From the NCBI RefSeq assembly GCF_003970675.1, contig NZ_CP034562.1:3348001-3412000 (forward strand): a DNA stretch of 64,000 nucleotides. Direction: 5' to 3'. Numbering within the stretch: the first letter of the stretch is position 1; the number at the start of each line of letters is the position of its first letter. Both the position numbers and the translations under genes were made by a program. The notes below the pieces were generated by a model. The model worked only from the letters and a program-made list of their open reading frames with translations. It had not been told where the DNA came from and searched no databases. Origin of the DNA: Flammeovirga pectinis. GTDB lineage: Bacteria > Bacteroidota > Bacteroidia > Cytophagales > Flammeovirgaceae. Positions 1 to 64,000 of the stretch are shown here, one piece after another.

Positions 1-1389
1 TTTCCATTCTTCGTAGTATCTCTTAAAACCTTTATCAAAAGTTTCTTGCCCAACAATATAGCTTAGTTGGTGTAAGAATACAGCTCCTTTAGAATATGAT
101 GCAATTGAATAGGCTGCATTTTTCTCAAAGTGGTCTGCATGAGTACTTAGAGGTTCTTCAATTCCTCTTTTAACAACGTAGAAATAAGATTTATAAGATC
201 CTCCATGGCCATCATCTTTACCATTTACGTTCTCTTCTATCTCATTGCCAATGTAAGAGTTGAAACCCTCATCCATCCAAGCATATAAACTTTCGTTTGT
301 AGCCAAAACAAATTGGAACCAACTGTGTAGCATTTCGTGCACCGTTACACCTACTAAACTATTTAGGTTTCTTTTACCTGTAATTAAAGTAAGCATTCCG
401 TATTCCATTCCACCATCACCACCTTGAACAACGCTATATACTTTATACGGGTATTTGCCTACACGTTTGTTTGTATATAAAATTGCTTGTTCTAAATAGT
501 CTGGTAATTTATTCCATACATCATCAATTCCTTGGTTTTTCTTCCAAAAGAAATGAAGCTCTGGGCCATTGTCCATCTCTACAATCTTATGATTGAAATC
601 TGGATCAGCAGCAAAAGTAAAATCATGTACTTCAGGAGCTATAAAATGCCAAGTTAATTTGCCATTTTTAGATTTTGCTCCTTTCTTAATTCCTTCATAG
701 CCGTGTCCAACATCTTCTGCATTTTGCAAATAACCTGTTGCTGCAACTACATATTTCTCATCTAAAGTAAGCTTAACATCAAAATCTCCCCAAATACCAT
801 AAAATTCACGTCCTACATAAGGATCTGGATGCCAGCCTTCGTAATCGTATTCTGCCATTTTAGGGTACCACTGCGCCATTGAATAAGCTACTCCTTCTTT
901 ATTATCTCTACCTGTTCTACGAACTTGAATAGGTACTTGCCCTTCAAAATCCATTACAAAAGTTGCTTTACTATTTGGTAGAATCGGTTTATGTAATGTT
1001 ACTTCTAAGATTGTTCCAACAGTTTTATAGTCTACAGCTTTACCATTTTGTTTTAATGATAGTACCTTTTCGTAACCTATTTCTTCTTTTGTTAACTTAG
1101 AAATTCTATCTTTTACTCTACCATCAGGGTCTTCAATTGTTCTAGACCTCACATCCATCATACTACCTGGTTGGAAAGCATTAAGAAATAAGTGATAAAA
1201 TACTTTATGTAAAGTATCTGGAGAGTTATTATAGTACTCTATTTTTTGATTTCCTTGGAATTTATGGGTGTTTACATCAAGCTCAACATCCATTTTATAA
1301 TTGGCTCTTTGTTGCCATCTATCTGATTGTGCTTGTATTCCGATTGATACAAGACAAAATATCATTAATGTAAAAAAATACTTCTTCAT
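1..1389 (-). CDS. Secreted M1-family (gluzincin) metallopeptidase, C-terminus cut by window edge
   Basis: An open frame runs from an ATG at 1389 to base 1 without a stop, giving the first 463 residues. Residues 1-21 form a signal peptide ending in IQAQ. The zinc-binding HEMLHSW motif lies near residue 351, with the third ligand supplied by the downstream MDEGF glutamate. The exopeptidase motif appears as GGMEYGM in place of the classical GAMEN, so substrate specificity may differ from aminopeptidase N. The N-terminal beta domain typical of M1 enzymes occupies roughly residues 25-230. It probably degrades peptides in the periplasm or outside the cell. The family assignment is firm; the substrate is not known. 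Confidence 0.9.
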   Translation of the reverse strand, partial: MKKYFFTLMIFCLVSIGIQAQSDRWQQRANYKMDVELDVNTHKFQGNQKIEYYNNSPDTLHKVFYHLFLNAFQPGSMMDVRSRTIEDPDGRVKDRISKLTKEEIGYEKVLSLKQNGKAVDYKTVGTILEVTLHKPILPNSKATFVMDFEGQVPIQVRRTGRDNKEGVAYSMAQWYPKMAEYDYEGWHPDPYVGREFYGIWGDFDVKLTLDEKYVVAATGYLQNAEDVGHGYEGIKKGAKSKNGKLTWHFIAPEVHDFTFAADPDFNHKIVEMDNGPELHFFWKKNQGIDDVWNKLPDYLEQAILYTNKRVGKYPYKVYSVVQGGDGGMEYGMLTLITGKRNLNSLVGVTVHEMLHSWFQFVLATNESLYAWMDEGFNSYIGNEIEENVNGKDDGHGGSYKSYFYVVKRGIEEPLSTHADHFEKNAAYSIASYSKGAVFLHQLSYIVGQETFDKGFKRYYEEWK

Positions 1390-1529
1390 TGAAGGAATTA
1401 TATAGGATGATATGTTATTAAGTCTATTTATGGGTGCAAAATACAAAAGAAAATAATCTGATAAAGTATTCTTATCGATTAGATGTTAAATGACCCTTTA
1501 TTAAATGTGATTTTATTGTAAAATCGGCA

Positions 1530-1916
1530 TTAAGTTAACATCGTAGTTAATTCACTAATCTTTTGATGACGTACAAAGGAGAAAGTCATTACGTCTACGT
1601 CTTCTATCTTTTGATATAATTTCAGTGCTGCTTCTAAATACTTCCGTTCTCCTGTAACTTTACCTTTAGAGGCCAAAGCATCAGTGAGTAATTCAAGTTG
1701 GATAAAATCTAATTTAGCGGATAGATCCATTACTTTTAAAATCATTTCCTGAGTATCGTCCTCAGGGTTTATCTTCATGATCTCTGTAATGTATTTGTCT
1801 ACTGTAGATTCTATTTCATCTCTATGTAACCGCCAGTCTAAACCTTGAAAACGGAGCATCATTTTCTCCAAATCCTTGATTAATCTTTTGATATAATCTC
1901 TTTTATCTTGAAGCAT
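1530..1916 (-). CDS. Small helical protein, possibly DUF6483-like
   Basis: A 128-residue, highly charged protein without signal peptide or membrane segment, predicted to be almost entirely helical. The start, MLQDKRDYIKRLIKDLEKML-like, resembles the opening of DUF6483 proteins, small TPR-like helical proteins best known from Firmicutes, but this is a resemblance from memory and not a search result. The C-terminal half (TGERKYLEAALKLYQKIEDV) looks like one TPR-type helix pair. It lies between the M1 peptidase and the GtrA-like gene, all on the minus strand, 75 bases from the latter. No function can be given. Confidence 0.6.
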   Translation of the reverse strand: MLQDKRDYIKRLIKDLEKMMLRFQGLDWRLHRDEIESTVDKYITEIMKINPEDDTQEMILKVMDLSAKLDFIQLELLTDALASKGKVTGERKYLEAALKLYQKIEDVDVMTFSFVRHQKISELTTMLT

Positions 1917-1992
1917 AGTAGTATTGGTTGATGAGTTATTTGAATTTACAATTTAATCAAGTAATAGGTTTCAATACCAAACTTAATCACTA

Positions 1993-2388
1993 TTATTCGC
2001 CAAATGTAAAAATCAGGTTTCCGAAGAAATTCCAAATCATTACAACACCAATTGCTAACACTTTTGAGATATAGAAATTCAATTTAAATTTCTCATGCAG
2101 TAACCATATTATAGCATTACTAAAAGCTAATCCAATAATTGATACAGAGAAAAATTTAATAAACTGAATACTCACATTAGAATCATGACTCTGAAAAGTC
2201 CATATTCTATTTAGAATATAATTACTTGTTGCAGCCAATACAAAACCTGTACTGTTTGCTAAATATTTATGCCCTTTAAGTTTTTCTTTGATAAGGTAAG
2301 TTACCCCGAAATCAATAAATGTTCCCGAGAACCCTACAACCCCAAATTTTAAAAACTTCCAGAATAATGCTTCCCAATTCATATACAC
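1993..2388 (-). CDS. GtrA-like family membrane protein
   Basis: A 131-residue protein with four hydrophobic segments and the family's characteristic opening KFGVVGFSGTFIDFGVTYL, followed by the conserved second-to-third helix region NYILNRIWTFQS. GtrA-like proteins (PF04138) are thought to flip or present polyprenyl-linked sugars for cell-surface polysaccharide or lipid glucosylation. No glycosyltransferase partner gene is adjacent, so the substrate is open. Length and four-helix topology match the family. It starts 33 bases downstream of the helicase terminator, so it probably has its own promoter. Confidence 0.85.
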   Translation of the reverse strand: MYMNWEALFWKFLKFGVVGFSGTFIDFGVTYLIKEKLKGHKYLANSTGFVLAATSNYILNRIWTFQSHDSNVSIQFIKFFSVSIIGLAFSNAIIWLLHEKFKLNFYISKVLAIGVVMIWNFFGNLIFTFGE

Positions 2389-2420
2389 TTAAGCAGACTA
2401 AAAATAAAATATCTTGCAAA

Positions 2421-2454
2421 TTAAAAAAGATCGGGAATAAACATTCCCGATCTT
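2421..2454 (-). terminator. Intrinsic terminator of the helicase gene
   Basis: A 12-bp perfect stem (2427-2438 paired with 2443-2454, AAGATCGGGAAT) with a four-base loop. Read on the minus strand it is followed by a run of six T. It lies 27 bases after the helicase stop. Confidence 0.85.
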
Positions 2455-2480
2455 CAATATATCTATGCCCAAAAGGGAAC

Positions 2481-4325
2481 TTAGTCTTTATTATACTTGC
2501 GACGTCCTCCGCCACCACCGCTTCCGCGACGATCACGATCTCCACCACCACGACGATCACGGTCTCCACCGCCACGACGATCTCCACCACCGTAGCCTCC
2601 TCCGCCACGACGACGATCTCCACCGCCACCGCCGCTGAATCCACCACGACGACGGTCTCCACCGCCACCGCCACGACGACGATCTCCGCCGCCACCGCCA
2701 GCACCATTAGATACCTCTACATCGATCTTACGACCGTTGTATTCTAAGCTACCCATGCCAGAAATAACATCTTGATCTCTACCTTCTCCTACTTCAAAGA
2801 AAGAGAAATTTTGCTTAAGATCAATGCGTCCGATGTCGATACGATCACCTTTAACACCTTTATTGATAAGGTCAATTAACTCTTTAGGGCTAACTTCATC
2901 ACGTTTACCAAGATTAATAAAGAATCTTGTGAAACCTGACTCAGCAGATCTACGGTTATTTTCACCACGCTCACGAGTATTAGTGTTATCTCTTCTATCG
3001 CTTGCATTAAGGTCTCTTGCTCCTCTATAGTAATCTAAGAAACGGTTGAATTCTAAAGCAACAAATCTGTTTACGATTTCTTCGCGGCTTAAGTCTTCTA
3101 ATTTCTCGTATACTTTTGGTAAGTATTGCTCAATTTCTTCTTCAACCATTTCTACTGAGTGCATACGATCCACTAAGTGGAATAGTTGACGCTCACAGAT
3201 TTGTGGTCCAGAAGGAATTGGATCTGTAATAAATGTTTGCTTGATAACACGTTCGATAGCTCTCAAACGGTGCTTTTCACGCATGTGAACAATAGCGATA
3301 GAAGTACCATCACGACCAGCTCTACCTGTACGGCCAGAACGGTGAGTGTACGTTTCGATATCATCTGGAAGATTGTAGTTAATTACGTGAGATAAATCGT
3401 TTACATCAAGACCACGAGCAGCTACATCTGTTGCGATTAATAACTGTAATGTTCTTTGACGGAATTTACCCATCACGTAGTCACGTTGTGCTTGAGATAA
3501 GTCACCATGTAATGCATCTGCATTGTAACCATCTTGCATTAAACGTTCTGCTACATCTTTTGTCTCTTGTCTAGTACGACAGAAAACAATACCATAAACA
3601 TTAGGATTGTAATCCACTATACGTTTTAAGGCTTCGTAACGATCACTCGCTCTTACCATATAACAATAATGTTTTACATTTTTATTACCTGTGTTTTTTG
3701 TACCTACAGTAACTTCTTTAGGGTCAGTCATGTAGTTAGAAGCGATACGTGCCACTTCTCTTGGCATAGTTGCTGAGAACAACCATACGTTTTTATCGTC
3801 AGGAGTTTGATCTAAGATAGCGTCAAGCTCATCTTTGAAACCCATTTTAAGCATTTCATCTGCCTCATCCAATACAACTGTTTCAACTGCAGAAATATCT
3901 GTTTTATTTCTACGAATCAAATCGTGCATACGACCAGGAGTTGCCACAATAATATGTGCTCCTCGGTTTAATTGACGAATTTGTTGATCGATTGGAGATC
4001 CTCCGTAAACTGCTACAACTCTTAAACCAGGAATCTTTTTTGCAAAGTTCTCTAAGTCTTTTGCGATTTGTAATCCTAATTCACGTACAGGACATAAGAT
4101 TAAACCTTGCGTTCTTTTATCCGACACATCTACGCGATGAAGGAGTGGAAGGCCGAATGCCGCAGTTTTACCAGTACCTGTTTGTGCTAAACCAACTAAG
4201 TCTAAATCCTCTGTAAGAAGCGTTGGTATTACTTCTTCTTGGATTGGTGTTGGTTCTTCAAAACCGAGCTCTGCGACTGCTGCTTGCAATTCTTCTTTAA
4301 GCCCTAATTCACTAAATTTTGCCAT
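2481..4325 (-). CDS. deaD: DEAD-box ATP-dependent RNA helicase with DbpA-like RNA-binding domain and RGG tail
   Basis: A 614-residue helicase that would unwind structured RNA in ribosome assembly, mRNA turnover and cold adaptation. The core shows the Q motif (FEEPTPIQ), Walker A AQTGTGKT, DEAD, SATMP and HRSGRTGRAGR. Residues about 465-545 (TRFFINLGKRDEVSPKELID onward) match the DbpA-type RNA-binding domain. From about residue 550 the tail is almost only Gly, Arg and Asp in repeated GGGGGDRRRGG units, an RNA-binding, low-complexity region. The start ATG at 4325 is well placed before the Q motif. A TAnnTTTG promoter element about 110 bases upstream leaves a long leader with a GC-rich hairpin, which may regulate translation. 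Confidence 0.96.
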   Translation of the reverse strand: MAKFSELGLKEELQAAVAELGFEEPTPIQEEVIPTLLTEDLDLVGLAQTGTGKTAAFGLPLLHRVDVSDKRTQGLILCPVRELGLQIAKDLENFAKKIPGLRVVAVYGGSPIDQQIRQLNRGAHIIVATPGRMHDLIRRNKTDISAVETVVLDEADEMLKMGFKDELDAILDQTPDDKNVWLFSATMPREVARIASNYMTDPKEVTVGTKNTGNKNVKHYCYMVRASDRYEALKRIVDYNPNVYGIVFCRTRQETKDVAERLMQDGYNADALHGDLSQAQRDYVMGKFRQRTLQLLIATDVAARGLDVNDLSHVINYNLPDDIETYTHRSGRTGRAGRDGTSIAIVHMREKHRLRAIERVIKQTFITDPIPSGPQICERQLFHLVDRMHSVEMVEEEIEQYLPKVYEKLEDLSREEIVNRFVALEFNRFLDYYRGARDLNASDRRDNTNTRERGENNRRSAESGFTRFFINLGKRDEVSPKELIDLINKGVKGDRIDIGRIDLKQNFSFFEVGEGRDQDVISGMGSLEYNGRKIDVEVSNGAGGGGGDRRRGGGGGDRRRGGFSGGGGGDRRRGGGGYGGGDRRGGGDRDRRGGGDRDRRGSGGGGGRRKYNKD

Positions 4326-4368
4326 TTCTTGTTTTTTAGAACGCTTCCTTCCTTGTTTCTCTTCTTGT

Positions 4369-4387
4369 TCGAGGCGGACAGCCTCGA
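4369..4387 (-). promoter_or_regulatory. GC-rich hairpin in the helicase leader
   Basis: A perfect 7-bp inverted repeat (TCGAGGC ... GCCTCGA) with a five-base loop, far richer in G+C than its surroundings, about 44 bases upstream of the helicase start and downstream of the proposed promoter. It is not followed by a T run, so it is more likely an mRNA leader structure than a terminator. A role in cold-responsive or autoregulatory control is inference. Confidence 0.5.
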
Positions 4388-4434
4388 GCTATGATGATGT
4401 GGACAAAAGCGCTAACGTTTTTTCTAATAGGGTG

Positions 4435-4442
4435 CAAAGGTA
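4435..4442 (-). promoter_or_regulatory. Bacteroidota-type -7 element upstream of the helicase
   Basis: On the minus strand this reads TACCTTTG, a full match to the Bacteroidota -7 consensus TAnnTTTG. No clear TTG lies at the usual -33 distance, so the call rests on the -7 box and its location in the leader region. Confidence 0.45.
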
Positions 4443-4526
4443 AGTGATTTATAAGTTCTTTTCCTCCTCTGCTTCACAATCGTTAGTGTTTAAGGCAATT
4501 TATTGTGTATTTTTTCCTTCATTAAC

Positions 4527-4558
4527 AAAAAAAGAGACGTTTAAGCCTCTTTTTTTTT
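4527..4558 (-). terminator. Terminator after the protease-lipoprotein pair
   Basis: A stem of AGAG/CTCT extended by A:T pairs, followed on the minus strand by seven T. It lies about 40 bases after the stop of the lipoprotein gene. Confidence 0.75.
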
Positions 4559-4595
4559 GTTTTTTTGATTACAAATTCAATAATTGTAAGTGTCT

Positions 4596-5171
4596 TTAAT
4601 ACACCAAGTTACCTTTAACGGCATAGTTTTTTTCTCCTAAAAAGAGAATAGTTTCAGCTCCAGCCAAAGAATATCTCTTTAATTTCTGATTCATAGTAAA
4701 CTCTAATTTCCCCTCTTTTTGTGAAGAAAATAAAGAATTATCTGTAAACATTTTAAACGCTACAGAAATAAGTTTACCATTCTTATCCTGAGATAATTCT
4801 AGCCATCTTACAATTTCACGTGGTCCACTGGCTTCATATCTAGTCACCTTTAGACCATCGTCTTTATTTGTAATTACAGTTACATAACTGTCTTTTAAGA
4901 CAGGTCGGTTAATATCTGCTTGAGCAAATACTTCCAATTCTTTTTCCCAATCGATGTCTTTAACATCAATAACATCTTTTTCTCCATCGTAGTCAATTTC
5001 TTTTTCTACAGAAGGAGATTTTCTATCAAGATCTGCGACAGCACTGTCTATTAAACTCTCTAGATCAAAATAGTATACTTGATCACTATCATGAATTTTA
5101 TCAATCTGTGAACAATTTGTTAGTAAAAAGATGTTAGTAAAAATTAAGCTAATGCGAACGAACAACTTCAT
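4596..5171 (-). CDS. Hypothetical lipoprotein, 191 residues
   Basis: The N-terminus is a lipoprotein signal peptide ending in the lipobox LLTNC near residue 20, so the mature protein should be lipid-anchored. The mature part is acidic at first (DLESLIDSAVADLDRKS) and then beta-rich, with a C-terminal region of alternating strands. I recognise no family. It starts 23 bases after the subtilisin-like protease gene and shares its terminator, so the two are probably co-transcribed; a functional link such as inhibitor, chaperone or substrate is only inference. Confidence 0.75.
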   Translation of the reverse strand: MKLFVRISLIFTNIFLLTNCSQIDKIHDSDQVYYFDLESLIDSAVADLDRKSPSVEKEIDYDGEKDVIDVKDIDWEKELEVFAQADINRPVLKDSYVTVITNKDDGLKVTRYEASGPREIVRWLELSQDKNGKLISVAFKMFTDNSLFSSQKEGKLEFTMNQKLKRYSLAGAETILFLGEKNYAVKGNLVY

Positions 5172-5194
5172 GTATTATTGATTTTGATAGTTAA

Positions 5195-6739
5195 TTACTT
5201 TTTCCAAAAAACTTCAATGTGTCGTTTTCCTGTCCAAAGAGTAGTACTGATTGCTTTTTTAGGTTTTTTAACTAACCAAGTACCTTCCTTCAAATATATA
5301 AATTCTTGTTTAATTACAATAGTTTCAGACTCTTTATGATACGCTATTAACAGAGTTCCCTCATTATTACCCTCTTTTACTTTTATTTTCTTCTCATCAT
5401 AAGCCATAATTTCTGATACAGAGGACTTTGAGACCTCATCTCCTAAAATATGAATAGCCTTAGCGGCATCAGGAACGCCATAACCAATATAGTTATTTGC
5501 ATAAGGGTAAAACCAAGAAGACTGAATTATTGCTCCCCTTATTTCTGCAGCTGTAGCAGAAGGTTTATATTGCCACAAGCAAGCTGCTAACCCTGTAATT
5601 ACCGGGGCAGAAAACGATGTCCCAAATAATGAGAAACAAGAAACTTCTGGTTTAACATAATTCAACTGTTCTGGACCAATACTACTGTACGAAGCTTTTG
5701 TTCCTGTTTTAGTTGTAGCGCCAATACTTAACACTCCTCTTGCATCTGCTGGGGCACTCACCACTTTCCATTTATTATTATCACCTTCATTTCCTGCTGA
5801 AACTACCAACAAAACATTCTTTTCTTCTGCTGCAATTTCTGCTGCTCTAGTTACCATCGATGTTTTACCATCCATATCTTCTGGAGAGTAATTTTCTTTA
5901 GGGTCGTCAAAACCAATAGAATACCCTAAAGAACTATTTATCAAATGGATATCTAAAGAATCTACCATCCATTCTAAAGCCGCAATCCAATTTTCTTCTT
6001 CAGACCTATTTTCAGTATCTCCATTATCTGTTCTTGCTAAAAAGTAGGTTGCTTTATCCGCTAAACCATATCTCATATGGTTGTCTTTTCCTCCAATCAT
6101 TCTAAAAACAGAAGTTCCATGACTATCTGAACCTGTTCTTTTACTATTAAAAAATATATTTTCTGAAGTTTCTACACCTGCTACATAATCTTTAAAGCCT
6201 TGTACTCTATCTTCTTCAAAAATAGTTTTTAAATAATCGTTAGTATTCGATTTCCAAAAACCAGCATCAATAATTCCTATCTTAACTCCATTTCCATTTA
6301 AAGATGAATTATACAATGTATCTGGATTAATTTGAATTAATGCATAAGAAGATCGTTTTACATCTTTATATGTATTTGATGCTAACTTCCAGTTTCTATT
6401 CACTGGTTTTATTTCTTTTATATAAGGTAATGATGATAGTTTATTTAAATCAGATGTTGATTTAATATTCACGGTAACTGCATTTAACCAACGAGAAGTT
6501 GTCTTTTCATAAAAACCCATTTGATGTAGTTCTTCAAGATAACTTTCGCATATAGATAGGTTAATAATATCTAAATTATCGTTCTCGCATCTATCATCAA
6601 ATACTAACCAATATCTATTCTCTATCTGAGAATGGACAACAGAAAAATTCATGCTATTGATAATCAATAATATAAATAGCATTTTTTGTAGAATGGTAGT
6701 AGTACTGAATTTATGTTTAGTAAAAAATTGGTAAATCAT
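5195..6739 (-). CDS. Secreted S8 (subtilisin-like) serine peptidase
   Basis: A 514-residue protease with the complete S8 catalytic triad: Asp in IGIIDAGFW, His in DSHGTSVF and Ser in GTSFSAPVITG, plus the oxyanion Asn in VVSAGNEGDN. A hydrophobic signal segment covers about residues 16-38, and residues 40-130 look like an inhibitor-like propeptide that would be cleaved on activation. The C-terminal 90 residues form a small beta domain of unknown kind ending in FWKK; there is no recognisable type IX sorting domain. It would act outside the cytoplasm as a general or processing protease. It is probably co-transcribed with the following lipoprotein gene. Confidence 0.92.
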   Translation of the reverse strand: MIYQFFTKHKFSTTTILQKMLFILLIINSMNFSVVHSQIENRYWLVFDDRCENDNLDIINLSICESYLEELHQMGFYEKTTSRWLNAVTVNIKSTSDLNKLSSLPYIKEIKPVNRNWKLASNTYKDVKRSSYALIQINPDTLYNSSLNGNGVKIGIIDAGFWKSNTNDYLKTIFEEDRVQGFKDYVAGVETSENIFFNSKRTGSDSHGTSVFRMIGGKDNHMRYGLADKATYFLARTDNGDTENRSEEENWIAALEWMVDSLDIHLINSSLGYSIGFDDPKENYSPEDMDGKTSMVTRAAEIAAEEKNVLLVVSAGNEGDNNKWKVVSAPADARGVLSIGATTKTGTKASYSSIGPEQLNYVKPEVSCFSLFGTSFSAPVITGLAACLWQYKPSATAAEIRGAIIQSSWFYPYANNYIGYGVPDAAKAIHILGDEVSKSSVSEIMAYDEKKIKVKEGNNEGTLLIAYHKESETIVIKQEFIYLKEGTWLVKKPKKAISTTLWTGKRHIEVFWKK

Positions 6740-6975
6740 ATAGTTTTAAAAAATCAACGGAAGAAGTAAATTAGGTATTGTAATCTAATTTTTATCACAA
6801 TACACATTTTATGGTTAGAATTTCTATTCTAATTTAGACTGTAAATGTTGTAGTAAAAAGATTTAAGTAAACATTATACAATTATTTCTAATAAAATGAT
6901 TTAACTTCCATTCATAATCGGATAAATACATTATTTATTGGAATTAACGTCACATACTATATAACATATATTGAA

Positions 6976-8271
6976 ATGAGATACGACAAAATCGATCCTA
7001 AATTATTTATTGAGAACCGTAAACGCTTTGTAGAAAGATTAAAACCTAGTTCTGTAGCCGTTTTCAATTCAAATGATATAATGCCAACAAGTGCAGATGG
7101 TACAATGCCATTTATTCAGCACACAGATATTTTTTATCTAAGCGGTATCGATCAAGAAAAAAGTATTTTAGTAATCAACCCTGATGCAAAAGATCCTGCC
7201 CACAGAGAAATCTTATTCTTAATTGAAACAAATGATGAGATTGCTATTTGGGAAGGTGCAAAATTATCAAAAAAACAAGCTACAGAAGTTTCTGGAATTG
7301 AAACTGTAATGTGGTTATCAGATTTTGAAACAACATTTAAATCTTTGGTATTTGATGCTGAAAACATCTACTTAAATACAAATGAACACCTTCGTGCAGA
7401 TACTACTGTAGAAACTCCAGATGATAGGTTTAGAGTTACGTGTAAGAAACAATATCCGCTACATAATTACATGCGCTTAGCTCCAATTATGCATGATTTG
7501 CGTACAATCAAATCTCAACCAGAAATTGATGTAATGCAAAAAGCTTGTGATATTACTGAACAAGGATTTAGAAGAGTTCTTGCATTTACTAAACCAGGTG
7601 TAAAAGAATACGAAATAGAAGCAGAAATTACACACGAGTTTGTACGTAATGGCTCTAGAAGACATGCCTACACGCCAATTATTGCTTCTGGCTTTAATGC
7701 TTGTGTACTCCATTATATTGACAACGATCAAGTTTGTAAAGACGGTGATCTAATGTTAATGGACTTTGGTTGTGAGTATGGAAATTATGCATCTGATTTA
7801 ACACGTACAATTCCTGTAAACGGTAAATTTTCTGAGCGCCAAGCTGCTGTTTACAGTGCTGTTTTACGTGTTCATAAAGCTGCTGCAAAAATGCTTGTAC
7901 CTGGTAACAACCTAGTAGATTACCATGTTGAAGTTGGTAACCTTATGACGCAAGAGTTATTAAGTTTAGGACTAATTACAGCTGATGATGTTGCTAATGA
8001 AGATCCAAAATGGCCTGCTTACAAGAAATTTTTCATGCACGGTACTTCTCATCATATTGGAGTAGACGTACATGATTATGGACATAGATATAAGACTTTT
8101 GAAGCAGGAATGGTATTTACTGTAGAACCTGGTATATACATTCGTGAAGAAAATATGGGTATAAGAATTGAAAATGATTATGTTATCCAAGAAACTGGAG
8201 AACCATTTGATTTAATGCGTAATATACCTTTCGAAATTGAGGAAATTGAAAGCTTAATGAACAAAGCTTAG
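6976..8271 (+). CDS. pepP: Xaa-Pro aminopeptidase (aminopeptidase P, M24B)
   Basis: A 431-residue cytoplasmic enzyme that removes N-terminal residues preceding proline. The N-terminal creatinase-like domain covers about residues 1-165 and the pita-bread domain the remainder. All five metal ligands are visible: two Asp in LMDFGCEYGNYASDLTRTI, His in HGTSHHIGVDVHD, Glu in TVEPGIYI and Glu in GIRIENDY. Length fits the family. It stands alone, divergent from the protease gene across a 236-base AT-rich gap, and ends at a strong bidirectional terminator. Confidence 0.95.
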   Translation: MRYDKIDPKLFIENRKRFVERLKPSSVAVFNSNDIMPTSADGTMPFIQHTDIFYLSGIDQEKSILVINPDAKDPAHREILFLIETNDEIAIWEGAKLSKKQATEVSGIETVMWLSDFETTFKSLVFDAENIYLNTNEHLRADTTVETPDDRFRVTCKKQYPLHNYMRLAPIMHDLRTIKSQPEIDVMQKACDITEQGFRRVLAFTKPGVKEYEIEAEITHEFVRNGSRRHAYTPIIASGFNACVLHYIDNDQVCKDGDLMLMDFGCEYGNYASDLTRTIPVNGKFSERQAAVYSAVLRVHKAAAKMLVPGNNLVDYHVEVGNLMTQELLSLGLITADDVANEDPKWPAYKKFFMHGTSHHIGVDVHDYGHRYKTFEAGMVFTVEPGIYIREENMGIRIENDYVIQETGEPFDLMRNIPFEIEEIESLMNKA

Positions 8272-8287
8272 TTTCAAAATTAGACAT

Positions 8288-8331
8288 AAAAAAGACCTTA
8301 TCTCTTTCATTAGAGGTAAGGTCTTTTTTTT
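8288..8331. terminator. Bidirectional terminator between pepP and the convergent small secreted protein
   Basis: Inverted repeat AAAAAAGACCTTA...TAAGGTCTTTTTT with T runs on both strands, between two convergent genes. Confidence 0.9.
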
Positions 8332-8350
8332 ATATCAAGGTCACTTATAA

Positions 8351-8785
8351 TTAAAAGTAAAAAGAATCTAATATTTTATCAGCAGCTACTTTCATAATCA
8401 ATGCATCGTCTTTATCATACATATAAATTGTGCATTTAAATGTATTTCCTCTACCATGCTCGTAAGCTACTTTTACGGTATTACCATTAGAATTAGCTAC
8501 ATTATATTCTACTAAACAAGCTTGATCAGTTCTAAAATCGCTATCAAAAGCCAATTCATAACTTCTTGTTCTTTCTTTATATTGGTTATAAAATTGAAGA
8601 GTTGAACCCTCTAATCTTACAAAATCTATATCATGATCTTTTAATCCTAAAACTTCGTTTACTTGTAAGTGTGTTGGATGATCTAATAAGTAATAAGGAT
8701 CATCAGGATCGATGCTTGTAATATCTTGAGCGTTAACAAAAGAAGAAAATAACATAACAACGAAAATAGTGTAAAGAGATTTCAT
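8351..8785 (-). CDS. Small secreted protein of unknown function
   Basis: A 144-residue protein with a clear signal peptide (residues 1-19, ending SFVNAQ). The mature part is acidic, with two cysteines (QACLVEY and FKCTIYMY) that could form a disulphide, and ends in an aromatic residue (DSFYF), as beta-barrel or periplasmic proteins often do, but it is too short for a typical barrel. I recognise no family. It is a single gene between two terminators. Confidence 0.7.
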   Translation of the reverse strand: MKSLYTIFVVMLFSSFVNAQDITSIDPDDPYYLLDHPTHLQVNEVLGLKDHDIDFVRLEGSTLQFYNQYKERTRSYELAFDSDFRTDQACLVEYNVANSNGNTVKVAYEHGRGNTFKCTIYMYDKDDALIMKVAADKILDSFYF

Positions 8786-8896
8786 AATGTTTTTTTTTAA
8801 ATGTATTGATGATGTGATAGTTATAAAACGATTTCATCCAAACATTTAATTGTCATTATTTAACCTACTTATTACAATAAATGACTTATTATAAAC

Positions 8897-8935
8897 AGAA
8901 AGAGCTATCTAATTTAAAATTAGATAGCTCTTTCT
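8897..8935. terminator. Long-stem terminator after the NifU-like gene
   Basis: A nearly perfect 19-bp inverted repeat (AGAAAGAGCTATCTAATTT and its complement) just past the stop of the NifU-domain gene. The T tract is short, but stem length and position support termination of the Mrp-NifU transcript. Confidence 0.75.
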
Positions 8936-8958
8936 AAAAGGTTACTCTTAAGAAATTA

Positions 8959-9210
8959 TTACTCTTCTACAGCCATATTAATAGCCTCGACCTTAACAAC
9001 TTCTGGTACTGCATTGATAATTGCCTGCTCAATTCCTGCCTTCAATGTCATTGCAGACATAGGGCATGAACCACAAGCACCCAAAAGCTCAACTTTTGCA
9101 ATGCCATCTTCAGTTACTTCAGTAACTTTAGCATCGCCACCATCAGCTTCTAAATATGGGCGAATTGTCTCCAATGCTTTTTCTACTCTTTCTATTAATG
9201 ATTGACTCAT
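8959..9210 (-). CDS. NifU C-terminal-domain Fe-S cluster scaffold (Nfu type)
   Basis: An 83-residue stand-alone NifU C-terminal domain with the cluster-binding CxxC in LLGACGSCPMSAMTLK. Such proteins carry a 4Fe-4S cluster between two protomers and pass it to client enzymes in the cytoplasm. It begins 35 bases after the mrp stop, in the same direction, so the pair is likely an operon. The window contains heavy Fe-S users (ActB with four cluster-binding motifs), giving a plausible demand. Confidence 0.92.
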   Translation of the reverse strand: MSQSLIERVEKALETIRPYLEADGGDAKVTEVTEDGIAKVELLGACGSCPMSAMTLKAGIEQAIINAVPEVVKVEAINMAVEE

Positions 9211-9245
9211 ATATCTTTAACCTTGAGGTTTATACATCATTCTAA

Positions 9246-10349
9246 TTATTCCCAGGTTTTGATCTCTACTTGATCAGTCTCTGGTAACTCAGCGTTACGA
9301 ATTGCAATATTTCTTGCTAATTCTTCTGCAATCTTCACAAATGATCTACCTGCTGGATTTCCTTCTTCCATCACTACAGGTACACCATCGTCTCCACCTT
9401 CACGAACACTTTGTACCAAAGGAATTTCACCTAAAAATGGTATCTCATATCTACGAGCAAATGTTTTACCACCATCTTGTCCAAATAAATAATATTTGTT
9501 TTCAGGAAGTTCAGCAGGAGTAAAATAAGACATATTTTCTACTACACCCAATATTGGTACATTCACATCTTTGGATGCAAACATTTTGTAGCCACGTACT
9601 GCATCTGCTAAAGCTACTTTTTGAGGTGTAGTAACAATTACAGCTCCTGTAACTTTTGCTGTTTGTACTAATGATAAATGAATATCACCTGTACCTGGAG
9701 GTAAATCGATTAGTAAGTAATCTAAATCTCCCCAATCTGTATCCATAAAGAATTGACGGATTGCAGAGCTAGCCATTGGGCCTCTCCAAACAACAGCATT
9801 ATCTGGTGATGTTAAGAAACCAATTGATAATAATTTCACTCCATATTTTTCAATTGGAATAATAATATTTTTATCGCCTCTTTGAACAACACCCGGCTGA
9901 GCATTCTCACAATTAAACATTGTTGGAATTGAAGGACCGTAAATATCAGCATCCATTACACCTACTTTTGCACCTGTTTCGGCTAAAGCCAATGCTAAGT
10001 TTGCAGTAACAGTAGATTTACCAACACCTCCTTTACCAGATGAAATAGCTATTACATTCTTTACACCTGGTAAAACAGGGCCATTTTGCTTAATGGATGT
10101 AACTTCTGCAGTCATGTTAACCGTAATTTCTAAATTATCAGCAACATCTCTGTAAATTGCATCTTCGCAACGCTTTCTGATTAATTCTTTTAACGGACAA
10201 GCAGGCGTAGTTAAAACTACAGTAAAAGACACTTTGTCTCCTTCTACTTCAACGTCGCGAATCATGTTCAGCGTTACTAAATCTTTTTTTAAATCTGGCT
10301 CTTCAACTGTTGATAAAGCCTTCAGAATATCTTCCTGAGTATATGCCAT
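9246..10349 (-). CDS. Mrp/ApbC-family P-loop ATPase with N-terminal MIP18-like domain
   Basis: A 367-residue Fe-S carrier ATPase. Residues 1-90 are a MIP18/DUF59 domain containing TTPACPLK; residues 95-350 are the deviant Walker A ATPase (SSGKGGVGKSTVTANLALAL), with the MDADIYGPSIP and LLIDLPPGTGD signatures. The C-terminal CxxC pair used by classical ApbC to bridge a cluster is missing: the position after VVENMSYF reads TPAELPENKYYLFG. Only three cysteines exist in the protein. I believe this substitution is widespread in Bacteroidota. It is followed by the NifU-domain gene, and a TAATTTTG box lies 34 bases upstream. Confidence 0.94.
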   Translation of the reverse strand: MAYTQEDILKALSTVEEPDLKKDLVTLNMIRDVEVEGDKVSFTVVLTTPACPLKELIRKRCEDAIYRDVADNLEITVNMTAEVTSIKQNGPVLPGVKNVIAISSGKGGVGKSTVTANLALALAETGAKVGVMDADIYGPSIPTMFNCENAQPGVVQRGDKNIIIPIEKYGVKLLSIGFLTSPDNAVVWRGPMASSAIRQFFMDTDWGDLDYLLIDLPPGTGDIHLSLVQTAKVTGAVIVTTPQKVALADAVRGYKMFASKDVNVPILGVVENMSYFTPAELPENKYYLFGQDGGKTFARRYEIPFLGEIPLVQSVREGGDDGVPVVMEEGNPAGRSFVKIAEELARNIAIRNAELPETDQVEIKTWE

Positions 10350-10382
10350 GGTCTCTTTTATCCCAAAACTGTTTAATCTTCA

Positions 10383-10390
10383 CAAAATTA
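10383..10390 (-). promoter_or_regulatory. Bacteroidota-type -7 element upstream of mrp
   Basis: Reads TAATTTTG on the minus strand, matching TAnnTTTG, 34 bases before the mrp start. The -33 TTG is not evident. Confidence 0.45.
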
Positions 10391-10464
10391 ACACGAAAAG
10401 ATGAATGATGCATTATCTTTATTTAGATTAATTTTTAATTTGGTAAGATTAACAGTAAAACAAC

Positions 10465-12357
10465 TCATTTTGAGACCTCTGTGAGTGTTTTTAGCATAGA
10501 AAAATACTGCGTTGGTGTTTTTGATGTTTCTTTTTTGAATGCTCTATTAAAGGCTGTTTTAGAATTAAAGCCTACATTATAGGCATGTCCTAAGTAGGTC
10601 AGCTCGTTATCTGTATCTCCATTTACGGCATCTACAAAAGCTTCTACTCTATAGGAATTCACAAAATCATAGAAATTTTTCTTATATCCATCATTAATTA
10701 CTTTGGATAAATCATGCGTGTTTGTTTCTAGAATTTTTGCTAGATCAGGAAGTGTTAAACGAGCATTCTCATAAAGACATTCTTCTCCCATTTTTATTGC
10801 AAGGTCATTTTTTATTGCAATAAGATCTGACGATAATTCTTTAACAACTTCTTGTTCTACCTTCTCCGAATTTACTATTGTGTTCGGAATATTATCTGGA
10901 AAGTTAATTACCTCAGATATACGTAATATTTCAGGTTGGTTCATTGCATAATAACCCATAACAAAAGAGATACTTGCAATCATAAACCATAATGTATCCG
11001 ATAAGAATTCTATTAGATTCTGTGGATTGTAATCAAATAAGTAGTGGGCACTGCCTACAATATATAGCATACCCCAAATAATTAAACAACCTGCATAAAC
11101 AGCCGTCACTCCACTTAAATAATTTAGGTTTCTTTCTTCTGATAGAACTTCTACATTATTTACTTTCTGACGATCCAATACTTGTTTACATTTCCACCAA
11201 TAATAAATATTAAAGAGTAAACCTAAACCACCAAAAAGATTAAATAACCAATTAAATTCTTTATCTAAGACACCATTAATAAACTCTTCATTTGGCATTG
11301 CCAATAAAGGAATATAGGTAATTATTTGCATCCCAAAAGGAACAAACCTATAAAAGAGATCTTTCTTTGCAGATTCTGAATCAGTTAGTTGCTTAATGTA
11401 GAAATAAAATAGTGGGCTATATAAAAATAGTAATAACTCTGGTACTAAATATATTTTAGGAAACTCATGGAACATATCTCTATAATACATTGCCACTCTA
11501 GACATCAAAGCGATTGATGTTAAGAAAATTAAGCCCATCAATATTAAATTAGCTTGACGGTTATTATCTTGGATACTAAAAATTGAAAGTATTAAAACTA
11601 TACCTTGAAATGCTCCTAAAAGTAGTAAAAACATATAAGGCGTCATGGTATTACCAGAAAGGTCTTCCCAACTACTTACCTTAATTTCTTTTTTCCAACC
11701 ATCAATAGATACATCATAGACTCTATTTCCGATTGCTCGACCATTCTCTCGTCCTTCTACAGATTCCCAAGAACCTCTTGTCACTTTGTAATTAAATTTC
11801 TGAACTCCTATTGGTAATGTGATATAATAATTACCATCAGGGTGCTTATTTAATTTACTTTCAACATCATTTGTTCTCCAATCATTAAAATCTCCTGTAA
11901 CAAATAAAGTTGCATCATAAGGAGTTTCATCGGGAACGTCTTGTACAACTAATTGTACTCTGTTTAAAAATTGCTTTGCTTTGTCTTGCCAAGATAAAAT
12001 TTTGATATCAATTTCATTTGGACTTGATGCGTCATACACTCTATTGGATTTTATTTCTCCAACATCATTGCCTTCAACGCTTTTCCAATTACCTCTAGTA
12101 AATTTATATTGGAAACTACCTGCTTGTTTTGGCAAACGGATATAATATTCTTTACCATTTTTCTTTAATTGAAAATTAGGATCGTTTGGTGCCCATTCGT
12201 TTAAAGAAGTCACTAAATAGATAGCTGCTGTTTTTGGTGTATAAACAGGATATTCTTTAATAGTAAATGTGATAGAATCTGACTGAGCGTGCGAATTGTA
12301 ATTTGTAAAAAAAGTACACAGTGAAAAAATAAATAGAATAGTAATTTTATTATTCAT
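10465..12357 (-). CDS. Membrane-spanning AraC-type regulator with two periplasmic starch-binding-like modules
   Basis: A 630-residue protein from the preferred ATG at 12357; the frame stays open to 12450, but those extra residues would precede the signal peptide. Residues 1-25 are a signal peptide ending NSHAQ. Two tandem modules follow (about 26-125 and 130-237), each with a Trp after a strand (SLNEW, DFNDW) and a YKxTRGxWxSVEG block, like CBM20/CBM48-type glycogen- or starch-binding folds. Seven hydrophobic segments cover about 240-485. Residues 530-625 form an AraC-type helix-turn-helix (LTLPDLAKILETN, then YNVGFNSKTAFNRAFKKE). The odd number of helices puts the sensor outside and the DNA-binding domain inside. 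It sits directly downstream of the giant amylase, separated by a terminator. Starch sensing is inference. Confidence 0.85.
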   Translation of the reverse strand: MNNKITILFIFSLCTFFTNYNSHAQSDSITFTIKEYPVYTPKTAAIYLVTSLNEWAPNDPNFQLKKNGKEYYIRLPKQAGSFQYKFTRGNWKSVEGNDVGEIKSNRVYDASSPNEIDIKILSWQDKAKQFLNRVQLVVQDVPDETPYDATLFVTGDFNDWRTNDVESKLNKHPDGNYYITLPIGVQKFNYKVTRGSWESVEGRENGRAIGNRVYDVSIDGWKKEIKVSSWEDLSGNTMTPYMFLLLLGAFQGIVLILSIFSIQDNNRQANLILMGLIFLTSIALMSRVAMYYRDMFHEFPKIYLVPELLLFLYSPLFYFYIKQLTDSESAKKDLFYRFVPFGMQIITYIPLLAMPNEEFINGVLDKEFNWLFNLFGGLGLLFNIYYWWKCKQVLDRQKVNNVEVLSEERNLNYLSGVTAVYAGCLIIWGMLYIVGSAHYLFDYNPQNLIEFLSDTLWFMIASISFVMGYYAMNQPEILRISEVINFPDNIPNTIVNSEKVEQEVVKELSSDLIAIKNDLAIKMGEECLYENARLTLPDLAKILETNTHDLSKVINDGYKKNFYDFVNSYRVEAFVDAVNGDTDNELTYLGHAYNVGFNSKTAFNRAFKKETSKTPTQYFSMLKTLTEVSK

Positions 12358-12496
12358 AGACATTGTTAGTAGTGTTGTAAAATTAGACCTCAAAAAATAA
12401 ATTAGTAGTTGATTTATAAGTTTAGATAATATTATTGTCAACATCAACAAAAAGTATAATTATCTTATTTATAATGTTATAAAAACACTTTTTATC

Positions 12497-12531
12497 AAAA
12501 AAAAGAGCACAGAAAGATACTCTCTGTGCTC
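12497..12531 (-). terminator. Terminator of the giant amylase gene
   Basis: A 9-bp stem GAGCACAGA/TCTGTGCTC (12505-12513 with 12523-12531), followed on the minus strand by eight T, 16 bases past the amylase stop. Confidence 0.9.
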
Positions 12532-12546
12532 ATTAAATTACAATTC

Positions 12547-15500
12547 TTATTTTTTAAGTATTCGCTTTACTTCTAAATACGAACCAATCTGAATTTGCAC
12601 TAAATGAATACCACTTGGTAAATCACTAGTATTCAGCTCTAACTGATTATTACCCTGAGGTAAACGTTGCTCTACAGATGGAATTACTTGTCTTCCTTGT
12701 AAATCAAATATTTTAACAATAGCGTTTGTATTCTCTTCTATTATTACAACATCTAATGTTGCTTTCTGAGTTACTATTGTTGGATATAATTTCACAGATA
12801 AAGCTAGTTTATCTTCTAAATTAAATGTTCTTGCTCCACTACTTTCTGGATTAGAAGCATACCATTGTCCATCTTTATACCATCCTTCTTGATTTCTAGA
12901 CAAATCTCCAGTTTGTTGTCCAGAACCATTATGGAATAATACACTTGCAGAAGTAGCTCCATTTATTGTGTAAGAATACCAACCATTTCCATCATCTACC
13001 ATTGCAACTCCAGGCCATGTTGATGACGTTCCATTTGATGTATTCCAATAATGAATTTTTGTACTACTACCCCAAGAAGATTTAAAATGAACTGTTAAGC
13101 CTTCTGGTTGAGGTGGTTCCTCATCATACCATTGTCCATTTTTAAACCAGCCATCTTTATCTCTTGTTAGATCTGCTGATTTATAACCAGAAGTAGTATG
13201 GAATAATAGATTAGTTGATGTTACATTTGATGTAAATTCAAAATACCACCATCCATTCTCTCCTTCTGTAAGTGCTACACCCGGCCAAGTTGTACTCGCT
13301 ATTGCTCCTACCGGAGTTACACCCCAATAATGAATTAATGGGTTACTTGCTCCTTGGAAATATACTTTAAAGCCTCCAATAACTTCATTTACAGTAAATG
13401 TTTTTGAAATTACTGCTGACGTATTACCTGATGCATCGACAGAAAACGCTTGTACAGTATGATCTCCAACATCAGTTAAATCAAAAGATACAGTTGTAAC
13501 TGCAGACATAGATGCTGTAGTTGGTAATGTCCCATCAGTTGTATAATAAACTGTTGGTGCATTATCTCTAGTATCTGTTGCTGTAATAGAAATTGATACT
13601 AGTCCATCATAAGTACCACTATCTGGAGTCATTCCAATTGTTGGAGCGGTTTCATCTTCACCAATTTCAACCCAAGCGCCATTCTCATAACCTAAGCCTT
13701 CGTTACCACAAGTAGATAAATCTCCAGTTTTTCCTGCACCGCTATTTGTGAAAATAACATTTGCACAAGTACCTCCTTCAACTTCATATTTCATCCACCC
13801 TGTTCCAACTTCTGGAGCAGCTTGTAATTCAACACCTGGCCATGTTACTGGATTTGGATCCGTAATTGTTCCATTTGCTTCTACATTCCAATAATATACG
13901 TGACTATAATTTTTTACATAAATAGTAAATGTTTGGATAGGATTGAAAGTAAACACTTCCGAAATAATATCAGAAGAGCCTTCTGCGTTATAAGCGATTG
14001 CTGTTATCGTTACTGTCTCTCCTTCATTACCATTTACAGCTATTGCTCCCGTATATTCTAATGATGAACTCGATGGAGTAGTACCATCAATTGTATAATA
14101 GATCACCCCATCTTGAGTTGCAGAAATTGTTACATTTCCTGATCCATTAGAGAAATTTTTACTTTCCGGACTGATAGTTACAGTAGGTACCATCGGTCCA
14201 GGGCAATTGCCAGGACAACTATTTGACCAACTTCCATCTTTATACCAACCATCTTGAGTTCTTGATAAATCATCTGATTGAGCTCCTCCATTGTCTGTAA
14301 ATACAATACCCGTAGATAATGCAGTTACAGTTGCATGATACCAACCATTACCAACATCTGTCATGGTAGCACCCGGCCAAGCGGTATCCTCAGTACTGCC
14401 AACAGGAACAGCATCATAATGATGCATATTAGCATTACCCCAATCTGCAGGTTTGTAGAAGTATACGTTGATAGGGTCAATCTGACCCACGGCGTATTTT
14501 TTCTCTGCAGCACCTGTACGTCCTGAAGAATTAACTGCTATTGCTCTAACTGTTGCCGATTGAATTAAATCAAAAGGTCCTGTATAAACATCCCAAGTAA
14601 GATAATCCTCTTTATTATCACTATCATTAGTAGTATAATAAGTAACTACATTAGGATCTTCTGCATCAATTGCTGAGATAGAAACTGTAATTGAAGTTTC
14701 ATCATATTGTGTATCTGGAGATATATTTACAATTGGACGAGAAACGTAAGTGTAGTTTTTATCATATAATAAAACAATACCTTCTGCATCTGCTGTAAAT
14801 GATACAGATCCATTTTCAACAACTTGCATTGTACCCGTATAATGATCAATAATCGTATCTCCGTTAGGGTAATAATCTGCAACATCAAAAGTAACTGTTC
14901 CTTGTGCACCTACAGCTACAATAACTCTATCAGAAAGTTGTTCTGCTGGGTTATTATAATCACGTACAAAAGTATAAGGAGCACTTCCTATTTGCTTATG
15001 AGAACCTGCTCCAACAGATGGATGGTCTCTACGGAAAGTACCTAACTTTTTCCACACATTATGTTGAGCAGTATTAAAATTACCCCAGTTCATTTCTGAA
15101 CGAGTATTTTGTTCTGCATCACTCCAATTTCCTTCAGGTCTTCCTGTTTCATCACCATAAAATATTTGAATACCTCCTGGTAATAACAAGAAACCTGGTG
15201 CTGCTGCATGTAAAGAGTTACGATCAAACAGTGGCACTACATCATGTGATGACAAATAACTTAATGAGTTCCATGTAGAATCATCATTAATAGTTGCGTA
15301 TTCTGAATACAATGATTCTAAAGAACTTGCATCTCTGCTTGCCACACGTGCATCATTTTTAAGATTAAAATTGATTACTGAATTAAAGTTACCATCAGTA
15401 TGATAGTTCGACTTATTCTTACCATGTCCCCAAACTTCTGCAGTCATCCAGAATTCTTTACTATCCATTGCTTTTGATGGATTTTCTTCTTTCCACGCTG

Positions 15501-18500
15501 CTAAAGCTGCAATAGCATATTGTTTTAATCTAGCCCAACGCTCCATCTCAACATGTTTCGCAGTATCTATTCTAAAACCATCAATACCGTACTTTCTTAC
15601 CCAATCTGTAAGCCAGAATATCATATAATTTGATACTACTCTAGGTAAACCTGTTTCATTAAAGAAAGCATCTAATTCAGCTGTTTTCTCTGCTAATTTT
15701 CCTTCTTGAGACCACTTTGTAACAAGAATTGGAGGAATACCTACTGGTGCTAAATCTTCTGTTTTTAAATCTGGTAAGAAACCAACACAATTATCAATTC
15801 CACCTCCAGAAGAACAGGCATCATAACCATCAACATCTGGATGACGCATCCAATCTGGACCCCAATATTTAGAAATCCATGTTCCACCAGAAGAATAATC
15901 AACAAATTTCTCATGGTATGAATGCCATGAATCTGCTCCAGATGGTTGCCAAGCTCTCCAAGATGGATCTACAGTTCCGTAGCCAAATTCTTCCATATCT
16001 TGCATTGTTGCATAACCTGTATGGTTCATTACAACATCTACTACAATACGGATTCCTCTTGAGTGAGCTTCATCAATAAACTCTTGGAAGTCTACTTCTG
16101 TACCCATGTTACGATCTAGCTCTGACCAATCTAGTGCATAATAACCGTGGTATCCATAATGACGGAAAGATCCATCAGAACTTCCTCCAACCCATCCATG
16201 CATTTGTTCAACTGGTGACGTAATCCAAATTGCATTTACACCAATCGCTTCAAAATATCCTTCACGAAGTTTTGCAGTCATACCTTTTAAATCACCTCCA
16301 TGGAATTCTCCAGCAGATGAGTCATCAGTATAATCTCCTCCGTTACCATCCTTCCCTCTGTTGTACTCATTGTTATTAGAAGGATCGCCATCATAAAAAC
16401 GGTCAGTCATTGTAAAATAAACTGTCGCATTATCCCAAGTAAAATTATCTTTCTTGGCAGTTGGACCTGAGTTATTATTATTATTATTATCTTCTTCGGT
16501 TTCTTTAGTGTAAGTTGATGTTACAACCTCAGAAGAAAGATTACCTTTAAATGCTTTTGCTTTTAAAACCGTTGTTTCTGTAAAAACTAAAGTTGATGAA
16601 TAAAGCAAAGATGAAGTAGTTGGTGTTGTACCATCTACTGTATAATAAATAGATGCTCCGTCATTTGATGAAAGATTTACAGAAAACGAATCTATAAATG
16701 TAGCGTCTGATTGATCAGAAGAAATTGTAACAACTTCAACATCATCAGGACAATCTCCACCAGTACAAGCTGTTGAAATAACACCCTCTGAATACCAAGA
16801 AGTACCAGAGATAATTACATCTGTATCTTGATTAGTAGCAAAATCATGAAAAACAAAATTAGCTGATTCAGCACCAGGTAATGCAACCGAATACCAGTTA
16901 GATGTTCCTTCAACAAGTTGCATTTCTACACCAGGCCATTCTGTATCTGATACAGAACCTGCAGGCGATGCTGCCCAATGATGTGCATATAATGCTTCCC
17001 AACCTGCTTGTTTCTGTACATAAACAGTCATTACAGGAAGAGGTTCTCCAACATAAAATTTCTTTTCTATTTGACCCGATTTATTTTCTGAATCAAATGA
17101 TATAGCTTTTACTGTTGTTGTTGTATTAATAGTAAAAGGTGCCGTATAAACAGCCGAATTTATTGTAGGAGTACTTCCATCTATAGTATAATAAATCGAT
17201 AAGTTAGGATCTCTATCATCAATAACTGATAATGTTATTTCAATAGGATTATCAGATTGTTGAACAGAAGGATATATTGTTACAGTAGGTGCAGTATTTA
17301 CACCTACTCCTTTATCCCAAATCATATAACCAGGACCTTCTGCTTGAATAATCCATCCAGAACCATTTGGTCTCCAACTTGTATTACCAATTGTCATTGC
17401 AAGTTTATCGTCTACAACTGCAGCATAACCACTACCATCTGCTTGCTGAATACTTACAACACTTGTTTTAGAAATATCATTCGCTTTACGAATAGCAATC
17501 ATTTGTGCTATTTCATCGTAAATGCCATATTCAAAAAGGTGAGAATAAAACACCATTGGAGAACCTGCGTGTGTTAAGATATACGCATAACCTTGTAATA
17601 CTTGAGAGTTAGAAACAGGATCATTAGGGAATGCACTTCCTGGATGATCTCCTTGTCTTACTGGCTCAGTATCATGATTTTCTAAAAATGTAACTGATTG
17701 CTGAGGCCAAGTACCTGCTACACCAGGCATCTTACCACCATTGTTTAATACTCCATAATTACCATTTACAGCACTATGCAAAGCAAACTTTAAAGGAAAA
17801 TCAAATGCTGTAGAAGTACCTTGTGCACCATCTACCCAATTGATGATATCTTGCGTATTACTTGTCCAATTCTCTCCTATTGAAATAGATGGAGAAGTTG
17901 CATTGTTATAATCAGCAAAATAATTTGCAGCAAAACCATGTACAAAATCATATCTCCATCCAGAGTAACCCACATCAGATTTTAACCAATTCATCCAATC
18001 TTTAATCGCTTGTTGCGTAGCTGGATCTCTGTGGTTAATATCTCTTGCAGCACTATAAGGTGTACCTGTGTCAAAATCACCACAACCTTCACCTGGGAAT
18101 TGTTCATTTACTTCATCATCAGAAGTAATTCCATTACACCCTAAAGCAGGTTCACAGAAATCTGCCCAACCTGTACAACCTACTCGATGATTAATAACTA
18201 TATCTGCAATAGAAACAACACCAAGGTTATTTAATTGAGATATCAACGCTCTAAGTTCTTCTTCAGAGCCATAGTTAGAATTTAGGTCATACCATTTTCT
18301 TGGTAGATAACCCGCTCTATCACCTGCATCAGAAGATGGAGGTAACCATATACCATCAATATCAGCTGCTTTAATTGCAGCTGCTTTAGTTGATAATACT
18401 TGCCACCAATCTTTTTGGGCGGCGTCTGCTGATTCCCAGTGGAATCCTTGCAAATAAACTTCTTTTCCATCCTGTGCTATTGCTACTACATTATTAAGTA

Positions 18501-18561
18501 GTAGAAATAGAATTGAGATGACAGAAGTAAGTAACAGTTTAAAGTTCTTTTCCATTTTCAA
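12547..18561 (-). CDS. Giant secreted dual-GH13 alpha-amylase with five CBM26-like modules and type IX secretion tail
   Basis: A 2004-residue multidomain enzyme. After a signal peptide (1-29) comes a GH13 domain (about 30-415) like plant and archaeal amylases, with Asp in GWRYDFVHG (near 204), Glu in ISIGENW (229) and Asp in FLENHDTE (295). A second GH13 domain (about 707-1270) resembles periplasmic MalS: FTMTDRF, GEFHGGDLKG, Asp in GFRIDTAKHVE (near 999), Glu in TAEVWGHG (1043), Asp in YLSSHDVV (1106). Both triads look complete. Five chitobiase-C/Fn3-like modules (near 427, 609, 1275, 1459, 1639) and five CBM26-like starch-binding modules (near 510, 1362, 1542, 1730, 1819) surround them, and an Asn-rich linker precedes GH13-B. 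The last 85 residues (LYPTIVTQKATLDV to VKRILKK) are a type IX sorting domain. Export to the cell surface or medium for starch hydrolysis is expected. Confidence 0.95.
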   Translation of the reverse strand: MKMEKNFKLLLTSVISILFLLLNNVVAIAQDGKEVYLQGFHWESADAAQKDWWQVLSTKAAAIKAADIDGIWLPPSSDAGDRAGYLPRKWYDLNSNYGSEEELRALISQLNNLGVVSIADIVINHRVGCTGWADFCEPALGCNGITSDDEVNEQFPGEGCGDFDTGTPYSAARDINHRDPATQQAIKDWMNWLKSDVGYSGWRYDFVHGFAANYFADYNNATSPSISIGENWTSNTQDIINWVDGAQGTSTAFDFPLKFALHSAVNGNYGVLNNGGKMPGVAGTWPQQSVTFLENHDTEPVRQGDHPGSAFPNDPVSNSQVLQGYAYILTHAGSPMVFYSHLFEYGIYDEIAQMIAIRKANDISKTSVVSIQQADGSGYAAVVDDKLAMTIGNTSWRPNGSGWIIQAEGPGYMIWDKGVGVNTAPTVTIYPSVQQSDNPIEITLSVIDDRDPNLSIYYTIDGSTPTINSAVYTAPFTINTTTTVKAISFDSENKSGQIEKKFYVGEPLPVMTVYVQKQAGWEALYAHHWAASPAGSVSDTEWPGVEMQLVEGTSNWYSVALPGAESANFVFHDFATNQDTDVIISGTSWYSEGVISTACTGGDCPDDVEVVTISSDQSDATFIDSFSVNLSSNDGASIYYTVDGTTPTTSSLLYSSTLVFTETTVLKAKAFKGNLSSEVVTSTYTKETEEDNNNNNNSGPTAKKDNFTWDNATVYFTMTDRFYDGDPSNNNEYNRGKDGNGGDYTDDSSAGEFHGGDLKGMTAKLREGYFEAIGVNAIWITSPVEQMHGWVGGSSDGSFRHYGYHGYYALDWSELDRNMGTEVDFQEFIDEAHSRGIRIVVDVVMNHTGYATMQDMEEFGYGTVDPSWRAWQPSGADSWHSYHEKFVDYSSGGTWISKYWGPDWMRHPDVDGYDACSSGGGIDNCVGFLPDLKTEDLAPVGIPPILVTKWSQEGKLAEKTAELDAFFNETGLPRVVSNYMIFWLTDWVRKYGIDGFRIDTAKHVEMERWARLKQYAIAALAAWKEENPSKAMDSKEFWMTAEVWGHGKNKSNYHTDGNFNSVINFNLKNDARVASRDASSLESLYSEYATINDDSTWNSLSYLSSHDVVPLFDRNSLHAAAPGFLLLPGGIQIFYGDETGRPEGNWSDAEQNTRSEMNWGNFNTAQHNVWKKLGTFRRDHPSVGAGSHKQIGSAPYTFVRDYNNPAEQLSDRVIVAVGAQGTVTFDVADYYPNGDTIIDHYTGTMQVVENGSVSFTADAEGIVLLYDKNYTYVSRPIVNISPDTQYDETSITVSISAIDAEDPNVVTYYTTNDSDNKEDYLTWDVYTGPFDLIQSATVRAIAVNSSGRTGAAEKKYAVGQIDPINVYFYKPADWGNANMHHYDAVPVGSTEDTAWPGATMTDVGNGWYHATVTALSTGIVFTDNGGAQSDDLSRTQDGWYKDGSWSNSCPGNCPGPMVPTVTISPESKNFSNGSGNVTISATQDGVIYYTIDGTTPSSSSLEYTGAIAVNGNEGETVTITAIAYNAEGSSDIISEVFTFNPIQTFTIYVKNYSHVYYWNVEANGTITDPNPVTWPGVELQAAPEVGTGWMKYEVEGGTCANVIFTNSGAGKTGDLSTCGNEGLGYENGAWVEIGEDETAPTIGMTPDSGTYDGLVSISITATDTRDNAPTVYYTTDGTLPTTASMSAVTTVSFDLTDVGDHTVQAFSVDASGNTSAVISKTFTVNEVIGGFKVYFQGASNPLIHYWGVTPVGAIASTTWPGVALTEGENGWWYFEFTSNVTSTNLLFHTTSGYKSADLTRDKDGWFKNGQWYDEEPPQPEGLTVHFKSSWGSSTKIHYWNTSNGTSSTWPGVAMVDDGNGWYSYTINGATSASVLFHNGSGQQTGDLSRNQEGWYKDGQWYASNPESSGARTFNLEDKLALSVKLYPTIVTQKATLDVVIIEENTNAIVKIFDLQGRQVIPSVEQRLPQGNNQLELNTSDLPSGIHLVQIQIGSYLEVKRILKK

Positions 18562-18863
18562 TTCATAAAAATTAGTTAATCAGAAGTTGTGTGTTTTGGG
18601 AGCACACTTTTCATTTCATATACCCAATTTTACTAATGAAAAAGATGGTAATCGACACTCAAAAAAATAAAACGTTCACATTACACTTTGCAACGTTCCA
18701 AATCAAGAACCGGCACTTAATAACCATCACCTAAAGTAGTTTAAAGTACTATTTTCAAGTTTTACTTTGCTAAGAAAAATTCTTAAGAATTAATTCAAAA
18801 TTCTAATTTTCGAGAAGATTAACTATCTTTCTTGAAAGAAAACACTCCAACTTAAACGAAACT
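18562..18863. other. Divergent intergenic region upstream of the amylase
   Basis: About 300 AT-rich bases between the divergent amylase and epimerase-like genes. It must hold both promoters, but I find no exact TAnnTTTG box on either strand. A pair of direct repeats 21 bases apart (see the separate entry) is the only striking structure. Confidence 0.6.
18671..18698. promoter_or_regulatory. Candidate operator: tandem AACGTTC repeats
   Basis: AACGTTC occurs at 18671-18677 and again at 18692-18698, 21 bases apart, that is two helical turns, about 110 bases upstream of the amylase start. Tandem direct half-sites on one face of the helix are the usual layout for AraC-family binding sites, and the neighbouring gene encodes an AraC-type regulator. 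The link is inference from spacing and position. Confidence 0.35.
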
Positions 18864-19724
18864 ATGGATTTTAAAGAAATAAAAAGAGTAAGTGTAATTG
18901 GTGCTGGATGGCTTGGACTACCTCTTGTAGAGAAACTAATTAAAAATGGTTTTGAAGTTAAAGCAAGTGTAGGATCGGAAGAAAAACTATCGCTAATTTC
19001 TGATTTAGGGGCTACTCCATACTACTTAAGGTTTGACCCAACATGTAATGATCCTAAAGGATTAACTGACTTACTAGATACTGATGCTGTAATTATTTGT
19101 ATTGCTCCTCGTTATGGACAACATAAGATGATGACGTACCATGCAGAACAAATTAAAGTAATAAAAGATGTAATTGAGAAATTGCCTGTAAACAAAGTTA
19201 TTTACACTAGTTCTACGGGTGTTTATAAAGATTCTAATAAAGAAATTAATGAGAATGCTGAGACATCTGAACAACCTAGAGCTAAATCTGTTGTTCTTGC
19301 AGAAGAAGTTTTAAGATTAAATACAGACTTAGATGCTACTATTCTGCGTTTAGGTGGATTGATGGGCTACGATAGAATTCCTGCTAAATACGTTGATGGA
19401 AAAGAAGGTTTAAATAATGCTGAAATACCTGTGAATTATGTTTTTAGAGATGATGCTATTCGCGCCATCTTACATATTTTAGAAGTAAATGATCATAATA
19501 GCTGGAATAAAGTATTTAACGTTGTTGCACCTGAACACCCTCCTAAAAGAGTAGTTTACGAAAGTTCTGCTAAGTATGGAGATTACATTTCTCCTACGTT
19601 TGTAGAGACGGAAAAATCACCTCCTTTTAAAATTGTAAATGCTGATAAAATTCAGAAGAAAATTGGATTTACATTTCTATTTCCAAATCCATTAGAATTT
19701 AGTTACAACCATTTATCGCTTTAA
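18864..19724 (+). CDS. NAD(P)-dependent epimerase/dehydratase-like protein (YeeZ-like)
   Basis: A 286-residue soluble protein of the extended short-chain dehydrogenase fold. The N-terminus has the nucleotide-binding glycine motif in VIGAGWLGLPLVEKL. The region VIYTSSTGVYKDSN carries the Ser-rich active-site strand, but the classical YxxxK is not evident, as in YeeZ-type proteins, so catalytic activity is uncertain. The substrate is unknown. It has no clear operon partners; an inverted repeat directly follows the stop. Confidence 0.8.
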   Translation: MDFKEIKRVSVIGAGWLGLPLVEKLIKNGFEVKASVGSEEKLSLISDLGATPYYLRFDPTCNDPKGLTDLLDTDAVIICIAPRYGQHKMMTYHAEQIKVIKDVIEKLPVNKVIYTSSTGVYKDSNKEINENAETSEQPRAKSVVLAEEVLRLNTDLDATILRLGGLMGYDRIPAKYVDGKEGLNNAEIPVNYVFRDDAIRAILHILEVNDHNSWNKVFNVVAPEHPPKRVVYESSAKYGDYISPTFVETEKSPPFKIVNADKIQKKIGFTFLFPNPLEFSYNHLSL

Positions 19725-19758
19725 AAAAAAGAAACTCACTGCAATACAGTGAGTTTCT
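19723..19758 (-). terminator. Minus-strand-oriented terminator hairpin without a minus-strand gene upstream
   Basis: A 12-bp perfect stem AGAAACTCACTG/CAGTGAGTTTCT with a five-base loop. The T run (eight bases) lies on the minus-strand side; on the plus strand the stem is followed by CTCCCC. It may still end the epimerase transcript, but its ideal direction is for minus-strand RNA. Confidence 0.7.
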
Positions 19759-20173
19759 CTCCCCTTAACAATTAAACCAAATAATTTTTTAATATCCTTT
19801 TGTTTATTCTATCGAAAGAAAGAACTCACTTAGGGTTAAACCCTAGATACAAAACTTATTTGCATATTGTAAAGATAAGTTAATATTTAAAAACAGTACC
19901 GCTATTTCGCTTAACGCTTTCCTTTTTTCGATAAACACGATATTTCATTCGACAAATATTTCACCTTTAGCCTATATCATTCAAAATTCTTACTAATTGA
20001 GGCACTTTAAAAAGCCTAAATAGAAATTGTTTACTACCTCGTTCTTAAAAAAGTTAGGTGATTAAAAACTAAATAATCATCTTCAAAAATTAATAAATTA
20101 CTAATCATAATACTATAGATTAGTATTAGATAATTATCTTTACTAAAATTCAATACCGATATATCGATTTTAC
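19759..20173. other. Long intergenic region, possible small RNA on the minus strand
   Basis: About 415 bases without a credible reading frame. It contains an inverted repeat TTAGGGTTAAACCCTAG around 19830 and ends before the beta-barrel gene. The terminator at its left end faces the minus strand, which would suit a short RNA transcribed leftward from this region. I see no match to a known RNA family. Confidence 0.3.
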
Positions 20174-20935
20174 ATGCGCAGTATATATAAATCACTTCTT
20201 TTAATTTTCCCTTTAGTAGTTGTAATCACTCAATCTGCTATTGCTCAAAAAAACTTACTAGATCCTGCTAGAATTTCTGCAGGTATTAAAGGTGGTTATA
20301 CATCTTCTTCTGTAGGTTTTTACCCAGCAGTAAATAGATCTGCAGAGACTGCACCTACTTTTGGAATTGTGATGAAATATAATTCAGAAAAATATTTCGG
20401 AGCTCAGTTTGAAGTAAATTATGCTACAATTGGTTATAAAGAATTCAATAAAGAAGATATCACTGAAGAGGTGTACGAGCGTCAGTTTAATTACGTTCAA
20501 ATTCCCTTACTTACACACATATATATTGGAAAAAGAAAATTTCAATTTTTTATAACTGTGGGACCTGAGATTGATATTCTTGTAGGAGAGAAAAAGACAA
20601 TTCTTTCTGATATTAATAATCAAGCTTATGATTATTACGACAAACCTGCTAATCCTGTAGCTGTTTCTTTAGCAGGTGGTGCTGGAATAAATATCATTAC
20701 AGGGATTGGTCATTTTCAGTTAGAAGGAAGATTTTCTGCCAGTATGACAAATATTCTTAAAGAACCTGATAGATCTTCTACAGATAGATCTAACTCAACA
20801 TTTGGGGGTGTTAATTTCTCTTACTTAATACCTATTCAAGGATGGAAAGAAAAGCCTAAAAAATCATCGTTAATAGATGGCTTAATTCCTTCTAAAGAGG
20901 AAAATAAAAGCTCTAATTGGGAAAATAGAGACTAA
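20174..20935 (+). CDS. Outer-membrane beta-barrel protein (porin-family type)
   Basis: A 253-residue protein with signal peptide (residues 1-24, ending SAIAQ) and alternating strands typical of the small outer-membrane barrels annotated as PF13568 in Bacteroidota: RISAGIKGGYTSSSVGF at the start and GVNFSYLIPI as a late strand. An extra 30-residue basic and hydrophilic tail (EKPKKSSLIDGLIPSKEENK) follows the last strand, unusual for a barrel that should end in an aromatic residue, and may lie in the periplasm. Role unknown. Confidence 0.8.
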   Translation: MRSIYKSLLLIFPLVVVITQSAIAQKNLLDPARISAGIKGGYTSSSVGFYPAVNRSAETAPTFGIVMKYNSEKYFGAQFEVNYATIGYKEFNKEDITEEVYERQFNYVQIPLLTHIYIGKRKFQFFITVGPEIDILVGEKKTILSDINNQAYDYYDKPANPVAVSLAGGAGINIITGIGHFQLEGRFSASMTNILKEPDRSSTDRSNSTFGGVNFSYLIPIQGWKEKPKKSSLIDGLIPSKEENKSSNWENRD

Positions 20936-20936
20936 T

Positions 20937-22262
20937 TTACATACTATCTCCTTTAGAAGTTAGATAATTTAAAATATCATCCGCTGCAACTTTAAACGTT
21001 TTATCCAGCTTTGCACTTTTAAATGAGTTAATAGCAATGTCTAACTCATTTTCTTTCATTGCAGCAATACCTAAAGTAAAATAATATTTAGATTTAGTTT
21101 TTACATCTAAACCATTGTATTGTACTAAGTCTTCTAAAACAACTATTGATTCGTCTGTTTTATCTTGCTTAAATAAAGCTACTGCTTTTGTATACTTTAC
21201 TAAATAATTATAAGGATCTAATACTAGCGCCGAATCACAAGAAACTACAGCTTCCTGAAACTTCTCAGAGCTTAATTGCCAATTTGCTACATCTTCATAC
21301 ACTTTAGCCTTCATTTGCTTGTCCTCAAGATTATCAATCATCATGTATGCTTTTCTAATCTGTTCAGATTTATCTGAAGTAACCTCAGCAATTTTTATTT
21401 GCAATTCATGCAATTTTAGATTACTCTGATCTTGTTTTAGTGCATTGAAAAGTAAATTTGTAGATTTATCGAAATCATAGATTTGGAAATAGCATAATGC
21501 TATCCAATACTTATATTCTGGTGTTAGCTTGGCTACCAATTTTTTATAAGGACCATAATTAGCTTTTGATAATACATTTGCTAATTTCTCATACTCCTCT
21601 AAATTGTAATAAGCGTAACCTAACTCATAGTAAAATCTTGCTGTCTGAGAATGTTTTTCTGAAGGAACATAATTCAATGCTTTTTTAATATCCACTACAG
21701 CATCATTATATTCTTTATTCATGTTGTGTAACTTAGCAGAATAATAGAGTGCGATATAGTTATTATCAGCCACAGATAATACATCTTCAATATGAGGACG
21801 GATTTTATCATACTCTTCTTCTTTAAAGAGCATCATGATAATCTGATTCTTAGCTGTAATTCTTTGTGATGGATTTGATAAGTATTTAAAAGACTCATCA
21901 TAATAATGTATAGCCTCTTTAAAATAATCTTTTCTTAAATAAAGTCTTGCTAATTGATAATTCATAAATCCATTCTCAGGAAAACGTCTTGTCCCTTCTA
22001 CAAAGGTATCAATAGCATTATTAAATTCATTCAAAACAACTTGACACCTAGCTTTCTTTAAGTAAAAATTCTCTTGAAGAGAATCATAACTAATGGCTAA
22101 ACTATATTCATCGATAGCTTCTCTAAACTTTTTTTGTTTATATAACTCATCTGCTTGAACGTAATGATCAAGGGATTTATCTTCCTGTGCAAAAAGGTTT
22201 TCTGTAGTTGAAAAACTTAGTATGGAAGTAATCGAAAGCACGTAAAATAGTATTCGAGTCAT
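20937..22262 (-). CDS. Exported tetratricopeptide-repeat protein
   Basis: A 441-residue protein with signal peptide (1-25, ending NLFAQ) followed by TPR helix pairs along its length, clearest at residues 33-66 (ADELYKQKKFREAIDEYSLA), 95-128 and 300-340. TPR proteins of this kind scaffold envelope complexes in Bacteroidota, but no partner can be named. Its stop is 1 base from the stop of the convergent barrel gene, leaving no room for a terminator between them. Confidence 0.85.
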   Translation of the reverse strand: MTRILFYVLSITSILSFSTTENLFAQEDKSLDHYVQADELYKQKKFREAIDEYSLAISYDSLQENFYLKKARCQVVLNEFNNAIDTFVEGTRRFPENGFMNYQLARLYLRKDYFKEAIHYYDESFKYLSNPSQRITAKNQIIMMLFKEEEYDKIRPHIEDVLSVADNNYIALYYSAKLHNMNKEYNDAVVDIKKALNYVPSEKHSQTARFYYELGYAYYNLEEYEKLANVLSKANYGPYKKLVAKLTPEYKYWIALCYFQIYDFDKSTNLLFNALKQDQSNLKLHELQIKIAEVTSDKSEQIRKAYMMIDNLEDKQMKAKVYEDVANWQLSSEKFQEAVVSCDSALVLDPYNYLVKYTKAVALFKQDKTDESIVVLEDLVQYNGLDVKTKSKYYFTLGIAAMKENELDIAINSFKSAKLDKTFKVAADDILNYLTSKGDSM

Positions 22263-22340
22263 ATGGCAAAAAATTGAAGAGTACTTATTGTTTCGTTAGA
22301 ATAGTCAATCATCAAATACTCTTTTGAAAATCTAATACTA

Positions 22341-22383
22341 AAAATCACTTAATTAAAAATATCAATATATATAATTAAGTGAT
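22341..22383 (-). terminator. Probable terminator after the cupin gene
   Basis: A 12-bp AT-rich stem ATCACTTAATTA/TAATTAAGTGAT with TTTTTAG following on the minus strand, about 42 bases past the cupin stop. Confidence 0.55.
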
Positions 22384-22424
22384 CAATTAACAATTATTAT
22401 TTCAATTTTTATTCCAAAATTAAA

Positions 22425-22874
22425 TTAAGAATAAAATTTATCGTCTGTATAATCCCTTTGCAACCAATTTACCATGTCTTTTTCGTAATCATCTGGGTCG
22501 TAATCCGAAGATGCTAACGTAACGGAAATTGCTCCTTTGCTAAAATATAAAGTACGCCAAACCCTTGGAGGTAAGTACAACCCTTGGCATGGGTTATCAA
22601 GTAAAAATACCTGGCGTTTCATATCTTCCAAGATAACCTCTACTTCAATTGTACCATTTATAGCAACAATAACTTCTTCAGTTTCTTTGTGTGCGTGGTT
22701 TCCTCTAACAGTATCTTTATTTGCTCCATGCGTCCAAAATACTCTTTTAATGAGAAAAGGCACCTGTTTCATTTCTTGCACAGGTGTTAAGAACCCCATA
22801 CTGTAGGAGCCATGTTCTTCTAATTCTATTATTCTAGGAACAGAGTTAATCAACTTCTTCTTCTTTAAAGTCAT
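22425..22874 (-). CDS. FdtA/QdtA-like dTDP-sugar 3,4-ketoisomerase (WxcM-like cupin)
   Basis: A 149-residue single-domain cupin. The motif VRGNHAHKETEEVIVAINGT and the later LYLPPRVWRTLYFS are the hallmarks of the FdtA/QdtA/WxcM family, which converts dTDP-4-keto-6-deoxyglucose to 3-keto sugars for O-antigen or S-layer glycans; the active-site His pair (HAH) is present. No other nucleotide-sugar gene is nearby, unusual for this family. It follows the C1 peptidase gene but lies beyond that gene's terminator. Confidence 0.85.
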   Translation of the reverse strand: MTLKKKKLINSVPRIIELEEHGSYSMGFLTPVQEMKQVPFLIKRVFWTHGANKDTVRGNHAHKETEEVIVAINGTIEVEVILEDMKRQVFLLDNPCQGLYLPPRVWRTLYFSKGAISVTLASSDYDPDDYEKDMVNWLQRDYTDDKFYS

Positions 22875-22894
22875 CGCACTATAGAGATAGTATA

Positions 22895-22932
22895 AAAAAT
22901 AGAACTACTCTAAGCACACAAACTTAGAGTAG
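22895..22932 (-). terminator. Terminator after the C1 peptidase gene
   Basis: A 10-bp perfect stem CTACTCTAAG/CTTAGAGTAG (22905-22914 with 22923-22932), followed on the minus strand by TTCTATTTTTT. Confidence 0.7.
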
Positions 22933-22944
22933 CCCTTCTCTAAT

Positions 22945-24060
22945 TTAAATTAGACCAATTTTCTTTTTAATATCGTTAGGGATCGCATCCTTATGTACCA
23001 TTACCGACACAGTTTTCATTTGGATGTATCCTTCAGACATATATAAATATCCACCAAAATCATTCGAGCTTGCACCCCATGAATTTTTAGTAACATAATA
23101 TTTTTTTCCATCATCATCTTTTACAACACCTACAATATGCATAAGATGATCGTCTGTTGTTGCATAAGAATTGTAAGCTTCCTGACGAGCTTCTGTTGAA
23201 ACTTTAGGTTCCTTACCGTTTTTATCTTCTATTGTTGCTTTTCCATTTTGATGAGAAAAAGACTTCTCACTAACATCTCCATCCCAAGCTAAAGAATAAC
23301 CTTTATCCAAAGCATTATCCATTACTCTTTGTAATTGATCTAGTGGTAGATTATAATAAATTCCATTTGACCAGTTGTCTGGAATTTGCAACACACACGG
23401 AGCATAATCATCATAATTTGTAAATGATGTCAACTCAATATAATCTTTAGGGTCAAAATCCATTGTTTTTGCAAAAGATTTTGGTGTGTATTCTTTTCCG
23501 TCAACCTCAAATTCTTCAGGCGTTTCACCCATGTAAGCATCCAAAACTGCATTTAAAGCATCTTTCCAATGGTCTGTTACAGAAGAAGCTGAAGCTAATG
23601 TTGTTAACATACTCTCCATTACCCCAAATAACTCTTGGTGGTCATATTGTCCTTTTGAACCATTCTTGCCATCGTATGCACCATTAGGAACAAATCCATT
23701 TTCTGAAATTACATGCATTACATCATGTGCTAAGCCACCTTCTCCAAATTGAGTTTTACCGTGTCTGCGCACATATCTTTCTGCTTTATTTGGATACGTA
23801 TTTCTAACAAAATACATTTCCGAAATATCGAATTCTCCTTTCCCTTTACGCATTAATTCAGACTCAATGAAAGAGGTAGTTGAAAAACTCCAACATGTAC
23901 CTGTTCTTCCCTGACTCTTTACAGGAGTTGTCTTTACTTGATGTACAACTTTTAAATTAGTACCATCTACAATTCCAGGATCTTGAGCTAATGCTGTTAC
24001 AGAAGAAATACTTGCTAGTAAAACAGAAGCTATTACATTTCTAAAAGAAATAAACTTCAT
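22945..24060 (-). CDS. Secreted papain-fold cysteine peptidase (C1B, bleomycin-hydrolase-like)
   Basis: A 371-residue peptidase with signal peptide (1-25, ending VTALAQ). The catalytic Cys is in GRTGTCWSFSTTSF, the His in DHLMHIVGV and the Asn in VTKNSWGASS, with the Gln of the oxyanion hole in VKSQGRTG. The sequence is nearer bleomycin hydrolase/PepC than papain, yet it is shorter than those (about 450 residues) and exported, whereas PepC is cytoplasmic. It probably degrades peptides in the periplasm or outside. Confidence 0.92.
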   Translation of the reverse strand: MKFISFRNVIASVLLASISSVTALAQDPGIVDGTNLKVVHQVKTTPVKSQGRTGTCWSFSTTSFIESELMRKGKGEFDISEMYFVRNTYPNKAERYVRRHGKTQFGEGGLAHDVMHVISENGFVPNGAYDGKNGSKGQYDHQELFGVMESMLTTLASASSVTDHWKDALNAVLDAYMGETPEEFEVDGKEYTPKSFAKTMDFDPKDYIELTSFTNYDDYAPCVLQIPDNWSNGIYYNLPLDQLQRVMDNALDKGYSLAWDGDVSEKSFSHQNGKATIEDKNGKEPKVSTEARQEAYNSYATTDDHLMHIVGVVKDDDGKKYYVTKNSWGASSNDFGGYLYMSEGYIQMKTVSVMVHKDAIPNDIKKKIGLI

Positions 24061-24163
24061 AAAATAATATTATTTGATTGTATAATTACATTTGTATTTT
24101 CCATTTCAAATTTACTGATTTTAAGAGTTAATTTCTAATTTTCATGACTTCATTTTTATGAAT

Positions 24164-24385
24164 TTAAGGTACAGGGTCATATCCACTACCTCCCCACGGA
24201 TGGCAACTCTTTATTCGTTTAAAAGCAAGCTTACCTCCTTTTACTAAACCATGTTTTTTTAAAGCTTGGATAGTATACTCAGAACATGTAGGTGAATATC
24301 TACATGATGAAGGCGTATATGGTGAGATTAAAAGTTGGTAACTTCTCACTAAAATCACTAAAAACTGTGCAAAAACCTTTTTCAT
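24164..24385 (-). CDS. yidD: Membrane protein insertion efficiency factor YidD
   Basis: A 73-residue protein with the family signature [20 protein letters not shown] and the C-terminal [13 protein letters not shown]. YidD assists the YidC insertase at the inner membrane. In many bacteria it lies in the rnpA-yidC cluster; here it stands alone, divergent from sucD. Identification is secure from the conserved cysteines and the terminal motif. Confidence 0.95.
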
Positions 24386-24560
24386 ATTCGTGTATTCGGG
24401 TATAAGTCGATAAAAAAACCGCGTTTTTGACCCATTCAGGAGATTACAATGATTATTTGTAATAAAAAGAATGATCTTTATTCACATTGACAATCTTATT
24501 GTATAAATTGCAAGCTTAAAGGTAATATTAAAATTTACTAACAAATAACCAACTGCAACC

Positions 24561-25439
24561 ATGAGTGTATTGGTCAATAAAGACTCAAAAGTAATTGTTC
24601 AAGGATTCACAGGATCTGAGGGCAGTTTCCACGCCGAGCAAATGATTGCTTACGGCACAAATGTAGTAGGTGGAGTTACTCCAGGTAAAGGAGGACAAAC
24701 TCACCTAGATCGTCCTGTATTTAATACTGTATCTGATGCAGTAACTCAAGCGGGTGCTAATGTTTCTATCATTTTTGTACCACCAGCTTTTGCTGCTGAT
24801 GCAATTATGGAAGCTGCAGATGCTGGAATCAAAGTAATTATTGCAATTACTGAAGGAATTCCTGTTGCAGATATGGTAAAAGCGAAAAACTACTTAACAG
24901 GTAAAGATGTAACACTTATCGGACCTAACTGTCCTGGTGTTATCACTCCAGGTGAAGCTAAAGTTGGTATTATGCCAGGCTTTATTTTCTCTCCAGGTAA
25001 GGTAGGTATCGTTTCTAAATCAGGAACTTTAACGTACGAAGCAGCAGATCAAATTGTGAAAGCTGGTTTCGGTGTTTCTACTGCAATTGGAATTGGTGGT
25101 GATCCAATTATTGGAACATCTACTAAAGAAGCTGTACAGTTATTAATGGCTGACCCTGATACTGAAGCAATCGTAATGATTGGTGAAATTGGTGGTAACT
25201 ATGAAGCTGAAGCTTCTAAATGGATCCAAGAACAAGGTAATCCAAAACCTGTTGTTGGTTTTATTGCAGGTCAAACTGCTCCAAAAGGTAGAAGAATGGG
25301 TCATGCTGGTGCTATCGTTGGTGGCGAAGATGACACTGCTGAAGCAAAAATGCGTATTATGGCAGAGTGTGGAATTGCGGTTTCAAAATCTCCAGCTGAT
25401 ATTGGTGATACATTATCTAAGCTTTTAGTTAAAGCATAG
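24561..25439 (+). CDS. sucD: Succinate-CoA ligase, alpha subunit
   Basis: A 292-residue subunit of the TCA-cycle enzyme that interconverts succinyl-CoA and succinate with nucleotide synthesis. The CoA-binding Rossmann domain begins [18 protein letters not shown]; the phosphorylated active-site His is in [12 protein letters not shown]. Full length. The beta-subunit gene sucC is not in the window, so the two subunits are encoded apart, as is common in Bacteroidota. It ends at a strong terminator. Confidence 0.97.
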
Positions 25440-25458
25440 AGTATTTACTCCTATACAC

Positions 25459-25500
25459 AAAAGCCCTTTCTAAATAATTTAGAAAGGGCTTTTGTTTTTA
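25459..25500. terminator. Bidirectional terminator between sucD and the OmpA-like gene
   Basis: A 17-bp perfect inverted repeat around AAAGCCCTTTCTAAAT, with T-rich tracts on both sides, between convergent genes. Confidence 0.92.
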
Positions 25501-25513
25501 TATCTTTTTTATA

Positions 25514-26233
25514 CTAGATACTTTCTAATATAAATTCTACTCTTCTGTTTTGTAAATGCATTGAATTAGAGCATTTAACTCCATTATCGCATTTATTTAT
25601 TAGTTCGTCTTCCCCAATTCCTTCAGCAAAGATGTTAGATGCTAAAATCTTTTCAGCCATTAAAAGCTCTTTAATGTAATCAGCTCTTCTTTGTGTTACT
25701 TCTTTGTTGTATTCATCAGAACCTCTAGAATCAGAATGTACTTTAACAGTAACTTTTATGTTTGAAAATTCTTTCATCAAATCACTTAGCACCTGTATAT
25801 GTTCTTCGCCATTATTGATTTTATAATGACTATTAATCTCAAATTCTAAATTTGAAAAAACGTAAGTTTCATTGAGTCTTACTTCATCAATAGTATAAGT
25901 AACATCAATTTCTTCTTCAGTAGATAATCCAACTGTAGAAAATGAATGTATTAACTGATCAAAGTACTTTGGTTTTGTTCCATGTACTGTAAAATCAGAT
26001 TCATCATTTAAGGTAATAACGAATTTACCTTCCTGATCTGTATAAATTGTAGTCTTGGCACCACTTTTGGTATTCTCTACACAAACCTTAACACCTTCAA
26101 CCGTATTACCGGTTTTACTATCAAGGTAAAGGCCTTTAAGTGTAAATTCATTATTTTCTGCTAAAGTAATTGATGAGATAAATAGCAAAAAGTAGCACAA
26201 AGGGTTTTTAGTAAGTAAATGAGTAAATCGCAT
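25514..26233 (-). CDS. OmpA-family protein with N-terminal carboxypeptidase-regulatory-like domain (copy 1)
   Basis: A 239-residue exported protein. A signal segment (about 8-25) is followed by a small beta domain (FTLKGLYLDSKTGNTVEGVK, residues 30-100) of the carboxypeptidase-regulatory/Cna-B type and a C-terminal OmpA peptidoglycan-binding domain (130-239). The diaminopimelate-contact residues are both present: Asp in VHSDSRGSDEYN and Arg in VTQRRADYI. A short cysteine loop (NKCDNGVKCSN) precedes NRRVEFIL. It probably anchors the envelope to peptidoglycan. Divergent from a paralogue at 26435. Confidence 0.88.
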   Translation of the reverse strand: MRFTHLLTKNPLCYFLLFISSITLAENNEFTLKGLYLDSKTGNTVEGVKVCVENTKSGAKTTIYTDQEGKFVITLNDESDFTVHGTKPKYFDQLIHSFSTVGLSTEEEIDVTYTIDEVRLNETYVFSNLEFEINSHYKINNGEEHIQVLSDLMKEFSNIKVTVKVHSDSRGSDEYNKEVTQRRADYIKELLMAEKILASNIFAEGIGEDELINKCDNGVKCSNSMHLQNRRVEFILESI

Positions 26234-26434
26234 AATATAAATACCGATTAGATTTGGTATTAAAATGAAGTTTTAAAAGTCAAATATACAAAATATAAAC
26301 GTTTGTTAATAAATTAAGTTGTGTAAAATACCTATTTTTCTTACTCAATTAGAAATCAACCTTAATTTCAACATTGTTTGATACAGCGTATAAAAAATGA
26401 TTTATTAATTATTGATATTCAATAAATTAAGCTT

Positions 26435-27418
26435 ATGATTAGAGGGATTATCATATATTTTTACTTTTTAGCCCTTAGTCTTACTTCAGTCTACGCGCAG
26501 ACTGATGATCAATTTACTGTTATTGGAAGAATTAATTCTGATAAAGGGAAAAGCATTGAAGATGTTGAAGTGATTGTGTATACCCTAAATCAAAACGAAA
26601 AAAGTAATAAAGTTCGGTTAGAACAAATCTCTTCTACTATATCTAATGAGGAAGGGAGATATGAATTGCACTTACCCGTAGATAATAATTATAAAGTTGC
26701 TTATTTTAAATCTGGTTGGAAAACTATTGATAAGCCTTTAATTATTCATGCAATTGATGCCAAAGAAAATCAAAAAATAAGTGTACATTCTAGTTTAGAT
26801 AAAGGTGATGGATTACTTACTCTAAACGGTATTGTTATAAATAATAGCAAAGAATTACTTCGACTTTACATTCATAATGTACAGAGCAAAACAACGCTCT
26901 TCTTACCTGATATCACAAAAAACTTCCACACTTTATTACAATCTAAAGGGGAGTACGAGATTAAAGTAATTTCTGATGAGAATTATATTCTTTATGATGA
27001 AAAAATTAAAGTAGATGCAAAATCAACAGAAGTTGATATTATGCTAAGTAATTATAGAAAAAGACTTCCTAATTATCCTTTTGATATCAACACAGGTCAA
27101 CTTTCTGCAGAAGGTAAATCTGAGCTCAATCTACTCGCTGAAGAAATAAAATCAGATCAGACTCTTAAAATTACTATTGAGTGTCATACCGATTCTAGAG
27201 GTGATGATGAATTCAATCTAAAAAAATCTAAAGAACAAGCAGAATCTATCAAAAACTACTTAATTTTACAAGGTGTATCTCCTAATAGGATAAATGCTAA
27301 TGGTTTTGGTGAAAACTTATTACTAAATGAGTGTAAGAATAACGTAAAATGTTCTAACTTAAAGCATCTTGAAAACAGGAGAGTTGAATATTTATTTTCA
27401 ATAAGCAATTCAAACTAA
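26435..27418 (+). CDS. OmpA-family protein with N-terminal beta domain (copy 2)
   Basis: A 327-residue paralogue of the divergent gene at 25514. It has a signal peptide (1-21, ending VYAQ), a regulatory-like beta domain (25-100), a second beta stretch (120-205) and an OmpA domain (215-327) with the same cysteine loop (NECKNNVKCSN). The Asp of HTDSRGDDEFN is kept, but the Arg expected before Ala in the next helix is Gln (SKEQAESIK), so binding to diaminopimelate may be weakened. It precedes the pseudophosphatase-LysM-like gene by 24 bases. Confidence 0.87.
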   Translation: MIRGIIIYFYFLALSLTSVYAQTDDQFTVIGRINSDKGKSIEDVEVIVYTLNQNEKSNKVRLEQISSTISNEEGRYELHLPVDNNYKVAYFKSGWKTIDKPLIIHAIDAKENQKISVHSSLDKGDGLLTLNGIVINNSKELLRLYIHNVQSKTTLFLPDITKNFHTLLQSKGEYEIKVISDENYILYDEKIKVDAKSTEVDIMLSNYRKRLPNYPFDINTGQLSAEGKSELNLLAEEIKSDQTLKITIECHTDSRGDDEFNLKKSKEQAESIKNYLILQGVSPNRINANGFGENLLLNECKNNVKCSNLKHLENRRVEYLFSISNSN

Positions 27419-27442
27419 CTGCTTATTCCTTTATAATGTAGA

Positions 27443-28627
27443 ATGACTATCAATACATTTCAAAAATATACCTTAGGCTTTAACTCATCAGACAAACAGA
27501 AATCAACGGTTTGGATTAAAGAAACTAGTTCTGATAGCTTAATTTTTGGCACTTGCATAGCTGAAGAAGACTTTTCTTCACATCAAAAAAATCATATTGA
27601 AACGGCTTTTATAGAAAGTAGTAAACCACAAGTTTCTTTAAAAAATGCCGCCAAAATAGTAAACGAAAACAACGGAATTGATCACACTTTGATTTACTTG
27701 AAAGATCGAAGAATGTGGCATTCTAGAAATGGAAAGCTTCGCGTGTTTGTTTACAGACAAGGACGGTTCCTTTCTCCCCCACATAATAAAGTCAGTACGG
27801 TTGTTCCTCCATTTTTATTAAAAGAAGATGATCAACTTATTATTGCAAATGCCTCTTTATTTTTTAATACTGACCCGAAGTTATTAAAAGAGATCTTTTC
27901 TTCTTCTCTACCACAAGAAATTGCAGAAAGATTAATCTCAAATTCTTCTGTCGAAAATGAGACTTTAGTTGCATCAGTTCTACCATGTGAATTTTTACGA
28001 GATAACACACCAAGTAGACACAGAGAAAAAGCATTATCTGATGTATTTCCGAATGAAAGAGAAGTAGATGAAAGGTTAGCAAATCCTAGTCAACAAAAAA
28101 ACACTATCTATAACTTTATAGGTTTTGTTCTGTTTGCTCTCCTTATAGGTATAATGTACAATCAGAATAAGAGCAATTGGAAAGGCGATCTAAAAGAAAA
28201 GAATAAAGAGATAGCCCTTCTCCAAAAGAAACTTGAAAAGTCTGATAAAATTATAGAATCTTATAATCGTTATCAACGACAACACATTAAGTCAATATCT
28301 GAAAGAAACTTTGATGCTTTAGACAATGAAAGATACAGAATGTATGCATTATTTAGAGATACAAGAAGTAAATTTAATCGTACTCAAGTAGCTGATAAAT
28401 TTAATATTTATAACCCATTAGCCATAGAAGCAAAAGTGGTTATGGATGAGAATTGGTTTATTGTTCCCGTAAAAGGTAGCCATCTACTTCAAAAAGGAGA
28501 AACGCTTAATTACGTAGCTAAAATGTATTATGAGAATGAGAAAGAAGGAATTCAACTTATTCAAGAATTTAATCCTCAAGTAGTTGAAGGGCATTCTATA
28601 TTTTTACCGTTCGAACAAGAAGACTAA
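27443..28627 (+). CDS. Membrane protein: PP2C-like pseudophosphatase domain, coiled coil and LysM-like tail
   Basis: A 394-residue protein of unusual make-up. Residues 1-190 follow the order of a PP2C phosphatase fold, but the metal-binding GDSR and SDG positions appear as RNGK (in WHSRNGKLRVFVYRQG) and NAS (in DDQLIIANASLFF), so catalysis is unlikely. One transmembrane segment lies at about 221-240 (FIGFVLFALLIGIMY), then a coiled coil (250-290), then a C-terminal LysM-like unit (350-390, LLQKGETLNYVAKMYYENEK). The N-terminal domain should be cytoplasmic and the tail periplasmic on peptidoglycan. The pseudophosphatase reading is from pattern only. Confidence 0.6.
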   Translation: MTINTFQKYTLGFNSSDKQKSTVWIKETSSDSLIFGTCIAEEDFSSHQKNHIETAFIESSKPQVSLKNAAKIVNENNGIDHTLIYLKDRRMWHSRNGKLRVFVYRQGRFLSPPHNKVSTVVPPFLLKEDDQLIIANASLFFNTDPKLLKEIFSSSLPQEIAERLISNSSVENETLVASVLPCEFLRDNTPSRHREKALSDVFPNEREVDERLANPSQQKNTIYNFIGFVLFALLIGIMYNQNKSNWKGDLKEKNKEIALLQKKLEKSDKIIESYNRYQRQHIKSISERNFDALDNERYRMYALFRDTRSKFNRTQVADKFNIYNPLAIEAKVVMDENWFIVPVKGSHLLQKGETLNYVAKMYYENEKEGIQLIQEFNPQVVEGHSIFLPFEQED

Positions 28628-28725
28628 CAAATTGTTGTAGTGATAAAGTAATAATAAATCTATTTTTTTATTATAAAAGGAAAGTTAATAGTCACTTACA
28701 ATTAGAAGATAACAGTGGTCTTTTG

Positions 28726-28733
28726 TAATTTTG
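28726..28733 (+). promoter_or_regulatory. Bacteroidota-type -7 element upstream of ccmF
   Basis: TAATTTTG, a full TAnnTTTG match, 46 bases before the ccmF start. No clear TTG at -33. Confidence 0.5.
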
Positions 28734-28779
28734 TTGATTAAGGTCAATAACTACCTTTTATTCAAAATTAAATTTTATA

Positions 28780-31380
28780 ATGATCCACTCATTTATCGGT
28801 GATTTAGGGCATATTTCTATCATCATAGCTTTTGTAGGTGCAATAATTTCTGCAATTGCATACCGTATTACTGCCATTGAAAAAAATGAACTTGAACGTC
28901 AAAATTGGAAAAAATTAGCACGTGGTACATTTATAGTTCATGGTTTTTCAATTTTTGGTATTGTGTGTATTCTATTTTATATGATTTTTAATCATTATTA
29001 CGAATATCACTATGTTTGGAGTCACTCTTCTGATAATTTACCTGTTTATTATATCGTTTCTAGTTTCTGGGAAGGACAAGAAGGAAGTTTTCTTGTTTGG
29101 GCATTTTGGCATGTACTGATAAGTATTTTTGTTATCAAAAGGTCTGATGAATGGGAAGCAAATGTAATGTTTATTATTGCTGCAGTTCAAGCCTTTTTAG
29201 TTTCTATGGTATTGGGAATTACAATTTTCGGTCATAAAATTGGATCATCACCTTTTATACTTTTAAGAGATGCAATAGAAGCCCCTGTTTTTGCTACAAA
29301 TCCAAACTTCATTCCAGAAGATGGAACAGGTTTAAATCCACTACTTCAAAATATTTGGATGGTAATTCATCCTCCTACCTTGTTTATGGGTTTTGCGCTT
29401 TGTATTGTTCCTTTCGCTTATGTTATTGCTGCCTTAATACAAAGAAAATATTCTGAGTGGGTAAAACCTGCAATGGGTTGGGTTGTATTAGCTGTGTGTG
29501 TATTAGGTATCGGAATTATGATGGGTGCCTACTGGGCTTATGAAACACTTAATTTTGGTGGATATTGGAACTGGGATCCTGTAGAAAATGCTGTGTATGT
29601 TCCATGGTTAATTCTGTTAGCTGGACTACACTTAATGTTAGTACAACAAAAAAGTAAAACTGCTCTTAAATCAAGTATGATATTACTTGTTGGTGCATTT
29701 ATTCTTATTCTATATTCTACATTCTTAACAAGAAGTGGTGTTCTTGGAGAAGCTTCAGTTCACTCTTTTACAGACCTTGGTTTATCAGGTCAACTATTAT
29801 TATATCTATTATTCTTTTCTACTATAGCTATTGTACTTTTTATTGTACGATGGAAAGATATGCCAAGCGATAAAGAAGAGCCTAGTGCATATAGTGCTGA
29901 ATTTTGGGTATTTATTGGTGCTACTATTCTTGTGTTAATGAGTTTCCAAGTACTTGTACCCACCTCTATTCCTGCATGGAATGCATTATTATCTAATTTA
30001 GGTATAGAATCTAACCTTGCTCCACCTGCTGATGCAGTTACTTTTTATACTAAATTTCAGTTATGGTTCTCTGTAGCTGTCGCTTTAGTTTCAGGTACTA
30101 CGCAGTTCTTTTATTGGAAACGCCTTAATAAAGAAAATCTTTGGTCTACATTGTCAGCCCCTTATGTAATTACACTGTTAATTGCAGCCTCTTTTATCAT
30201 ATTGGGTAATGTACACCAACCGTCATATATCGTATTACTAACTGCTTCTATTTTTAGTATTGTAGCAAACCTTCATGTTCTAACTAAGTTTACTAAAATG
30301 AAGGTATCTATTTCAGGAGGTTCTATATCACATATTGGTGCAGCCCTTATGTTATTAGGTATTTTGAGTTCTTCTGGGTTCGAAAAAGTAATATCACTAA
30401 ATCTATCAGGTAGAATTTATAATAGCGAGTTCCCTGAGGAAATGAACAAAGAGAACGTTCTTTTATTTAGAGGTCATGCTAAAAAAATGAATCAATATAA
30501 CCTTACATATAAAGGACCTAGATTAACGTCTAGAGATATTGATGGTTATTTTGATAAAGAAAAAGTTAAGATAAAAATCAACGACCCTTACCATGCAATC
30601 GTTATTGACGATATAATAGTAAATGGTGAAACAGTTGCTGAGATCGGTGATGAAATTCAAATTTATAATGAGAATATTTATTATGAAATTGAATACACAG
30701 ATGAAAATGGAAAATCATTCTCACTCTTCCCAAGAGTTCAAGATAACGAACAAATGGGGCCAATTCCTTCTCCAGATATTGCTACATTTTGGAACAAAGA
30801 TATGTACACGCATATCACTAATTTAGCAGTTGATGAGAATGAGGTTGAATGGACAGCTCAAGATCCAATGACAATGTCAATTGGTGATACTATTTTCTTA
30901 AATGACTATGTAGTAATTTTTGATGGAGTCACTCCTCTAAAGAAAGCTCCAGGTTATACAATCAAGGATGATGATGTAGCACTAGAAGCCAACTTAAGAG
31001 TACTTGTAGGTAATAACAAAAGCATAGACTTAAAACCATCTTATATACTTACGAAAGTAAAACGTATGGGAATGGGGGGAGTTCAAGAAGATTGGGATGC
31101 TGGTATCGTTCCTTCTGTAAATAGAGAATTAGGTTTAAGAGTATCTTTAAAAGAAATTAAACCTAAAGAAAATGCATTTGTTTTCTCTGCTGATACTACG
31201 CAAAAAGATTGGGTAATTATGAAGGCTATCGAAAAACCTTTTATAAGTATCCTCTGGATTGGTACTCTTTTATTAGGTCTTGGAACTGGAATTTCAACAG
31301 TTAGAAGATTTAAAGATTCCAGAAATTCAAAATCAAAGACTAAACCGAAGTCAGAAACAAAAGCTTCTGAGTTAGTGTAA
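28780..31380 (+). CDS. ccmF: Cytochrome c heme lyase CcmF-type protein (CcsA superfamily)
   Basis: An 866-residue polytopic membrane protein that would transfer heme to apocytochrome c outside the cytoplasm. The tryptophan-rich heme-handling signature is FGGYWNWDPVENAVYVPWL near residue 260, preceded by the conserved histidine region NIWMVIHPPTLFMGFA. About 14 hydrophobic helices cover residues 5-560; a large periplasmic domain (about 575-820) precedes a last helix (SILWIGTLLLGLGTGI). It lies upstream of ccmBCDE but is separated from them by a minus-strand gene. Confidence 0.93.
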   Translation: MIHSFIGDLGHISIIIAFVGAIISAIAYRITAIEKNELERQNWKKLARGTFIVHGFSIFGIVCILFYMIFNHYYEYHYVWSHSSDNLPVYYIVSSFWEGQEGSFLVWAFWHVLISIFVIKRSDEWEANVMFIIAAVQAFLVSMVLGITIFGHKIGSSPFILLRDAIEAPVFATNPNFIPEDGTGLNPLLQNIWMVIHPPTLFMGFALCIVPFAYVIAALIQRKYSEWVKPAMGWVVLAVCVLGIGIMMGAYWAYETLNFGGYWNWDPVENAVYVPWLILLAGLHLMLVQQKSKTALKSSMILLVGAFILILYSTFLTRSGVLGEASVHSFTDLGLSGQLLLYLLFFSTIAIVLFIVRWKDMPSDKEEPSAYSAEFWVFIGATILVLMSFQVLVPTSIPAWNALLSNLGIESNLAPPADAVTFYTKFQLWFSVAVALVSGTTQFFYWKRLNKENLWSTLSAPYVITLLIAASFIILGNVHQPSYIVLLTASIFSIVANLHVLTKFTKMKVSISGGSISHIGAALMLLGILSSSGFEKVISLNLSGRIYNSEFPEEMNKENVLLFRGHAKKMNQYNLTYKGPRLTSRDIDGYFDKEKVKIKINDPYHAIVIDDIIVNGETVAEIGDEIQIYNENIYYEIEYTDENGKSFSLFPRVQDNEQMGPIPSPDIATFWNKDMYTHITNLAVDENEVEWTAQDPMTMSIGDTIFLNDYVVIFDGVTPLKKAPGYTIKDDDVALEANLRVLVGNNKSIDLKPSYILTKVKRMGMGGVQEDWDAGIVPSVNRELGLRVSLKEIKPKENAFVFSADTTQKDWVIMKAIEKPFISILWIGTLLLGLGTGISTVRRFKDSRNSKSKTKPKSETKASELV

Positions 31381-31418
31381 CTATATAATACTGCTAAGTT
31401 CAGCAGTCATTAAACATT

Positions 31419-31458
31419 AAAAAGGATCGATTATTTTCATTAATAATCGATCCTTTTT
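31419..31458. terminator. Bidirectional terminator after ccmF
   Basis: A 17-bp perfect stem AAAAAGGATCGATTATT and its complement, with T runs on both strands, between convergent genes. Confidence 0.92.
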
Positions 31459-31497
31459 AATTGAACTAAATAAACATGATGATTAGATGAGTATTAT

Positions 31498-32511
31498 TTA
31501 CCAATCTTCATCTTCTTCCGTTTCTTCAGTTTTGGTATCTTTATTCTTTTTCTTTTTCTTACCATTTGATGATTCATCCAATTCAGAATCATCATCTTCA
31601 GGAAGGTCTGTACTTAATTCCTCAGACTCCTCTTTATTCTTCTTACCAAATAATTTCTTTTTCTCTATTAATTGGCCAGTAGAATCATATTGAGGTAATT
31701 TACTAAGAGAGTCTGCCTCTATTTTAGCAAGTTTATCTGCATCCTTTTGATCAAGAACTCTTTTTGGAATCATGTAATGCTTAGGCTTCCATATTTCAAA
31801 CCACTTTCTCTCCACCAAATACATTGAATCTGGTACTATAAAATAGCCAGCCCTCATGCTATCTTCTAAAGCAACCCTATCACCATACCTTTGCATATAA
31901 ACATATCCATCATAACGCATTGGCGGTAGAGAATCTGAAGTTGGTTCTTCAGCTGTTCTTTCTTTTTGTTCAGGAAGTTCTTTAGCCACTCTAGAATCAT
32001 CATAACCCGGACCTCCGCCAAACAAGGCGTTTTCTAAAGAATCTGATGATGATACCAAATAGATACTATCTTCTGGTATAAAGTCAATAATTGAATCTTC
32101 TTCAGTTAATTCTATAGGATACGGATTCTTAGTAAGTGCTTGTATTGTTTGTGGATAATTTTTACTTGCCAATTTTCTATCTTGATGAGTATATTTACCA
32201 TACAGCCCCCCACGTGGCTTTACTAAACCATTCCATTCTGTTTCTCTTGAGGCAAATAATTCCTCATCCTTTCCTAGAGAATCATCCTTAAAGTAACTGA
32301 TATAAGTAACCTTTCCATTTATTGTATATGTGGTATCACCATAAGGAACAAAATAATCACTAGTAGTATCTCTTGTAGATGTTACATAGAATGGATTATT
32401 AGGATCATCCTTTTGGTAAAAGGCCGACGAATAGGCTGGGCATACTTTAGGCACGCATCCATCTAATAGAAGGCAAAGAATTACACATATATAAATAAAA
32501 GTTTGTTTCAT
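31498..32511 (-). CDS. Hypothetical lipoprotein with charged low-complexity tail
   Basis: A 337-residue protein starting with a lipoprotein signal peptide (lipobox LLDGC near residue 19) followed by VPKVCPAYSSAFY. The middle is rich in Asp, Ser, Tyr and Pro. The last 60 residues are a Lys/Glu/Asp low-complexity stretch that ends EEDEDW. I believe similar CPAYSSAF-type lipoproteins recur in Bacteroidota, but I cannot name the family or role. It lies on the opposite strand between ccmF and ccmB and may be unrelated to cytochrome maturation. Confidence 0.75.
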   Translation of the reverse strand: MKQTFIYICVILCLLLDGCVPKVCPAYSSAFYQKDDPNNPFYVTSTRDTTSDYFVPYGDTTYTINGKVTYISYFKDDSLGKDEELFASRETEWNGLVKPRGGLYGKYTHQDRKLASKNYPQTIQALTKNPYPIELTEEDSIIDFIPEDSIYLVSSSDSLENALFGGGPGYDDSRVAKELPEQKERTAEEPTSDSLPPMRYDGYVYMQRYGDRVALEDSMRAGYFIVPDSMYLVERKWFEIWKPKHYMIPKRVLDQKDADKLAKIEADSLSKLPQYDSTGQLIEKKKLFGKKNKEESEELSTDLPEDDDSELDESSNGKKKKKNKDTKTEETEEDEDW

Positions 32512-32686
32512 AAAATTTATATCCTTTCTACAAGAGATCTCAATGAAAGTTAGCGTAGAAAAGATTTCTTATTCTTATTTAGGTTAAAAGCTCAAATTAC
32601 TCTTCATTTGGAATAATTCACAAGTATACAAATAACACAAACGTCATTACATATAAAGTGCCAAAAAAAGTTACTTTTTTATTCGA

Positions 32687-32718
32687 TTGGATCAATTCAT
32701 GATTTTTTGGTAATTTTG
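32687..32718 (+). promoter_or_regulatory. Promoter of the ccmBCDE operon
   Basis: TTG at 32687-32689 and TAATTTTG at 32711-32718, separated by 21 bases: a good match to the Bacteroidota TTG ... TAnnTTTG promoter. It ends 10 bases before the ccmB start. Confidence 0.65.
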
Positions 32719-32728
32719 CACTGTATCT

Positions 32729-33412
32729 TTGATAAATATGAAATCAATAGCATCAGAAATCGGAATCTTAGTCCGAAAAGAAATTGCATTGGAATGGAGA
32801 GAAAGATCAAATCTTAACGGATTATTACTATATACTGTAAGTACAATATTCGTTTGTTATTTGAGTTTTAACCAACGGCAAGTAGAACTTTCTCCAATTA
32901 CATGGAATACATTATTTTGGATAATACAATTGTTTGCCGCCTTAAATGGTGCTGCTAAAAGTTTTACTCAAGAATCAGGAGGTAGGCACTTTTATTATTA
33001 CCAAATAGTAAGCCCTCAGTCTATAATTTTGTCTAAAATAATTTACAATGCTCTATTGATGGTACTTGTATCATTTTTAGCTTTAGGTTTTTATAGTATT
33101 GTTCTTGGTAATCCAGTGCAAGATCCTACATTATTTATGGCATGTGTTGGGTTAGGTGCAATTGGTTTTTCTTCGTCGTTAACAATGGTTGCTGGAATTG
33201 CTGCTAAAGCTCAAGGAAACAACACTTTAATGGCTATTTTAGGATTACCAGCTATATTACCAATGATACTAATGCTTATTAAAGCATCAAAAAATGCAAT
33301 AGATGGCATTGCAAGAAGTCAGACTATGGATGAAATTATGGTCATCTTTGCAATTGATATAATTGTAATTACAGTTTCTTATCTTCTATTTCCGTATCTT
33401 TGGAGAAGTTAA
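32729..33412 (+). CDS. ccmB: Heme exporter protein CcmB
   Basis: A 227-residue membrane protein with six hydrophobic helices. The opening EIGILVRKEIALEWRERSNL and the motif FAALNGAAKSFTQE are typical of CcmB, the permease of the CcmAB transporter in cytochrome c maturation. The ATPase gene ccmA is not adjacent, so it must lie elsewhere. First gene of a ccmB-ccmC-ccmD-ccmE run behind a good promoter. Confidence 0.93.
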   Translation: MINMKSIASEIGILVRKEIALEWRERSNLNGLLLYTVSTIFVCYLSFNQRQVELSPITWNTLFWIIQLFAALNGAAKSFTQESGGRHFYYYQIVSPQSIILSKIIYNALLMVLVSFLALGFYSIVLGNPVQDPTLFMACVGLGAIGFSSSLTMVAGIAAKAQGNNTLMAILGLPAILPMILMLIKASKNAIDGIARSQTMDEIMVIFAIDIIVITVSYLLFPYLWRS

Positions 33413-33435
33413 GATTTAAATTAAACAGAACAACA

Positions 33436-34101
33436 ATGAAAGGCGCTTGGTGGAAAATCACTGCAATATTGCTCCTAGCATATACACTAATTGGAGGTCT
33501 CTTAATGGATGTACCTAGATTAGATATCCTTAATGAAACAATAAGAAATTTATATTTCCATGTACCAATGTGGTTTGGAATGATCATCGTACTATTAGCT
33601 TCGATGGTTTATTCCATTAAATACCTTAGAAATCATAAATTAGAAGATGATTTATGGGCTTCTGAATTGGCTAATTCTGGTATTTTATTTGGAATACTAG
33701 GCATCGTTACTGGCATGATCTGGGCTAAATTTACATGGGGTTCTGCATGGAGTGGAGACCCAAAACAAAATGGTGCTGCAGGCGGCTTAATGTTTTACTT
33801 TGCTTATATAATACTAAGAGGTTCTTTTAAAGATGAAGAGCAAAGAGCACGAATAAGTGCCATCTTTAACATCTTTGCCTTTGCTGTATTTATTCCATTA
33901 ATATTTGTTCTCCCTAGGTTAACAGATTCTCTACATCCTGGAAATGGCGGAAACCCAGGTTTTAATGCCTATGACCTTGATAGCAAATTAAGATTGATAT
34001 TCTATCCAGCTATTATTGGGTGGACACTTATCGGAGTTTGGTTTGCACAAATCAGAGTTAGAATGAGAAAAATAGAAAATCAAATTTTAGAAAACGAGTA
34101 A
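33436..34101 (+). CDS. ccmC: Heme exporter protein CcmC (CcsA superfamily)
   Basis: A membrane protein of 221 residues with six helices and the heme-handling signature TWGSAWSGDPKQNGAAGGLM, flanked by the conserved histidines in YFHVPMWFGM and DSLHPGN. CcmC binds heme outside the membrane and loads it on CcmE. The frame is open from an ATG at 33400, which would overlap the ccmB end by 13 bases; the ATG at 33436 is preferred because it begins immediately before the first helix (MKGAWWKITAILLLAY), 23 bases after ccmB. Confidence 0.93.
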   Translation: MKGAWWKITAILLLAYTLIGGLLMDVPRLDILNETIRNLYFHVPMWFGMIIVLLASMVYSIKYLRNHKLEDDLWASELANSGILFGILGIVTGMIWAKFTWGSAWSGDPKQNGAAGGLMFYFAYIILRGSFKDEEQRARISAIFNIFAFAVFIPLIFVLPRLTDSLHPGNGGNPGFNAYDLDSKLRLIFYPAIIGWTLIGVWFAQIRVRMRKIENQILENE

Positions 34102-34115
34102 TCAAGATATATCAA

Positions 34116-34364
34116 ATGAAAAAATTAGTATCACTTCTCACTATGTGGGTTGTATTTATAGCTACTGCAGTGGCTCAAAATAAAATACCTATTTCATCTA
34201 ATGATTATAGTAACAATTCTATCGAAATGGCTGATGCTTTCCGATCAAACGGAAAAATATATGTCGTGGTAGGTGTAATCGTTGCATTGTGGGCAGGAAT
34301 GATGGTCTACCTTATTTCTACTGACAAAAAAATATCAAAGCTAGAAAAGCTATTAAATAACTAA
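34116..34364 (+). CDS. CcmD-like small membrane protein
   Basis: An 82-residue protein with an N-terminal signal or helix ending AVAQ and a second helix (YVVVGVIVALWAGMMVYLI) followed by a basic tail with KISKLEKLL. Position between ccmC and ccmE, 14 bases after the former, and size fit CcmD, which helps release holo-CcmE in System I. Sequence conservation in CcmD is low, so the name rests mainly on topology and context. Confidence 0.75.
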   Translation: MKKLVSLLTMWVVFIATAVAQNKIPISSNDYSNNSIEMADAFRSNGKIYVVVGVIVALWAGMMVYLISTDKKISKLEKLLNN

Positions 34365-34384
34365 TCACACCTATTTTTAAACCT

Positions 34385-34801
34385 ATGAAAAAGTCTCATA
34401 TTTTTGGTCTAGTCATCATTGGAATGATGATTAGTATATTGGTTGTTACAGCAGGAGATGCTAGCCAATATGTTGATTTTTCAGAAGCATATTCACTTGC
34501 TGCTGATGGTAACTCTTCAAAAGTTCATGTTATTGGTGAACTTCAAAAAGATAAAAGCGGAAATGTAATCGGAATTCATTACGACCCTGCAAAAGACCCT
34601 AATTATTTAGCATTTACTTTAGTTGATGATAAAAACATTGCTAAGAAAGTTGTTTGTTATTCTCCCCCTGCCTCTATGAGAGATTTTGAAAAATCTGAAA
34701 AAGTAGTGGTTATAGGAAGAGCAAAAGGAGAAAATCAAGACTTTATTGCAAGTGAAATTTTAATGAAGTGTCCTTCAAAATATGAAGAAAAAGAACTTTA
34801 A
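34385..34801 (+). CDS. ccmE: Cytochrome c maturation heme chaperone CcmE, Cys-type
   Basis: A 138-residue protein: one N-terminal membrane anchor (HIFGLVIIGMMISILVVTAG) and an OB-fold periplasmic domain. CcmE receives heme from CcmC and delivers it to CcmF. In most CcmE proteins heme is held by His in an HxxxY motif; here that place reads LMKCPSKYEE, so Cys129 replaces His while Tyr133 is kept. Cys-type (CxxxY) CcmE is known from some archaea and sulfate reducers. The operon ends at a terminator 23 bases downstream. Confidence 0.9.
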   Translation: MKKSHIFGLVIIGMMISILVVTAGDASQYVDFSEAYSLAADGNSSKVHVIGELQKDKSGNVIGIHYDPAKDPNYLAFTLVDDKNIAKKVVCYSPPASMRDFEKSEKVVVIGRAKGENQDFIASEILMKCPSKYEEKEL

Positions 34802-34823
34802 TTAAAAGTCGAAAATATAAAAG

Positions 34824-34858
34824 AGCCTGTTGACAAGAAATCAACAGGCTTTTTGTTT
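34824..34858 (+). terminator. Terminator of the ccmBCDE operon
   Basis: Stem AGCCTGTTGA/TCAACAGGCT with a seven-base loop, followed by TTTTTGTTTTA. Confidence 0.9.
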
Positions 34859-34920
34859 TAATAAGGTCTAGGTGTAAATTAGTTTGTATACATCATACAA
34901 TTGTGCTGCAACAGTCTATT

Positions 34921-35670
34921 TTAATAAACTGTAGAGAACTTATTTTTATTTTTTTGTCTTCTAGACAACTCTTTAACTTTGGCTATTGTGAAAGAATAAA
35001 GGTAATCTGTCAAAGTCGCATCGTCTAATCGACTTCTATCAATAACAGTATCGTAGTGTTCGGTTTGTCCCTTTTGAATATGCTCCAAAAAGTCATTTCT
35101 TAATTTAGAGTTTTCTAGCATTTTCATTTTTGCATCATCAAAATTAAGATTATGTGCTTTCATAAGGTGTCCAATTCTAAATTGCATTGTGCTATTCACC
35201 TTAATTTTAAGAGCATTGTCTAATTCTTCTGCAAAAAAACCTGCACCCCTACCTAGAATAACTACATTACCTCTTTCAAAGTAAGCATGAACAATTGTTT
35301 TTAAAGTTGATGATAATTTTCCATCTAACTTATTATAACTAGGACCAAACGAATGTATTAACTGTTCAATAATTCCTTTTTTCTCGAAGGGAACGTATTC
35401 CTCAATTAATTTATATTCTAAACTTAGTTCTTTTGATAAATCACGTATTACGGTAGTGTCAATTAACCTCCATTCTTTTTTTAATAAGTTGAACCCAACT
35501 TCATTTTTATTTAAATATTTAACTAATTGCTCCCCTACTTTTTTAATTCCAGAACCATAATCTCTAGAAAGAGTTATTATTGTTCCTTCTGATTGTGCTT
35601 TTTTAGAAACTGAATGTGTGAATTCATATTCTAAATTCTTAATTAATTGAGTGTATACATTAGTTTCCAT
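34921..35670 (-). CDS. Cytidylate-kinase-like family protein
   Basis: A 249-residue P-loop protein of the cytidylate-kinase-like family (PF13189). The glycine-rich loop reads TIITLSRDYGSGIKKVGEQL rather than the GxxxxGKS of true kinases, and the VVILGRGAGFF strand follows as usual. Members are annotated as nucleotide kinases, but their substrate is rarely tested. It stands alone with no operon partners. Confidence 0.85.
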   Translation of the reverse strand: METNVYTQLIKNLEYEFTHSVSKKAQSEGTIITLSRDYGSGIKKVGEQLVKYLNKNEVGFNLLKKEWRLIDTTVIRDLSKELSLEYKLIEEYVPFEKKGIIEQLIHSFGPSYNKLDGKLSSTLKTIVHAYFERGNVVILGRGAGFFAEELDNALKIKVNSTMQFRIGHLMKAHNLNFDDAKMKMLENSKLRNDFLEHIQKGQTEHYDTVIDRSRLDDATLTDYLYSFTIAKVKELSRRQKNKNKFSTVY

Positions 35671-35753
35671 GATAATTACATTTAAGAGTAGTTGATGTTA
35701 TTAATTAAATGTAATTTAAACACTTGCTAAGTATTTTTAACTGATTATTATCA

Positions 35754-36098
35754 CTATTCTGCAGTGATTTTATTCAGAATATATACTCCTAATTCTTCTT
35801 CATAAGAAAATATATCTAGCAAGAGTGGGTTTAATAAACCAGCAAGCATTGGAGGAACCTCATCTTCAACAGAAGGTTTTTCATCCAACATAAATGCTTC
35901 TTTATATTTTTCTATTAATTGTTGCTGTTTTCTATAAGCAGATTTTAATTTTGATAAATCCCATCCGTCTCTCGAAAGATGAATTAATCGGGTTTCAGAA
36001 AGGGCATCTAACTTAACTCCCATTAAGTACGCACCCAGTGTCTCTGAGATAAAACTCTTACCTACAATTTGTTTCTCTTCTTCTTTTAACGCTTGCAT
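35754..36098 (-). CDS. Hypothetical cytoplasmic protein
   Basis: A 114-residue, mainly helical protein without signal peptide or membrane segment. The frame is open to an ATG at 36146, but that start would overlap the peroxiredoxin gene; the ATG at 36098 (MQALKEEEKQIVGK) leaves a 16-base gap and looks more natural. I recognise no family. Co-directional with the peroxiredoxin upstream and probably co-transcribed. Confidence 0.6.
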   Translation of the reverse strand: MQALKEEEKQIVGKSFISETLGAYLMGVKLDALSETRLIHLSRDGWDLSKLKSAYRKQQQLIEKYKEAFMLDEKPSVEDEVPPMLAGLLNPLLLDIFSYEEELGVYILNKITAE

Positions 36099-36114
36099 AT
36101 TATTAGATAATTTT

Positions 36115-36750
36115 TTATTCTGATGATAACGATTCTGCAGCTCCAACTAATAAAGATGGGCTAATACGTTTCTTAAAATTAGGATTGATGTATTCAAAAG
36201 TGATTTCTCCATTTTGACGAATAAAAAACACTGCTGGAACAGGTAACATTTGATGTGTACCCCCATCTGTCATTACGATATCCATCCCTAAATTAGAAAA
36301 TTTATTAAATGACTTATCATCTAATGTGTACGCTAAACCAAATGCTTTAGAAGCTAACATATCACTATCAGAAAACAACTGATAATTCATCATATGTTTA
36401 TCATAAGTCATTGATAAATCGTCTGGAGCGTCGGGAGATATTGCTATTATTTGATAACCTATACTTACCAAGTAATCTGATACTTCTCCTAATCCAGATA
36501 ATTGTCTATTACAATACGGACACCATCCTCCTCTGTAAAAAACAAGGATAGAGGGTTTCTTCTTTATTTCTTTTAATAAATTTACCTCATTCCCTTCTAC
36601 ATCTCTCAAAATAATCTCTTTGGGTACTGATTCCCCTATCAATAATGGAGAAATATCACTTGCTTGCTGAGGAACTTGTTGTCCATTTACCTCAAGAGTT
36701 ATACTTATTAAAAAGATACAGATGGAATAAAAAATATTATTAGTTTTCAT
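36115..36750 (-). CDS. Exported peroxiredoxin-like (AhpC/TSA) protein
   Basis: A 211-residue thioredoxin-fold protein with signal peptide (1-23, ending VNGQ). The active site FYRGGWCPYCNRQLSGL has a CxxC, as in the PrxQ-like and AhpC/TSA redoxin subgroup; the conserved Arg near the C-terminus is less clear. It probably reduces peroxides or exchanges disulphides in the periplasm. It precedes an unknown small gene by 16 bases. Confidence 0.87.
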   Translation of the reverse strand: MKTNNIFYSICIFLISITLEVNGQQVPQQASDISPLLIGESVPKEIILRDVEGNEVNLLKEIKKKPSILVFYRGGWCPYCNRQLSGLGEVSDYLVSIGYQIIAISPDAPDDLSMTYDKHMMNYQLFSDSDMLASKAFGLAYTLDDKSFNKFSNLGMDIVMTDGGTHQMLPVPAVFFIRQNGEITFEYINPNFKKRISPSLLVGAAESLSSE

Positions 36751-36947
36751 AGTGACTTTGTGAGTTTATACCTGCTGATTAATTTTGAAAATTTGATGAA
36801 GATAGATTAAAATATTTAATTTTAAACCTATAATAACATACACAACGAAATAATTAATTTAACTATTCTTATCAAATATATACCTCATATCTTTTTTTGT
36901 GTAATGAAATCACTTATTTTTCAAGATAATTCTTTTCATTAATATTT

Positions 36948-38114
36948 ATGGGCTTCTGTAAATTAAGACTTCAATTCATCATACTATTCACCTTTACCTG
37001 TTCAATTGCTTTCTCTCAAAAAAAGCATGATACAGATAGTGTGTACTTAAAACATTTTATCAGAGACATAAATGATAAAATAAGTGGAAGCATTTTCATG
37101 TCCAATTCAAAATTACAACTCGTATTTAATAACTATCCACCTAATAATTGGTGGGATGATGATGCTCTTGTTAGAAGAGAACGACCTAAAGACGTTGTCT
37201 ACATACCTAATAATAGTTACTTAATTGGTGTAGGTGTTAGTTTTGGAAATTTAGGGATTAGAGCCAGTATACAAACTCCAATTTCTGAATACAATGAAGA
37301 TATTTATGGTAAATCTAGTGTATTTAGATTAAGAGTAGATGGCTTTGTAAAAAAATGGTACCTCGATGCTGAATATTACAGGTATAGTGGTTTTACAGAT
37401 ACAAACGTTGCCATTTACGATAGTACTTGGAACAGACCTGAAAAATTAATTAGAGAAGATATTATCACAAGATCAACCAATTTACATGCTGTAAAATTTA
37501 CTAATAAAAAATTTAGCTATAAGGCTGTTTTTAAACAAAAAGAAATTCAGTTAAAAAGTGCATTTACCACATATTACAAACTAAGGTATCGTTCTGAAAA
37601 TTATAATGCAGCAGAGCCATTTATTCCTCCACTAGCAAGAAACCCAGATTCAAAATATGGAACGATGACACGTTTAAGAATGAACGACTTTACTGTTATT
37701 GGTGGCGGAGCAGGTGTTTTAGTTTGGAATGGATTTTACCTTGGTGCAATGATAGGTATTGGAATTGGAGGACAACACCAAAGTTTTACTTTAGATTCTG
37801 AATCTGGTATACATTACTCTATGATTCCAGCTCTTGATATTAAAGCTTCTGGTGGCTATAATGCAGAAAGAATGTTCATTACATTTCAACTGAACTCAGA
37901 AATGACGTATAGTGCACTACCTTCGACTTTTAATCAAGAATTTTTAGCGATTAGTTACTTTACCAACTTTGAAGTAAACTGCGGTTATAGATTTGACATG
38001 GGACCTCACATTAGTAGAAGTGTACAATGGGCGAATCACATTATTCATACTACTGTTGATGCAGTAATGGGAAAGGGCCATGTTAAAACAAATAAAAAAG
38101 CATCTGATAATTAA
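36948..38114 (+). CDS. DUF4421 family outer-membrane protein
   Basis: A 388-residue protein with signal peptide (1-23, ending AFSQ) and the DUF4421 hallmarks: an early LVFNNYPPNNWW-type region, PNNSYLIGVGVSFGNLGI and VDGFVKKWYLDAEYYRYSGF. Repeated amphipathic strands suggest a beta-barrel. DUF4421 is a Bacteroidota family of unknown function. It is a single gene, converging on gdhA with 19 bases between stops. Confidence 0.87.
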   Translation: MGFCKLRLQFIILFTFTCSIAFSQKKHDTDSVYLKHFIRDINDKISGSIFMSNSKLQLVFNNYPPNNWWDDDALVRRERPKDVVYIPNNSYLIGVGVSFGNLGIRASIQTPISEYNEDIYGKSSVFRLRVDGFVKKWYLDAEYYRYSGFTDTNVAIYDSTWNRPEKLIREDIITRSTNLHAVKFTNKKFSYKAVFKQKEIQLKSAFTTYYKLRYRSENYNAAEPFIPPLARNPDSKYGTMTRLRMNDFTVIGGGAGVLVWNGFYLGAMIGIGIGGQHQSFTLDSESGIHYSMIPALDIKASGGYNAERMFITFQLNSEMTYSALPSTFNQEFLAISYFTNFEVNCGYRFDMGPHISRSVQWANHIIHTTVDAVMGKGHVKTNKKASDN

Positions 38115-38133
38115 ATCAAATGCTCTTTTAAAA

Positions 38134-39408
38134 CTAGAAAGATCCTCTTAATTTATAAGTATCTGCCACTTTAGTTATTGCAACCATGTAAGATGCAATC
38201 CTTAAGGATACATTATGCTTATCAGCAACAGAAAAAACCCTTTCAAAAGCTTCTTTCATTATTCTATCACTTCTTCTATTAACACGGTCTCTAGTCCATT
38301 TATATCCTAATCGGTTCTGTACCCATTCAAAATAAGATACTGTAACTCCTCCTGCATTAGCAAGAATATCTGGTACAACTACAATTCCTTTCTTATGTAG
38401 AATGCCGTCTGCTTTTGCACCTGTTGGTCCATTAGCTCCTTCAACAATTAACTTTGCTTTAATTTTATCAGCATTCTTATTATTGATTACATCTTCTTTT
38501 GCTGCTGGTACTAATACATCAACATCAAGTTCAAGTAACTCGTCATTAGTAATTTTACTACCTCCAGTATAACCTTCTAATGTTTTATAAGTAGCTCTAT
38601 ATTCGCTAGCTTCTCTTAAATCAATTCCATCTAAATTATAGAATGCTCCTGTATGATCGCTAATTGCTATAATTTTAAGTCCCTTTTGGGCTAATAACTT
38701 TGCTGCATTGCTACCTACATTACCAAAGCCTTGTACTGCAACTGTTGCCGCAGTTGGGTCAATTTTCATTTTACGCAAAGCTTCCATAGTAGAAACCATA
38801 ACACCTCGACCTGTAGCTTCAACTCTACCCAATGAACCTCCCAAGACTAATGGTTTACCTGTAACAACTGCTTGTACCGTTTTACCTTGGGCTTTAGAGT
38901 ATTCATCCATAATCCAAGCCATTTCTTGAGGTCCTGTACCCATATCTGGGGCAGGAATATCAGTATCTGGACCAAAAACTTCATACATTTTTACAGTATA
39001 AGCTCTTGTAAGTCTTTCTAACTCTCCTTTCGACATAACAGATGGATCGCATTTAATTCCACCTTTTGCACCTCCATAAGGAATATCCACTACAGCACAT
39101 TTCCATGTCATCCATGCTGCAAGTGCTTTAACCTCATCAAGGTTTACATCTAAATCGTATCTAACACCGCCTTTTGAAGGTCCTAATGTGTTTGAGTGGA
39201 TCACTCTATATCCTTCAAAAACTTTCTTATGACCATCATCCATTACAATTGGTAATGATACTATTACTTGTTTTGCAGGACTTTTTAAAACCTCATAGGT
39301 TTCTAAATCCAAGCCTAGCTTTTCGGCAGCAATATTAAATCGCTCCATCATCGACTCAAATGGATTCTCTTTGTCGGTTATTGGTGCTGGTTCAATGTAC
39401 CCCATCAA
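38134..39408 (-). CDS. gdhA: Glutamate dehydrogenase (Glu/Leu/Phe/Val dehydrogenase family)
   Basis: A 424-residue enzyme catalysing oxidative deamination of glutamate to 2-oxoglutarate. The catalytic lysine region is CAVVDIPYGGAKGGIKCDPS; the dinucleotide-binding motif is VAVQGFGNVGSNAAKLLA. Length and sequence are those of the hexameric small-subunit enzymes, probably NAD-dependent, though cofactor choice cannot be settled by eye. A single gene. Confidence 0.95.
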   Translation of the reverse strand: MMGYIEPAPITDKENPFESMMERFNIAAEKLGLDLETYEVLKSPAKQVIVSLPIVMDDGHKKVFEGYRVIHSNTLGPSKGGVRYDLDVNLDEVKALAAWMTWKCAVVDIPYGGAKGGIKCDPSVMSKGELERLTRAYTVKMYEVFGPDTDIPAPDMGTGPQEMAWIMDEYSKAQGKTVQAVVTGKPLVLGGSLGRVEATGRGVMVSTMEALRKMKIDPTAATVAVQGFGNVGSNAAKLLAQKGLKIIAISDHTGAFYNLDGIDLREASEYRATYKTLEGYTGGSKITNDELLELDVDVLVPAAKEDVINNKNADKIKAKLIVEGANGPTGAKADGILHKKGIVVVPDILANAGGVTVSYFEWVQNRLGYKWTRDRVNRRSDRIMKEAFERVFSVADKHNVSLRIASYMVAITKVADTYKLRGSF

Positions 39409-39543
39409 ATGATATTTTAAATGTAAAATTTACGTTTATGAATGCAAATACCTTAAAAAGGAATTTAAAAAACAAATTTTTGAAAAAAAATCACACATCA
39501 TAATGCATTAATAAACTACAAGTCAATCAATTAATAATTGAAT

Positions 39544-41184
39544 TTATTTTGATAAATTTCTATTACTATACGATAAACATGTTAAAAAGAAATAACTCTC
39601 ACTTTCATTATTTCCAGCTAATCTAGATGAAACTTTCTTAGTTCCTGTATGAATAAAATGATTATCGAACCAATGAGAAATTCCTCCATTGGTATATTTA
39701 TCTATTGTGTTAGATGGAGAATAGTCTTTATAAACATTCACCTCACAAGCATTTTTATATTCTAATCTTTTAGACACCTTATAAAAAAAGCTATCTCTAC
39801 TCACATGAATAAAAGCTACCTTTTTATGGTCTGCGTAGGCTTGAATAGATTCAATCGGCAAACTATTTTTATGATTTCTTGTCACATAAGTATTATCCCA
39901 CATCATCTCTCCTGTTTCAAAATCAAAACCACAAGCCAATGCTCTTTTGTACTTACATTCTAATGGGAATGGAGCTCCAGAATACATTTTTTCTTCAGAT
40001 AAACCATATGGAACATATTCTCCTTTCTTTAAGATTTCATTTCTAAAATCTTGTGCAAAATTCTTGATTGTAGGTGCATCTGCTTTTGTGAAAAAACTTT
40101 CGGAAGCAAATTTAGCATCTTTCGAATACGGATATACAAAAGAAACTTCTTCCATTATAAACATTACTTGACCATTCATAAACTGTAGTTTATGTGGCAT
40201 TAAAGAAATATTTAAAGGCATAACTTTACCTTTCTTTTTCTTGTTGGCAAATTTTGTTTCTAACTGTTCTCTTTTCTTTGGCTCTAAGTGACTTAGGTAA
40301 TTATTAAAGAAAGAGAAATCGTAAAATTTAGGTTTTAACCTATATCCCTTCTCTGTCAATTTCATAGAATAAACACCTTGAGATTGCTCTGAAACACCAC
40401 CCAATCCGTAAGTTCCCATCATTATAAGTTCTCCTTTAGAATTATGATAAGGTCTAAAAGATTGATAATTATAGTCTCTCTGTACTTCTTCAAAATACTG
40501 CTTATCTAGGTTACCGTCAATAGAATAATCGTTGATATATACTCCTCTATGATCGCTAGACATTTCTGCTTTTAAAACTAATGTCAACATATCAACTTCC
40601 TTATCCCATTCCATACATACAATACCACCTTTAATTTGATGTACTGATGCTAAAATCTTACGTTTATCATTTTCCAAATCCCATCTTGCAGCAAAAGGTA
40701 ACCCTACAGCATGCCCTCCTAAAAAGCAGATATTATCTTCTACTAGAAAATAATCTATTTCAGATTTTTCAACATTCTTGTAATAAAACACTTTATGTTT
40801 ACCATCGTCTAAACGAACACGTAAGACTCTATAATTAATATCGGCTTCGCGCATTAAGTAATAGGCAAATTCTTTATCGAAACCTTTAGAAATTATTTGT
40901 CCATAATTTTTAACCTGAATATTTTTAACCCAACCTTTTTTAAAGTCAGTTTTGATATACGTTAACTCAATATCAGAAACAATATTTTTTTTCTCTCCTC
41001 CATATCGATTCCTTAAAACCAAGACCCCTTGGTCGCCCATTGGGTTAAGCTCATAAGATGCATCGTATTCATGTAACATGGGAAATTTTATCGTATGTTC
41101 TTCAAAAGTTTGAGCAGACGAAAGTTGAGCTAGAAATAGACAGCAAATTAATGATAATGTGATAAGATAATTTTGTTTTTTCAT
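39544..41184 (-). CDS. Large secreted protein of unknown function
   Basis: A 546-residue protein with signal peptide (1-24, ending LSSAQ). The mature part is beta-rich with recurring aromatic and charged strands (for example YFLVEDNICFLGGHAVGL and GELIMMGTYGLGGVSEQ), suggesting a beta-propeller-like fold, but I recognise no family and see no C-terminal sorting domain. A run of Lys (ANKKKKGK) lies near residue 325. A single gene, divergent from pbpC. Confidence 0.7.
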   Translation of the reverse strand: MKKQNYLITLSLICCLFLAQLSSAQTFEEHTIKFPMLHEYDASYELNPMGDQGVLVLRNRYGGEKKNIVSDIELTYIKTDFKKGWVKNIQVKNYGQIISKGFDKEFAYYLMREADINYRVLRVRLDDGKHKVFYYKNVEKSEIDYFLVEDNICFLGGHAVGLPFAARWDLENDKRKILASVHQIKGGIVCMEWDKEVDMLTLVLKAEMSSDHRGVYINDYSIDGNLDKQYFEEVQRDYNYQSFRPYHNSKGELIMMGTYGLGGVSEQSQGVYSMKLTEKGYRLKPKFYDFSFFNNYLSHLEPKKREQLETKFANKKKKGKVMPLNISLMPHKLQFMNGQVMFIMEEVSFVYPYSKDAKFASESFFTKADAPTIKNFAQDFRNEILKKGEYVPYGLSEEKMYSGAPFPLECKYKRALACGFDFETGEMMWDNTYVTRNHKNSLPIESIQAYADHKKVAFIHVSRDSFFYKVSKRLEYKNACEVNVYKDYSPSNTIDKYTNGGISHWFDNHFIHTGTKKVSSRLAGNNESESYFFLTCLSYSNRNLSK

Positions 41185-41407
41185 AGGTACAGATAGTTGA
41201 TAAGAATTAGTTACTAGGCATTAATTACGAGATTTAATAAAATTTGTACATTTAGTGGATGTTATATAATAACATGAATCTAAAATTGTACTTTTCTATT
41301 ATGGGTTAATTTCAATTCTTTGCTCTAGAAATGTATAATAATAATTAGGAATCACTCTATATTTAGTAATAGTGATTAATTGATTTAACTTAATTTAGTC
41401 ATCAAAA

Positions 41408-43744
41408 TTGGACGATCACAAGTTTAGAAACATAAATATCAATAAGTTAGGAATAAAACTTTTTATAAGTTCAAGCATTCTTTGTTTTATCCTATTCTCT
41501 TTCATGATAATTGTACAATTCCTATTCCCTTACCAATATAGAGAGGACTACGGAAGTATTACTTTATCAACAAATCAAGAAGTTCTAGGAGCTACTTTAA
41601 ATTCTACTGACAAATGGAGATTATATACTCCAATAGATGAAGTATCTCCATTTTTTATAAAAGCAATTATTGAAAAAGAAGACAAATGGTTCTATTATCA
41701 TCTTGGAATAAACCCAATTGCTATTTTTAGAGCGGCTTTTAATAATCTAAAAAGCGGACAAAGGACTTCAGGTGCTTCAACTATTAGTATGCAGGTTGTA
41801 CGATTATTGACCCCTAAAAAAAGAACTTATTTTAATAAACTCATTGAGGTATTTAAATCAATCCAATTAGAGTTAACCTTTTCTAAAAAAGAAATTCTTG
41901 AAATCTACATTAATCACATTCCGTATGGAGGAAATATTGAAGGGATAAAAGCTGCCTCTGTTTTATATTTAGGTAAAAATCCTGAAATGCTAAGTGTTGC
42001 ACAAGCCACTATGTTATCAATTATCCCAAATCGCCCTACATCATTATCAATCAGTAATAATTCTGATATATTAATGACATCTAGAAATAAATGGATTAAA
42101 AGATTTTATGAACGTAACTTATTTGATGTAAATACATACGAAAGTGCTTTGCTAGAGCCTCTAAGTATTAAAAGACGAGCAATTCCTAAAATCACACCTC
42201 ATTTAAATCGAAAATTATTTCATAAGTATCCTTCAAAAAAAATAATAAAAACCTATATAGATGTAGAGACTCAGATAAGAAGTGAGCAAATAGTAAAAAA
42301 TTATGCCCGTAAAATTGCTAGTTATGACATCCATAATTTAGCTGCCGTTGTAATTGATAATACTACAAAAGCAGTAGTTGCATATATTGGTTCTCAAGAC
42401 TTTTATGACAATAATTTCTCAGGTCAAGTGGACGGCGTCTCTGCTGTCAGATCTCCTGGAAGTACCCTTAAACCTCTTATTTATGGAATTGGATTTGATA
42501 AAGGGATCATTACACCTAAAATGAAAATCTTAGATGTTCCTATGGACTTTGGTAGCTATAGCCCTCAAAATTATGATTTACATTTTAATGGAGCTGTTAC
42601 TGTAGAAGAAGCACTTGGCAAATCTTTAAACATTCCGGCTGTAGATCTTTTACAAAAAATTGGTTTATCATCTTTTCTTCAAAAATTAGAAATATGTGAT
42701 TTTAAAACAATATCGCGGAAAAAGAAATATTTAGGGTTATCTACAGCATTAGGGGGGTGCGGTACTCGTCTTTCTGAATTAAGTGGGTTATACTCTTCAT
42801 TTGCTACTGAAGGTATGTTTACTCCTATCAAATTCTCTATCGAAGATACTATAAATTACAAACAAGAAATTATTAGTCCCGAAAGTGCATTTATGATAAC
42901 AGAAATCTTATCTGATCTTAGACGTCCTGACTTACCCAACAATTATCAAAACAGTACAAATGTTCCAAAAATCTCATGGAAGACGGGTACTTCTTATGGA
43001 CGTAAAGATGCTTGGAGCATTGGGTATAACAAACAATTTACAATAGGTGTATGGTGTGGAAATTTTGACAATGAAGGTGTTCAAGAATTGACAGGTGCTC
43101 AAATAGCTACTCCTTTGTTATTCCAAATTTTTAGAGCAATTTACTCTTCAAAAAATCAAGAAATATCCATAGACAATATTCCCGATAATATTAATAGTAG
43201 AAATGTTTGTGCAATTAGTGGGGAAATTCCTAGTTCTTTCTGTGAACATAGTATAGAAGATTGGTACATTCCTGCTATCTCCCACTTTCAGAAATGTACC
43301 TGTCAGAAAATGTATTTTATTGCTTTAGATACCTCTTTCTCCTATTGCAGCATTTGCTTACCACAAAACGGTGGATATAAGAAAAAGCTATTCCCTAATT
43401 ATTCACCACAATTATCTAGATATTATTCTGATGAAAAAATTCCTTATGAAAAACCTCCTAAACACAACCCTAATTGCTCTAAAGTAATTTCTGGAATTGC
43501 TCCATCTATCGTATCTCCTGTTTCTGGAAGAACATATTATGTAACAGAAAGTAATGCCGAGCTCTCTTTAATTGCCAATACATCTACTGATGTGAATTAT
43601 TTATTTTGGTATATAAATGATAAGTTTATTGGTAAAAGAGAAAAAGACGCTACTTTTTTTTATTCACCGACAATCGGAAAAAATAAAATTTCATGTAGTG
43701 ATGATAAAGGAAGAAATAGCGATATTTTTATATTTGTAAAATAA
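41408..43744 (+). CDS. pbpC: Penicillin-binding protein 1C, bifunctional peptidoglycan glycosyltransferase/transpeptidase
   Basis: A 778-residue inner-membrane protein. After a helix at about 17-40 comes the GT51 domain, with its catalytic Glu in IIEKEDKWFYYHLGIN and the GASTISMQVVRLL motif; then a transpeptidase domain with the SxxK serine in SPGSTLKPLIYGIG, SLN in GKSLNIPA and KTGTS. The C-terminal 90 residues form the PBP1C-specific beta domain, preceded by a Cys-rich stretch (FQKCTCQKM, YCSICLPQNG). The start is a TTG: an in-frame stop (TAG, 41396) lies just upstream and the next ATG falls inside the membrane helix. The usual partner alpha-2-macroglobulin gene is not in view. Confidence 0.93.
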   Translation: MDDHKFRNININKLGIKLFISSSILCFILFSFMIIVQFLFPYQYREDYGSITLSTNQEVLGATLNSTDKWRLYTPIDEVSPFFIKAIIEKEDKWFYYHLGINPIAIFRAAFNNLKSGQRTSGASTISMQVVRLLTPKKRTYFNKLIEVFKSIQLELTFSKKEILEIYINHIPYGGNIEGIKAASVLYLGKNPEMLSVAQATMLSIIPNRPTSLSISNNSDILMTSRNKWIKRFYERNLFDVNTYESALLEPLSIKRRAIPKITPHLNRKLFHKYPSKKIIKTYIDVETQIRSEQIVKNYARKIASYDIHNLAAVVIDNTTKAVVAYIGSQDFYDNNFSGQVDGVSAVRSPGSTLKPLIYGIGFDKGIITPKMKILDVPMDFGSYSPQNYDLHFNGAVTVEEALGKSLNIPAVDLLQKIGLSSFLQKLEICDFKTISRKKKYLGLSTALGGCGTRLSELSGLYSSFATEGMFTPIKFSIEDTINYKQEIISPESAFMITEILSDLRRPDLPNNYQNSTNVPKISWKTGTSYGRKDAWSIGYNKQFTIGVWCGNFDNEGVQELTGAQIATPLLFQIFRAIYSSKNQEISIDNIPDNINSRNVCAISGEIPSSFCEHSIEDWYIPAISHFQKCTCQKMYFIALDTSFSYCSICLPQNGGYKKKLFPNYSPQLSRYYSDEKIPYEKPPKHNPNCSKVISGIAPSIVSPVSGRTYYVTESNAELSLIANTSTDVNYLFWYINDKFIGKREKDATFFYSPTIGKNKISCSDDKGRNSDIFIFVK

Positions 43745-43801
43745 AAGCTCTCTATTTGTTAAATAGAGTCACATCCCAAAAGAGAAAATAAAAATTATTA
43801 T

Positions 43802-45619
43802 ATGATTGAACTTGCAGGTTTATTAGGGTTAGGCTTCTTTGCTCAATGGTTAGGGTGGAGAATAAAAGTTCCTGCAATCCTCCCATTAATACTCATTGGA
43901 TTATTAGTTGGACCATTCTCAACATTATTTACTTCTGATGGCAGTAAATTTATAGATGGAGATAAAATATTTCATGGAGAATTATTATTCGATGTTGTTA
44001 ATCTTTCTGTTGGGTTAATTCTTTTTGAAGGAGGAATGACGCTCAAATTAAAAGAAACAAAAAACATTGGTAGTGTAATTTGGAGGCTTTTGATTTTTGG
44101 CTCAATAATCACATTAATTGGAGGTGCAATAGCTACTCATTTTATTATGGGCTTTAGTTACAAAATAGCATTCCTTTTTGGCGGTTTAATTATTGTAAGT
44201 GGTCCAACCGTAATCGGTCCACTTCTAAGAAATATAAAACCTAATAATAGAATTAATACAATTTTAAAATGGGAAGGAATATTAATTGATCCTATTGGAG
44301 CTTTAGTAGCCATTCTAATTTTTGATTTCATTTTATCAGGACATTCAAATGATCTTTTTACTCTTTTTGCATTAAAAGGGTTTATTCTACTTACAATTTC
44401 TGGAGCTGCAGTAGGAAGTATAGCAGCATTTATTACAGCCAAAGTGCTAAATCAAAAACTACTACCAGATCACCTTAAAAACATTGTGATGCTAGGCTTT
44501 GTAGTTGCCACATTTGCTCTTTCAGACCTGCTTCATGCAGAATCAGGATTACTAGCGGTTACTATCTATGGAATGATTCTAGCAAATTCTAAGGTAGCTT
44601 CAATGAAGTCTATTCTTCATTTTAAAGAAGATGTTACACTTGTTTTAATTTCCTTCTTGTTTGTTATGTTATCATCAAGAATGTCACTAGATGATTTAGA
44701 ATCCTTAGCAAATTGGAATAGTGTATTATTATTTACCGTTATAGTTTATGTAATTCGTCCATTAGTTGTACTATCTAGTACTATAGGAACATCTTTAACT
44801 TGGCAAGAGAGATTATTTATATCTTATATCTCACCTAGAGGTATTGTTGCAGCCGGTGTTGCTTCTCTTTTTACATTAAAATTAACTTCTGGGATAGCTC
44901 CTATTTCAGCAGCTCAAGTAAAAGAAGCTGAACTCTTATTACCATTAACCTTTATGACAATTATTGGTACAGTGGTTATTCAAGGCCTAACAGCAAAACC
45001 GTTAGCAAAACTTCTTAAAGTAACAAGAAAAGAACCTAATGGAGTTTTATTCTTAGGGGCAAGTGAAGTTGGTTTATTTATGGCTCGCATTTTACAACAA
45101 TATCACATACCAATACTAGTATCCGATACTTCGGAACAAAATATTAAAGAAGCCAAAAGGTTAAGAATACCTACATACGAAGGAAGTATTTTATCTGAAG
45201 GGGCATTAGAAAATGTGGATTTTTCAGAATATGGACAACTATTTTCTACAACATCCAATAATGAAATCAATATTTTAGGTAACAGAACAATTTCTACTGA
45301 GTTGGGTATGAATAAGGTTTTTCGATTAGCTTCAAAGTTAGAGGTAGAAACAGACACATTGAATAAACCGCAGCATTTACTCTTTCATGGAAAGTATGAT
45401 TTCATTGGTTTAACAAATATCATTCGACAAAAACACGTTGTAAAGAATGTTAAACCAGAAAAAACACTAGATCAAGAAGAAAGTTTCCAATTTTTAGCAA
45501 ATTTTGATTTGCCAATTTTTATAATCCACGAAAACAACCATATAACACCTGTTACAGATTCACTTACTGAGATACTTGACAGCGATGAAGTAATTTACAT
45601 AGAGTTAACAAAAAAGTAA
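43802..45619 (+). CDS. Na+(K+)/H+ antiporter of the CPA1/NhaP type with cytoplasmic TrkA-N domain
   Basis: A 605-residue protein with about twelve membrane helices (residues 1-405), including GPTVIGPLLRNIKPNNRI and YISPRGIVAAGVASLF, typical of CPA1 antiporters. The cytoplasmic part begins with a Rossmann-like TrkA-N domain (GVLFLGASEVGLFMARILQQ), which binds nucleotides and gates transport, followed by about 75 residues of unclear fold. It would export Na+ or K+ in exchange for protons. Ion choice is unknown. Confidence 0.9.
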   Translation: MIELAGLLGLGFFAQWLGWRIKVPAILPLILIGLLVGPFSTLFTSDGSKFIDGDKIFHGELLFDVVNLSVGLILFEGGMTLKLKETKNIGSVIWRLLIFGSIITLIGGAIATHFIMGFSYKIAFLFGGLIIVSGPTVIGPLLRNIKPNNRINTILKWEGILIDPIGALVAILIFDFILSGHSNDLFTLFALKGFILLTISGAAVGSIAAFITAKVLNQKLLPDHLKNIVMLGFVVATFALSDLLHAESGLLAVTIYGMILANSKVASMKSILHFKEDVTLVLISFLFVMLSSRMSLDDLESLANWNSVLLFTVIVYVIRPLVVLSSTIGTSLTWQERLFISYISPRGIVAAGVASLFTLKLTSGIAPISAAQVKEAELLLPLTFMTIIGTVVIQGLTAKPLAKLLKVTRKEPNGVLFLGASEVGLFMARILQQYHIPILVSDTSEQNIKEAKRLRIPTYEGSILSEGALENVDFSEYGQLFSTTSNNEINILGNRTISTELGMNKVFRLASKLEVETDTLNKPQHLLFHGKYDFIGLTNIIRQKHVVKNVKPEKTLDQEESFQFLANFDLPIFIIHENNHITPVTDSLTEILDSDEVIYIELTKK

Positions 45620-45650
45620 ATCTATGTTATTAAGGTTAATTTTAGTGAAA

Positions 45651-45658
45651 TAATTTTG
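45651..45658 (+). promoter_or_regulatory. Bacteroidota-type -7 element upstream of coaX
   Basis: TAATTTTG, 81 bases upstream of coaX. No clear -33 TTG. Confidence 0.35.
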
Positions 45659-45739
45659 ATAAAATTAAGCAAGACGGTATTTATGTAGTTAACGTAATTA
45701 TTTTGTTAATTATCAATTACATACGAGTAAGATATTATA

Positions 45740-46462
45740 ATGCAAAAAAGGGTCAGTATTGACATTGGAAACACCTTAATGAAAGTTGGGTTCTTTAAAG
45801 GCAACGAATTAATAGATGTTAGTGTCTTTCAAGATAACGTTAAACTTTTTGAAGCATTAGAAGACTTCTCCTGTGAATCTATTGGAATTGCAAATGTTGG
45901 AAGAATTAAAAATGATTTAATTCAACATTTAGAGAAGGAGTATAAAGTTGTAAAAATTACTACAGCCTTGGAGCTTCCTTTTATCAATAGTTATGCAACA
46001 CCGCAATCGTTGGGTGTAGATAGAATTGCCGCAGTTATTGGTGCTAAATCTATCTTTCCAAACGATAATTGTTTAGTAATAGATATAGGTACATGTGTTA
46101 CTTATGATTTTATTACTAAAGAAAACGAGTATCTAGGTGGAGGTATTTCTCCTGGTCTAGATATGAGGTTTAAAGCAATGCATCATTTCACTGCTAATCT
46201 ACCTCTTATAACTTTCGAAAATATTGAACAAGAACTTGTTGGAAACAGCACTGAAAATTGTTTAAAATCGGGAGCAATAAATGGGTTAATTGCAGAAATA
46301 AATGGTATTATTGCACTTTATGTAGCAAAATATGGTAATATTACTACTTTGCTTTGTGGTGGAGTTGCAAATACTTTTGAATCTAAATTAAATTCAAGCA
46401 TCTTTGCAGACCGAAATCTGGTTCTCAAGGGAATCGACCGTATCCTGAGATTAAATGTATAA
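45740..46462 (+). CDS. coaX: Type III pantothenate kinase
   Basis: A 240-residue cytoplasmic enzyme for the first step of coenzyme A synthesis. The ASKHA-fold phosphate motifs are visible: SIDIGNTLMKVGFF at the start, LGVDRIAAVIGA, and LVIDIGTCVTYDF, followed by GGGISPGLDMRFKAMH. Full length. Its last 8 bases overlap the start of the following outer-membrane protein gene, pointing to translational coupling. Confidence 0.95.
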   Translation: MQKRVSIDIGNTLMKVGFFKGNELIDVSVFQDNVKLFEALEDFSCESIGIANVGRIKNDLIQHLEKEYKVVKITTALELPFINSYATPQSLGVDRIAAVIGAKSIFPNDNCLVIDIGTCVTYDFITKENEYLGGGISPGLDMRFKAMHHFTANLPLITFENIEQELVGNSTENCLKSGAINGLIAEINGIIALYVAKYGNITTLLCGGVANTFESKLNSSIFADRNLVLKGIDRILRLNV

Positions 46463-47771
46463 GAGAATAAATAACATCATACTTACTTGCCTTTCAATTG
46501 TAGCTTTTGCAACATCAGCTTCAGCACAACAAGGCAACGCTCCTTTTTCAGCATTAGGAGTAGGAACTCCTGTCGACCCTGTATCTGTTAGAAATAAAGG
46601 TATGGGTTATACGGGTGTTGGTTTAGCAAGTTATGGACATTCTAACTTGCTAAATCCTGCAACAATGACGTATAACAACTTAACATTGTTTGAGATTGGT
46701 ATGTATACCGAACAAAGAACATTGGTTGCTGAAAATCAAACGCAGGAAGATTATGGTGGAGGTCTTAGTTATTTAACTTTTGCTTTCCCTGTCAGTCAGA
46801 AATGGACAATGGGTTTTGGTTTTAAGCCAATTACTGTTGTTAATTATAAATTTGCTCAAACGGATACAGTAAGTATTCCTGTAAATGGTCAAATGACTCC
46901 TGCTAAGTACTACGGTGTAGAAAACGAAGGATCAGGAGGTATAAACCAAGTATATTTTTCTAACGCATTCAGAGTAACAAAAGGTTTATCTGTTGGTTTA
47001 GAATTAGGATATAACATTGGTATTATTGAAAGAGTAGCAAAAACACAACTTCTTGATGGATCAAGTGATTTTAGATCAGCAAGAGGTATTCGTTTAAACT
47101 ATAGAGGTTTTACATATAAACCAGGTATCTACTACTCACAACACTTTGGTGCTAAAGAGAAAGGTAGTCGTTTAAACTTTGGTGCTACCTACCAATTCGA
47201 ACAACAAATTGGTGTTAAACGTTTAGAAGATATTCAAACTAGATCTACAACAGATCTAATTTTAAATAGAGATACAATAATGCTTGATCAATCTCAATAT
47301 GCTACAATGCCTTCTGAATTAGCAGTAGGTATTAGCTATGAGTTGGTTGGTAAGCTTGCAATTGCAGTAGACTTTAAACAACAAAAATGGTCTGATTTTG
47401 TAGACTATGATGGTGTTCCTACCGATGCAAATGGAGATAAAGTTCTAGCAGATTCTTATAAAATCGGTATTGGATTTGAATACACTCCCGATTACCTTTC
47501 TGCTTCAAGCTATATGAAAAGAATTACATGGCGTGGAGGTTTTTCTTATGGAGAAACACCTTACATTGCTTATGAACAACGAATTAAAGAGTACGTAGTG
47601 ACCGGAGGCATTGAATTCCCTATGGGTTTCTCTTCATTGTCCGTGTCTGGAGAATATGGGTGGTTAAGTTCACCTATCCAAACAGTTACTTCATTTGAAG
47701 AACGTCACTATCAATTAAATATAGGTGTAACAATTAACGACCGCTGGTTCGTAAGGCGTCGAATCAACTAA
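46455..47771 (+). CDS. Outer-membrane beta-barrel protein, FadL-like
   Basis: A 438-residue protein with signal peptide (1-24, ending SASAQ). The N-terminal region (GNAPFSALGVGTPVDPVSVR, then GMGYTGVGLASYGHSNLLNP) is characteristic of FadL-like transporters of Bacteroidota, which carry hydrophobic molecules across the outer membrane. The last residues RWFVRRRIN are not the usual aromatic barrel end. Overlaps coaX by 8 bases and is followed 17 bases later by a TPR-like gene, so the three probably form one operon. Confidence 0.85.
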   Translation: MYKRINNIILTCLSIVAFATSASAQQGNAPFSALGVGTPVDPVSVRNKGMGYTGVGLASYGHSNLLNPATMTYNNLTLFEIGMYTEQRTLVAENQTQEDYGGGLSYLTFAFPVSQKWTMGFGFKPITVVNYKFAQTDTVSIPVNGQMTPAKYYGVENEGSGGINQVYFSNAFRVTKGLSVGLELGYNIGIIERVAKTQLLDGSSDFRSARGIRLNYRGFTYKPGIYYSQHFGAKEKGSRLNFGATYQFEQQIGVKRLEDIQTRSTTDLILNRDTIMLDQSQYATMPSELAVGISYELVGKLAIAVDFKQQKWSDFVDYDGVPTDANGDKVLADSYKIGIGFEYTPDYLSASSYMKRITWRGGFSYGETPYIAYEQRIKEYVVTGGIEFPMGFSSLSVSGEYGWLSSPIQTVTSFEERHYQLNIGVTINDRWFVRRRIN

Positions 47772-47788
47772 TCAATCGAATTTCAAAC

Positions 47789-49444
47789 ATGAATAGGTTA
47801 GCAACTTTTCTATTAGGGTTTTTGCTTATTGCAAACTTTGCACAAGCACAAGAAGAAGGTGCAGCAGCACCTGATAACGGTTTAACAGAACAAAAAGCAG
47901 CAGACGGAAGCGTTAAAAAAGGCTGTGATGCAAGAGGATATTGCTGGGGAGAGAGTGTAGAAGAGACTAAGTCTAAATACACATTTTTCTCTGATAATAT
48001 GAAAGCAAAGAACTATAGTCAAGAAACTATTGATGCTTTCAATTATTTATATACAAATACTCCATATATACACAAAAACTTGTATATATATGGTCTAAAA
48101 TTATATAAAGCTCTATTGTCAGCTGAGTCAAAGAAAAAAGACGCTGCTGATAAAGATCTTATTGTAAAGTATGAAGACATGGTTCTTAAACTTTACGATG
48201 AAAGAGGTCAATATTTTGGTCAAGCTGAAAAATGGGAATCTACAAAAGGTAAATACCTTTACAGATATGTAAAAGATCGTCCTGATTTTGATGAAAGACT
48301 TCCTGAATACTATACTTTTTACAGAGGTATTGCTGACAGAGACGGTGTAAAAACTGATGATTCTAACATGTCTGCATATGTTGCAATCGTAGCTAAATTA
48401 CATATCTCATACAAAAAAGCAGTTCAAGGATTCAATAAAGATCCTAAAACAAAAGCACAAAAAACTGTTATCTTAACTGCTAATTCAGTAATTGAGAATA
48501 AAGACGGTAAATATACAGATGCTCAAATTAAAGAGTATTCTGCTAAGAAAGCTGCTGCGGAAAAAGAAATTGAAAATCTTTCTACTGCTTTTGAAACAAA
48601 TGATGCTAATTTCAAAAAATACAAATCTTACAATGAAGATTGGTTAATGGATGAGTATGATTTTGTATCTGACATTGCTGGTAAAAATATCGAAATTGCA
48701 GAAGCTGCTAAAAAAGCTAATGATGTTAAGTCTTGGAATCGTATCCAAACAATGGCCGATAAATACATTATGGGTATGTTAGATATTGATTGTGATTTCA
48801 TCAATAATAAATTAGGTGCTAAGTTTAAAGCTGACCCTACAGACATTGCAACTGCAAAGAAAATTGTAGGTTATTCTATCCGTAAAAAATGTATGGATGG
48901 TCCTTACTTTATTCAAGCTGCAGAAGTTGTATTTACAGCTGAACCTACACCTGCATATGCAAACTTAATCTCTGGTCAATACATTAAGAAAAATGATACT
49001 GACAAAGCTATTGAGTGGAAAGAAAAAGCAATCGAGTTATATTCTGAAGATCCTACTAAACAAGCAGAGACTTCAATTGACCTTGCTAAATTGTATAATA
49101 AAAAAGGTTTAAAATCTCAAGCTCGTTCTCAAGCTTACAAAGCAATTGAATTCGATAGTGAGATATCTAAAGAAGCTTACACATTTATTGGAGACCTTTA
49201 CATGGGTTCTTACAAACAATGTTTTGAATCTTCTGAAGATAACGTACAAGAAAGAGGTTGTTATTTAGCTGCATACGATATGTATAAAAAAGCTGGTAAC
49301 TCTTCTAAAATGGCTTCTGCTCAAAAGCAGTTCCCTTCTAAGTCAGATATATTTACTTTAGCTGCTAAAGGTTATGGTGAAGGTAAATCTATTAAAGTTG
49401 GATGTTGGATTGGTGGTTCTACTACTTTACGTGTCCGTCCATAA
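47789..49444 (+). CDS. Exported TPR-like protein
   Basis: A 551-residue protein with signal peptide (1-21, ending FAQAQ). A Cys pair follows (KKGCDARGYCWGES), then helical repeats across the protein, clearest near residues 380-470 (AYANLISGQYIKKNDTDKAI, AETSIDLAKLYNKKGLKSQA). Lys-rich throughout. It follows the FadL-like gene by 17 bases, so a joint envelope role is likely, but the molecular function is unknown. A terminator closes the operon. Confidence 0.8.
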   Translation: MNRLATFLLGFLLIANFAQAQEEGAAAPDNGLTEQKAADGSVKKGCDARGYCWGESVEETKSKYTFFSDNMKAKNYSQETIDAFNYLYTNTPYIHKNLYIYGLKLYKALLSAESKKKDAADKDLIVKYEDMVLKLYDERGQYFGQAEKWESTKGKYLYRYVKDRPDFDERLPEYYTFYRGIADRDGVKTDDSNMSAYVAIVAKLHISYKKAVQGFNKDPKTKAQKTVILTANSVIENKDGKYTDAQIKEYSAKKAAAEKEIENLSTAFETNDANFKKYKSYNEDWLMDEYDFVSDIAGKNIEIAEAAKKANDVKSWNRIQTMADKYIMGMLDIDCDFINNKLGAKFKADPTDIATAKKIVGYSIRKKCMDGPYFIQAAEVVFTAEPTPAYANLISGQYIKKNDTDKAIEWKEKAIELYSEDPTKQAETSIDLAKLYNKKGLKSQARSQAYKAIEFDSEISKEAYTFIGDLYMGSYKQCFESSEDNVQERGCYLAAYDMYKKAGNSSKMASAQKQFPSKSDIFTLAAKGYGEGKSIKVGCWIGGSTTLRVRP

Positions 49445-49468
49445 TTGACAAAAAAAATCATTATTTTT

Positions 49469-49502
49469 AAACCTCATACATTTAATTGTATGAGGTTTTT
49501 TT
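49469..49502 (+). terminator. Terminator of the coaX-OMP-TPR operon
   Basis: A 12-bp perfect stem AAACCTCATACA/TGTATGAGGTTT with six-base loop and T run, 25 bases after the TPR gene stop. Confidence 0.93.
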
Positions 49503-49521
49503 ACGTTTAAACTTTCTTATC

Positions 49522-50652
49522 ATGTATAAATTAGTTCTAATTGCATTAATATTATCTTTTACTTCTTGTGTAAAACAGAGTAACAACGTTAATGTCACTT
49601 TAAATATCATTTTAAATAAACCTGTTGACAAACAAATTTACATTTCAGGAAATCAAGCATTCCTTGGAAATTGGTCACCACAAAGTATATCATTAAAAAA
49701 AATAGACTCATTACATTGGACCTTTACAAGTGAAGTACCTAAAAACACACTACTAGAATATAAATTCACTTTAGGTGATTGGAAATTTCAAGCTGCGGAT
49801 ATACATGGTGTGCCTCTTGAAAACAGTGAAACCTTATGCTCAGAAAGTGATACTTCTATTACGATAAGTATTGAAAATTGGACTTCAGGTGATCAACCAA
49901 AATATCAAGGACAAATAACTGGAAAGGTCGAATACATTAATAATTTTCATGTTGATGGTTTGATAGATAGAAATATTATTATCTGGCTTCCTCCATCATA
50001 TTCAAAAGATCAAAATAAAAGGTACCCTGTTTTATATATGCATGATGGACAAAATACTATTGATCCTAAAACAAGTTCTTTTGGGGTTGATTGGCAAGTT
50101 GATGAAACAGTAACACAACTTATTGATAAAAATAAGTTACAAGAGATTATAATTGTTGCTTCTTATTGTACTGAGAACAGGAATGATGATTACGGAGATA
50201 CTGAAATAGGTAAATTATATCGTAAATCTCTCGCTATTGATTTAAAAAACAGAATCGACACAAAGTATAGAACTAAATCCCAGAAACAATACACAGCTAT
50301 TGCAGGCTCTTCTATGGGTGGATTAGTAAGTTTTATGTCGGCTTGGGAATACCCAAATGTATACAAAGGTGCTATTTGTATGTCTCCTGCATTCAAATAT
50401 GAAGATTTTGATTATATCAACTCTATTAAATCAGATAAGAAAAAAGAACTTTTGCTATATATTGATAATGGAGGTAAAGGAGTTGATGTTATCCTTCAAC
50501 CTGGCGTAGAGAAAATGGAGAAAGAACTACTCAAAAAAGGATATAAATTAAATGATGATTTATATGTAGTCTATGATAAAAAAGCAAAGCATTCTGAAGG
50601 TGATTGGGCATTAAGGTTCCCTTATGCTATTCAATTATTTTTCCAGAAATAA
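49522..50652 (+). CDS. Lipoprotein esterase (alpha/beta hydrolase) with N-terminal starch-binding-like module
   Basis: A 376-residue protein from the ATG at 49522; the longer frame from 49486 would begin inside the upstream terminator. A lipobox (SFTSC, Cys16) implies lipid anchoring. Residues 20-125 form a CBM20-like module (YISGNQAFLGNWSPQSI, then EYKFTLGDWKFQAAD). Residues 140-376 form an esterase-D type hydrolase: nucleophile Ser in AIAGSSMGGLVSF, a late His in KKAKHSEGDWALRF, and the opening YMHDGQN. It may deacylate a polysaccharide or oligosaccharide at the cell surface. The N-terminal module is related to those of the regulator at 10465. Confidence 0.88.
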   Translation: MYKLVLIALILSFTSCVKQSNNVNVTLNIILNKPVDKQIYISGNQAFLGNWSPQSISLKKIDSLHWTFTSEVPKNTLLEYKFTLGDWKFQAADIHGVPLENSETLCSESDTSITISIENWTSGDQPKYQGQITGKVEYINNFHVDGLIDRNIIIWLPPSYSKDQNKRYPVLYMHDGQNTIDPKTSSFGVDWQVDETVTQLIDKNKLQEIIIVASYCTENRNDDYGDTEIGKLYRKSLAIDLKNRIDTKYRTKSQKQYTAIAGSSMGGLVSFMSAWEYPNVYKGAICMSPAFKYEDFDYINSIKSDKKKELLLYIDNGGKGVDVILQPGVEKMEKELLKKGYKLNDDLYVVYDKKAKHSEGDWALRFPYAIQLFFQK

Positions 50653-50673
50653 CTAACAAATCATCTTAGAAAT

Positions 50674-50712
50674 AAAAAATCAGGTATATAATAATTTATG
50701 CCTGATTTTTTT
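50674..50712 (+). terminator. Terminator after the esterase gene
   Basis: Stem AAAAAATCAGG/CCTGATTTTTT with a 16-base AT-rich loop and T run. Confidence 0.75.
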
Positions 50713-50763
50713 GACTATTTATACTATTAAAATGTCTTCATTATACACCAATTAAAACTACCA

Positions 50764-51342
50764 ATGAAGATTATACTAACATTACTCGCAGGTTTGACTT
50801 GTGTAAATTGCTTTAGTCAAGAAAAATCAAGCTTCTTGAAGAAAATTTCAACTTCAATCAGTTACACTACTGAAATTGGTCTCCAATGGAAAGTTAATGA
50901 TAATCATAAAAGCCAACAACAAATAGTAGACGAAGGAGAAGTCCGTCATAGTTATTTATCTACTGGAATAGACCTACAACTTAATTACTGTATTGATAAT
51001 GCCGCGTTACTAGGTATTGGTTGGCAATATCAATCTTCGTCAGAATTTTCTAATAAAATGCATACTGTTTACGCTCATTTTAGAACTGGAGATGATTTTG
51101 ACACTCGCTTTTCCAAATTTATAGAAGCTGATCTAGGAGGAAGTTTAATCAATACCTCTTTTGACGGTATTATGTATAGAATTGTTGTTGGAATTGACTT
51201 TTGTCAATTTAAATGGATAGGGATGACTCCTTCTGCAAGTATTTATTTAGGACAAAGGTGGATGGCTGATTTTTCAACTACACCTGATGCAGGAGGACTC
51301 TACAATTTGGTTGGAATAAATATAGGGATTAAAATCAATTGA
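50764..51342 (+). CDS. Small outer-membrane beta-barrel-like protein
   Basis: A 192-residue protein with signal peptide (1-19, ending NCFSQ) and alternating strands (ISYTTEIGLQWKVND, SIYLGQRWMAD, GINIGIKIN), consistent with an eight-stranded barrel. I recognise no named family. It is a single gene that converges on actF through a shared terminator. Confidence 0.7.
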   Translation: MKIILTLLAGLTCVNCFSQEKSSFLKKISTSISYTTEIGLQWKVNDNHKSQQQIVDEGEVRHSYLSTGIDLQLNYCIDNAALLGIGWQYQSSSEFSNKMHTVYAHFRTGDDFDTRFSKFIEADLGGSLINTSFDGIMYRIVVGIDFCQFKWIGMTPSASIYLGQRWMADFSTTPDAGGLYNLVGINIGIKIN

Positions 51343-51363
51343 GCATTTAAAAACATAAATCAC

Positions 51364-51400
51364 AAAAAAACCTCATATCAACTAAGATATGAGGTTTTAT
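51364..51400. terminator. Bidirectional terminator shared by the barrel gene and the act operon
   Basis: A 13-bp stem AAAACCTCATATC/GATATGAGGTTTT between convergent genes, with an A run on one side and TTTTATATTTTA on the other. Confidence 0.88.
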
Positions 51401-51421
51401 ATTTTATCTAATTCTCACCTG

Positions 51422-52756
51422 TTAAGTATGGTGATGAATTGACTCTTCTATCATTGGGTGATTCTTAGGAATCAAGCCACCTTTACTTAAACCTGTAAAG
51501 AACAAGTATAAGAAGATTGACAAGAAAACCATACCCGAACCAATCTCTGTTAAACCAAATCCACCATTTTCTTTTAAAGATCCTGGAATGATCAATAAAC
51601 AGAATTCCATGAAGTGACCGAAAATAACAATACCTGCAACCATTTTCATTAAAATAGTCTTACGTTTTGCATCTCTTGTCATCAACACAAAGAATGGGAA
51701 GATGAAATTTGTAATTAAGATTGTGAAGAATAGTGGTGCATAAGTTGCACTTCTCAAACGATCTATAAAATAGATTGTTTCTTCTGGAATATTCGCATAG
51801 TAAATCAATAAGAATTGAGAGAACCATAAGTATGCCCAGAAAATTGAGAATCCAAATAAGAACTTACCTAAATCATGTAAATGGTTTTCATTCACAAGTT
51901 TTAAATAACCCATATCTTGAAGGATCACTACAAACAATGACATAAATGCCACTGCAGATACTAACCAACCCGCAAGTAAGTACCAACCAAATAAAGTTGA
52001 GTACCAGTGCGTATCAATTGACATAACCCAATCCCAAGAAGTGATTGATTCAGAAATACCAAAGAAAATTAAGAAAGCAACACTCATTCGTTGTGCTTTT
52101 CTAAAGTATTTAGTAGATCCATCACCATTATCTTCTTCTTTAGTGATTTTATTTAATGCCCAGCCGAACAATGTCCAAACTGTAACAAAAAGTATCATTC
52201 TAAATAAGAAAAAAGGAGTATTTAAGAAATCTGTCTTTCCTGCAATGATTGAATCATAATTAGGAGAAGCAGGATCTGCAATACCTTCGTGAGTCCAGTG
52301 GAAAATTGTATGACCACCTACTAAGAAAGTAAGTAATAAAACAATACCACCAACTGGGATAAACTGACGGAAGTTTAACATTACTCTGTTGATCAATACT
52401 GGCCAACCTGCGTTCGCTACGAATTGAAGAGCAAAGAAGAAAAATCCTAATAAAGCGATACCCGTAAAGAATACGCCGTTTACCCAAACATCAACAATGA
52501 TACGATCATACCAATGGAATTCGGCATGATGACCATGTTCACCACCTTCATGTACTGCTGTTGCAGAAGCAACTTCAGTAGCATGTTCTACTGCTGCATG
52601 ATGGTCTTCGTGACCACCACCCATCATTAAGAAGATCGCACCCAACACAAACAACACCAATCCGATGCCGCCGATGAGCGTCACGTTCTTCTTCAATTTA
52701 CCATCAAAAGTAAACTGCTCTTGAACATTATTTAGATCTACATCTACGTGCGCCAT
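51422..52756 (-). CDS. actF: Alternative complex III subunit ActF (quinol:cytochrome c oxidoreductase membrane subunit)
   Basis: A 444-residue polytopic membrane protein with about ten helices, last gene of the act operon. ActF resembles the NrfD/PsrC-like ActC and completes the membrane core that oxidises menaquinol. A histidine-rich loop (GGGHEDHHAAVEHATEV ... EGGEHGHHAEFHW) follows the first helix, and the C-terminus is also His-rich (EESIHHHT). No cytochrome oxidase gene follows; a terminator closes the operon. Confidence 0.93.
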   Translation of the reverse strand: MAHVDVDLNNVQEQFTFDGKLKKNVTLIGGIGLVLFVLGAIFLMMGGGHEDHHAAVEHATEVASATAVHEGGEHGHHAEFHWYDRIIVDVWVNGVFFTGIALLGFFFFALQFVANAGWPVLINRVMLNFRQFIPVGGIVLLLTFLVGGHTIFHWTHEGIADPASPNYDSIIAGKTDFLNTPFFLFRMILFVTVWTLFGWALNKITKEEDNGDGSTKYFRKAQRMSVAFLIFFGISESITSWDWVMSIDTHWYSTLFGWYLLAGWLVSAVAFMSLFVVILQDMGYLKLVNENHLHDLGKFLFGFSIFWAYLWFSQFLLIYYANIPEETIYFIDRLRSATYAPLFFTILITNFIFPFFVLMTRDAKRKTILMKMVAGIVIFGHFMEFCLLIIPGSLKENGGFGLTEIGSGMVFLSIFLYLFFTGLSKGGLIPKNHPMIEESIHHHT

Positions 52757-52794
52757 ATCTCTATTATTAAAATAGTTAAGATCGTTGGGACGAT

Positions 52795-53490
52795 CTAGTT
52801 ACCTTGAAGTTTTCTAACATATTTCACGACAGCCCAACGCTCTTGAGGGTTTAACTGAGACTTGTGTGACCACATACGTCCTTTTCCGTGAGTAATTACA
52901 AAGAAAATATGTCCGTCGGTTGCTTTCTTGATAGACTTACCTTTCAAGTTAGCTACACCACCATACACTTTTCCTACCTTACCTTTACCATCTCCTGCTT
53001 CACCATGACATGGTTGACAGTAGGCAGTAAATAGGTGCTTACCTTGAGCTACCACTTCTGGAGTTGCCTCCATTGGATTTTTCAAGTTTTCTGCTGCCCA
53101 CTCTCCCTGATCTTTTGTTACATCCATGTAATAAAGAATAGGTTGATTTGGCTTAGCAGCTGCATCACCAGTAACCGCACTAAAGTTTTGACGCTTTACA
53201 GTACCTGCTACAGGATCTTTTACGTTGATTACTCTTTTCTCACCTTCTGAGAAGTAATCATTATAAGGGTTTGAGTTAATGAAATCTGGATAATACGATT
53301 GCTCCAATACTCCACCACTAATACCTTCATACGTGAATTGAGAAAGCGGCTCATAAGGTACAGAGTGATACATTTGAGGTGCATATTCAAGGCCTGTAAA
53401 GTTACCGTCTCCTTGAATCTTACAACCCGTCATTGCTAACGCTGCTGCTCCTATTGCTATCGCTTTCATTACAACTTTATTTCGTCGCAT
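52795..53490 (-). CDS. actE: Alternative complex III monoheme cytochrome c subunit ActE
   Basis: A 231-residue lipoprotein (lipobox LAMTGC near residue 22) with one CxxCH heme site in AYCQPCHGEAGDGKG and a C-terminal Met region (THGKGRMWSHKSQL). In the complex it is the exit point for electrons from ActA to a soluble cytochrome or oxidase. Thirty bases from actD and 38 from actF, in the same operon. Confidence 0.94.
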   Translation of the reverse strand: MRRNKVVMKAIAIGAAALAMTGCKIQGDGNFTGLEYAPQMYHSVPYEPLSQFTYEGISGGVLEQSYYPDFINSNPYNDYFSEGEKRVINVKDPVAGTVKRQNFSAVTGDAAAKPNQPILYYMDVTKDQGEWAAENLKNPMEATPEVVAQGKHLFTAYCQPCHGEAGDGKGKVGKVYGGVANLKGKSIKKATDGHIFFVITHGKGRMWSHKSQLNPQERWAVVKYVRKLQGN

Positions 53491-53520
53491 GTTGCGTAAT
53501 TTTTTATCGTGATAAGATGA

Positions 53521-54135
53521 TTACCCTTTAATCTCTCTAGCAGAATCTGTAACTCCTTTAGTAAATAAGTCACTTACATAATCCATGAAAGAAGCTTTCT
53601 TCTCTCTTTCTGTAAAGCTCTTATTATTTACTTCTTCAGCACCAAACTCTGATAACAAAGCTTTAATCTCTTCTTCAGATAATTTATTATTAGCAATATC
53701 AATTGCCATAATATGCTTATCGTCTGATTGGCGGCGATCAAAAATTTGAGGAACCTTGTGAGGTTTCAAATCTTGTGATACAAAGAATGAACCTGCCATA
53801 CCAAATGCAGAGAATAAAACGGTTAATTCGAAAGTAATTGGCACAAAATCAGGAATTGCGATAAACCCTTTACCACCAATAATCATAGGCCATTCAAAGC
53901 CCATAATCCATGATTGTAACAAGATTGCACACGTTGTTCCTAAAGCACCAAATCCGAAAGCTGCTCTTGGCATCCAAGAACGCTTATATCCTAAAGCATC
54001 TTCTAAAAAGTGAACTGGATACGGATTAAATACCTCATAGATATTTACACCTTTCTTTCTTAATGCTTTAACAGCTTTAAGAAGGATATCATGATCACCG
54101 AAAACGCCTACTAAATAATTTGTGTTTTTTTCCAT
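53521..54135 (-). CDS. actD: Alternative complex III subunit ActD (DUF3341)
   Basis: A 204-residue subunit with an N-terminal cytosolic domain (VGVFGDHDILLKAVKALRKK, VFNPYPVHFLEDALG) and two membrane helices (AAFGFGALGTTCAILLQSW and FELTVLFSAFGMAGSF), the DUF3341 layout. It is a structural subunit of the menaquinol oxidoreductase. Fourteen bases after actC. Confidence 0.93.
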   Translation of the reverse strand: MEKNTNYLVGVFGDHDILLKAVKALRKKGVNIYEVFNPYPVHFLEDALGYKRSWMPRAAFGFGALGTTCAILLQSWIMGFEWPMIIGGKGFIAIPDFVPITFELTVLFSAFGMAGSFFVSQDLKPHKVPQIFDRRQSDDKHIMAIDIANNKLSEEEIKALLSEFGAEEVNNKSFTEREKKASFMDYVSDLFTKGVTDSAREIKG

Positions 54136-54149
54136 CTCTAAATTAGTTT

Positions 54150-55577
54150 CTAAAGATCAACTGGAACTTTATCAGCTTCTGGTACTACATCGTTAGAAAT
54201 AGTACGACGCGATTGGTACACTTTTGAATCAGAATCTTTCAATACTGCTTTTACTTCTGCCATGTTAATAACAGGGAAGTACTTAGCAAATGCTAAGAAT
54301 AGCGTAAAGAATAATCCAAAAGTAAATACGTAACACATTACATCATAAATTGTAGGGTTAAAGTACAACCAAGATGATGGAAGGTAATCACGGTGAAGAG
54401 AAGTTACGATAATTACGAAACGTTCAAACCACATACCAATATTTACTACAATCGAGATAAAGAAAATAAATGGAATACTTGTTCTCAATTTCTTGAAGTA
54501 GAATACCTGTGGTGAAATTACGTTACAAGCCATCATAGACCAATATGCCCACCAATACTGGCCAGTCATACGGTTAACGAAAGCGTATTGCTCATATTCA
54601 ACACCTGAATACCATGCGATCACGAATTCTGTAATATATGCTATACCTACAATAGAACCAGTAATTGTTACTACTAATGCCATCATTTCGATGTGTTCCA
54701 TTGTAATGTAATCTTCCAATTTATACAACTTACGTGTTACTAACATTAATGTTAATACCATTGCAAATCCAGAGAAAATCGCACCCGCTACGAAGTATGG
54801 AGGGAAGATCGTTGTATGCCATCCAGGAATTACTGAAGTTGCAAAGTCCATCGATACAATTGTATGTACTGAAAGTACTAAAGGTGTCGACAAACCTGCC
54901 AAAATCAATGATACTGATTCATAATGCATCCATGTTTTTGCAGAACCGTTGAAACCCATAGAAAGAGCTCCGTAGATAAAACGAGGAATCGGCTTAATAG
55001 CACGATCACGAATTGTTGCAAAATCAGGAATTAAACCAATAAACCAGAATACCAACGATACTGAGAAGTATGTTGAGATGGCAAATACATCCCATAATAA
55101 TGGGGAGTTAAAGTTCACCCAAAGTGAACCATATGTGTTTGGTAATGGTAAAGCCCAAATACCACCAATCCAAGGACGACCCATGTGTACTACTGGCCAT
55201 ATTGCTGCACAAATTACAGCAAAAATAGTCATTGCTTCTGCCGCACGGTTAATGGATGTTCTCCATTTCTGACGGAAAAGCAATAGTACAGCAGAAATCA
55301 AAGTACCAGCATGACCGATACCTACCCACCATACGAAGTTGGTAATATCCCATGCCCATTGAACAGTCTTATTAAGACCCCAACGACCAATACCAGACCA
55401 AAGAAGATCTGCTAAGAATACGCCACCTGCAAGGAGAAGTACGAGTGAAACCGCCATCCCTGCAAACCAACCCATTGAAGGATTGCCTTCTACAGGTCGA
55501 CAGACATCTTCTGTTATGTCCTTGTACGTTTTGCCACCGGTTACCAGTGGCTCACGAACTTTCGATACTATCTGCAT
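54150..55577 (-). CDS. actC: Alternative complex III subunit ActC (NrfD/PsrC-like quinol-oxidising membrane protein)
   Basis: A 475-residue membrane protein with about ten helices, of the NrfD/polysulfide-reductase family. Conserved features include WVGIGHAGTLISAVLLLFRQ, with the His near the quinone site, and AICAAIWPVVHMGRPW. It oxidises menaquinol and passes electrons to ActB. The length is typical. Confidence 0.95.
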   Translation of the reverse strand: MQIVSKVREPLVTGGKTYKDITEDVCRPVEGNPSMGWFAGMAVSLVLLLAGGVFLADLLWSGIGRWGLNKTVQWAWDITNFVWWVGIGHAGTLISAVLLLFRQKWRTSINRAAEAMTIFAVICAAIWPVVHMGRPWIGGIWALPLPNTYGSLWVNFNSPLLWDVFAISTYFSVSLVFWFIGLIPDFATIRDRAIKPIPRFIYGALSMGFNGSAKTWMHYESVSLILAGLSTPLVLSVHTIVSMDFATSVIPGWHTTIFPPYFVAGAIFSGFAMVLTLMLVTRKLYKLEDYITMEHIEMMALVVTITGSIVGIAYITEFVIAWYSGVEYEQYAFVNRMTGQYWWAYWSMMACNVISPQVFYFKKLRTSIPFIFFISIVVNIGMWFERFVIIVTSLHRDYLPSSWLYFNPTIYDVMCYVFTFGLFFTLFLAFAKYFPVINMAEVKAVLKDSDSKVYQSRRTISNDVVPEADKVPVDL

Positions 55578-55657
55578 TTTATCTTATGTAGAGTATGAAT
55601 AACTTAAACTTTAAAATCGGATACCTTACGATAATATTACCTAAAGGCATCCTTTAA

Positions 55658-58600
55658 TTATGCGTTCTTCTCGTCTTTGTTTCTCACCTTAGCAAGGTAA
55701 TAAACGTTAGGACGAGTGTTGATTTCATCCAAGACATTGTATGCACGCTCGTGTAATTCGCCTTGTAATAACTGACGAACTTCTGAATCAGGATTATTCA
55801 AGTCGCCAAACTTGATTGCACCTGTAGAACAAGCTGTAGAACAAGCTGTAGATACATCAGAGTCAACCAATGTACGGCCTTCTCTTTTTGCATTTAATTT
55901 ACCTGCTTGAGTTCTTTGTACACACATCGAACATTTTTCCATCACACCACGAGAACGAACAGTAACATCTGGGTTTAACACCATTTTACCTAAATCGTTG
56001 TTCATGTGATAGTCAAATTCTTCGTTGTTATGGTATTTGAACCAGTTGAAACGACGCACTTTGTAAGGACAGTTATTCGCACAATACTTAGTACCGATAC
56101 AACGGTTGTATGTCATTTGGTTCAAACCTTCTGAAGAGTGTGTAGTTGCAGCAACTGGACAAACAGTCTCACAAGGAGCATTGTTACAGTGCTGACACAT
56201 CATTGGTTGGAAAACAACTTCAGGATTACGTGCAGCACGCTCCATCATTTCGTAATCCGTCATTGACGCTTTTTCTTCTTCAGTAAACTCATCTTCTGGG
56301 CGTTGGCTGTAATAACGGTCGATACGCATCCAATGCATTTCACGACGGTTAATTACTTCTTGTTTACCTACGATTGGCACATTGTTTTCAATATGACATG
56401 CAGTTACACAAGCTGAACATCCATCACAAGAGTTCAAATCAATTGCTAGACCCCAATGGTGGTTTGGATATTTATGAACATCAGCCTTAATTCCAGTTTC
56501 CTCATTCCAAAGAAGAGCGACACCAGGTTTATGACTTTCTTTCTTATGGGGATCTTCTGAATAACCATCAGAATCAATATCCCATGCAGAAATATCTGTT
56601 GCTTTTTCCTTACCCTCATAAGAGTTGATCATTACATCATGTCTTGCTGCAGCAGGGTTCTTAACATATTGAGCTAATGTAGTCTCTTGGATAATCGACT
56701 CACGACTCATGATTGTTTCGTGTGTTTGAGTTTGAGCAACATCAACTGATGCATCTATTGCTGTTACTGTAACACCTGAAGTAATCGTATAATTTGTTAA
56801 ACCTTTTGCTGAAAGCAATGCCATAGCATTATAACCTTCTGCTTCTTCTGCAACTTTTCCAGCTTTAGTACCTTGACCGTATCCTAAAGGAACAGCAATA
56901 ACACCTTGAGCTAAACCAGGTTGCATAATAACAGGTAATTCAAAACTTCCAGCTTTCGCTGCAACTTTCAATACCTTTTTCTTTGTTTCAAATTCCTTGT
57001 GAACATCTAATTTACGAGCGTCCTCAGGAGTAATTGCTACAAAGTTACCCCAAGTTACTTTCGTAATAGGGTCTGGAGTTTCTTGAATATATGGGTTGTT
57101 TGCCATAGTACCGTAGCCCATTACTGTAGCTGGGTATGCAACAAATTCCCACTCAGAAGTAGTTCTATATTTAGCTGCAACTTTAGCACCTGCTGAAGTA
57201 ACATCAGCAGAAGCTGAATAATTTACTACTTCAACACCCGTATCGTTTACAGATCTATAACTACCTGTTTCCTCTGTTTCAAAAATACCGTTGTGTAACG
57301 ATCTTACCCAGAAAGTTTGAGCCGAAAGCTCTTTTGATTGCATTGCAAACAATTCTTTTTTCCAGAAAGATTTTACAACCTCATCATATTCACTTTCAGA
57401 TCCGGCCCAAACTAAGAAAGAATCTTGTGCTTGACGACAATCAAAGATTGTATTGATAGTAGGTTGAGCTACACTAAAATATCCTCTCTTATATTCAGCG
57501 TCATTCCATGCTTCTAAGAAGTGAATATCAGGAGCATTAAAAGTACAAAGTGAAGCAGTAGTGTCTAAACGATCGTTTGTTGCTACTGATAGTTTTGTTT
57601 TCTTAATACCTGCCGCGATCTCTTTTCCTCTTGCGTAATCATAAACTGGGTTACAGTTATAGAATACAACAGCACCGTATTTTCCTGACTTTAATGCATC
57701 GATAAATGCATTCATTTGTACATCAGAACCTTGACGAGTATATAAAGGAGTATTTAAATCGATAGTCTTGCCATAGTTATCAAGCATTTGGTTGATTCCG
57801 TTCACTAAAAGTTGAACGTTTACATCATTAATACCTGAAACTACAATAGATTTACCTTTAGCCTTTAATAATGCTTTTGCAGCTCTCGCAACGTTAGCAT
57901 CCTTTAAAGTACCTTTCACAGTTGCATTACCAGTCGCTTTAGCAATTGCATTATACAATGCTGCTACAGCTACTCCTTCTTGCGAAGGTTTTAATGCTGA
58001 ACGATAATCTGCTGCTGCACCTGTAATTGTTAACATTGTCTCGAAACTAAAAAGTTGAGACATCTTCTTTTTGTTAGGCCCTACCTTACGTGTTTTAGCA
58101 AAATCTGTTGCAAAAACACCAGGAGATACCCAGTTGCCTAAGAAGTCTGCGTTAAAACTTACAACAACATCCGCCTCACCAAAAGAGTAAGAAGGAACTG
58201 CAGCTTTACCAAACTGTGATTTATTTGCTTCAATAATTGCTGAATTATTGTCTTGATCATAAGTGATCAAGTCTGCGTTATATTTATCAGCAAATTGATT
58301 TACTACTTTTTTAGTAGATGGAGATACAATAGTATTAGATACTACAGCAACTTTCCCAGCAGCACTCAAACCTTTGATAATCTCAGCATCAGCCTTTTTC
58401 CAAGTAGTATTAATACCACCTTTAGAAGGAGCTTGTGCTCTCGATTCATCATAAAGACCCATAATAGATGCATTCGCACGAGCAGTAACTGCTCCATTTG
58501 AATACTTAGAGAAAGAGTTACCTTCTATGAAGATAGGGCGCCCCTCTCTAGTTTTAACTACTACAGGCATAGCCTCTGAACCATTGAAGAAAGTAGAAGC

Positions 58601-58879
58601 ATAATAATTTGCTACACCTGGATCAATGTTTTCTGGCTTATTTAGGTAAGGAATTGCCTTCTTAACTGGAGCTTCACATGCTGCAAGCGAAACCGCTGCT
58701 ACACTAAAGCCCATAACTTTTAAGAAGTCACGTCTGTTGCTTTTGAAGTCTCCTTCAGAATTATCACCGTAAGCATCCTTAATAGTAAGGTGATCCGGGA
58801 ATTCTTTTTCCGCATATTTTACAAACTCAGGGTCGTTAGTCAATTGCTCAACGCCCTTCCAATATTCTTTCTTTGCCAT
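55658..58879 (-). CDS. actB: Alternative complex III Fe-S subunit ActB with Tat signal and molybdopterin-oxidoreductase-like domain
   Basis: A 1073-residue subunit. A twin-arginine signal (SNRRDFLKVMGFS, about residue 46) directs folded export. The first 720 residues resemble molybdopterin oxidoreductases, but in this complex that domain is known to lack the cofactor. The C-terminal 350 residues are a ferredoxin-like domain with four cysteine groups: CDGCSACVTAC, CQHCNNAPCETVC, CIGTKYCANNC and CSMC with late CSTAC. These should hold one 3Fe-4S and three 4Fe-4S clusters that wire ActC to ActA. Confidence 0.95.
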   Translation of the reverse strand: MAKKEYWKGVEQLTNDPEFVKYAEKEFPDHLTIKDAYGDNSEGDFKSNRRDFLKVMGFSVAAVSLAACEAPVKKAIPYLNKPENIDPGVANYYASTFFNGSEAMPVVVKTREGRPIFIEGNSFSKYSNGAVTARANASIMGLYDESRAQAPSKGGINTTWKKADAEIIKGLSAAGKVAVVSNTIVSPSTKKVVNQFADKYNADLITYDQDNNSAIIEANKSQFGKAAVPSYSFGEADVVVSFNADFLGNWVSPGVFATDFAKTRKVGPNKKKMSQLFSFETMLTITGAAADYRSALKPSQEGVAVAALYNAIAKATGNATVKGTLKDANVARAAKALLKAKGKSIVVSGINDVNVQLLVNGINQMLDNYGKTIDLNTPLYTRQGSDVQMNAFIDALKSGKYGAVVFYNCNPVYDYARGKEIAAGIKKTKLSVATNDRLDTTASLCTFNAPDIHFLEAWNDAEYKRGYFSVAQPTINTIFDCRQAQDSFLVWAGSESEYDEVVKSFWKKELFAMQSKELSAQTFWVRSLHNGIFETEETGSYRSVNDTGVEVVNYSASADVTSAGAKVAAKYRTTSEWEFVAYPATVMGYGTMANNPYIQETPDPITKVTWGNFVAITPEDARKLDVHKEFETKKKVLKVAAKAGSFELPVIMQPGLAQGVIAVPLGYGQGTKAGKVAEEAEGYNAMALLSAKGLTNYTITSGVTVTAIDASVDVAQTQTHETIMSRESIIQETTLAQYVKNPAAARHDVMINSYEGKEKATDISAWDIDSDGYSEDPHKKESHKPGVALLWNEETGIKADVHKYPNHHWGLAIDLNSCDGCSACVTACHIENNVPIVGKQEVINRREMHWMRIDRYYSQRPEDEFTEEEKASMTDYEMMERAARNPEVVFQPMMCQHCNNAPCETVCPVAATTHSSEGLNQMTYNRCIGTKYCANNCPYKVRRFNWFKYHNNEEFDYHMNNDLGKMVLNPDVTVRSRGVMEKCSMCVQRTQAGKLNAKREGRTLVDSDVSTACSTACSTGAIKFGDLNNPDSEVRQLLQGELHERAYNVLDEINTRPNVYYLAKVRNKDEKNA

Positions 58880-58938
58880 TTCTCTTTATAGAAAATCCGT
58901 TGAAAGCTTAGTGACCAAAAGGTTCAAAAAGCGACAAA

Positions 58939-60192
58939 TTAATAGTGACATTTAGCACATTCCAAACCACCAATGTCTTTTACCTTCATTGGTTCTTTAG
59001 AAGTTGCATCATGCATTTCTACCATTTTGTCATAATACGCATTACCTTTTGCGTTTACATCTGTCTTACGGTGACAATCAATACACCATCCCATTGTTAA
59101 CAACGAATGTTGTTGAACGACTTCCATTTTTTCAATCTCGCCGTGACAAGTTTGACATTCAACGCCTCCCACTTTCACGTGTTGTGAGTGGTTGAAATAC
59201 GCCAAATCTGGCAAGTTGTGAACACGTACCCATTGTATAGGTTCATCGTTCTCAATTGCTGAGTAGATTTTTTGGATTTCAGGAGAGTTTTGACGGATAC
59301 TGTTGTGACAGTTCATACAGATGTTTGCTGAAGGAATGTTAGCATTCTTCGATTTCTCTACACCTGTGTGACAGTACTTACAATCAATTTCGTAATACCC
59401 TGCGTGAAGTTTGTGTGAAAATTGGATAGGTTGATCAGGAGCATATCCTTGTTGTACTCCGACTGCAAATAAAGAATCAATAGTTACTTTAGCTACAATC
59501 ATGATGAATACAAAAGAAGACATTCCAATGAAAACTTGACTTTTAAAGATCGATGCAAAACTGAATTTAGCATTGATGTAAGTCTCATCTTCTTCGTCTA
59601 GTCCTTTTTGTTGTCTTAAGTATTGCGTTAATACATTGGCTAAAACAACCAATACTATTAATACTATACCTAGTAAGACTAATAGTCCGATAATTACCCC
59701 AACCAAAAGGTTAGAACTAACTACCATACCTTGAGGAGCTGCTGCTCCTTCTGTTCCCGATGCGTCTGCTGCTGCAGTTGCCTGTTTAGCTGGACCTTTT
59801 ACCGTTACATCTTTTACGTATGCTAAAACCTGTAATATTTCCTCATCAGAAAGATCTTGGTTTGGCATAATAGTAGGTTTAAACTTATCATAAAGTGCTG
59901 TTGCGTAAGCATCACCACTTTCGATAGTTTTACCTGGATGTTTAATAAATTTGGTCAACCATTTGACATCACGACGATCGTAAACATTCTTAAGCGCCGG
60001 TCCGACGCCTTTTTCGTGTACTTGGTGACAGGAAGAGCAGTTGCCATCGAAAAGCTCCATCCCGGCCGAGATCGACGCTTCATCAGTGGGAATGCCGTCT
60101 CCTTGACCAAACACTGTTGTGCTTGCTAGCAGTAAACCGCACACCACAGCCAATGTGTAGCGCAACCTTAATACACTTCTGCCGATACTCAT
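58939..60192 (-). CDS. actA: Alternative complex III multiheme subunit ActA with fused N-terminal monoheme cytochrome c
   Basis: First gene of the act operon; 417 residues from the ATG at 60192. The longer frame to 60252 is rejected because its start lies on the proposed promoter -7 box. Signal peptide about 1-30 (ending TTVFGQ). Residues 35-130 are a class I cytochrome c (CSSCH, later IMPNQDLSDEEILQVLAYV). One or two helices follow (about 155-250), then five c-heme sites: CKYCH, CMNCH, CQTCH, CIDCH and the terminal CAKCH. That gives six heme sites in total; the family is usually described as pentaheme. Confidence 0.93.
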   Translation of the reverse strand: MSIGRSVLRLRYTLAVVCGLLLASTTVFGQGDGIPTDEASISAGMELFDGNCSSCHQVHEKGVGPALKNVYDRRDVKWLTKFIKHPGKTIESGDAYATALYDKFKPTIMPNQDLSDEEILQVLAYVKDVTVKGPAKQATAAADASGTEGAAAPQGMVVSSNLLVGVIIGLLVLLGIVLIVLVVLANVLTQYLRQQKGLDEEDETYINAKFSFASIFKSQVFIGMSSFVFIMIVAKVTIDSLFAVGVQQGYAPDQPIQFSHKLHAGYYEIDCKYCHTGVEKSKNANIPSANICMNCHNSIRQNSPEIQKIYSAIENDEPIQWVRVHNLPDLAYFNHSQHVKVGGVECQTCHGEIEKMEVVQQHSLLTMGWCIDCHRKTDVNAKGNAYYDKMVEMHDATSKEPMKVKDIGGLECAKCHY

Positions 60193-60249
60193 ACCATTGA
60201 AGTTTTTATACAAAAAATTAGATGAAATATGCAATTGTACATTCAACTG

Positions 60250-60281
60250 CAAAGCTAATACGGGAGGGTAGATAATTCAAA
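60250..60281 (-). promoter_or_regulatory. Promoter of the actABCDEF operon
   Basis: On the minus strand TTTG (60281-60278) and TAGCTTTG (60257-60250) are separated by 20 bases, an excellent match to the Bacteroidota consensus. Transcription would begin near 60243, leaving about a 50-base leader before the actA ATG at 60192. Confidence 0.7.
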
Positions 60282-60598
60282 CTTATAAACAAATTGGCTT
60301 TTACCTATAAAACAGCAAAAAAACACAATCAATCAACTGTAAAACAGCTACTTAAACACCTTAAAATACAAAAAAAACTTATTTAGAACTATTCCAAATT
60401 ACAATAAAAAATGACATTAGACATCTTTTTACCATAAACAACTATCAGTTTCTTTCTCTAGTAACACTTCATTAACATAACATATGATAAAAGAGACAAT
60501 CGGTTGAAACCTTATTTTATTTAAAGAAATCATAGTAAAACACCTTAATATTTATCTCTAAGGAAAATTTAAATTCATTCTTTTAAAAATTTGCAAAA
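60282..60598. other. AT-rich intergenic region between the act operon and tRNA-Cys
   Basis: About 315 bases without a credible gene. The only structure seen is a direct repeat TAAAACAGC at 60308-60316 and 60340-60348 (32 bases apart, about three helical turns), just upstream of the act promoter. Confidence 0.5.
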
Positions 60599-60636
60599 CA
60601 AAAAAGGCCAAAACCATTTCTGATTTTGACCTTTTA
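60599..60636 (-). terminator. Terminator after tRNA-Cys
   Basis: Stem AAAAGGCCAAAAC paired, with one mismatch, to GATTTTGACCTTTT; on the minus strand it is followed by a T run. Directly downstream of the tRNA. Confidence 0.8.
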
Positions 60637-60637
60637 G

Positions 60638-60708
60638 AGGTGCCAGGCGGATTCGAACCGCCGTACGCGGTTTTGCAGACCGATGCCTAGCCGCTCGGCC
60701 ATGGCACC
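60638..60708 (-). tRNA. tRNA-Cys (anticodon GCA)
   Basis: The minus strand folds as a 71-nt cloverleaf: acceptor stem GGTGCCA/TGGCACC with discriminator U, D-arm GCCGAGCGGCTAGGC, anticodon arm with loop CTGCAAA (anticodon GCA), and T-arm GGCGG-TTCGAAT-CCGCC. CCA is not encoded. It is the only RNA gene I can identify in the window. Confidence 0.97.
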
Positions 60709-60887
60709 CTGTTCCCCGTAGAGTGATGCAAAAGTAATACATCAAATTATAGCACCCAAACAATTTCTTTAAAAAAAATACAAATAAAATTTAAGATTCT
60801 GTATTCCAAATAGGTATAGTTTCATTTTTTTAAATTAAACTTATAAATACATACATCCACATTCGGTTAAACTTAAAAAAACAGTTT

Positions 60888-61412
60888 ATGAAACATGAAA
60901 AATTTGCAAAAGAATCATTTGTAACTAGTGCAGAAATGGTTCTTCCTAACGATACAAACCCTCTTCATAATTTAATGGGAGGACGATTATTACATTTGAT
61001 GGATGTTGTTGCTGCTATTTCAGCTCAAAAGCACTCTAATAGAGTTGTTGTTACTGCTTCTGTAGATAATGTATCCTTCAAGCACTCTCCAAAACTTGGA
61101 GATACGATAACATTAGAAGCTCATGTTACGAGGGCATTCAATTCCTCTATGGAAGTATTCATTCGTGTTTATACAGAGAACATACCAAATGGTACTAAAA
61201 TAGAAACAAATACAGCCTTCTTTACTTTTGTAGCCGTTGATCAGACTGGGCGACCTATCATTGTACCTAAGTTAATTCCAGAATCTGAAGAAGAGAATAA
61301 GTTATTTGAAGGAGCCTTACAGCGTAGAGAGTTTAGGCTTGTAATGGCAGGTAGAATAAAATTAAAAGATGCGACCTCCTTACATGAATTTGTAGAAGAT
61401 ATAAATAATTAA
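60888..61412 (+). CDS. Acyl-CoA thioesterase (hotdog fold, YciA/BACH type)
   Basis: A 174-residue cytoplasmic hotdog-fold enzyme. The opening SAEMVLPNDTNPLHNLMGGRLLHLMD contains the catalytic Asn-Asp region (NDTNPLHNLMGG) typical of long- and medium-chain acyl-CoA thioesterases; the strand VVVTASVDNVSFKHSPKLGD follows. It hydrolyses acyl-CoA to free fatty acid and CoA; chain length is unknown. A single gene ending at a bidirectional terminator. Confidence 0.92.
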   Translation: MKHEKFAKESFVTSAEMVLPNDTNPLHNLMGGRLLHLMDVVAAISAQKHSNRVVVTASVDNVSFKHSPKLGDTITLEAHVTRAFNSSMEVFIRVYTENIPNGTKIETNTAFFTFVAVDQTGRPIIVPKLIPESEEENKLFEGALQRREFRLVMAGRIKLKDATSLHEFVEDINN

Positions 61413-61416
61413 AAAC

Positions 61417-61448
61417 AAAAAAGGTTACTCTCACAAGTAACCTTTTTT
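61417..61448. terminator. Bidirectional terminator between the thioesterase and pheS
   Basis: A 13-bp perfect stem AAAAAAGGTTACT/AGTAACCTTTTTT with a six-base loop between convergent genes. Confidence 0.93.
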
Positions 61449-61471
61449 ATTTCATCTAATTCTGAATTGAC

Positions 61472-62491
61472 TTATAGCCCTTCAAATTGACGTAAGAATC
61501 TTAAATCATTTTCTGTAAATAATCTAAGATCGTTAATTTTATATTTCAACATTGTCATACGTTCGATACCCATACCAAAAGCAAAACCAGTATATTCTTC
61601 TGCGTCAATACCAGATGCTTTTAAGACGTTTGGATCTACCATACCACAACCTCCAATTTCTACCCATCCTGAGTACTTACAGATATTACAACCTTTACCA
61701 CCACAAACAGAACAGCTTACATCTAGCTCGGCAGAAGGCTCTGTGAATGGAAAATATGAAGGTCTTAAACGAATCTGTGAATTTGGACCAAAAAATTCTT
61801 TTGCAAAGTAATAAAGTGTATCCTTCAAATCTTTAAAAGAAACATTCTTATCTACATATAAACCCTCAATCTGATGGAAGATACAATGTGCTCTAGCAGA
61901 AATAGTCTCATTACGGTATACTCTACCTGGAGATAATGTTCTGAAAGGAGGTTTTGCATTTTCCATAACCCTAACTTGTACAGATGAAGTATGTGTACGA
62001 AGTGCAATATCAGGATTTTTCTCAATAAAGAAAGTATCCTGCATTTCTCTTGCTGGGTGGTTTGGAGGGAAGTTTAATGCTGAAAAGTTATGCCAATCAT
62101 CTTCAATTTCTGGACCTTCAGAAATATTAAAACCAATACGTTCAAAAATACGGCTAATTTCCTCGCGTACTTTTGTGATAGGGTGAACAGACCCCATCTC
62201 GTTTGGAATATTTGGTAAAGTTAAATCTTGATGATTTATATCTGTAGCCTGTAAAGACTCCAAAGCATCCTGTAACTCTTGAAATTTATCTTGAGCAGCA
62301 TTTTTTAATGCATTTACAGTCTGTCCAAATGTTTTGCGCTCTTCTGGAGCAACAGTTTTCATTTGGCTAAATAAATCTGCAATAATTCCTTTTCTACCTA
62401 CTACACCAATACGGAAATCTTCCAGCTCATCCTTTGTCTGAGCTGTAGCTTTCTCTATTTGTTCTTCAATTTTTTTTATCTGCTCAAGCAT
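61472..62491 (-). CDS. pheS: Phenylalanine-tRNA ligase, alpha subunit
   Basis: A 339-residue class II aminoacyl-tRNA synthetase subunit that charges tRNA-Phe together with PheT. An N-terminal coiled coil (1-85) precedes the catalytic domain; motif 2 lies around RVYRNETISARAHCIFHQIE and motif 3 is FGMGIERMTMLKY. A four-Cys zinc-like knuckle (CSVCGGKGCNICKYSG) is present, as in relatives. pheT is not in view. A TAAATTTG box lies 89 bases upstream (62580-62587). Confidence 0.97.
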   Translation of the reverse strand: MLEQIKKIEEQIEKATAQTKDELEDFRIGVVGRKGIIADLFSQMKTVAPEERKTFGQTVNALKNAAQDKFQELQDALESLQATDINHQDLTLPNIPNEMGSVHPITKVREEISRIFERIGFNISEGPEIEDDWHNFSALNFPPNHPAREMQDTFFIEKNPDIALRTHTSSVQVRVMENAKPPFRTLSPGRVYRNETISARAHCIFHQIEGLYVDKNVSFKDLKDTLYYFAKEFFGPNSQIRLRPSYFPFTEPSAELDVSCSVCGGKGCNICKYSGWVEIGGCGMVDPNVLKASGIDAEEYTGFAFGMGIERMTMLKYKINDLRLFTENDLRFLRQFEGL

Positions 62492-62579
62492 AATCTATAA
62501 CTATATTGAAAGCGAACTAGTCACTTATATCATTCGATTTATTACAAGAAATGAAAATTTAGCATTTTCATTCAATCTG

Positions 62580-62587
62580 CAAATTTA
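62580..62587 (-). promoter_or_regulatory. Possible -7 element upstream of pheS
   Basis: Reads TAAATTTG on the minus strand (TAnnTTTG), 89 bases before pheS. No -33 TTG seen. Confidence 0.35.
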
Positions 62588-62672
62588 AAAACTTTATTAA
62601 GCTATTACACGAGTAATGCCATAAAAACTTAAGAAAGTTTGCTTTTTTATTATAATGTTTCCAATTGAAAAC

Positions 62673-62710
62673 AAAAAAACACCGATTTGACAAATACAAA
62701 TCGGTGTTTT
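62673..62710 (-). terminator. Terminator after the FKBP gene
   Basis: A 14-bp perfect stem AAAACACCGATTTG/CAAATCGGTGTTTT with a T run on the minus-strand side, 38 bases past the stop. Confidence 0.92.
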
Positions 62711-62747
62711 TAAAATTGATATTACTATCAATACTTATATTTTAAAA

Positions 62748-63209
62748 CTAGCAATTGCAGTTGTCATCTTCGCAAGAATCTTCACATACTTCTACTAATT
62801 CGATATCAAAGTTAAGATCTTTACCCGCCATTGGAGAGTTAGCATCAACTTTAATAACTTCGTCGTTTAATTCTACAACAGTTGCAGGAATAGGACCTTG
62901 TGGGCTTTGAAGACCAATTTGATCACCTATTTTAGGATTCATATCTGCAGGAATGTCGCTACGTTTGAACTCAATGATTAAGTCTTCACGAGCAGGACCG
63001 TAAGCTTGATCAGAAGGGATATTTACTGTTTTTTTATCACCTACAGTCATACCTTCTACTGCCGCATCAAAACCAGGAATCATTTGACCTGCACCAACTT
63101 TAAATTCAATTGGCTCACCGCGTTCAACTGAAGAATCAAATTGACTACCATCGTTAAGAGTACCAACATAGTGTACTTTTACTTTATGACCTTTTTGTGC
63201 TACTGACAT
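62748..63209 (-). CDS. FKBP-type peptidyl-prolyl isomerase, SlyD-like, with Cys-rich tail
   Basis: A 153-residue cytoplasmic foldase from the ATG at 63209 (MSVAQKGHKVKVHYVGTLND). An upstream ATG at 63242 lies within about 10 bases of the predicted transcription start and is less likely. FKBP-fold residues are visible (VHYVGTLNDGSQFDSS, GQMIPGFDAAVEGM, INIPSDQAYG-like NIPSDQAYGP). An insert-in-flap domain occupies about 65-120, as in SlyD. The last 12 residues (CEDSCEDDNCNC) hold four Cys and several Asp/Glu, suggestive of metal binding. A good TTG/TAnnTTTG promoter precedes it. Confidence 0.92.
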   Translation of the reverse strand: MSVAQKGHKVKVHYVGTLNDGSQFDSSVERGEPIEFKVGAGQMIPGFDAAVEGMTVGDKKTVNIPSDQAYGPAREDLIIEFKRSDIPADMNPKIGDQIGLQSPQGPIPATVVELNDEVIKVDANSPMAGKDLNFDIELVEVCEDSCEDDNCNC

Positions 63210-63257
63210 TTTCTTTTCATTTGAATTTTTTAGACGTACCATCGTCTAATAAGTGTG

Positions 63258-63287
63258 CAAAAATACAAAGATGTTAATTGCATACAA
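63258..63287 (-). promoter_or_regulatory. Promoter of the FKBP gene
   Basis: On the minus strand TTG (63287-63285) and TATTTTTG (63265-63258) are 19 bases apart, matching the Bacteroidota consensus. The start site would fall near 63251. Confidence 0.6.
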
Positions 63288-63360
63288 GAAAAGATTAAGA
63301 GTTATTTGAATCCATGTTGATTAATTAACTTATCACACTCAAATTCAAGTATATATAAAT

Positions 63361-63387
63361 AAAAAAGGAGTACTATTGTACTCCTTT
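63361..63387 (-). terminator. Terminator after the DUF4177-like gene
   Basis: A 10-bp perfect stem AAAGGAGTAC/GTACTCCTTT with a four-base loop, 22 bases past the stop, with TTTTTT... on the minus-strand side. Confidence 0.85.
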
Positions 63388-63408
63388 CCTTTTGGCGTAG
63401 TTTCTTAT

Positions 63409-63663
63409 TTAAGATACTTTCTCAAAAACTACAATCATTCCATCAGTGTAACTGAAACCCCAGCCACCAGTGCCTACATTACTAGAACTAGCAGAAGACA
63501 TAGCAGTAATACTAAATACTTTGTAACCTTCTTGTACATGTTCTTGAATACAAGTTTCTAAAGCTTCTGCAGTTTCGTCTCCAATAACTTTTACTGATCT
63601 TAATCTATCTGAAGTTGTTCTTCTAGATTCTTTTTTTGTTTTTACGTAGACTGTTTTATACAT
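63409..63663 (-). CDS. Small DUF4177-like protein
   Basis: An 84-residue soluble protein. The central ALETCIQEHVQEGYKVFSITAM and the final strand DGMIVVFEK follow the pattern of DUF4177, a small beta-alpha-beta fold often described as NotI-like or membrane-associated helper of unknown role. A Ser/Gly loop (SSASSSNVGTGGWGFSY) sits between them. It begins 19 bases after the stop of the truncated methyltransferase gene and may be its operon partner. Confidence 0.7.
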   Translation of the reverse strand: MYKTVYVKTKKESRRTTSDRLRSVKVIGDETAEALETCIQEHVQEGYKVFSITAMSSASSSNVGTGGWGFSYTDGMIVVFEKVS

Positions 63664-63682
63664 ATTCTGTTCGAAGTTGATC

Positions 63683-64000
63683 TCAATTTATACGCTTACA
63701 TACTAATAACACCTTTTCCTCTTTCATTATTGTAGTTGCAAAGAGGTAAATTTCTCCTCCTTCTTTTAACTTTAACTTATTTCTAAGTTGATCTACAGTT
63801 TGAGGAAAATTTCTTACCGACAAATTAGCCTTTAAGTTCGGTATTTCTTTCTTAATACTTTTTTTCTGAGCTTGAATTTGCTTTGTTACTTCAAATTTTC
63901 TGCCCGGAAAATCTTCTATTAGTACATCTGAAATATATAAATGGGAATTGATGTGTAATTTTTTTAGGCCGAATCTGTTTGAGATGCTTTTAAACGCACC
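63683..64000 (-). CDS. SAM-dependent methyltransferase, C-terminal THUMP-like domain (N-terminus outside window)
   Basis: An open minus-strand frame from base 64000 to a TGA at 63683-63685, giving the last 105 residues. The sequence IPNLKANLSVRNFPQTVDQL and GGEIYLFATTIMKEEKVLLV matches the THUMP-like domain at the end of a Bacteroidota class I methyltransferase family. The catalytic domain is upstream of the window. The substrate is likely RNA, by analogy with THUMP domains, but this is inference. The DUF4177-like gene follows. Confidence 0.8.
   Translation of the reverse strand, partial: GAFKSISNRFGLKKLHINSHLYISDVLIEDFPGRKFEVTKQIQAQKKSIKKEIPNLKANLSVRNFPQTVDQLRNKLKLKEGGEIYLFATTIMKEEKVLLVCKRIN

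Follow-up and report, generated by a model that had tools for sequence, protein, structure and literature searches.

The window analyzed here (the whole stretch of DNA, 64,000 nucleotides) belongs to a host genome of 6.68 Mb in three contigs, whose closest named relatives are Flammeovirga genomes at 58–59% identity. On its minus strand lies the gene of a regulator that joins two starch-binding-type modules, seven predicted membrane helices, and an AraC-type DNA-binding domain in a single chain (Table 1). The reading frame was taken from the ATG at 12357 to the stop at 10465, with an alternative ATG possible two codons upstream; an earlier note on this DNA, made from the letters alone, had the extent of the gene right and gave no strand. 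Immediately upstream of the regulator, on the same strand, is the amylase that we presume to be its target, a protein of 2004 residues with two GH13 regions (residues 16–369 and 702–1215) that differ in their NCBIfam matches, CHB_HEX and CBM26 repeats, and a type IX secretion tail.

Because a terminator-like hairpin stands between regulator and amylase, the two are probably not one operon; transcription of the pair as a single unit was considered and thought unlikely for this reason. The region has two such hairpins, and shuffled sequence would be expected to contain 1.8. The amylase is present in all ten Flammeovirga-type genomes examined and adjoins the regulator in six of them. The earlier note had proposed that the regulator controls the adjacent amylase, and the neighbor in the window is indeed a GH13 gene, but adjacency itself is lacking in the other four genomes. 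These are draft assemblies of 120–460 contigs and form two pairs of near relatives, as judged by their shared promoter sequences.

Table 1. Features of the regulator and amylase genes, with positions in the window
Feature	Positions	Strand	Basis
CBM-CBM-7TM-AraC regulator gene, 630 aa	10465..12357	minus	translation, homologues
Signal peptide, residues 1–25	12283..12357	minus	sequence; helix 3–22 in AlphaFold2 model
Starch-binding-type module 1, residues 27–130	11968..12279	minus	models, fold searches
Starch-binding-type module 2, residues 131–237, ending in juxtamembrane SWEDL	11647..11967	minus	models, alignment, fold searches
Seven-helix membrane bundle, residues 240–473	10939..11640	minus	AlphaFold2 model; hydropathy passes six of seven helices
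AraC-type helix-turn-helix, residues 539–619	10501..10743	minus	PF12833, fold matches
Terminator-like hairpin and T run, between amylase and regulator	12505..12531	minus	simple consensus match
Secreted amylase, two GH13 regions, CBM26 repeats, T9SS tail; presumed target	12547..18561	minus	
TAAAATTG, candidate -7 element, 20 bp after GTGTCG; one mismatch to TAnnTTTG	18625..18632	minus	sequence; spacing in relatives
Degenerate proximal half-site GTGTCG	18653..18658	minus	aligned with box B of relatives
Candidate operator dyad GTGCCGGTTCTTGATTTGGAAC, degenerate copy	18695..18716	minus	aligned with relatives; background score with half-site matrix

Architecture of the regulator

AlphaFold2 was run on an alignment of 43 homologues, from which locus L046 was excluded as a near copy of L045. 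The model (mean pLDDT 83, pTM 0.58) contains beta modules at residues 28–119 and 135–226, seven helices between residues 240 and 473, a low-confidence linker at 483–505, and a helical AraC domain; at this pTM, the placing of the domains relative to each other is uncertain. The signal peptide, the two tandem modules, and the AraC helix-turn-helix that had been claimed from the letters were all seen again in the sequence, the Pfam matches, and the model, and both tryptophan motifs are there, SLNEW at residues 51–55 and DFNDW at 156–160. The signal peptide is probably cleaved after SHA. The seven hydrophobic segments of the earlier note stood in part, as seven helices appear in the AlphaFold2 model, but only six segments pass a hydropathy scan, the fifth helix (369–389) falling below the threshold. 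The topology is predicted to be N-out/C-in. In this model, lysine plus arginine averages 3.0 and 3.5 in two of the three predicted inside loops, 0.2 in the first inside loop, which is very short, and 0.4 to 1.7 in the predicted outside loops.

The C-terminal helix-turn-helix places the protein in the AraC/XylS family. Its match to PF12833 (6.8e-9) is over the curated cut-off, HTH_18 was found by Pfam in 43 of 43 homologues at E ≤ 0.01, and the domain matches the folds of 3oou, 3lsg, and 2k9s.

Starch-binding-type modules

Pfam matches to the modules of the regulator itself fall below the curated cut-offs. Residues 151–202 match X25_BaPul_like at 2.3e-4 (21.6 bits against a cut-off of 27) and AMPK1_CBM at 1.3e-3 (19.3 against 26.8), and because of these scores we call the modules starch-binding-type and assign them to no CBM family. 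Among the 43 homologues, at E ≤ 0.01, X25 was matched in 19, CBM_48 in 11, and AMPK1_CBM in 11.

The fold is more informative, and the structure prediction and fold search that had been proposed as a check on the N-terminal domains returned modules of the starch-binding kind. With a model of the modules only (residues 24–240, mean pLDDT 88.8), 43 of the top 50 PDB matches were starch-binding domains or amylolytic enzymes, as judged by the PDB descriptions, many of them repeat entries of a small number of proteins (a branching enzyme, cyclodextrin glycosyltransferases, and BoGH13ASus). Pilins, adhesins, and an S-layer protein made up the remaining seven. The matches include a CBM26 (6b15), a CBM41 (2j44), BoGH13ASus with maltoheptaose (8dl1), and the CBM20 of STBD1 with maltotetraose (8x8k). 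Single-domain TM-scores, normalized to the target, were moderate (0.61 for STBD1 and 0.50 for the B. cereus CBM20), and at 0.50–0.61 the modules share the beta-sandwich fold of the CBM20/CBM48/X25 superfamily. A profile of the module pair, searched against PDB sequences, reached only two forms of BoGH13ASus (whole-sequence E-values of 9.8e-6 and 1.3e-5), in which no individual stretch was significant by itself (best 0.11).

The binding-type residues of module 2 hardly vary, with W160, K191, R194, and N211 each present in 43 of 43 sequences and W197 in 42. We take the glucan-contacting W100, K126, W133, and N150 in the glycogen-binding domain of AMPK beta to be the counterparts of W160, K191, W197, and N211. 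A starch-binding fold is no proof of binding, given that in the tandem pair of BoGH13ASus, as reported in the cited passages, the CBM98 binds maltooligosaccharides and the CBM48 does not (PMC11633381).

The module profile was cross-checked on other proteins of the host. It picks out a 388-residue protein of the window (49486–50652), in which a CBM_20 domain (Pfam 9.4e-10) is joined to a putative esterase domain. On host contig 2, at 518–532 kb (L236–L240 and part of L242), three giant frames of 1676, 1918, and 2083 aa match the profile repeatedly, and one of them, partly scanned, has leucine-rich repeats.

Distribution and kinship of the family

The proposal to look for the same architecture across Bacteroidota was followed up: among 291 genomes of the order (Cytophagales-type), at least 39 have modules, seven helices, and AraC domain combined, and so does one genome elsewhere. 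That genome came from a phylum survey of 392 genomes, scored at three candidates per genome, in which 104 had a match; among the matches listed, the module-bearing form occurs in five genomes, of which four belong to the order and the fifth to a different one. Proteins of the 7TM-AraC kind without modules are widespread in the same sample. In a tree of 66 sequences, based on the 7TM-AraC part, the 43 module-bearing rows stand together with one long-branch module-less row among them, and the labels (module-bearing or module-less) change twice, against 19.3 times in shuffles. A single origin of the module-bearing form would be compatible with this tree, and we do not claim it as a result.

Linkage to starch genes

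Three sets of loci were compared: 45 module-bearing, 23 module-less 7TM-AraC chosen by hand as controls, and 12 with stand-alone module proteins. The first set comprises 44 of at least 47 full-length homologue rows, leaving out three same-genus paralogue rows (G063, G104, and G204), plus one locus from the phylum survey (L218). Profiles for GH13 and SusD were built from the host genome's other such genes (12 and 30 seeds), and the window's own amylase was kept out of the seeds to limit circularity.

GH13 was the next open reading frame (ORF) at 21 of the 45 module-bearing loci and at none of the module-less (0/23) or stand-alone (0/12) loci. Either GH13 or SusD lay within two ORFs at 35/45, 1/23, and 0/12 loci, respectively, and within five ORFs at 38/45, 3/23, and 1/12, which bears out the suggestion that the neighbors of such regulators are GH13 genes. 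With each of 22 genus groups counted once, Fisher tests gave 5.6e-4 for the next ORF, 3.8e-7 for two ORFs, and 7.8e-7 for five. No GH13 or SusD was found within five ORFs at the other seven module-bearing loci, two of which are on contigs of just 5.0 and 7.5 kb. The common gene order is regulator, susC, susD, susE, GH13. Pfam gave a similar picture for up to four flanking ORFs per locus, with GH13 and SusD each in 9 of 80 ORFs around 21 module-bearing loci and each in at most 1 of 92 around the 23 module-less loci, where neither is among the 25 families shown. Since the module-less set has no starch link (1/23), the link does not come from the 7TM-AraC part alone.

The two comparison sets have neighborhoods of their own. 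S41 peptidases make up 7 of the 92 ORFs flanking the module-less regulators (L097–L099 and L102–L121), which may point to a different class of signal. The stand-alone tandem-module proteins (L087–L096, L100, and L101) directly follow two genes, one from a sequence cluster of LytS-type histidine kinases and one from a cluster of LytTR response regulators, in 12 of 12 cases, the identity of each cluster being taken from one scanned representative. They are perhaps part of a separate glucan-sensing two-component system.

A candidate operator

When the amylase upstream regions of ten Flammeovirga-type loci were aligned, one conserved island stood out amid diverged DNA, and a similar island was seen in other genera in the gap between the regulator and susC or GH13. 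It consists of a dyad of 22–23 bp, GTRCCAnnTT..AAnnTGGYAC, and a downstream direct half-site, AAAGTGGnRCG (box B), the core of which ends 20–21 bp before TAnnTTTG, the -7 element of Bacteroidota. This spacing from half-site to TA..TT was found in 25 of 32 promoters; in 200 shuffled sets it turned up 0.15 times on average and never more than twice. A half-site that abuts the promoter at a constant distance is the look of a class II activator site. The fixed spacing belongs to part of the family: at 16 regulator loci outside the 32-promoter count, it was found 0 times within 450 bp on either side of the regulator, and seven of these loci (L069, L070, L077, L081, and L084–L086) have GH13 as the next ORF.

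A half-site matrix was trained on eight loci of two genera. A threshold of 24 picks out 12 of 41 other loci (29 are missed), no control locus (0/35), and 3/205 shuffled loci; with a threshold of 22, these counts become 15/41, 3/35, and 7/205. A strict form of the operator was found 18 times, once per locus, among 48 regulator or amylase loci (866 kb), and not at all in the 35 control loci (619 kb). Flammeovirga contributes no hit, and eight of the 18 come from loci on which the matrix was trained. Every hit is in the stretch that separates the regulator from the next gene, be it susC (13), GH13 (3), or a 374-aa ORF leading to susC (2), although one of the three GH13 hits is 28 bp inside the longest reading of the GH13 ORF. 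A loose form is present in 30 of the 48 loci against 8 of the 35 controls. As the motif was first noticed by eye in some of the counted loci, the spacing, the strict form, and the threshold of the matrix were all set after the fact, and the control loci and shuffles serve as the check on these counts. Two other descriptions of the element were dropped. A first regular expression for the dyad had zero matches in any locus, and a matrix of the 23-bp dyad without box B was not specific (at a score of 14, 8/41 test loci, 2/35 controls, and 9/123 shuffles) because the dyad may be 22 or 23 bp; the half-site version took its place.

The amylase promoters of Flammeovirga have a form of their own, a direct-repeat pattern, which occurs once per genome, at the amylase, in seven Flammeovirga genomes. 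These include the four in which the amylase lies apart from the regulator, and the regulator is kept in all four. The reversed pattern had no match in ten genomes. The form is absent from the amylase of the window's genome and of its near twin (G077), where it matches elsewhere, and G163 has no match. Under the half-site matrix, a differing second half-site keeps the scores of the window and of the four non-adjacent amylase promoters inside the range of the shuffles.

Flammeovirga also contains a second, divergent group of regulators (L081, L084, L085, and L086), which adjoins a different GH13 amylase. In the matching place, three of the four have GTRTCA..TGAYAC and the fourth has GTGTCA..TGAGAC; no such dyad was found at L077, which is grouped with them.

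The element might instead serve another regulator, with the CBM-7TM-AraC gene merely a neighbor kept with the locus. The degenerate copy in the window and the 16 regulator loci that lack the spacing pattern, some of them beside GH13, would fit such an arrangement. Against it, the strict element is confined to the gap between a CBM-7TM-AraC regulator and susC, GH13, or the susC-leading ORF, four genomes keep the regulator with amylase and element elsewhere, and the divergent paralogue group has a related dyad. We regard this as unlikely, if the least unlikely of the alternatives, and take the regulator to be the probable binder of the operator.

Proposed mechanism

In our view, the protein is likely to activate transcription of genes for alpha-glucan use as a one-component transmembrane regulator. 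Its signal peptide would place the two CBM20/CBM48-type modules in the periplasm, where they would bind malto-oligosaccharides that the secreted amylase frees or SusCD-type transporters import. Starch or maltodextrin had been named earlier as the signal; a periplasmic malto-oligosaccharide is more likely than polymeric starch to be the ligand within reach. Binding would alter the pair of modules, and the SWED joint at the boundary of module 2 and helix 1 would relay the change to the seven-helix bundle, a coupling that is suggested by the invariance of W230 and D232 across the 43 homologues. The bundle may then reposition or dimerize the cytoplasmic AraC domains. These would bind an operator of three half-sites, the inverted pair GTRCCA..TGGYAC and the direct AAAGTGGnRCG, and would thereby activate, rather than repress, the amylase here and the susCDE-GH13 operons in relatives.

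The bundle itself, and not the modules, could recognize a small ligand, with the CBM modules just tethering the protein near glucan or presenting glucan to it. Module-less 7TM-AraC proteins are, after all, common (the five module-bearing genomes stand among 104 with matches, counting the matches listed), the nearest folds of the bundle are GPCRs and rhodopsins, although weakly so (TMt ~ 0.5), and W387 and W457 in the membrane part are invariant across the 43 homologues. The modules, however, track starch genes (35/45 loci against 1/23 within two ORFs), and the invariant joint suggests that they are coupled to the bundle; we consider sensing by the bundle improbable. It is very improbable that the modules represent degenerate beta domains, do not bind glucan, and instead serve dimerization or partner proteins, as the sub-cut-off Pfam scores of the regulator and the non-binding CBM48 of BoGH13ASus (PMC11633381, cited passages) might suggest, since the W, K, and W of binding type are kept in 42–43 of 43 sequences and the linked genes are those of alpha-glucan use.

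Sensing of malto-oligosaccharides by the modules, the reading that we prefer, can be extended to the family as a whole, and on this wider proposal we are evenly divided. The family would be a kinase-free class of receptor: membrane-anchored class II activators that carry a pair of starch-binding CBMs on a seven-helix bundle, act directly on DNA, and have a three-half-site operator to themselves. It would be the usual switch of starch polysaccharide utilization loci (PULs) in many Cytophagales, replacing SusR and hybrid two-component systems (HTCS), and the base preference of the operator would shift with the regulator subgroup.

Comparison with known systems

Among Bacteroidota, the well-documented case of starch use is that of Bacteroides, with SusR and HTCS. 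Among open-licence papers, we found no described switch of such a kind for Cytophagales-type bacteria, and among those in PMC no description of the CBM-7TM-AraC fusion, of its link to starch loci across genera, or of the operator. The family offers a compact and testable arrangement of sensor, membrane relay, and DNA binding in one chain, together with a candidate operator of fixed geometry. It may give access to how a seven-helix bundle signals to a DNA-binding domain and to how a membrane-tethered activator reaches a promoter away from its own gene.

Receptors of the 7TMR-DISM class combine a periplasmic sensor, seven helices, and an intracellular output. The regulator has the same layout of sensor, helices, and output, its output being a DNA-binding domain, but its helices have no Pfam match to a 7TMR-DISM model up to an E-value of 10 (with HMMER filters on), and we do not place it in that class. 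S-helix contexts of 7TMR-DISM receptors are treated in part of PMC1592074.

SusR and HTCS had been named as doing the same job with a different architecture, and the cited passages agree (PMC3878776, PMC11633381). As described there, SusR of Bacteroides is also a membrane protein with a periplasmic sensor and a cytoplasmic DNA-binding part, and it activates sus genes on maltose or maltooligosaccharide. Its DNA-binding domain is reported in the portion of PMC3878776 used here to have no significant similarity to known transcription factor families, whereas that of the regulator is AraC-type by Pfam, so that we do not count the regulator as SusR-like. It further differs from SusR in its two CBM-type modules, its seven helices, and its predicted dyad with a proximal half-site. 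A regulator in a Pontibacter starch PUL is also called "SusR" in the relevant part of PMC11206854. HTCS share with the regulator a single chain, periplasmic sensing of glycans, and an AraC-like output (PMC3878776, in part), but the regulator has no Pfam match to a histidine kinase or receiver domain and is not an HTCS.

Close in general plan are the membrane-bound AraC-type one-component regulators of Saccharophagus degradans, which have 6–7 TM helices (Weiner et al. 2008, PMC2386152). In the portion of that paper drawn on here, they combine an AraC output with these helices, their genes adjoin those of polysaccharide-degrading enzymes, and they are proposed to detect extracellular polysaccharides. 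The regulator likewise has its AraC domain and helices in one chain with no kinase, and the general kind is therefore already known. The description of the S. degradans proteins, within that portion, has no CBM sensor and no operator, and this sets the two apart; there they adjoin genes for cellulases, a beta-glucosidase, and a cellulose-binding protein (PMC2386152). For the modules, the closest solved sequence is the CBM98-CBM48 pair of BoGH13ASus (8dge, 8dl1, and 8dl2), which is a tandem in a starch system too (PMC11633381, in part). That pair sits in an outer-membrane amylase, whereas the pair described here sits in a membrane regulator.
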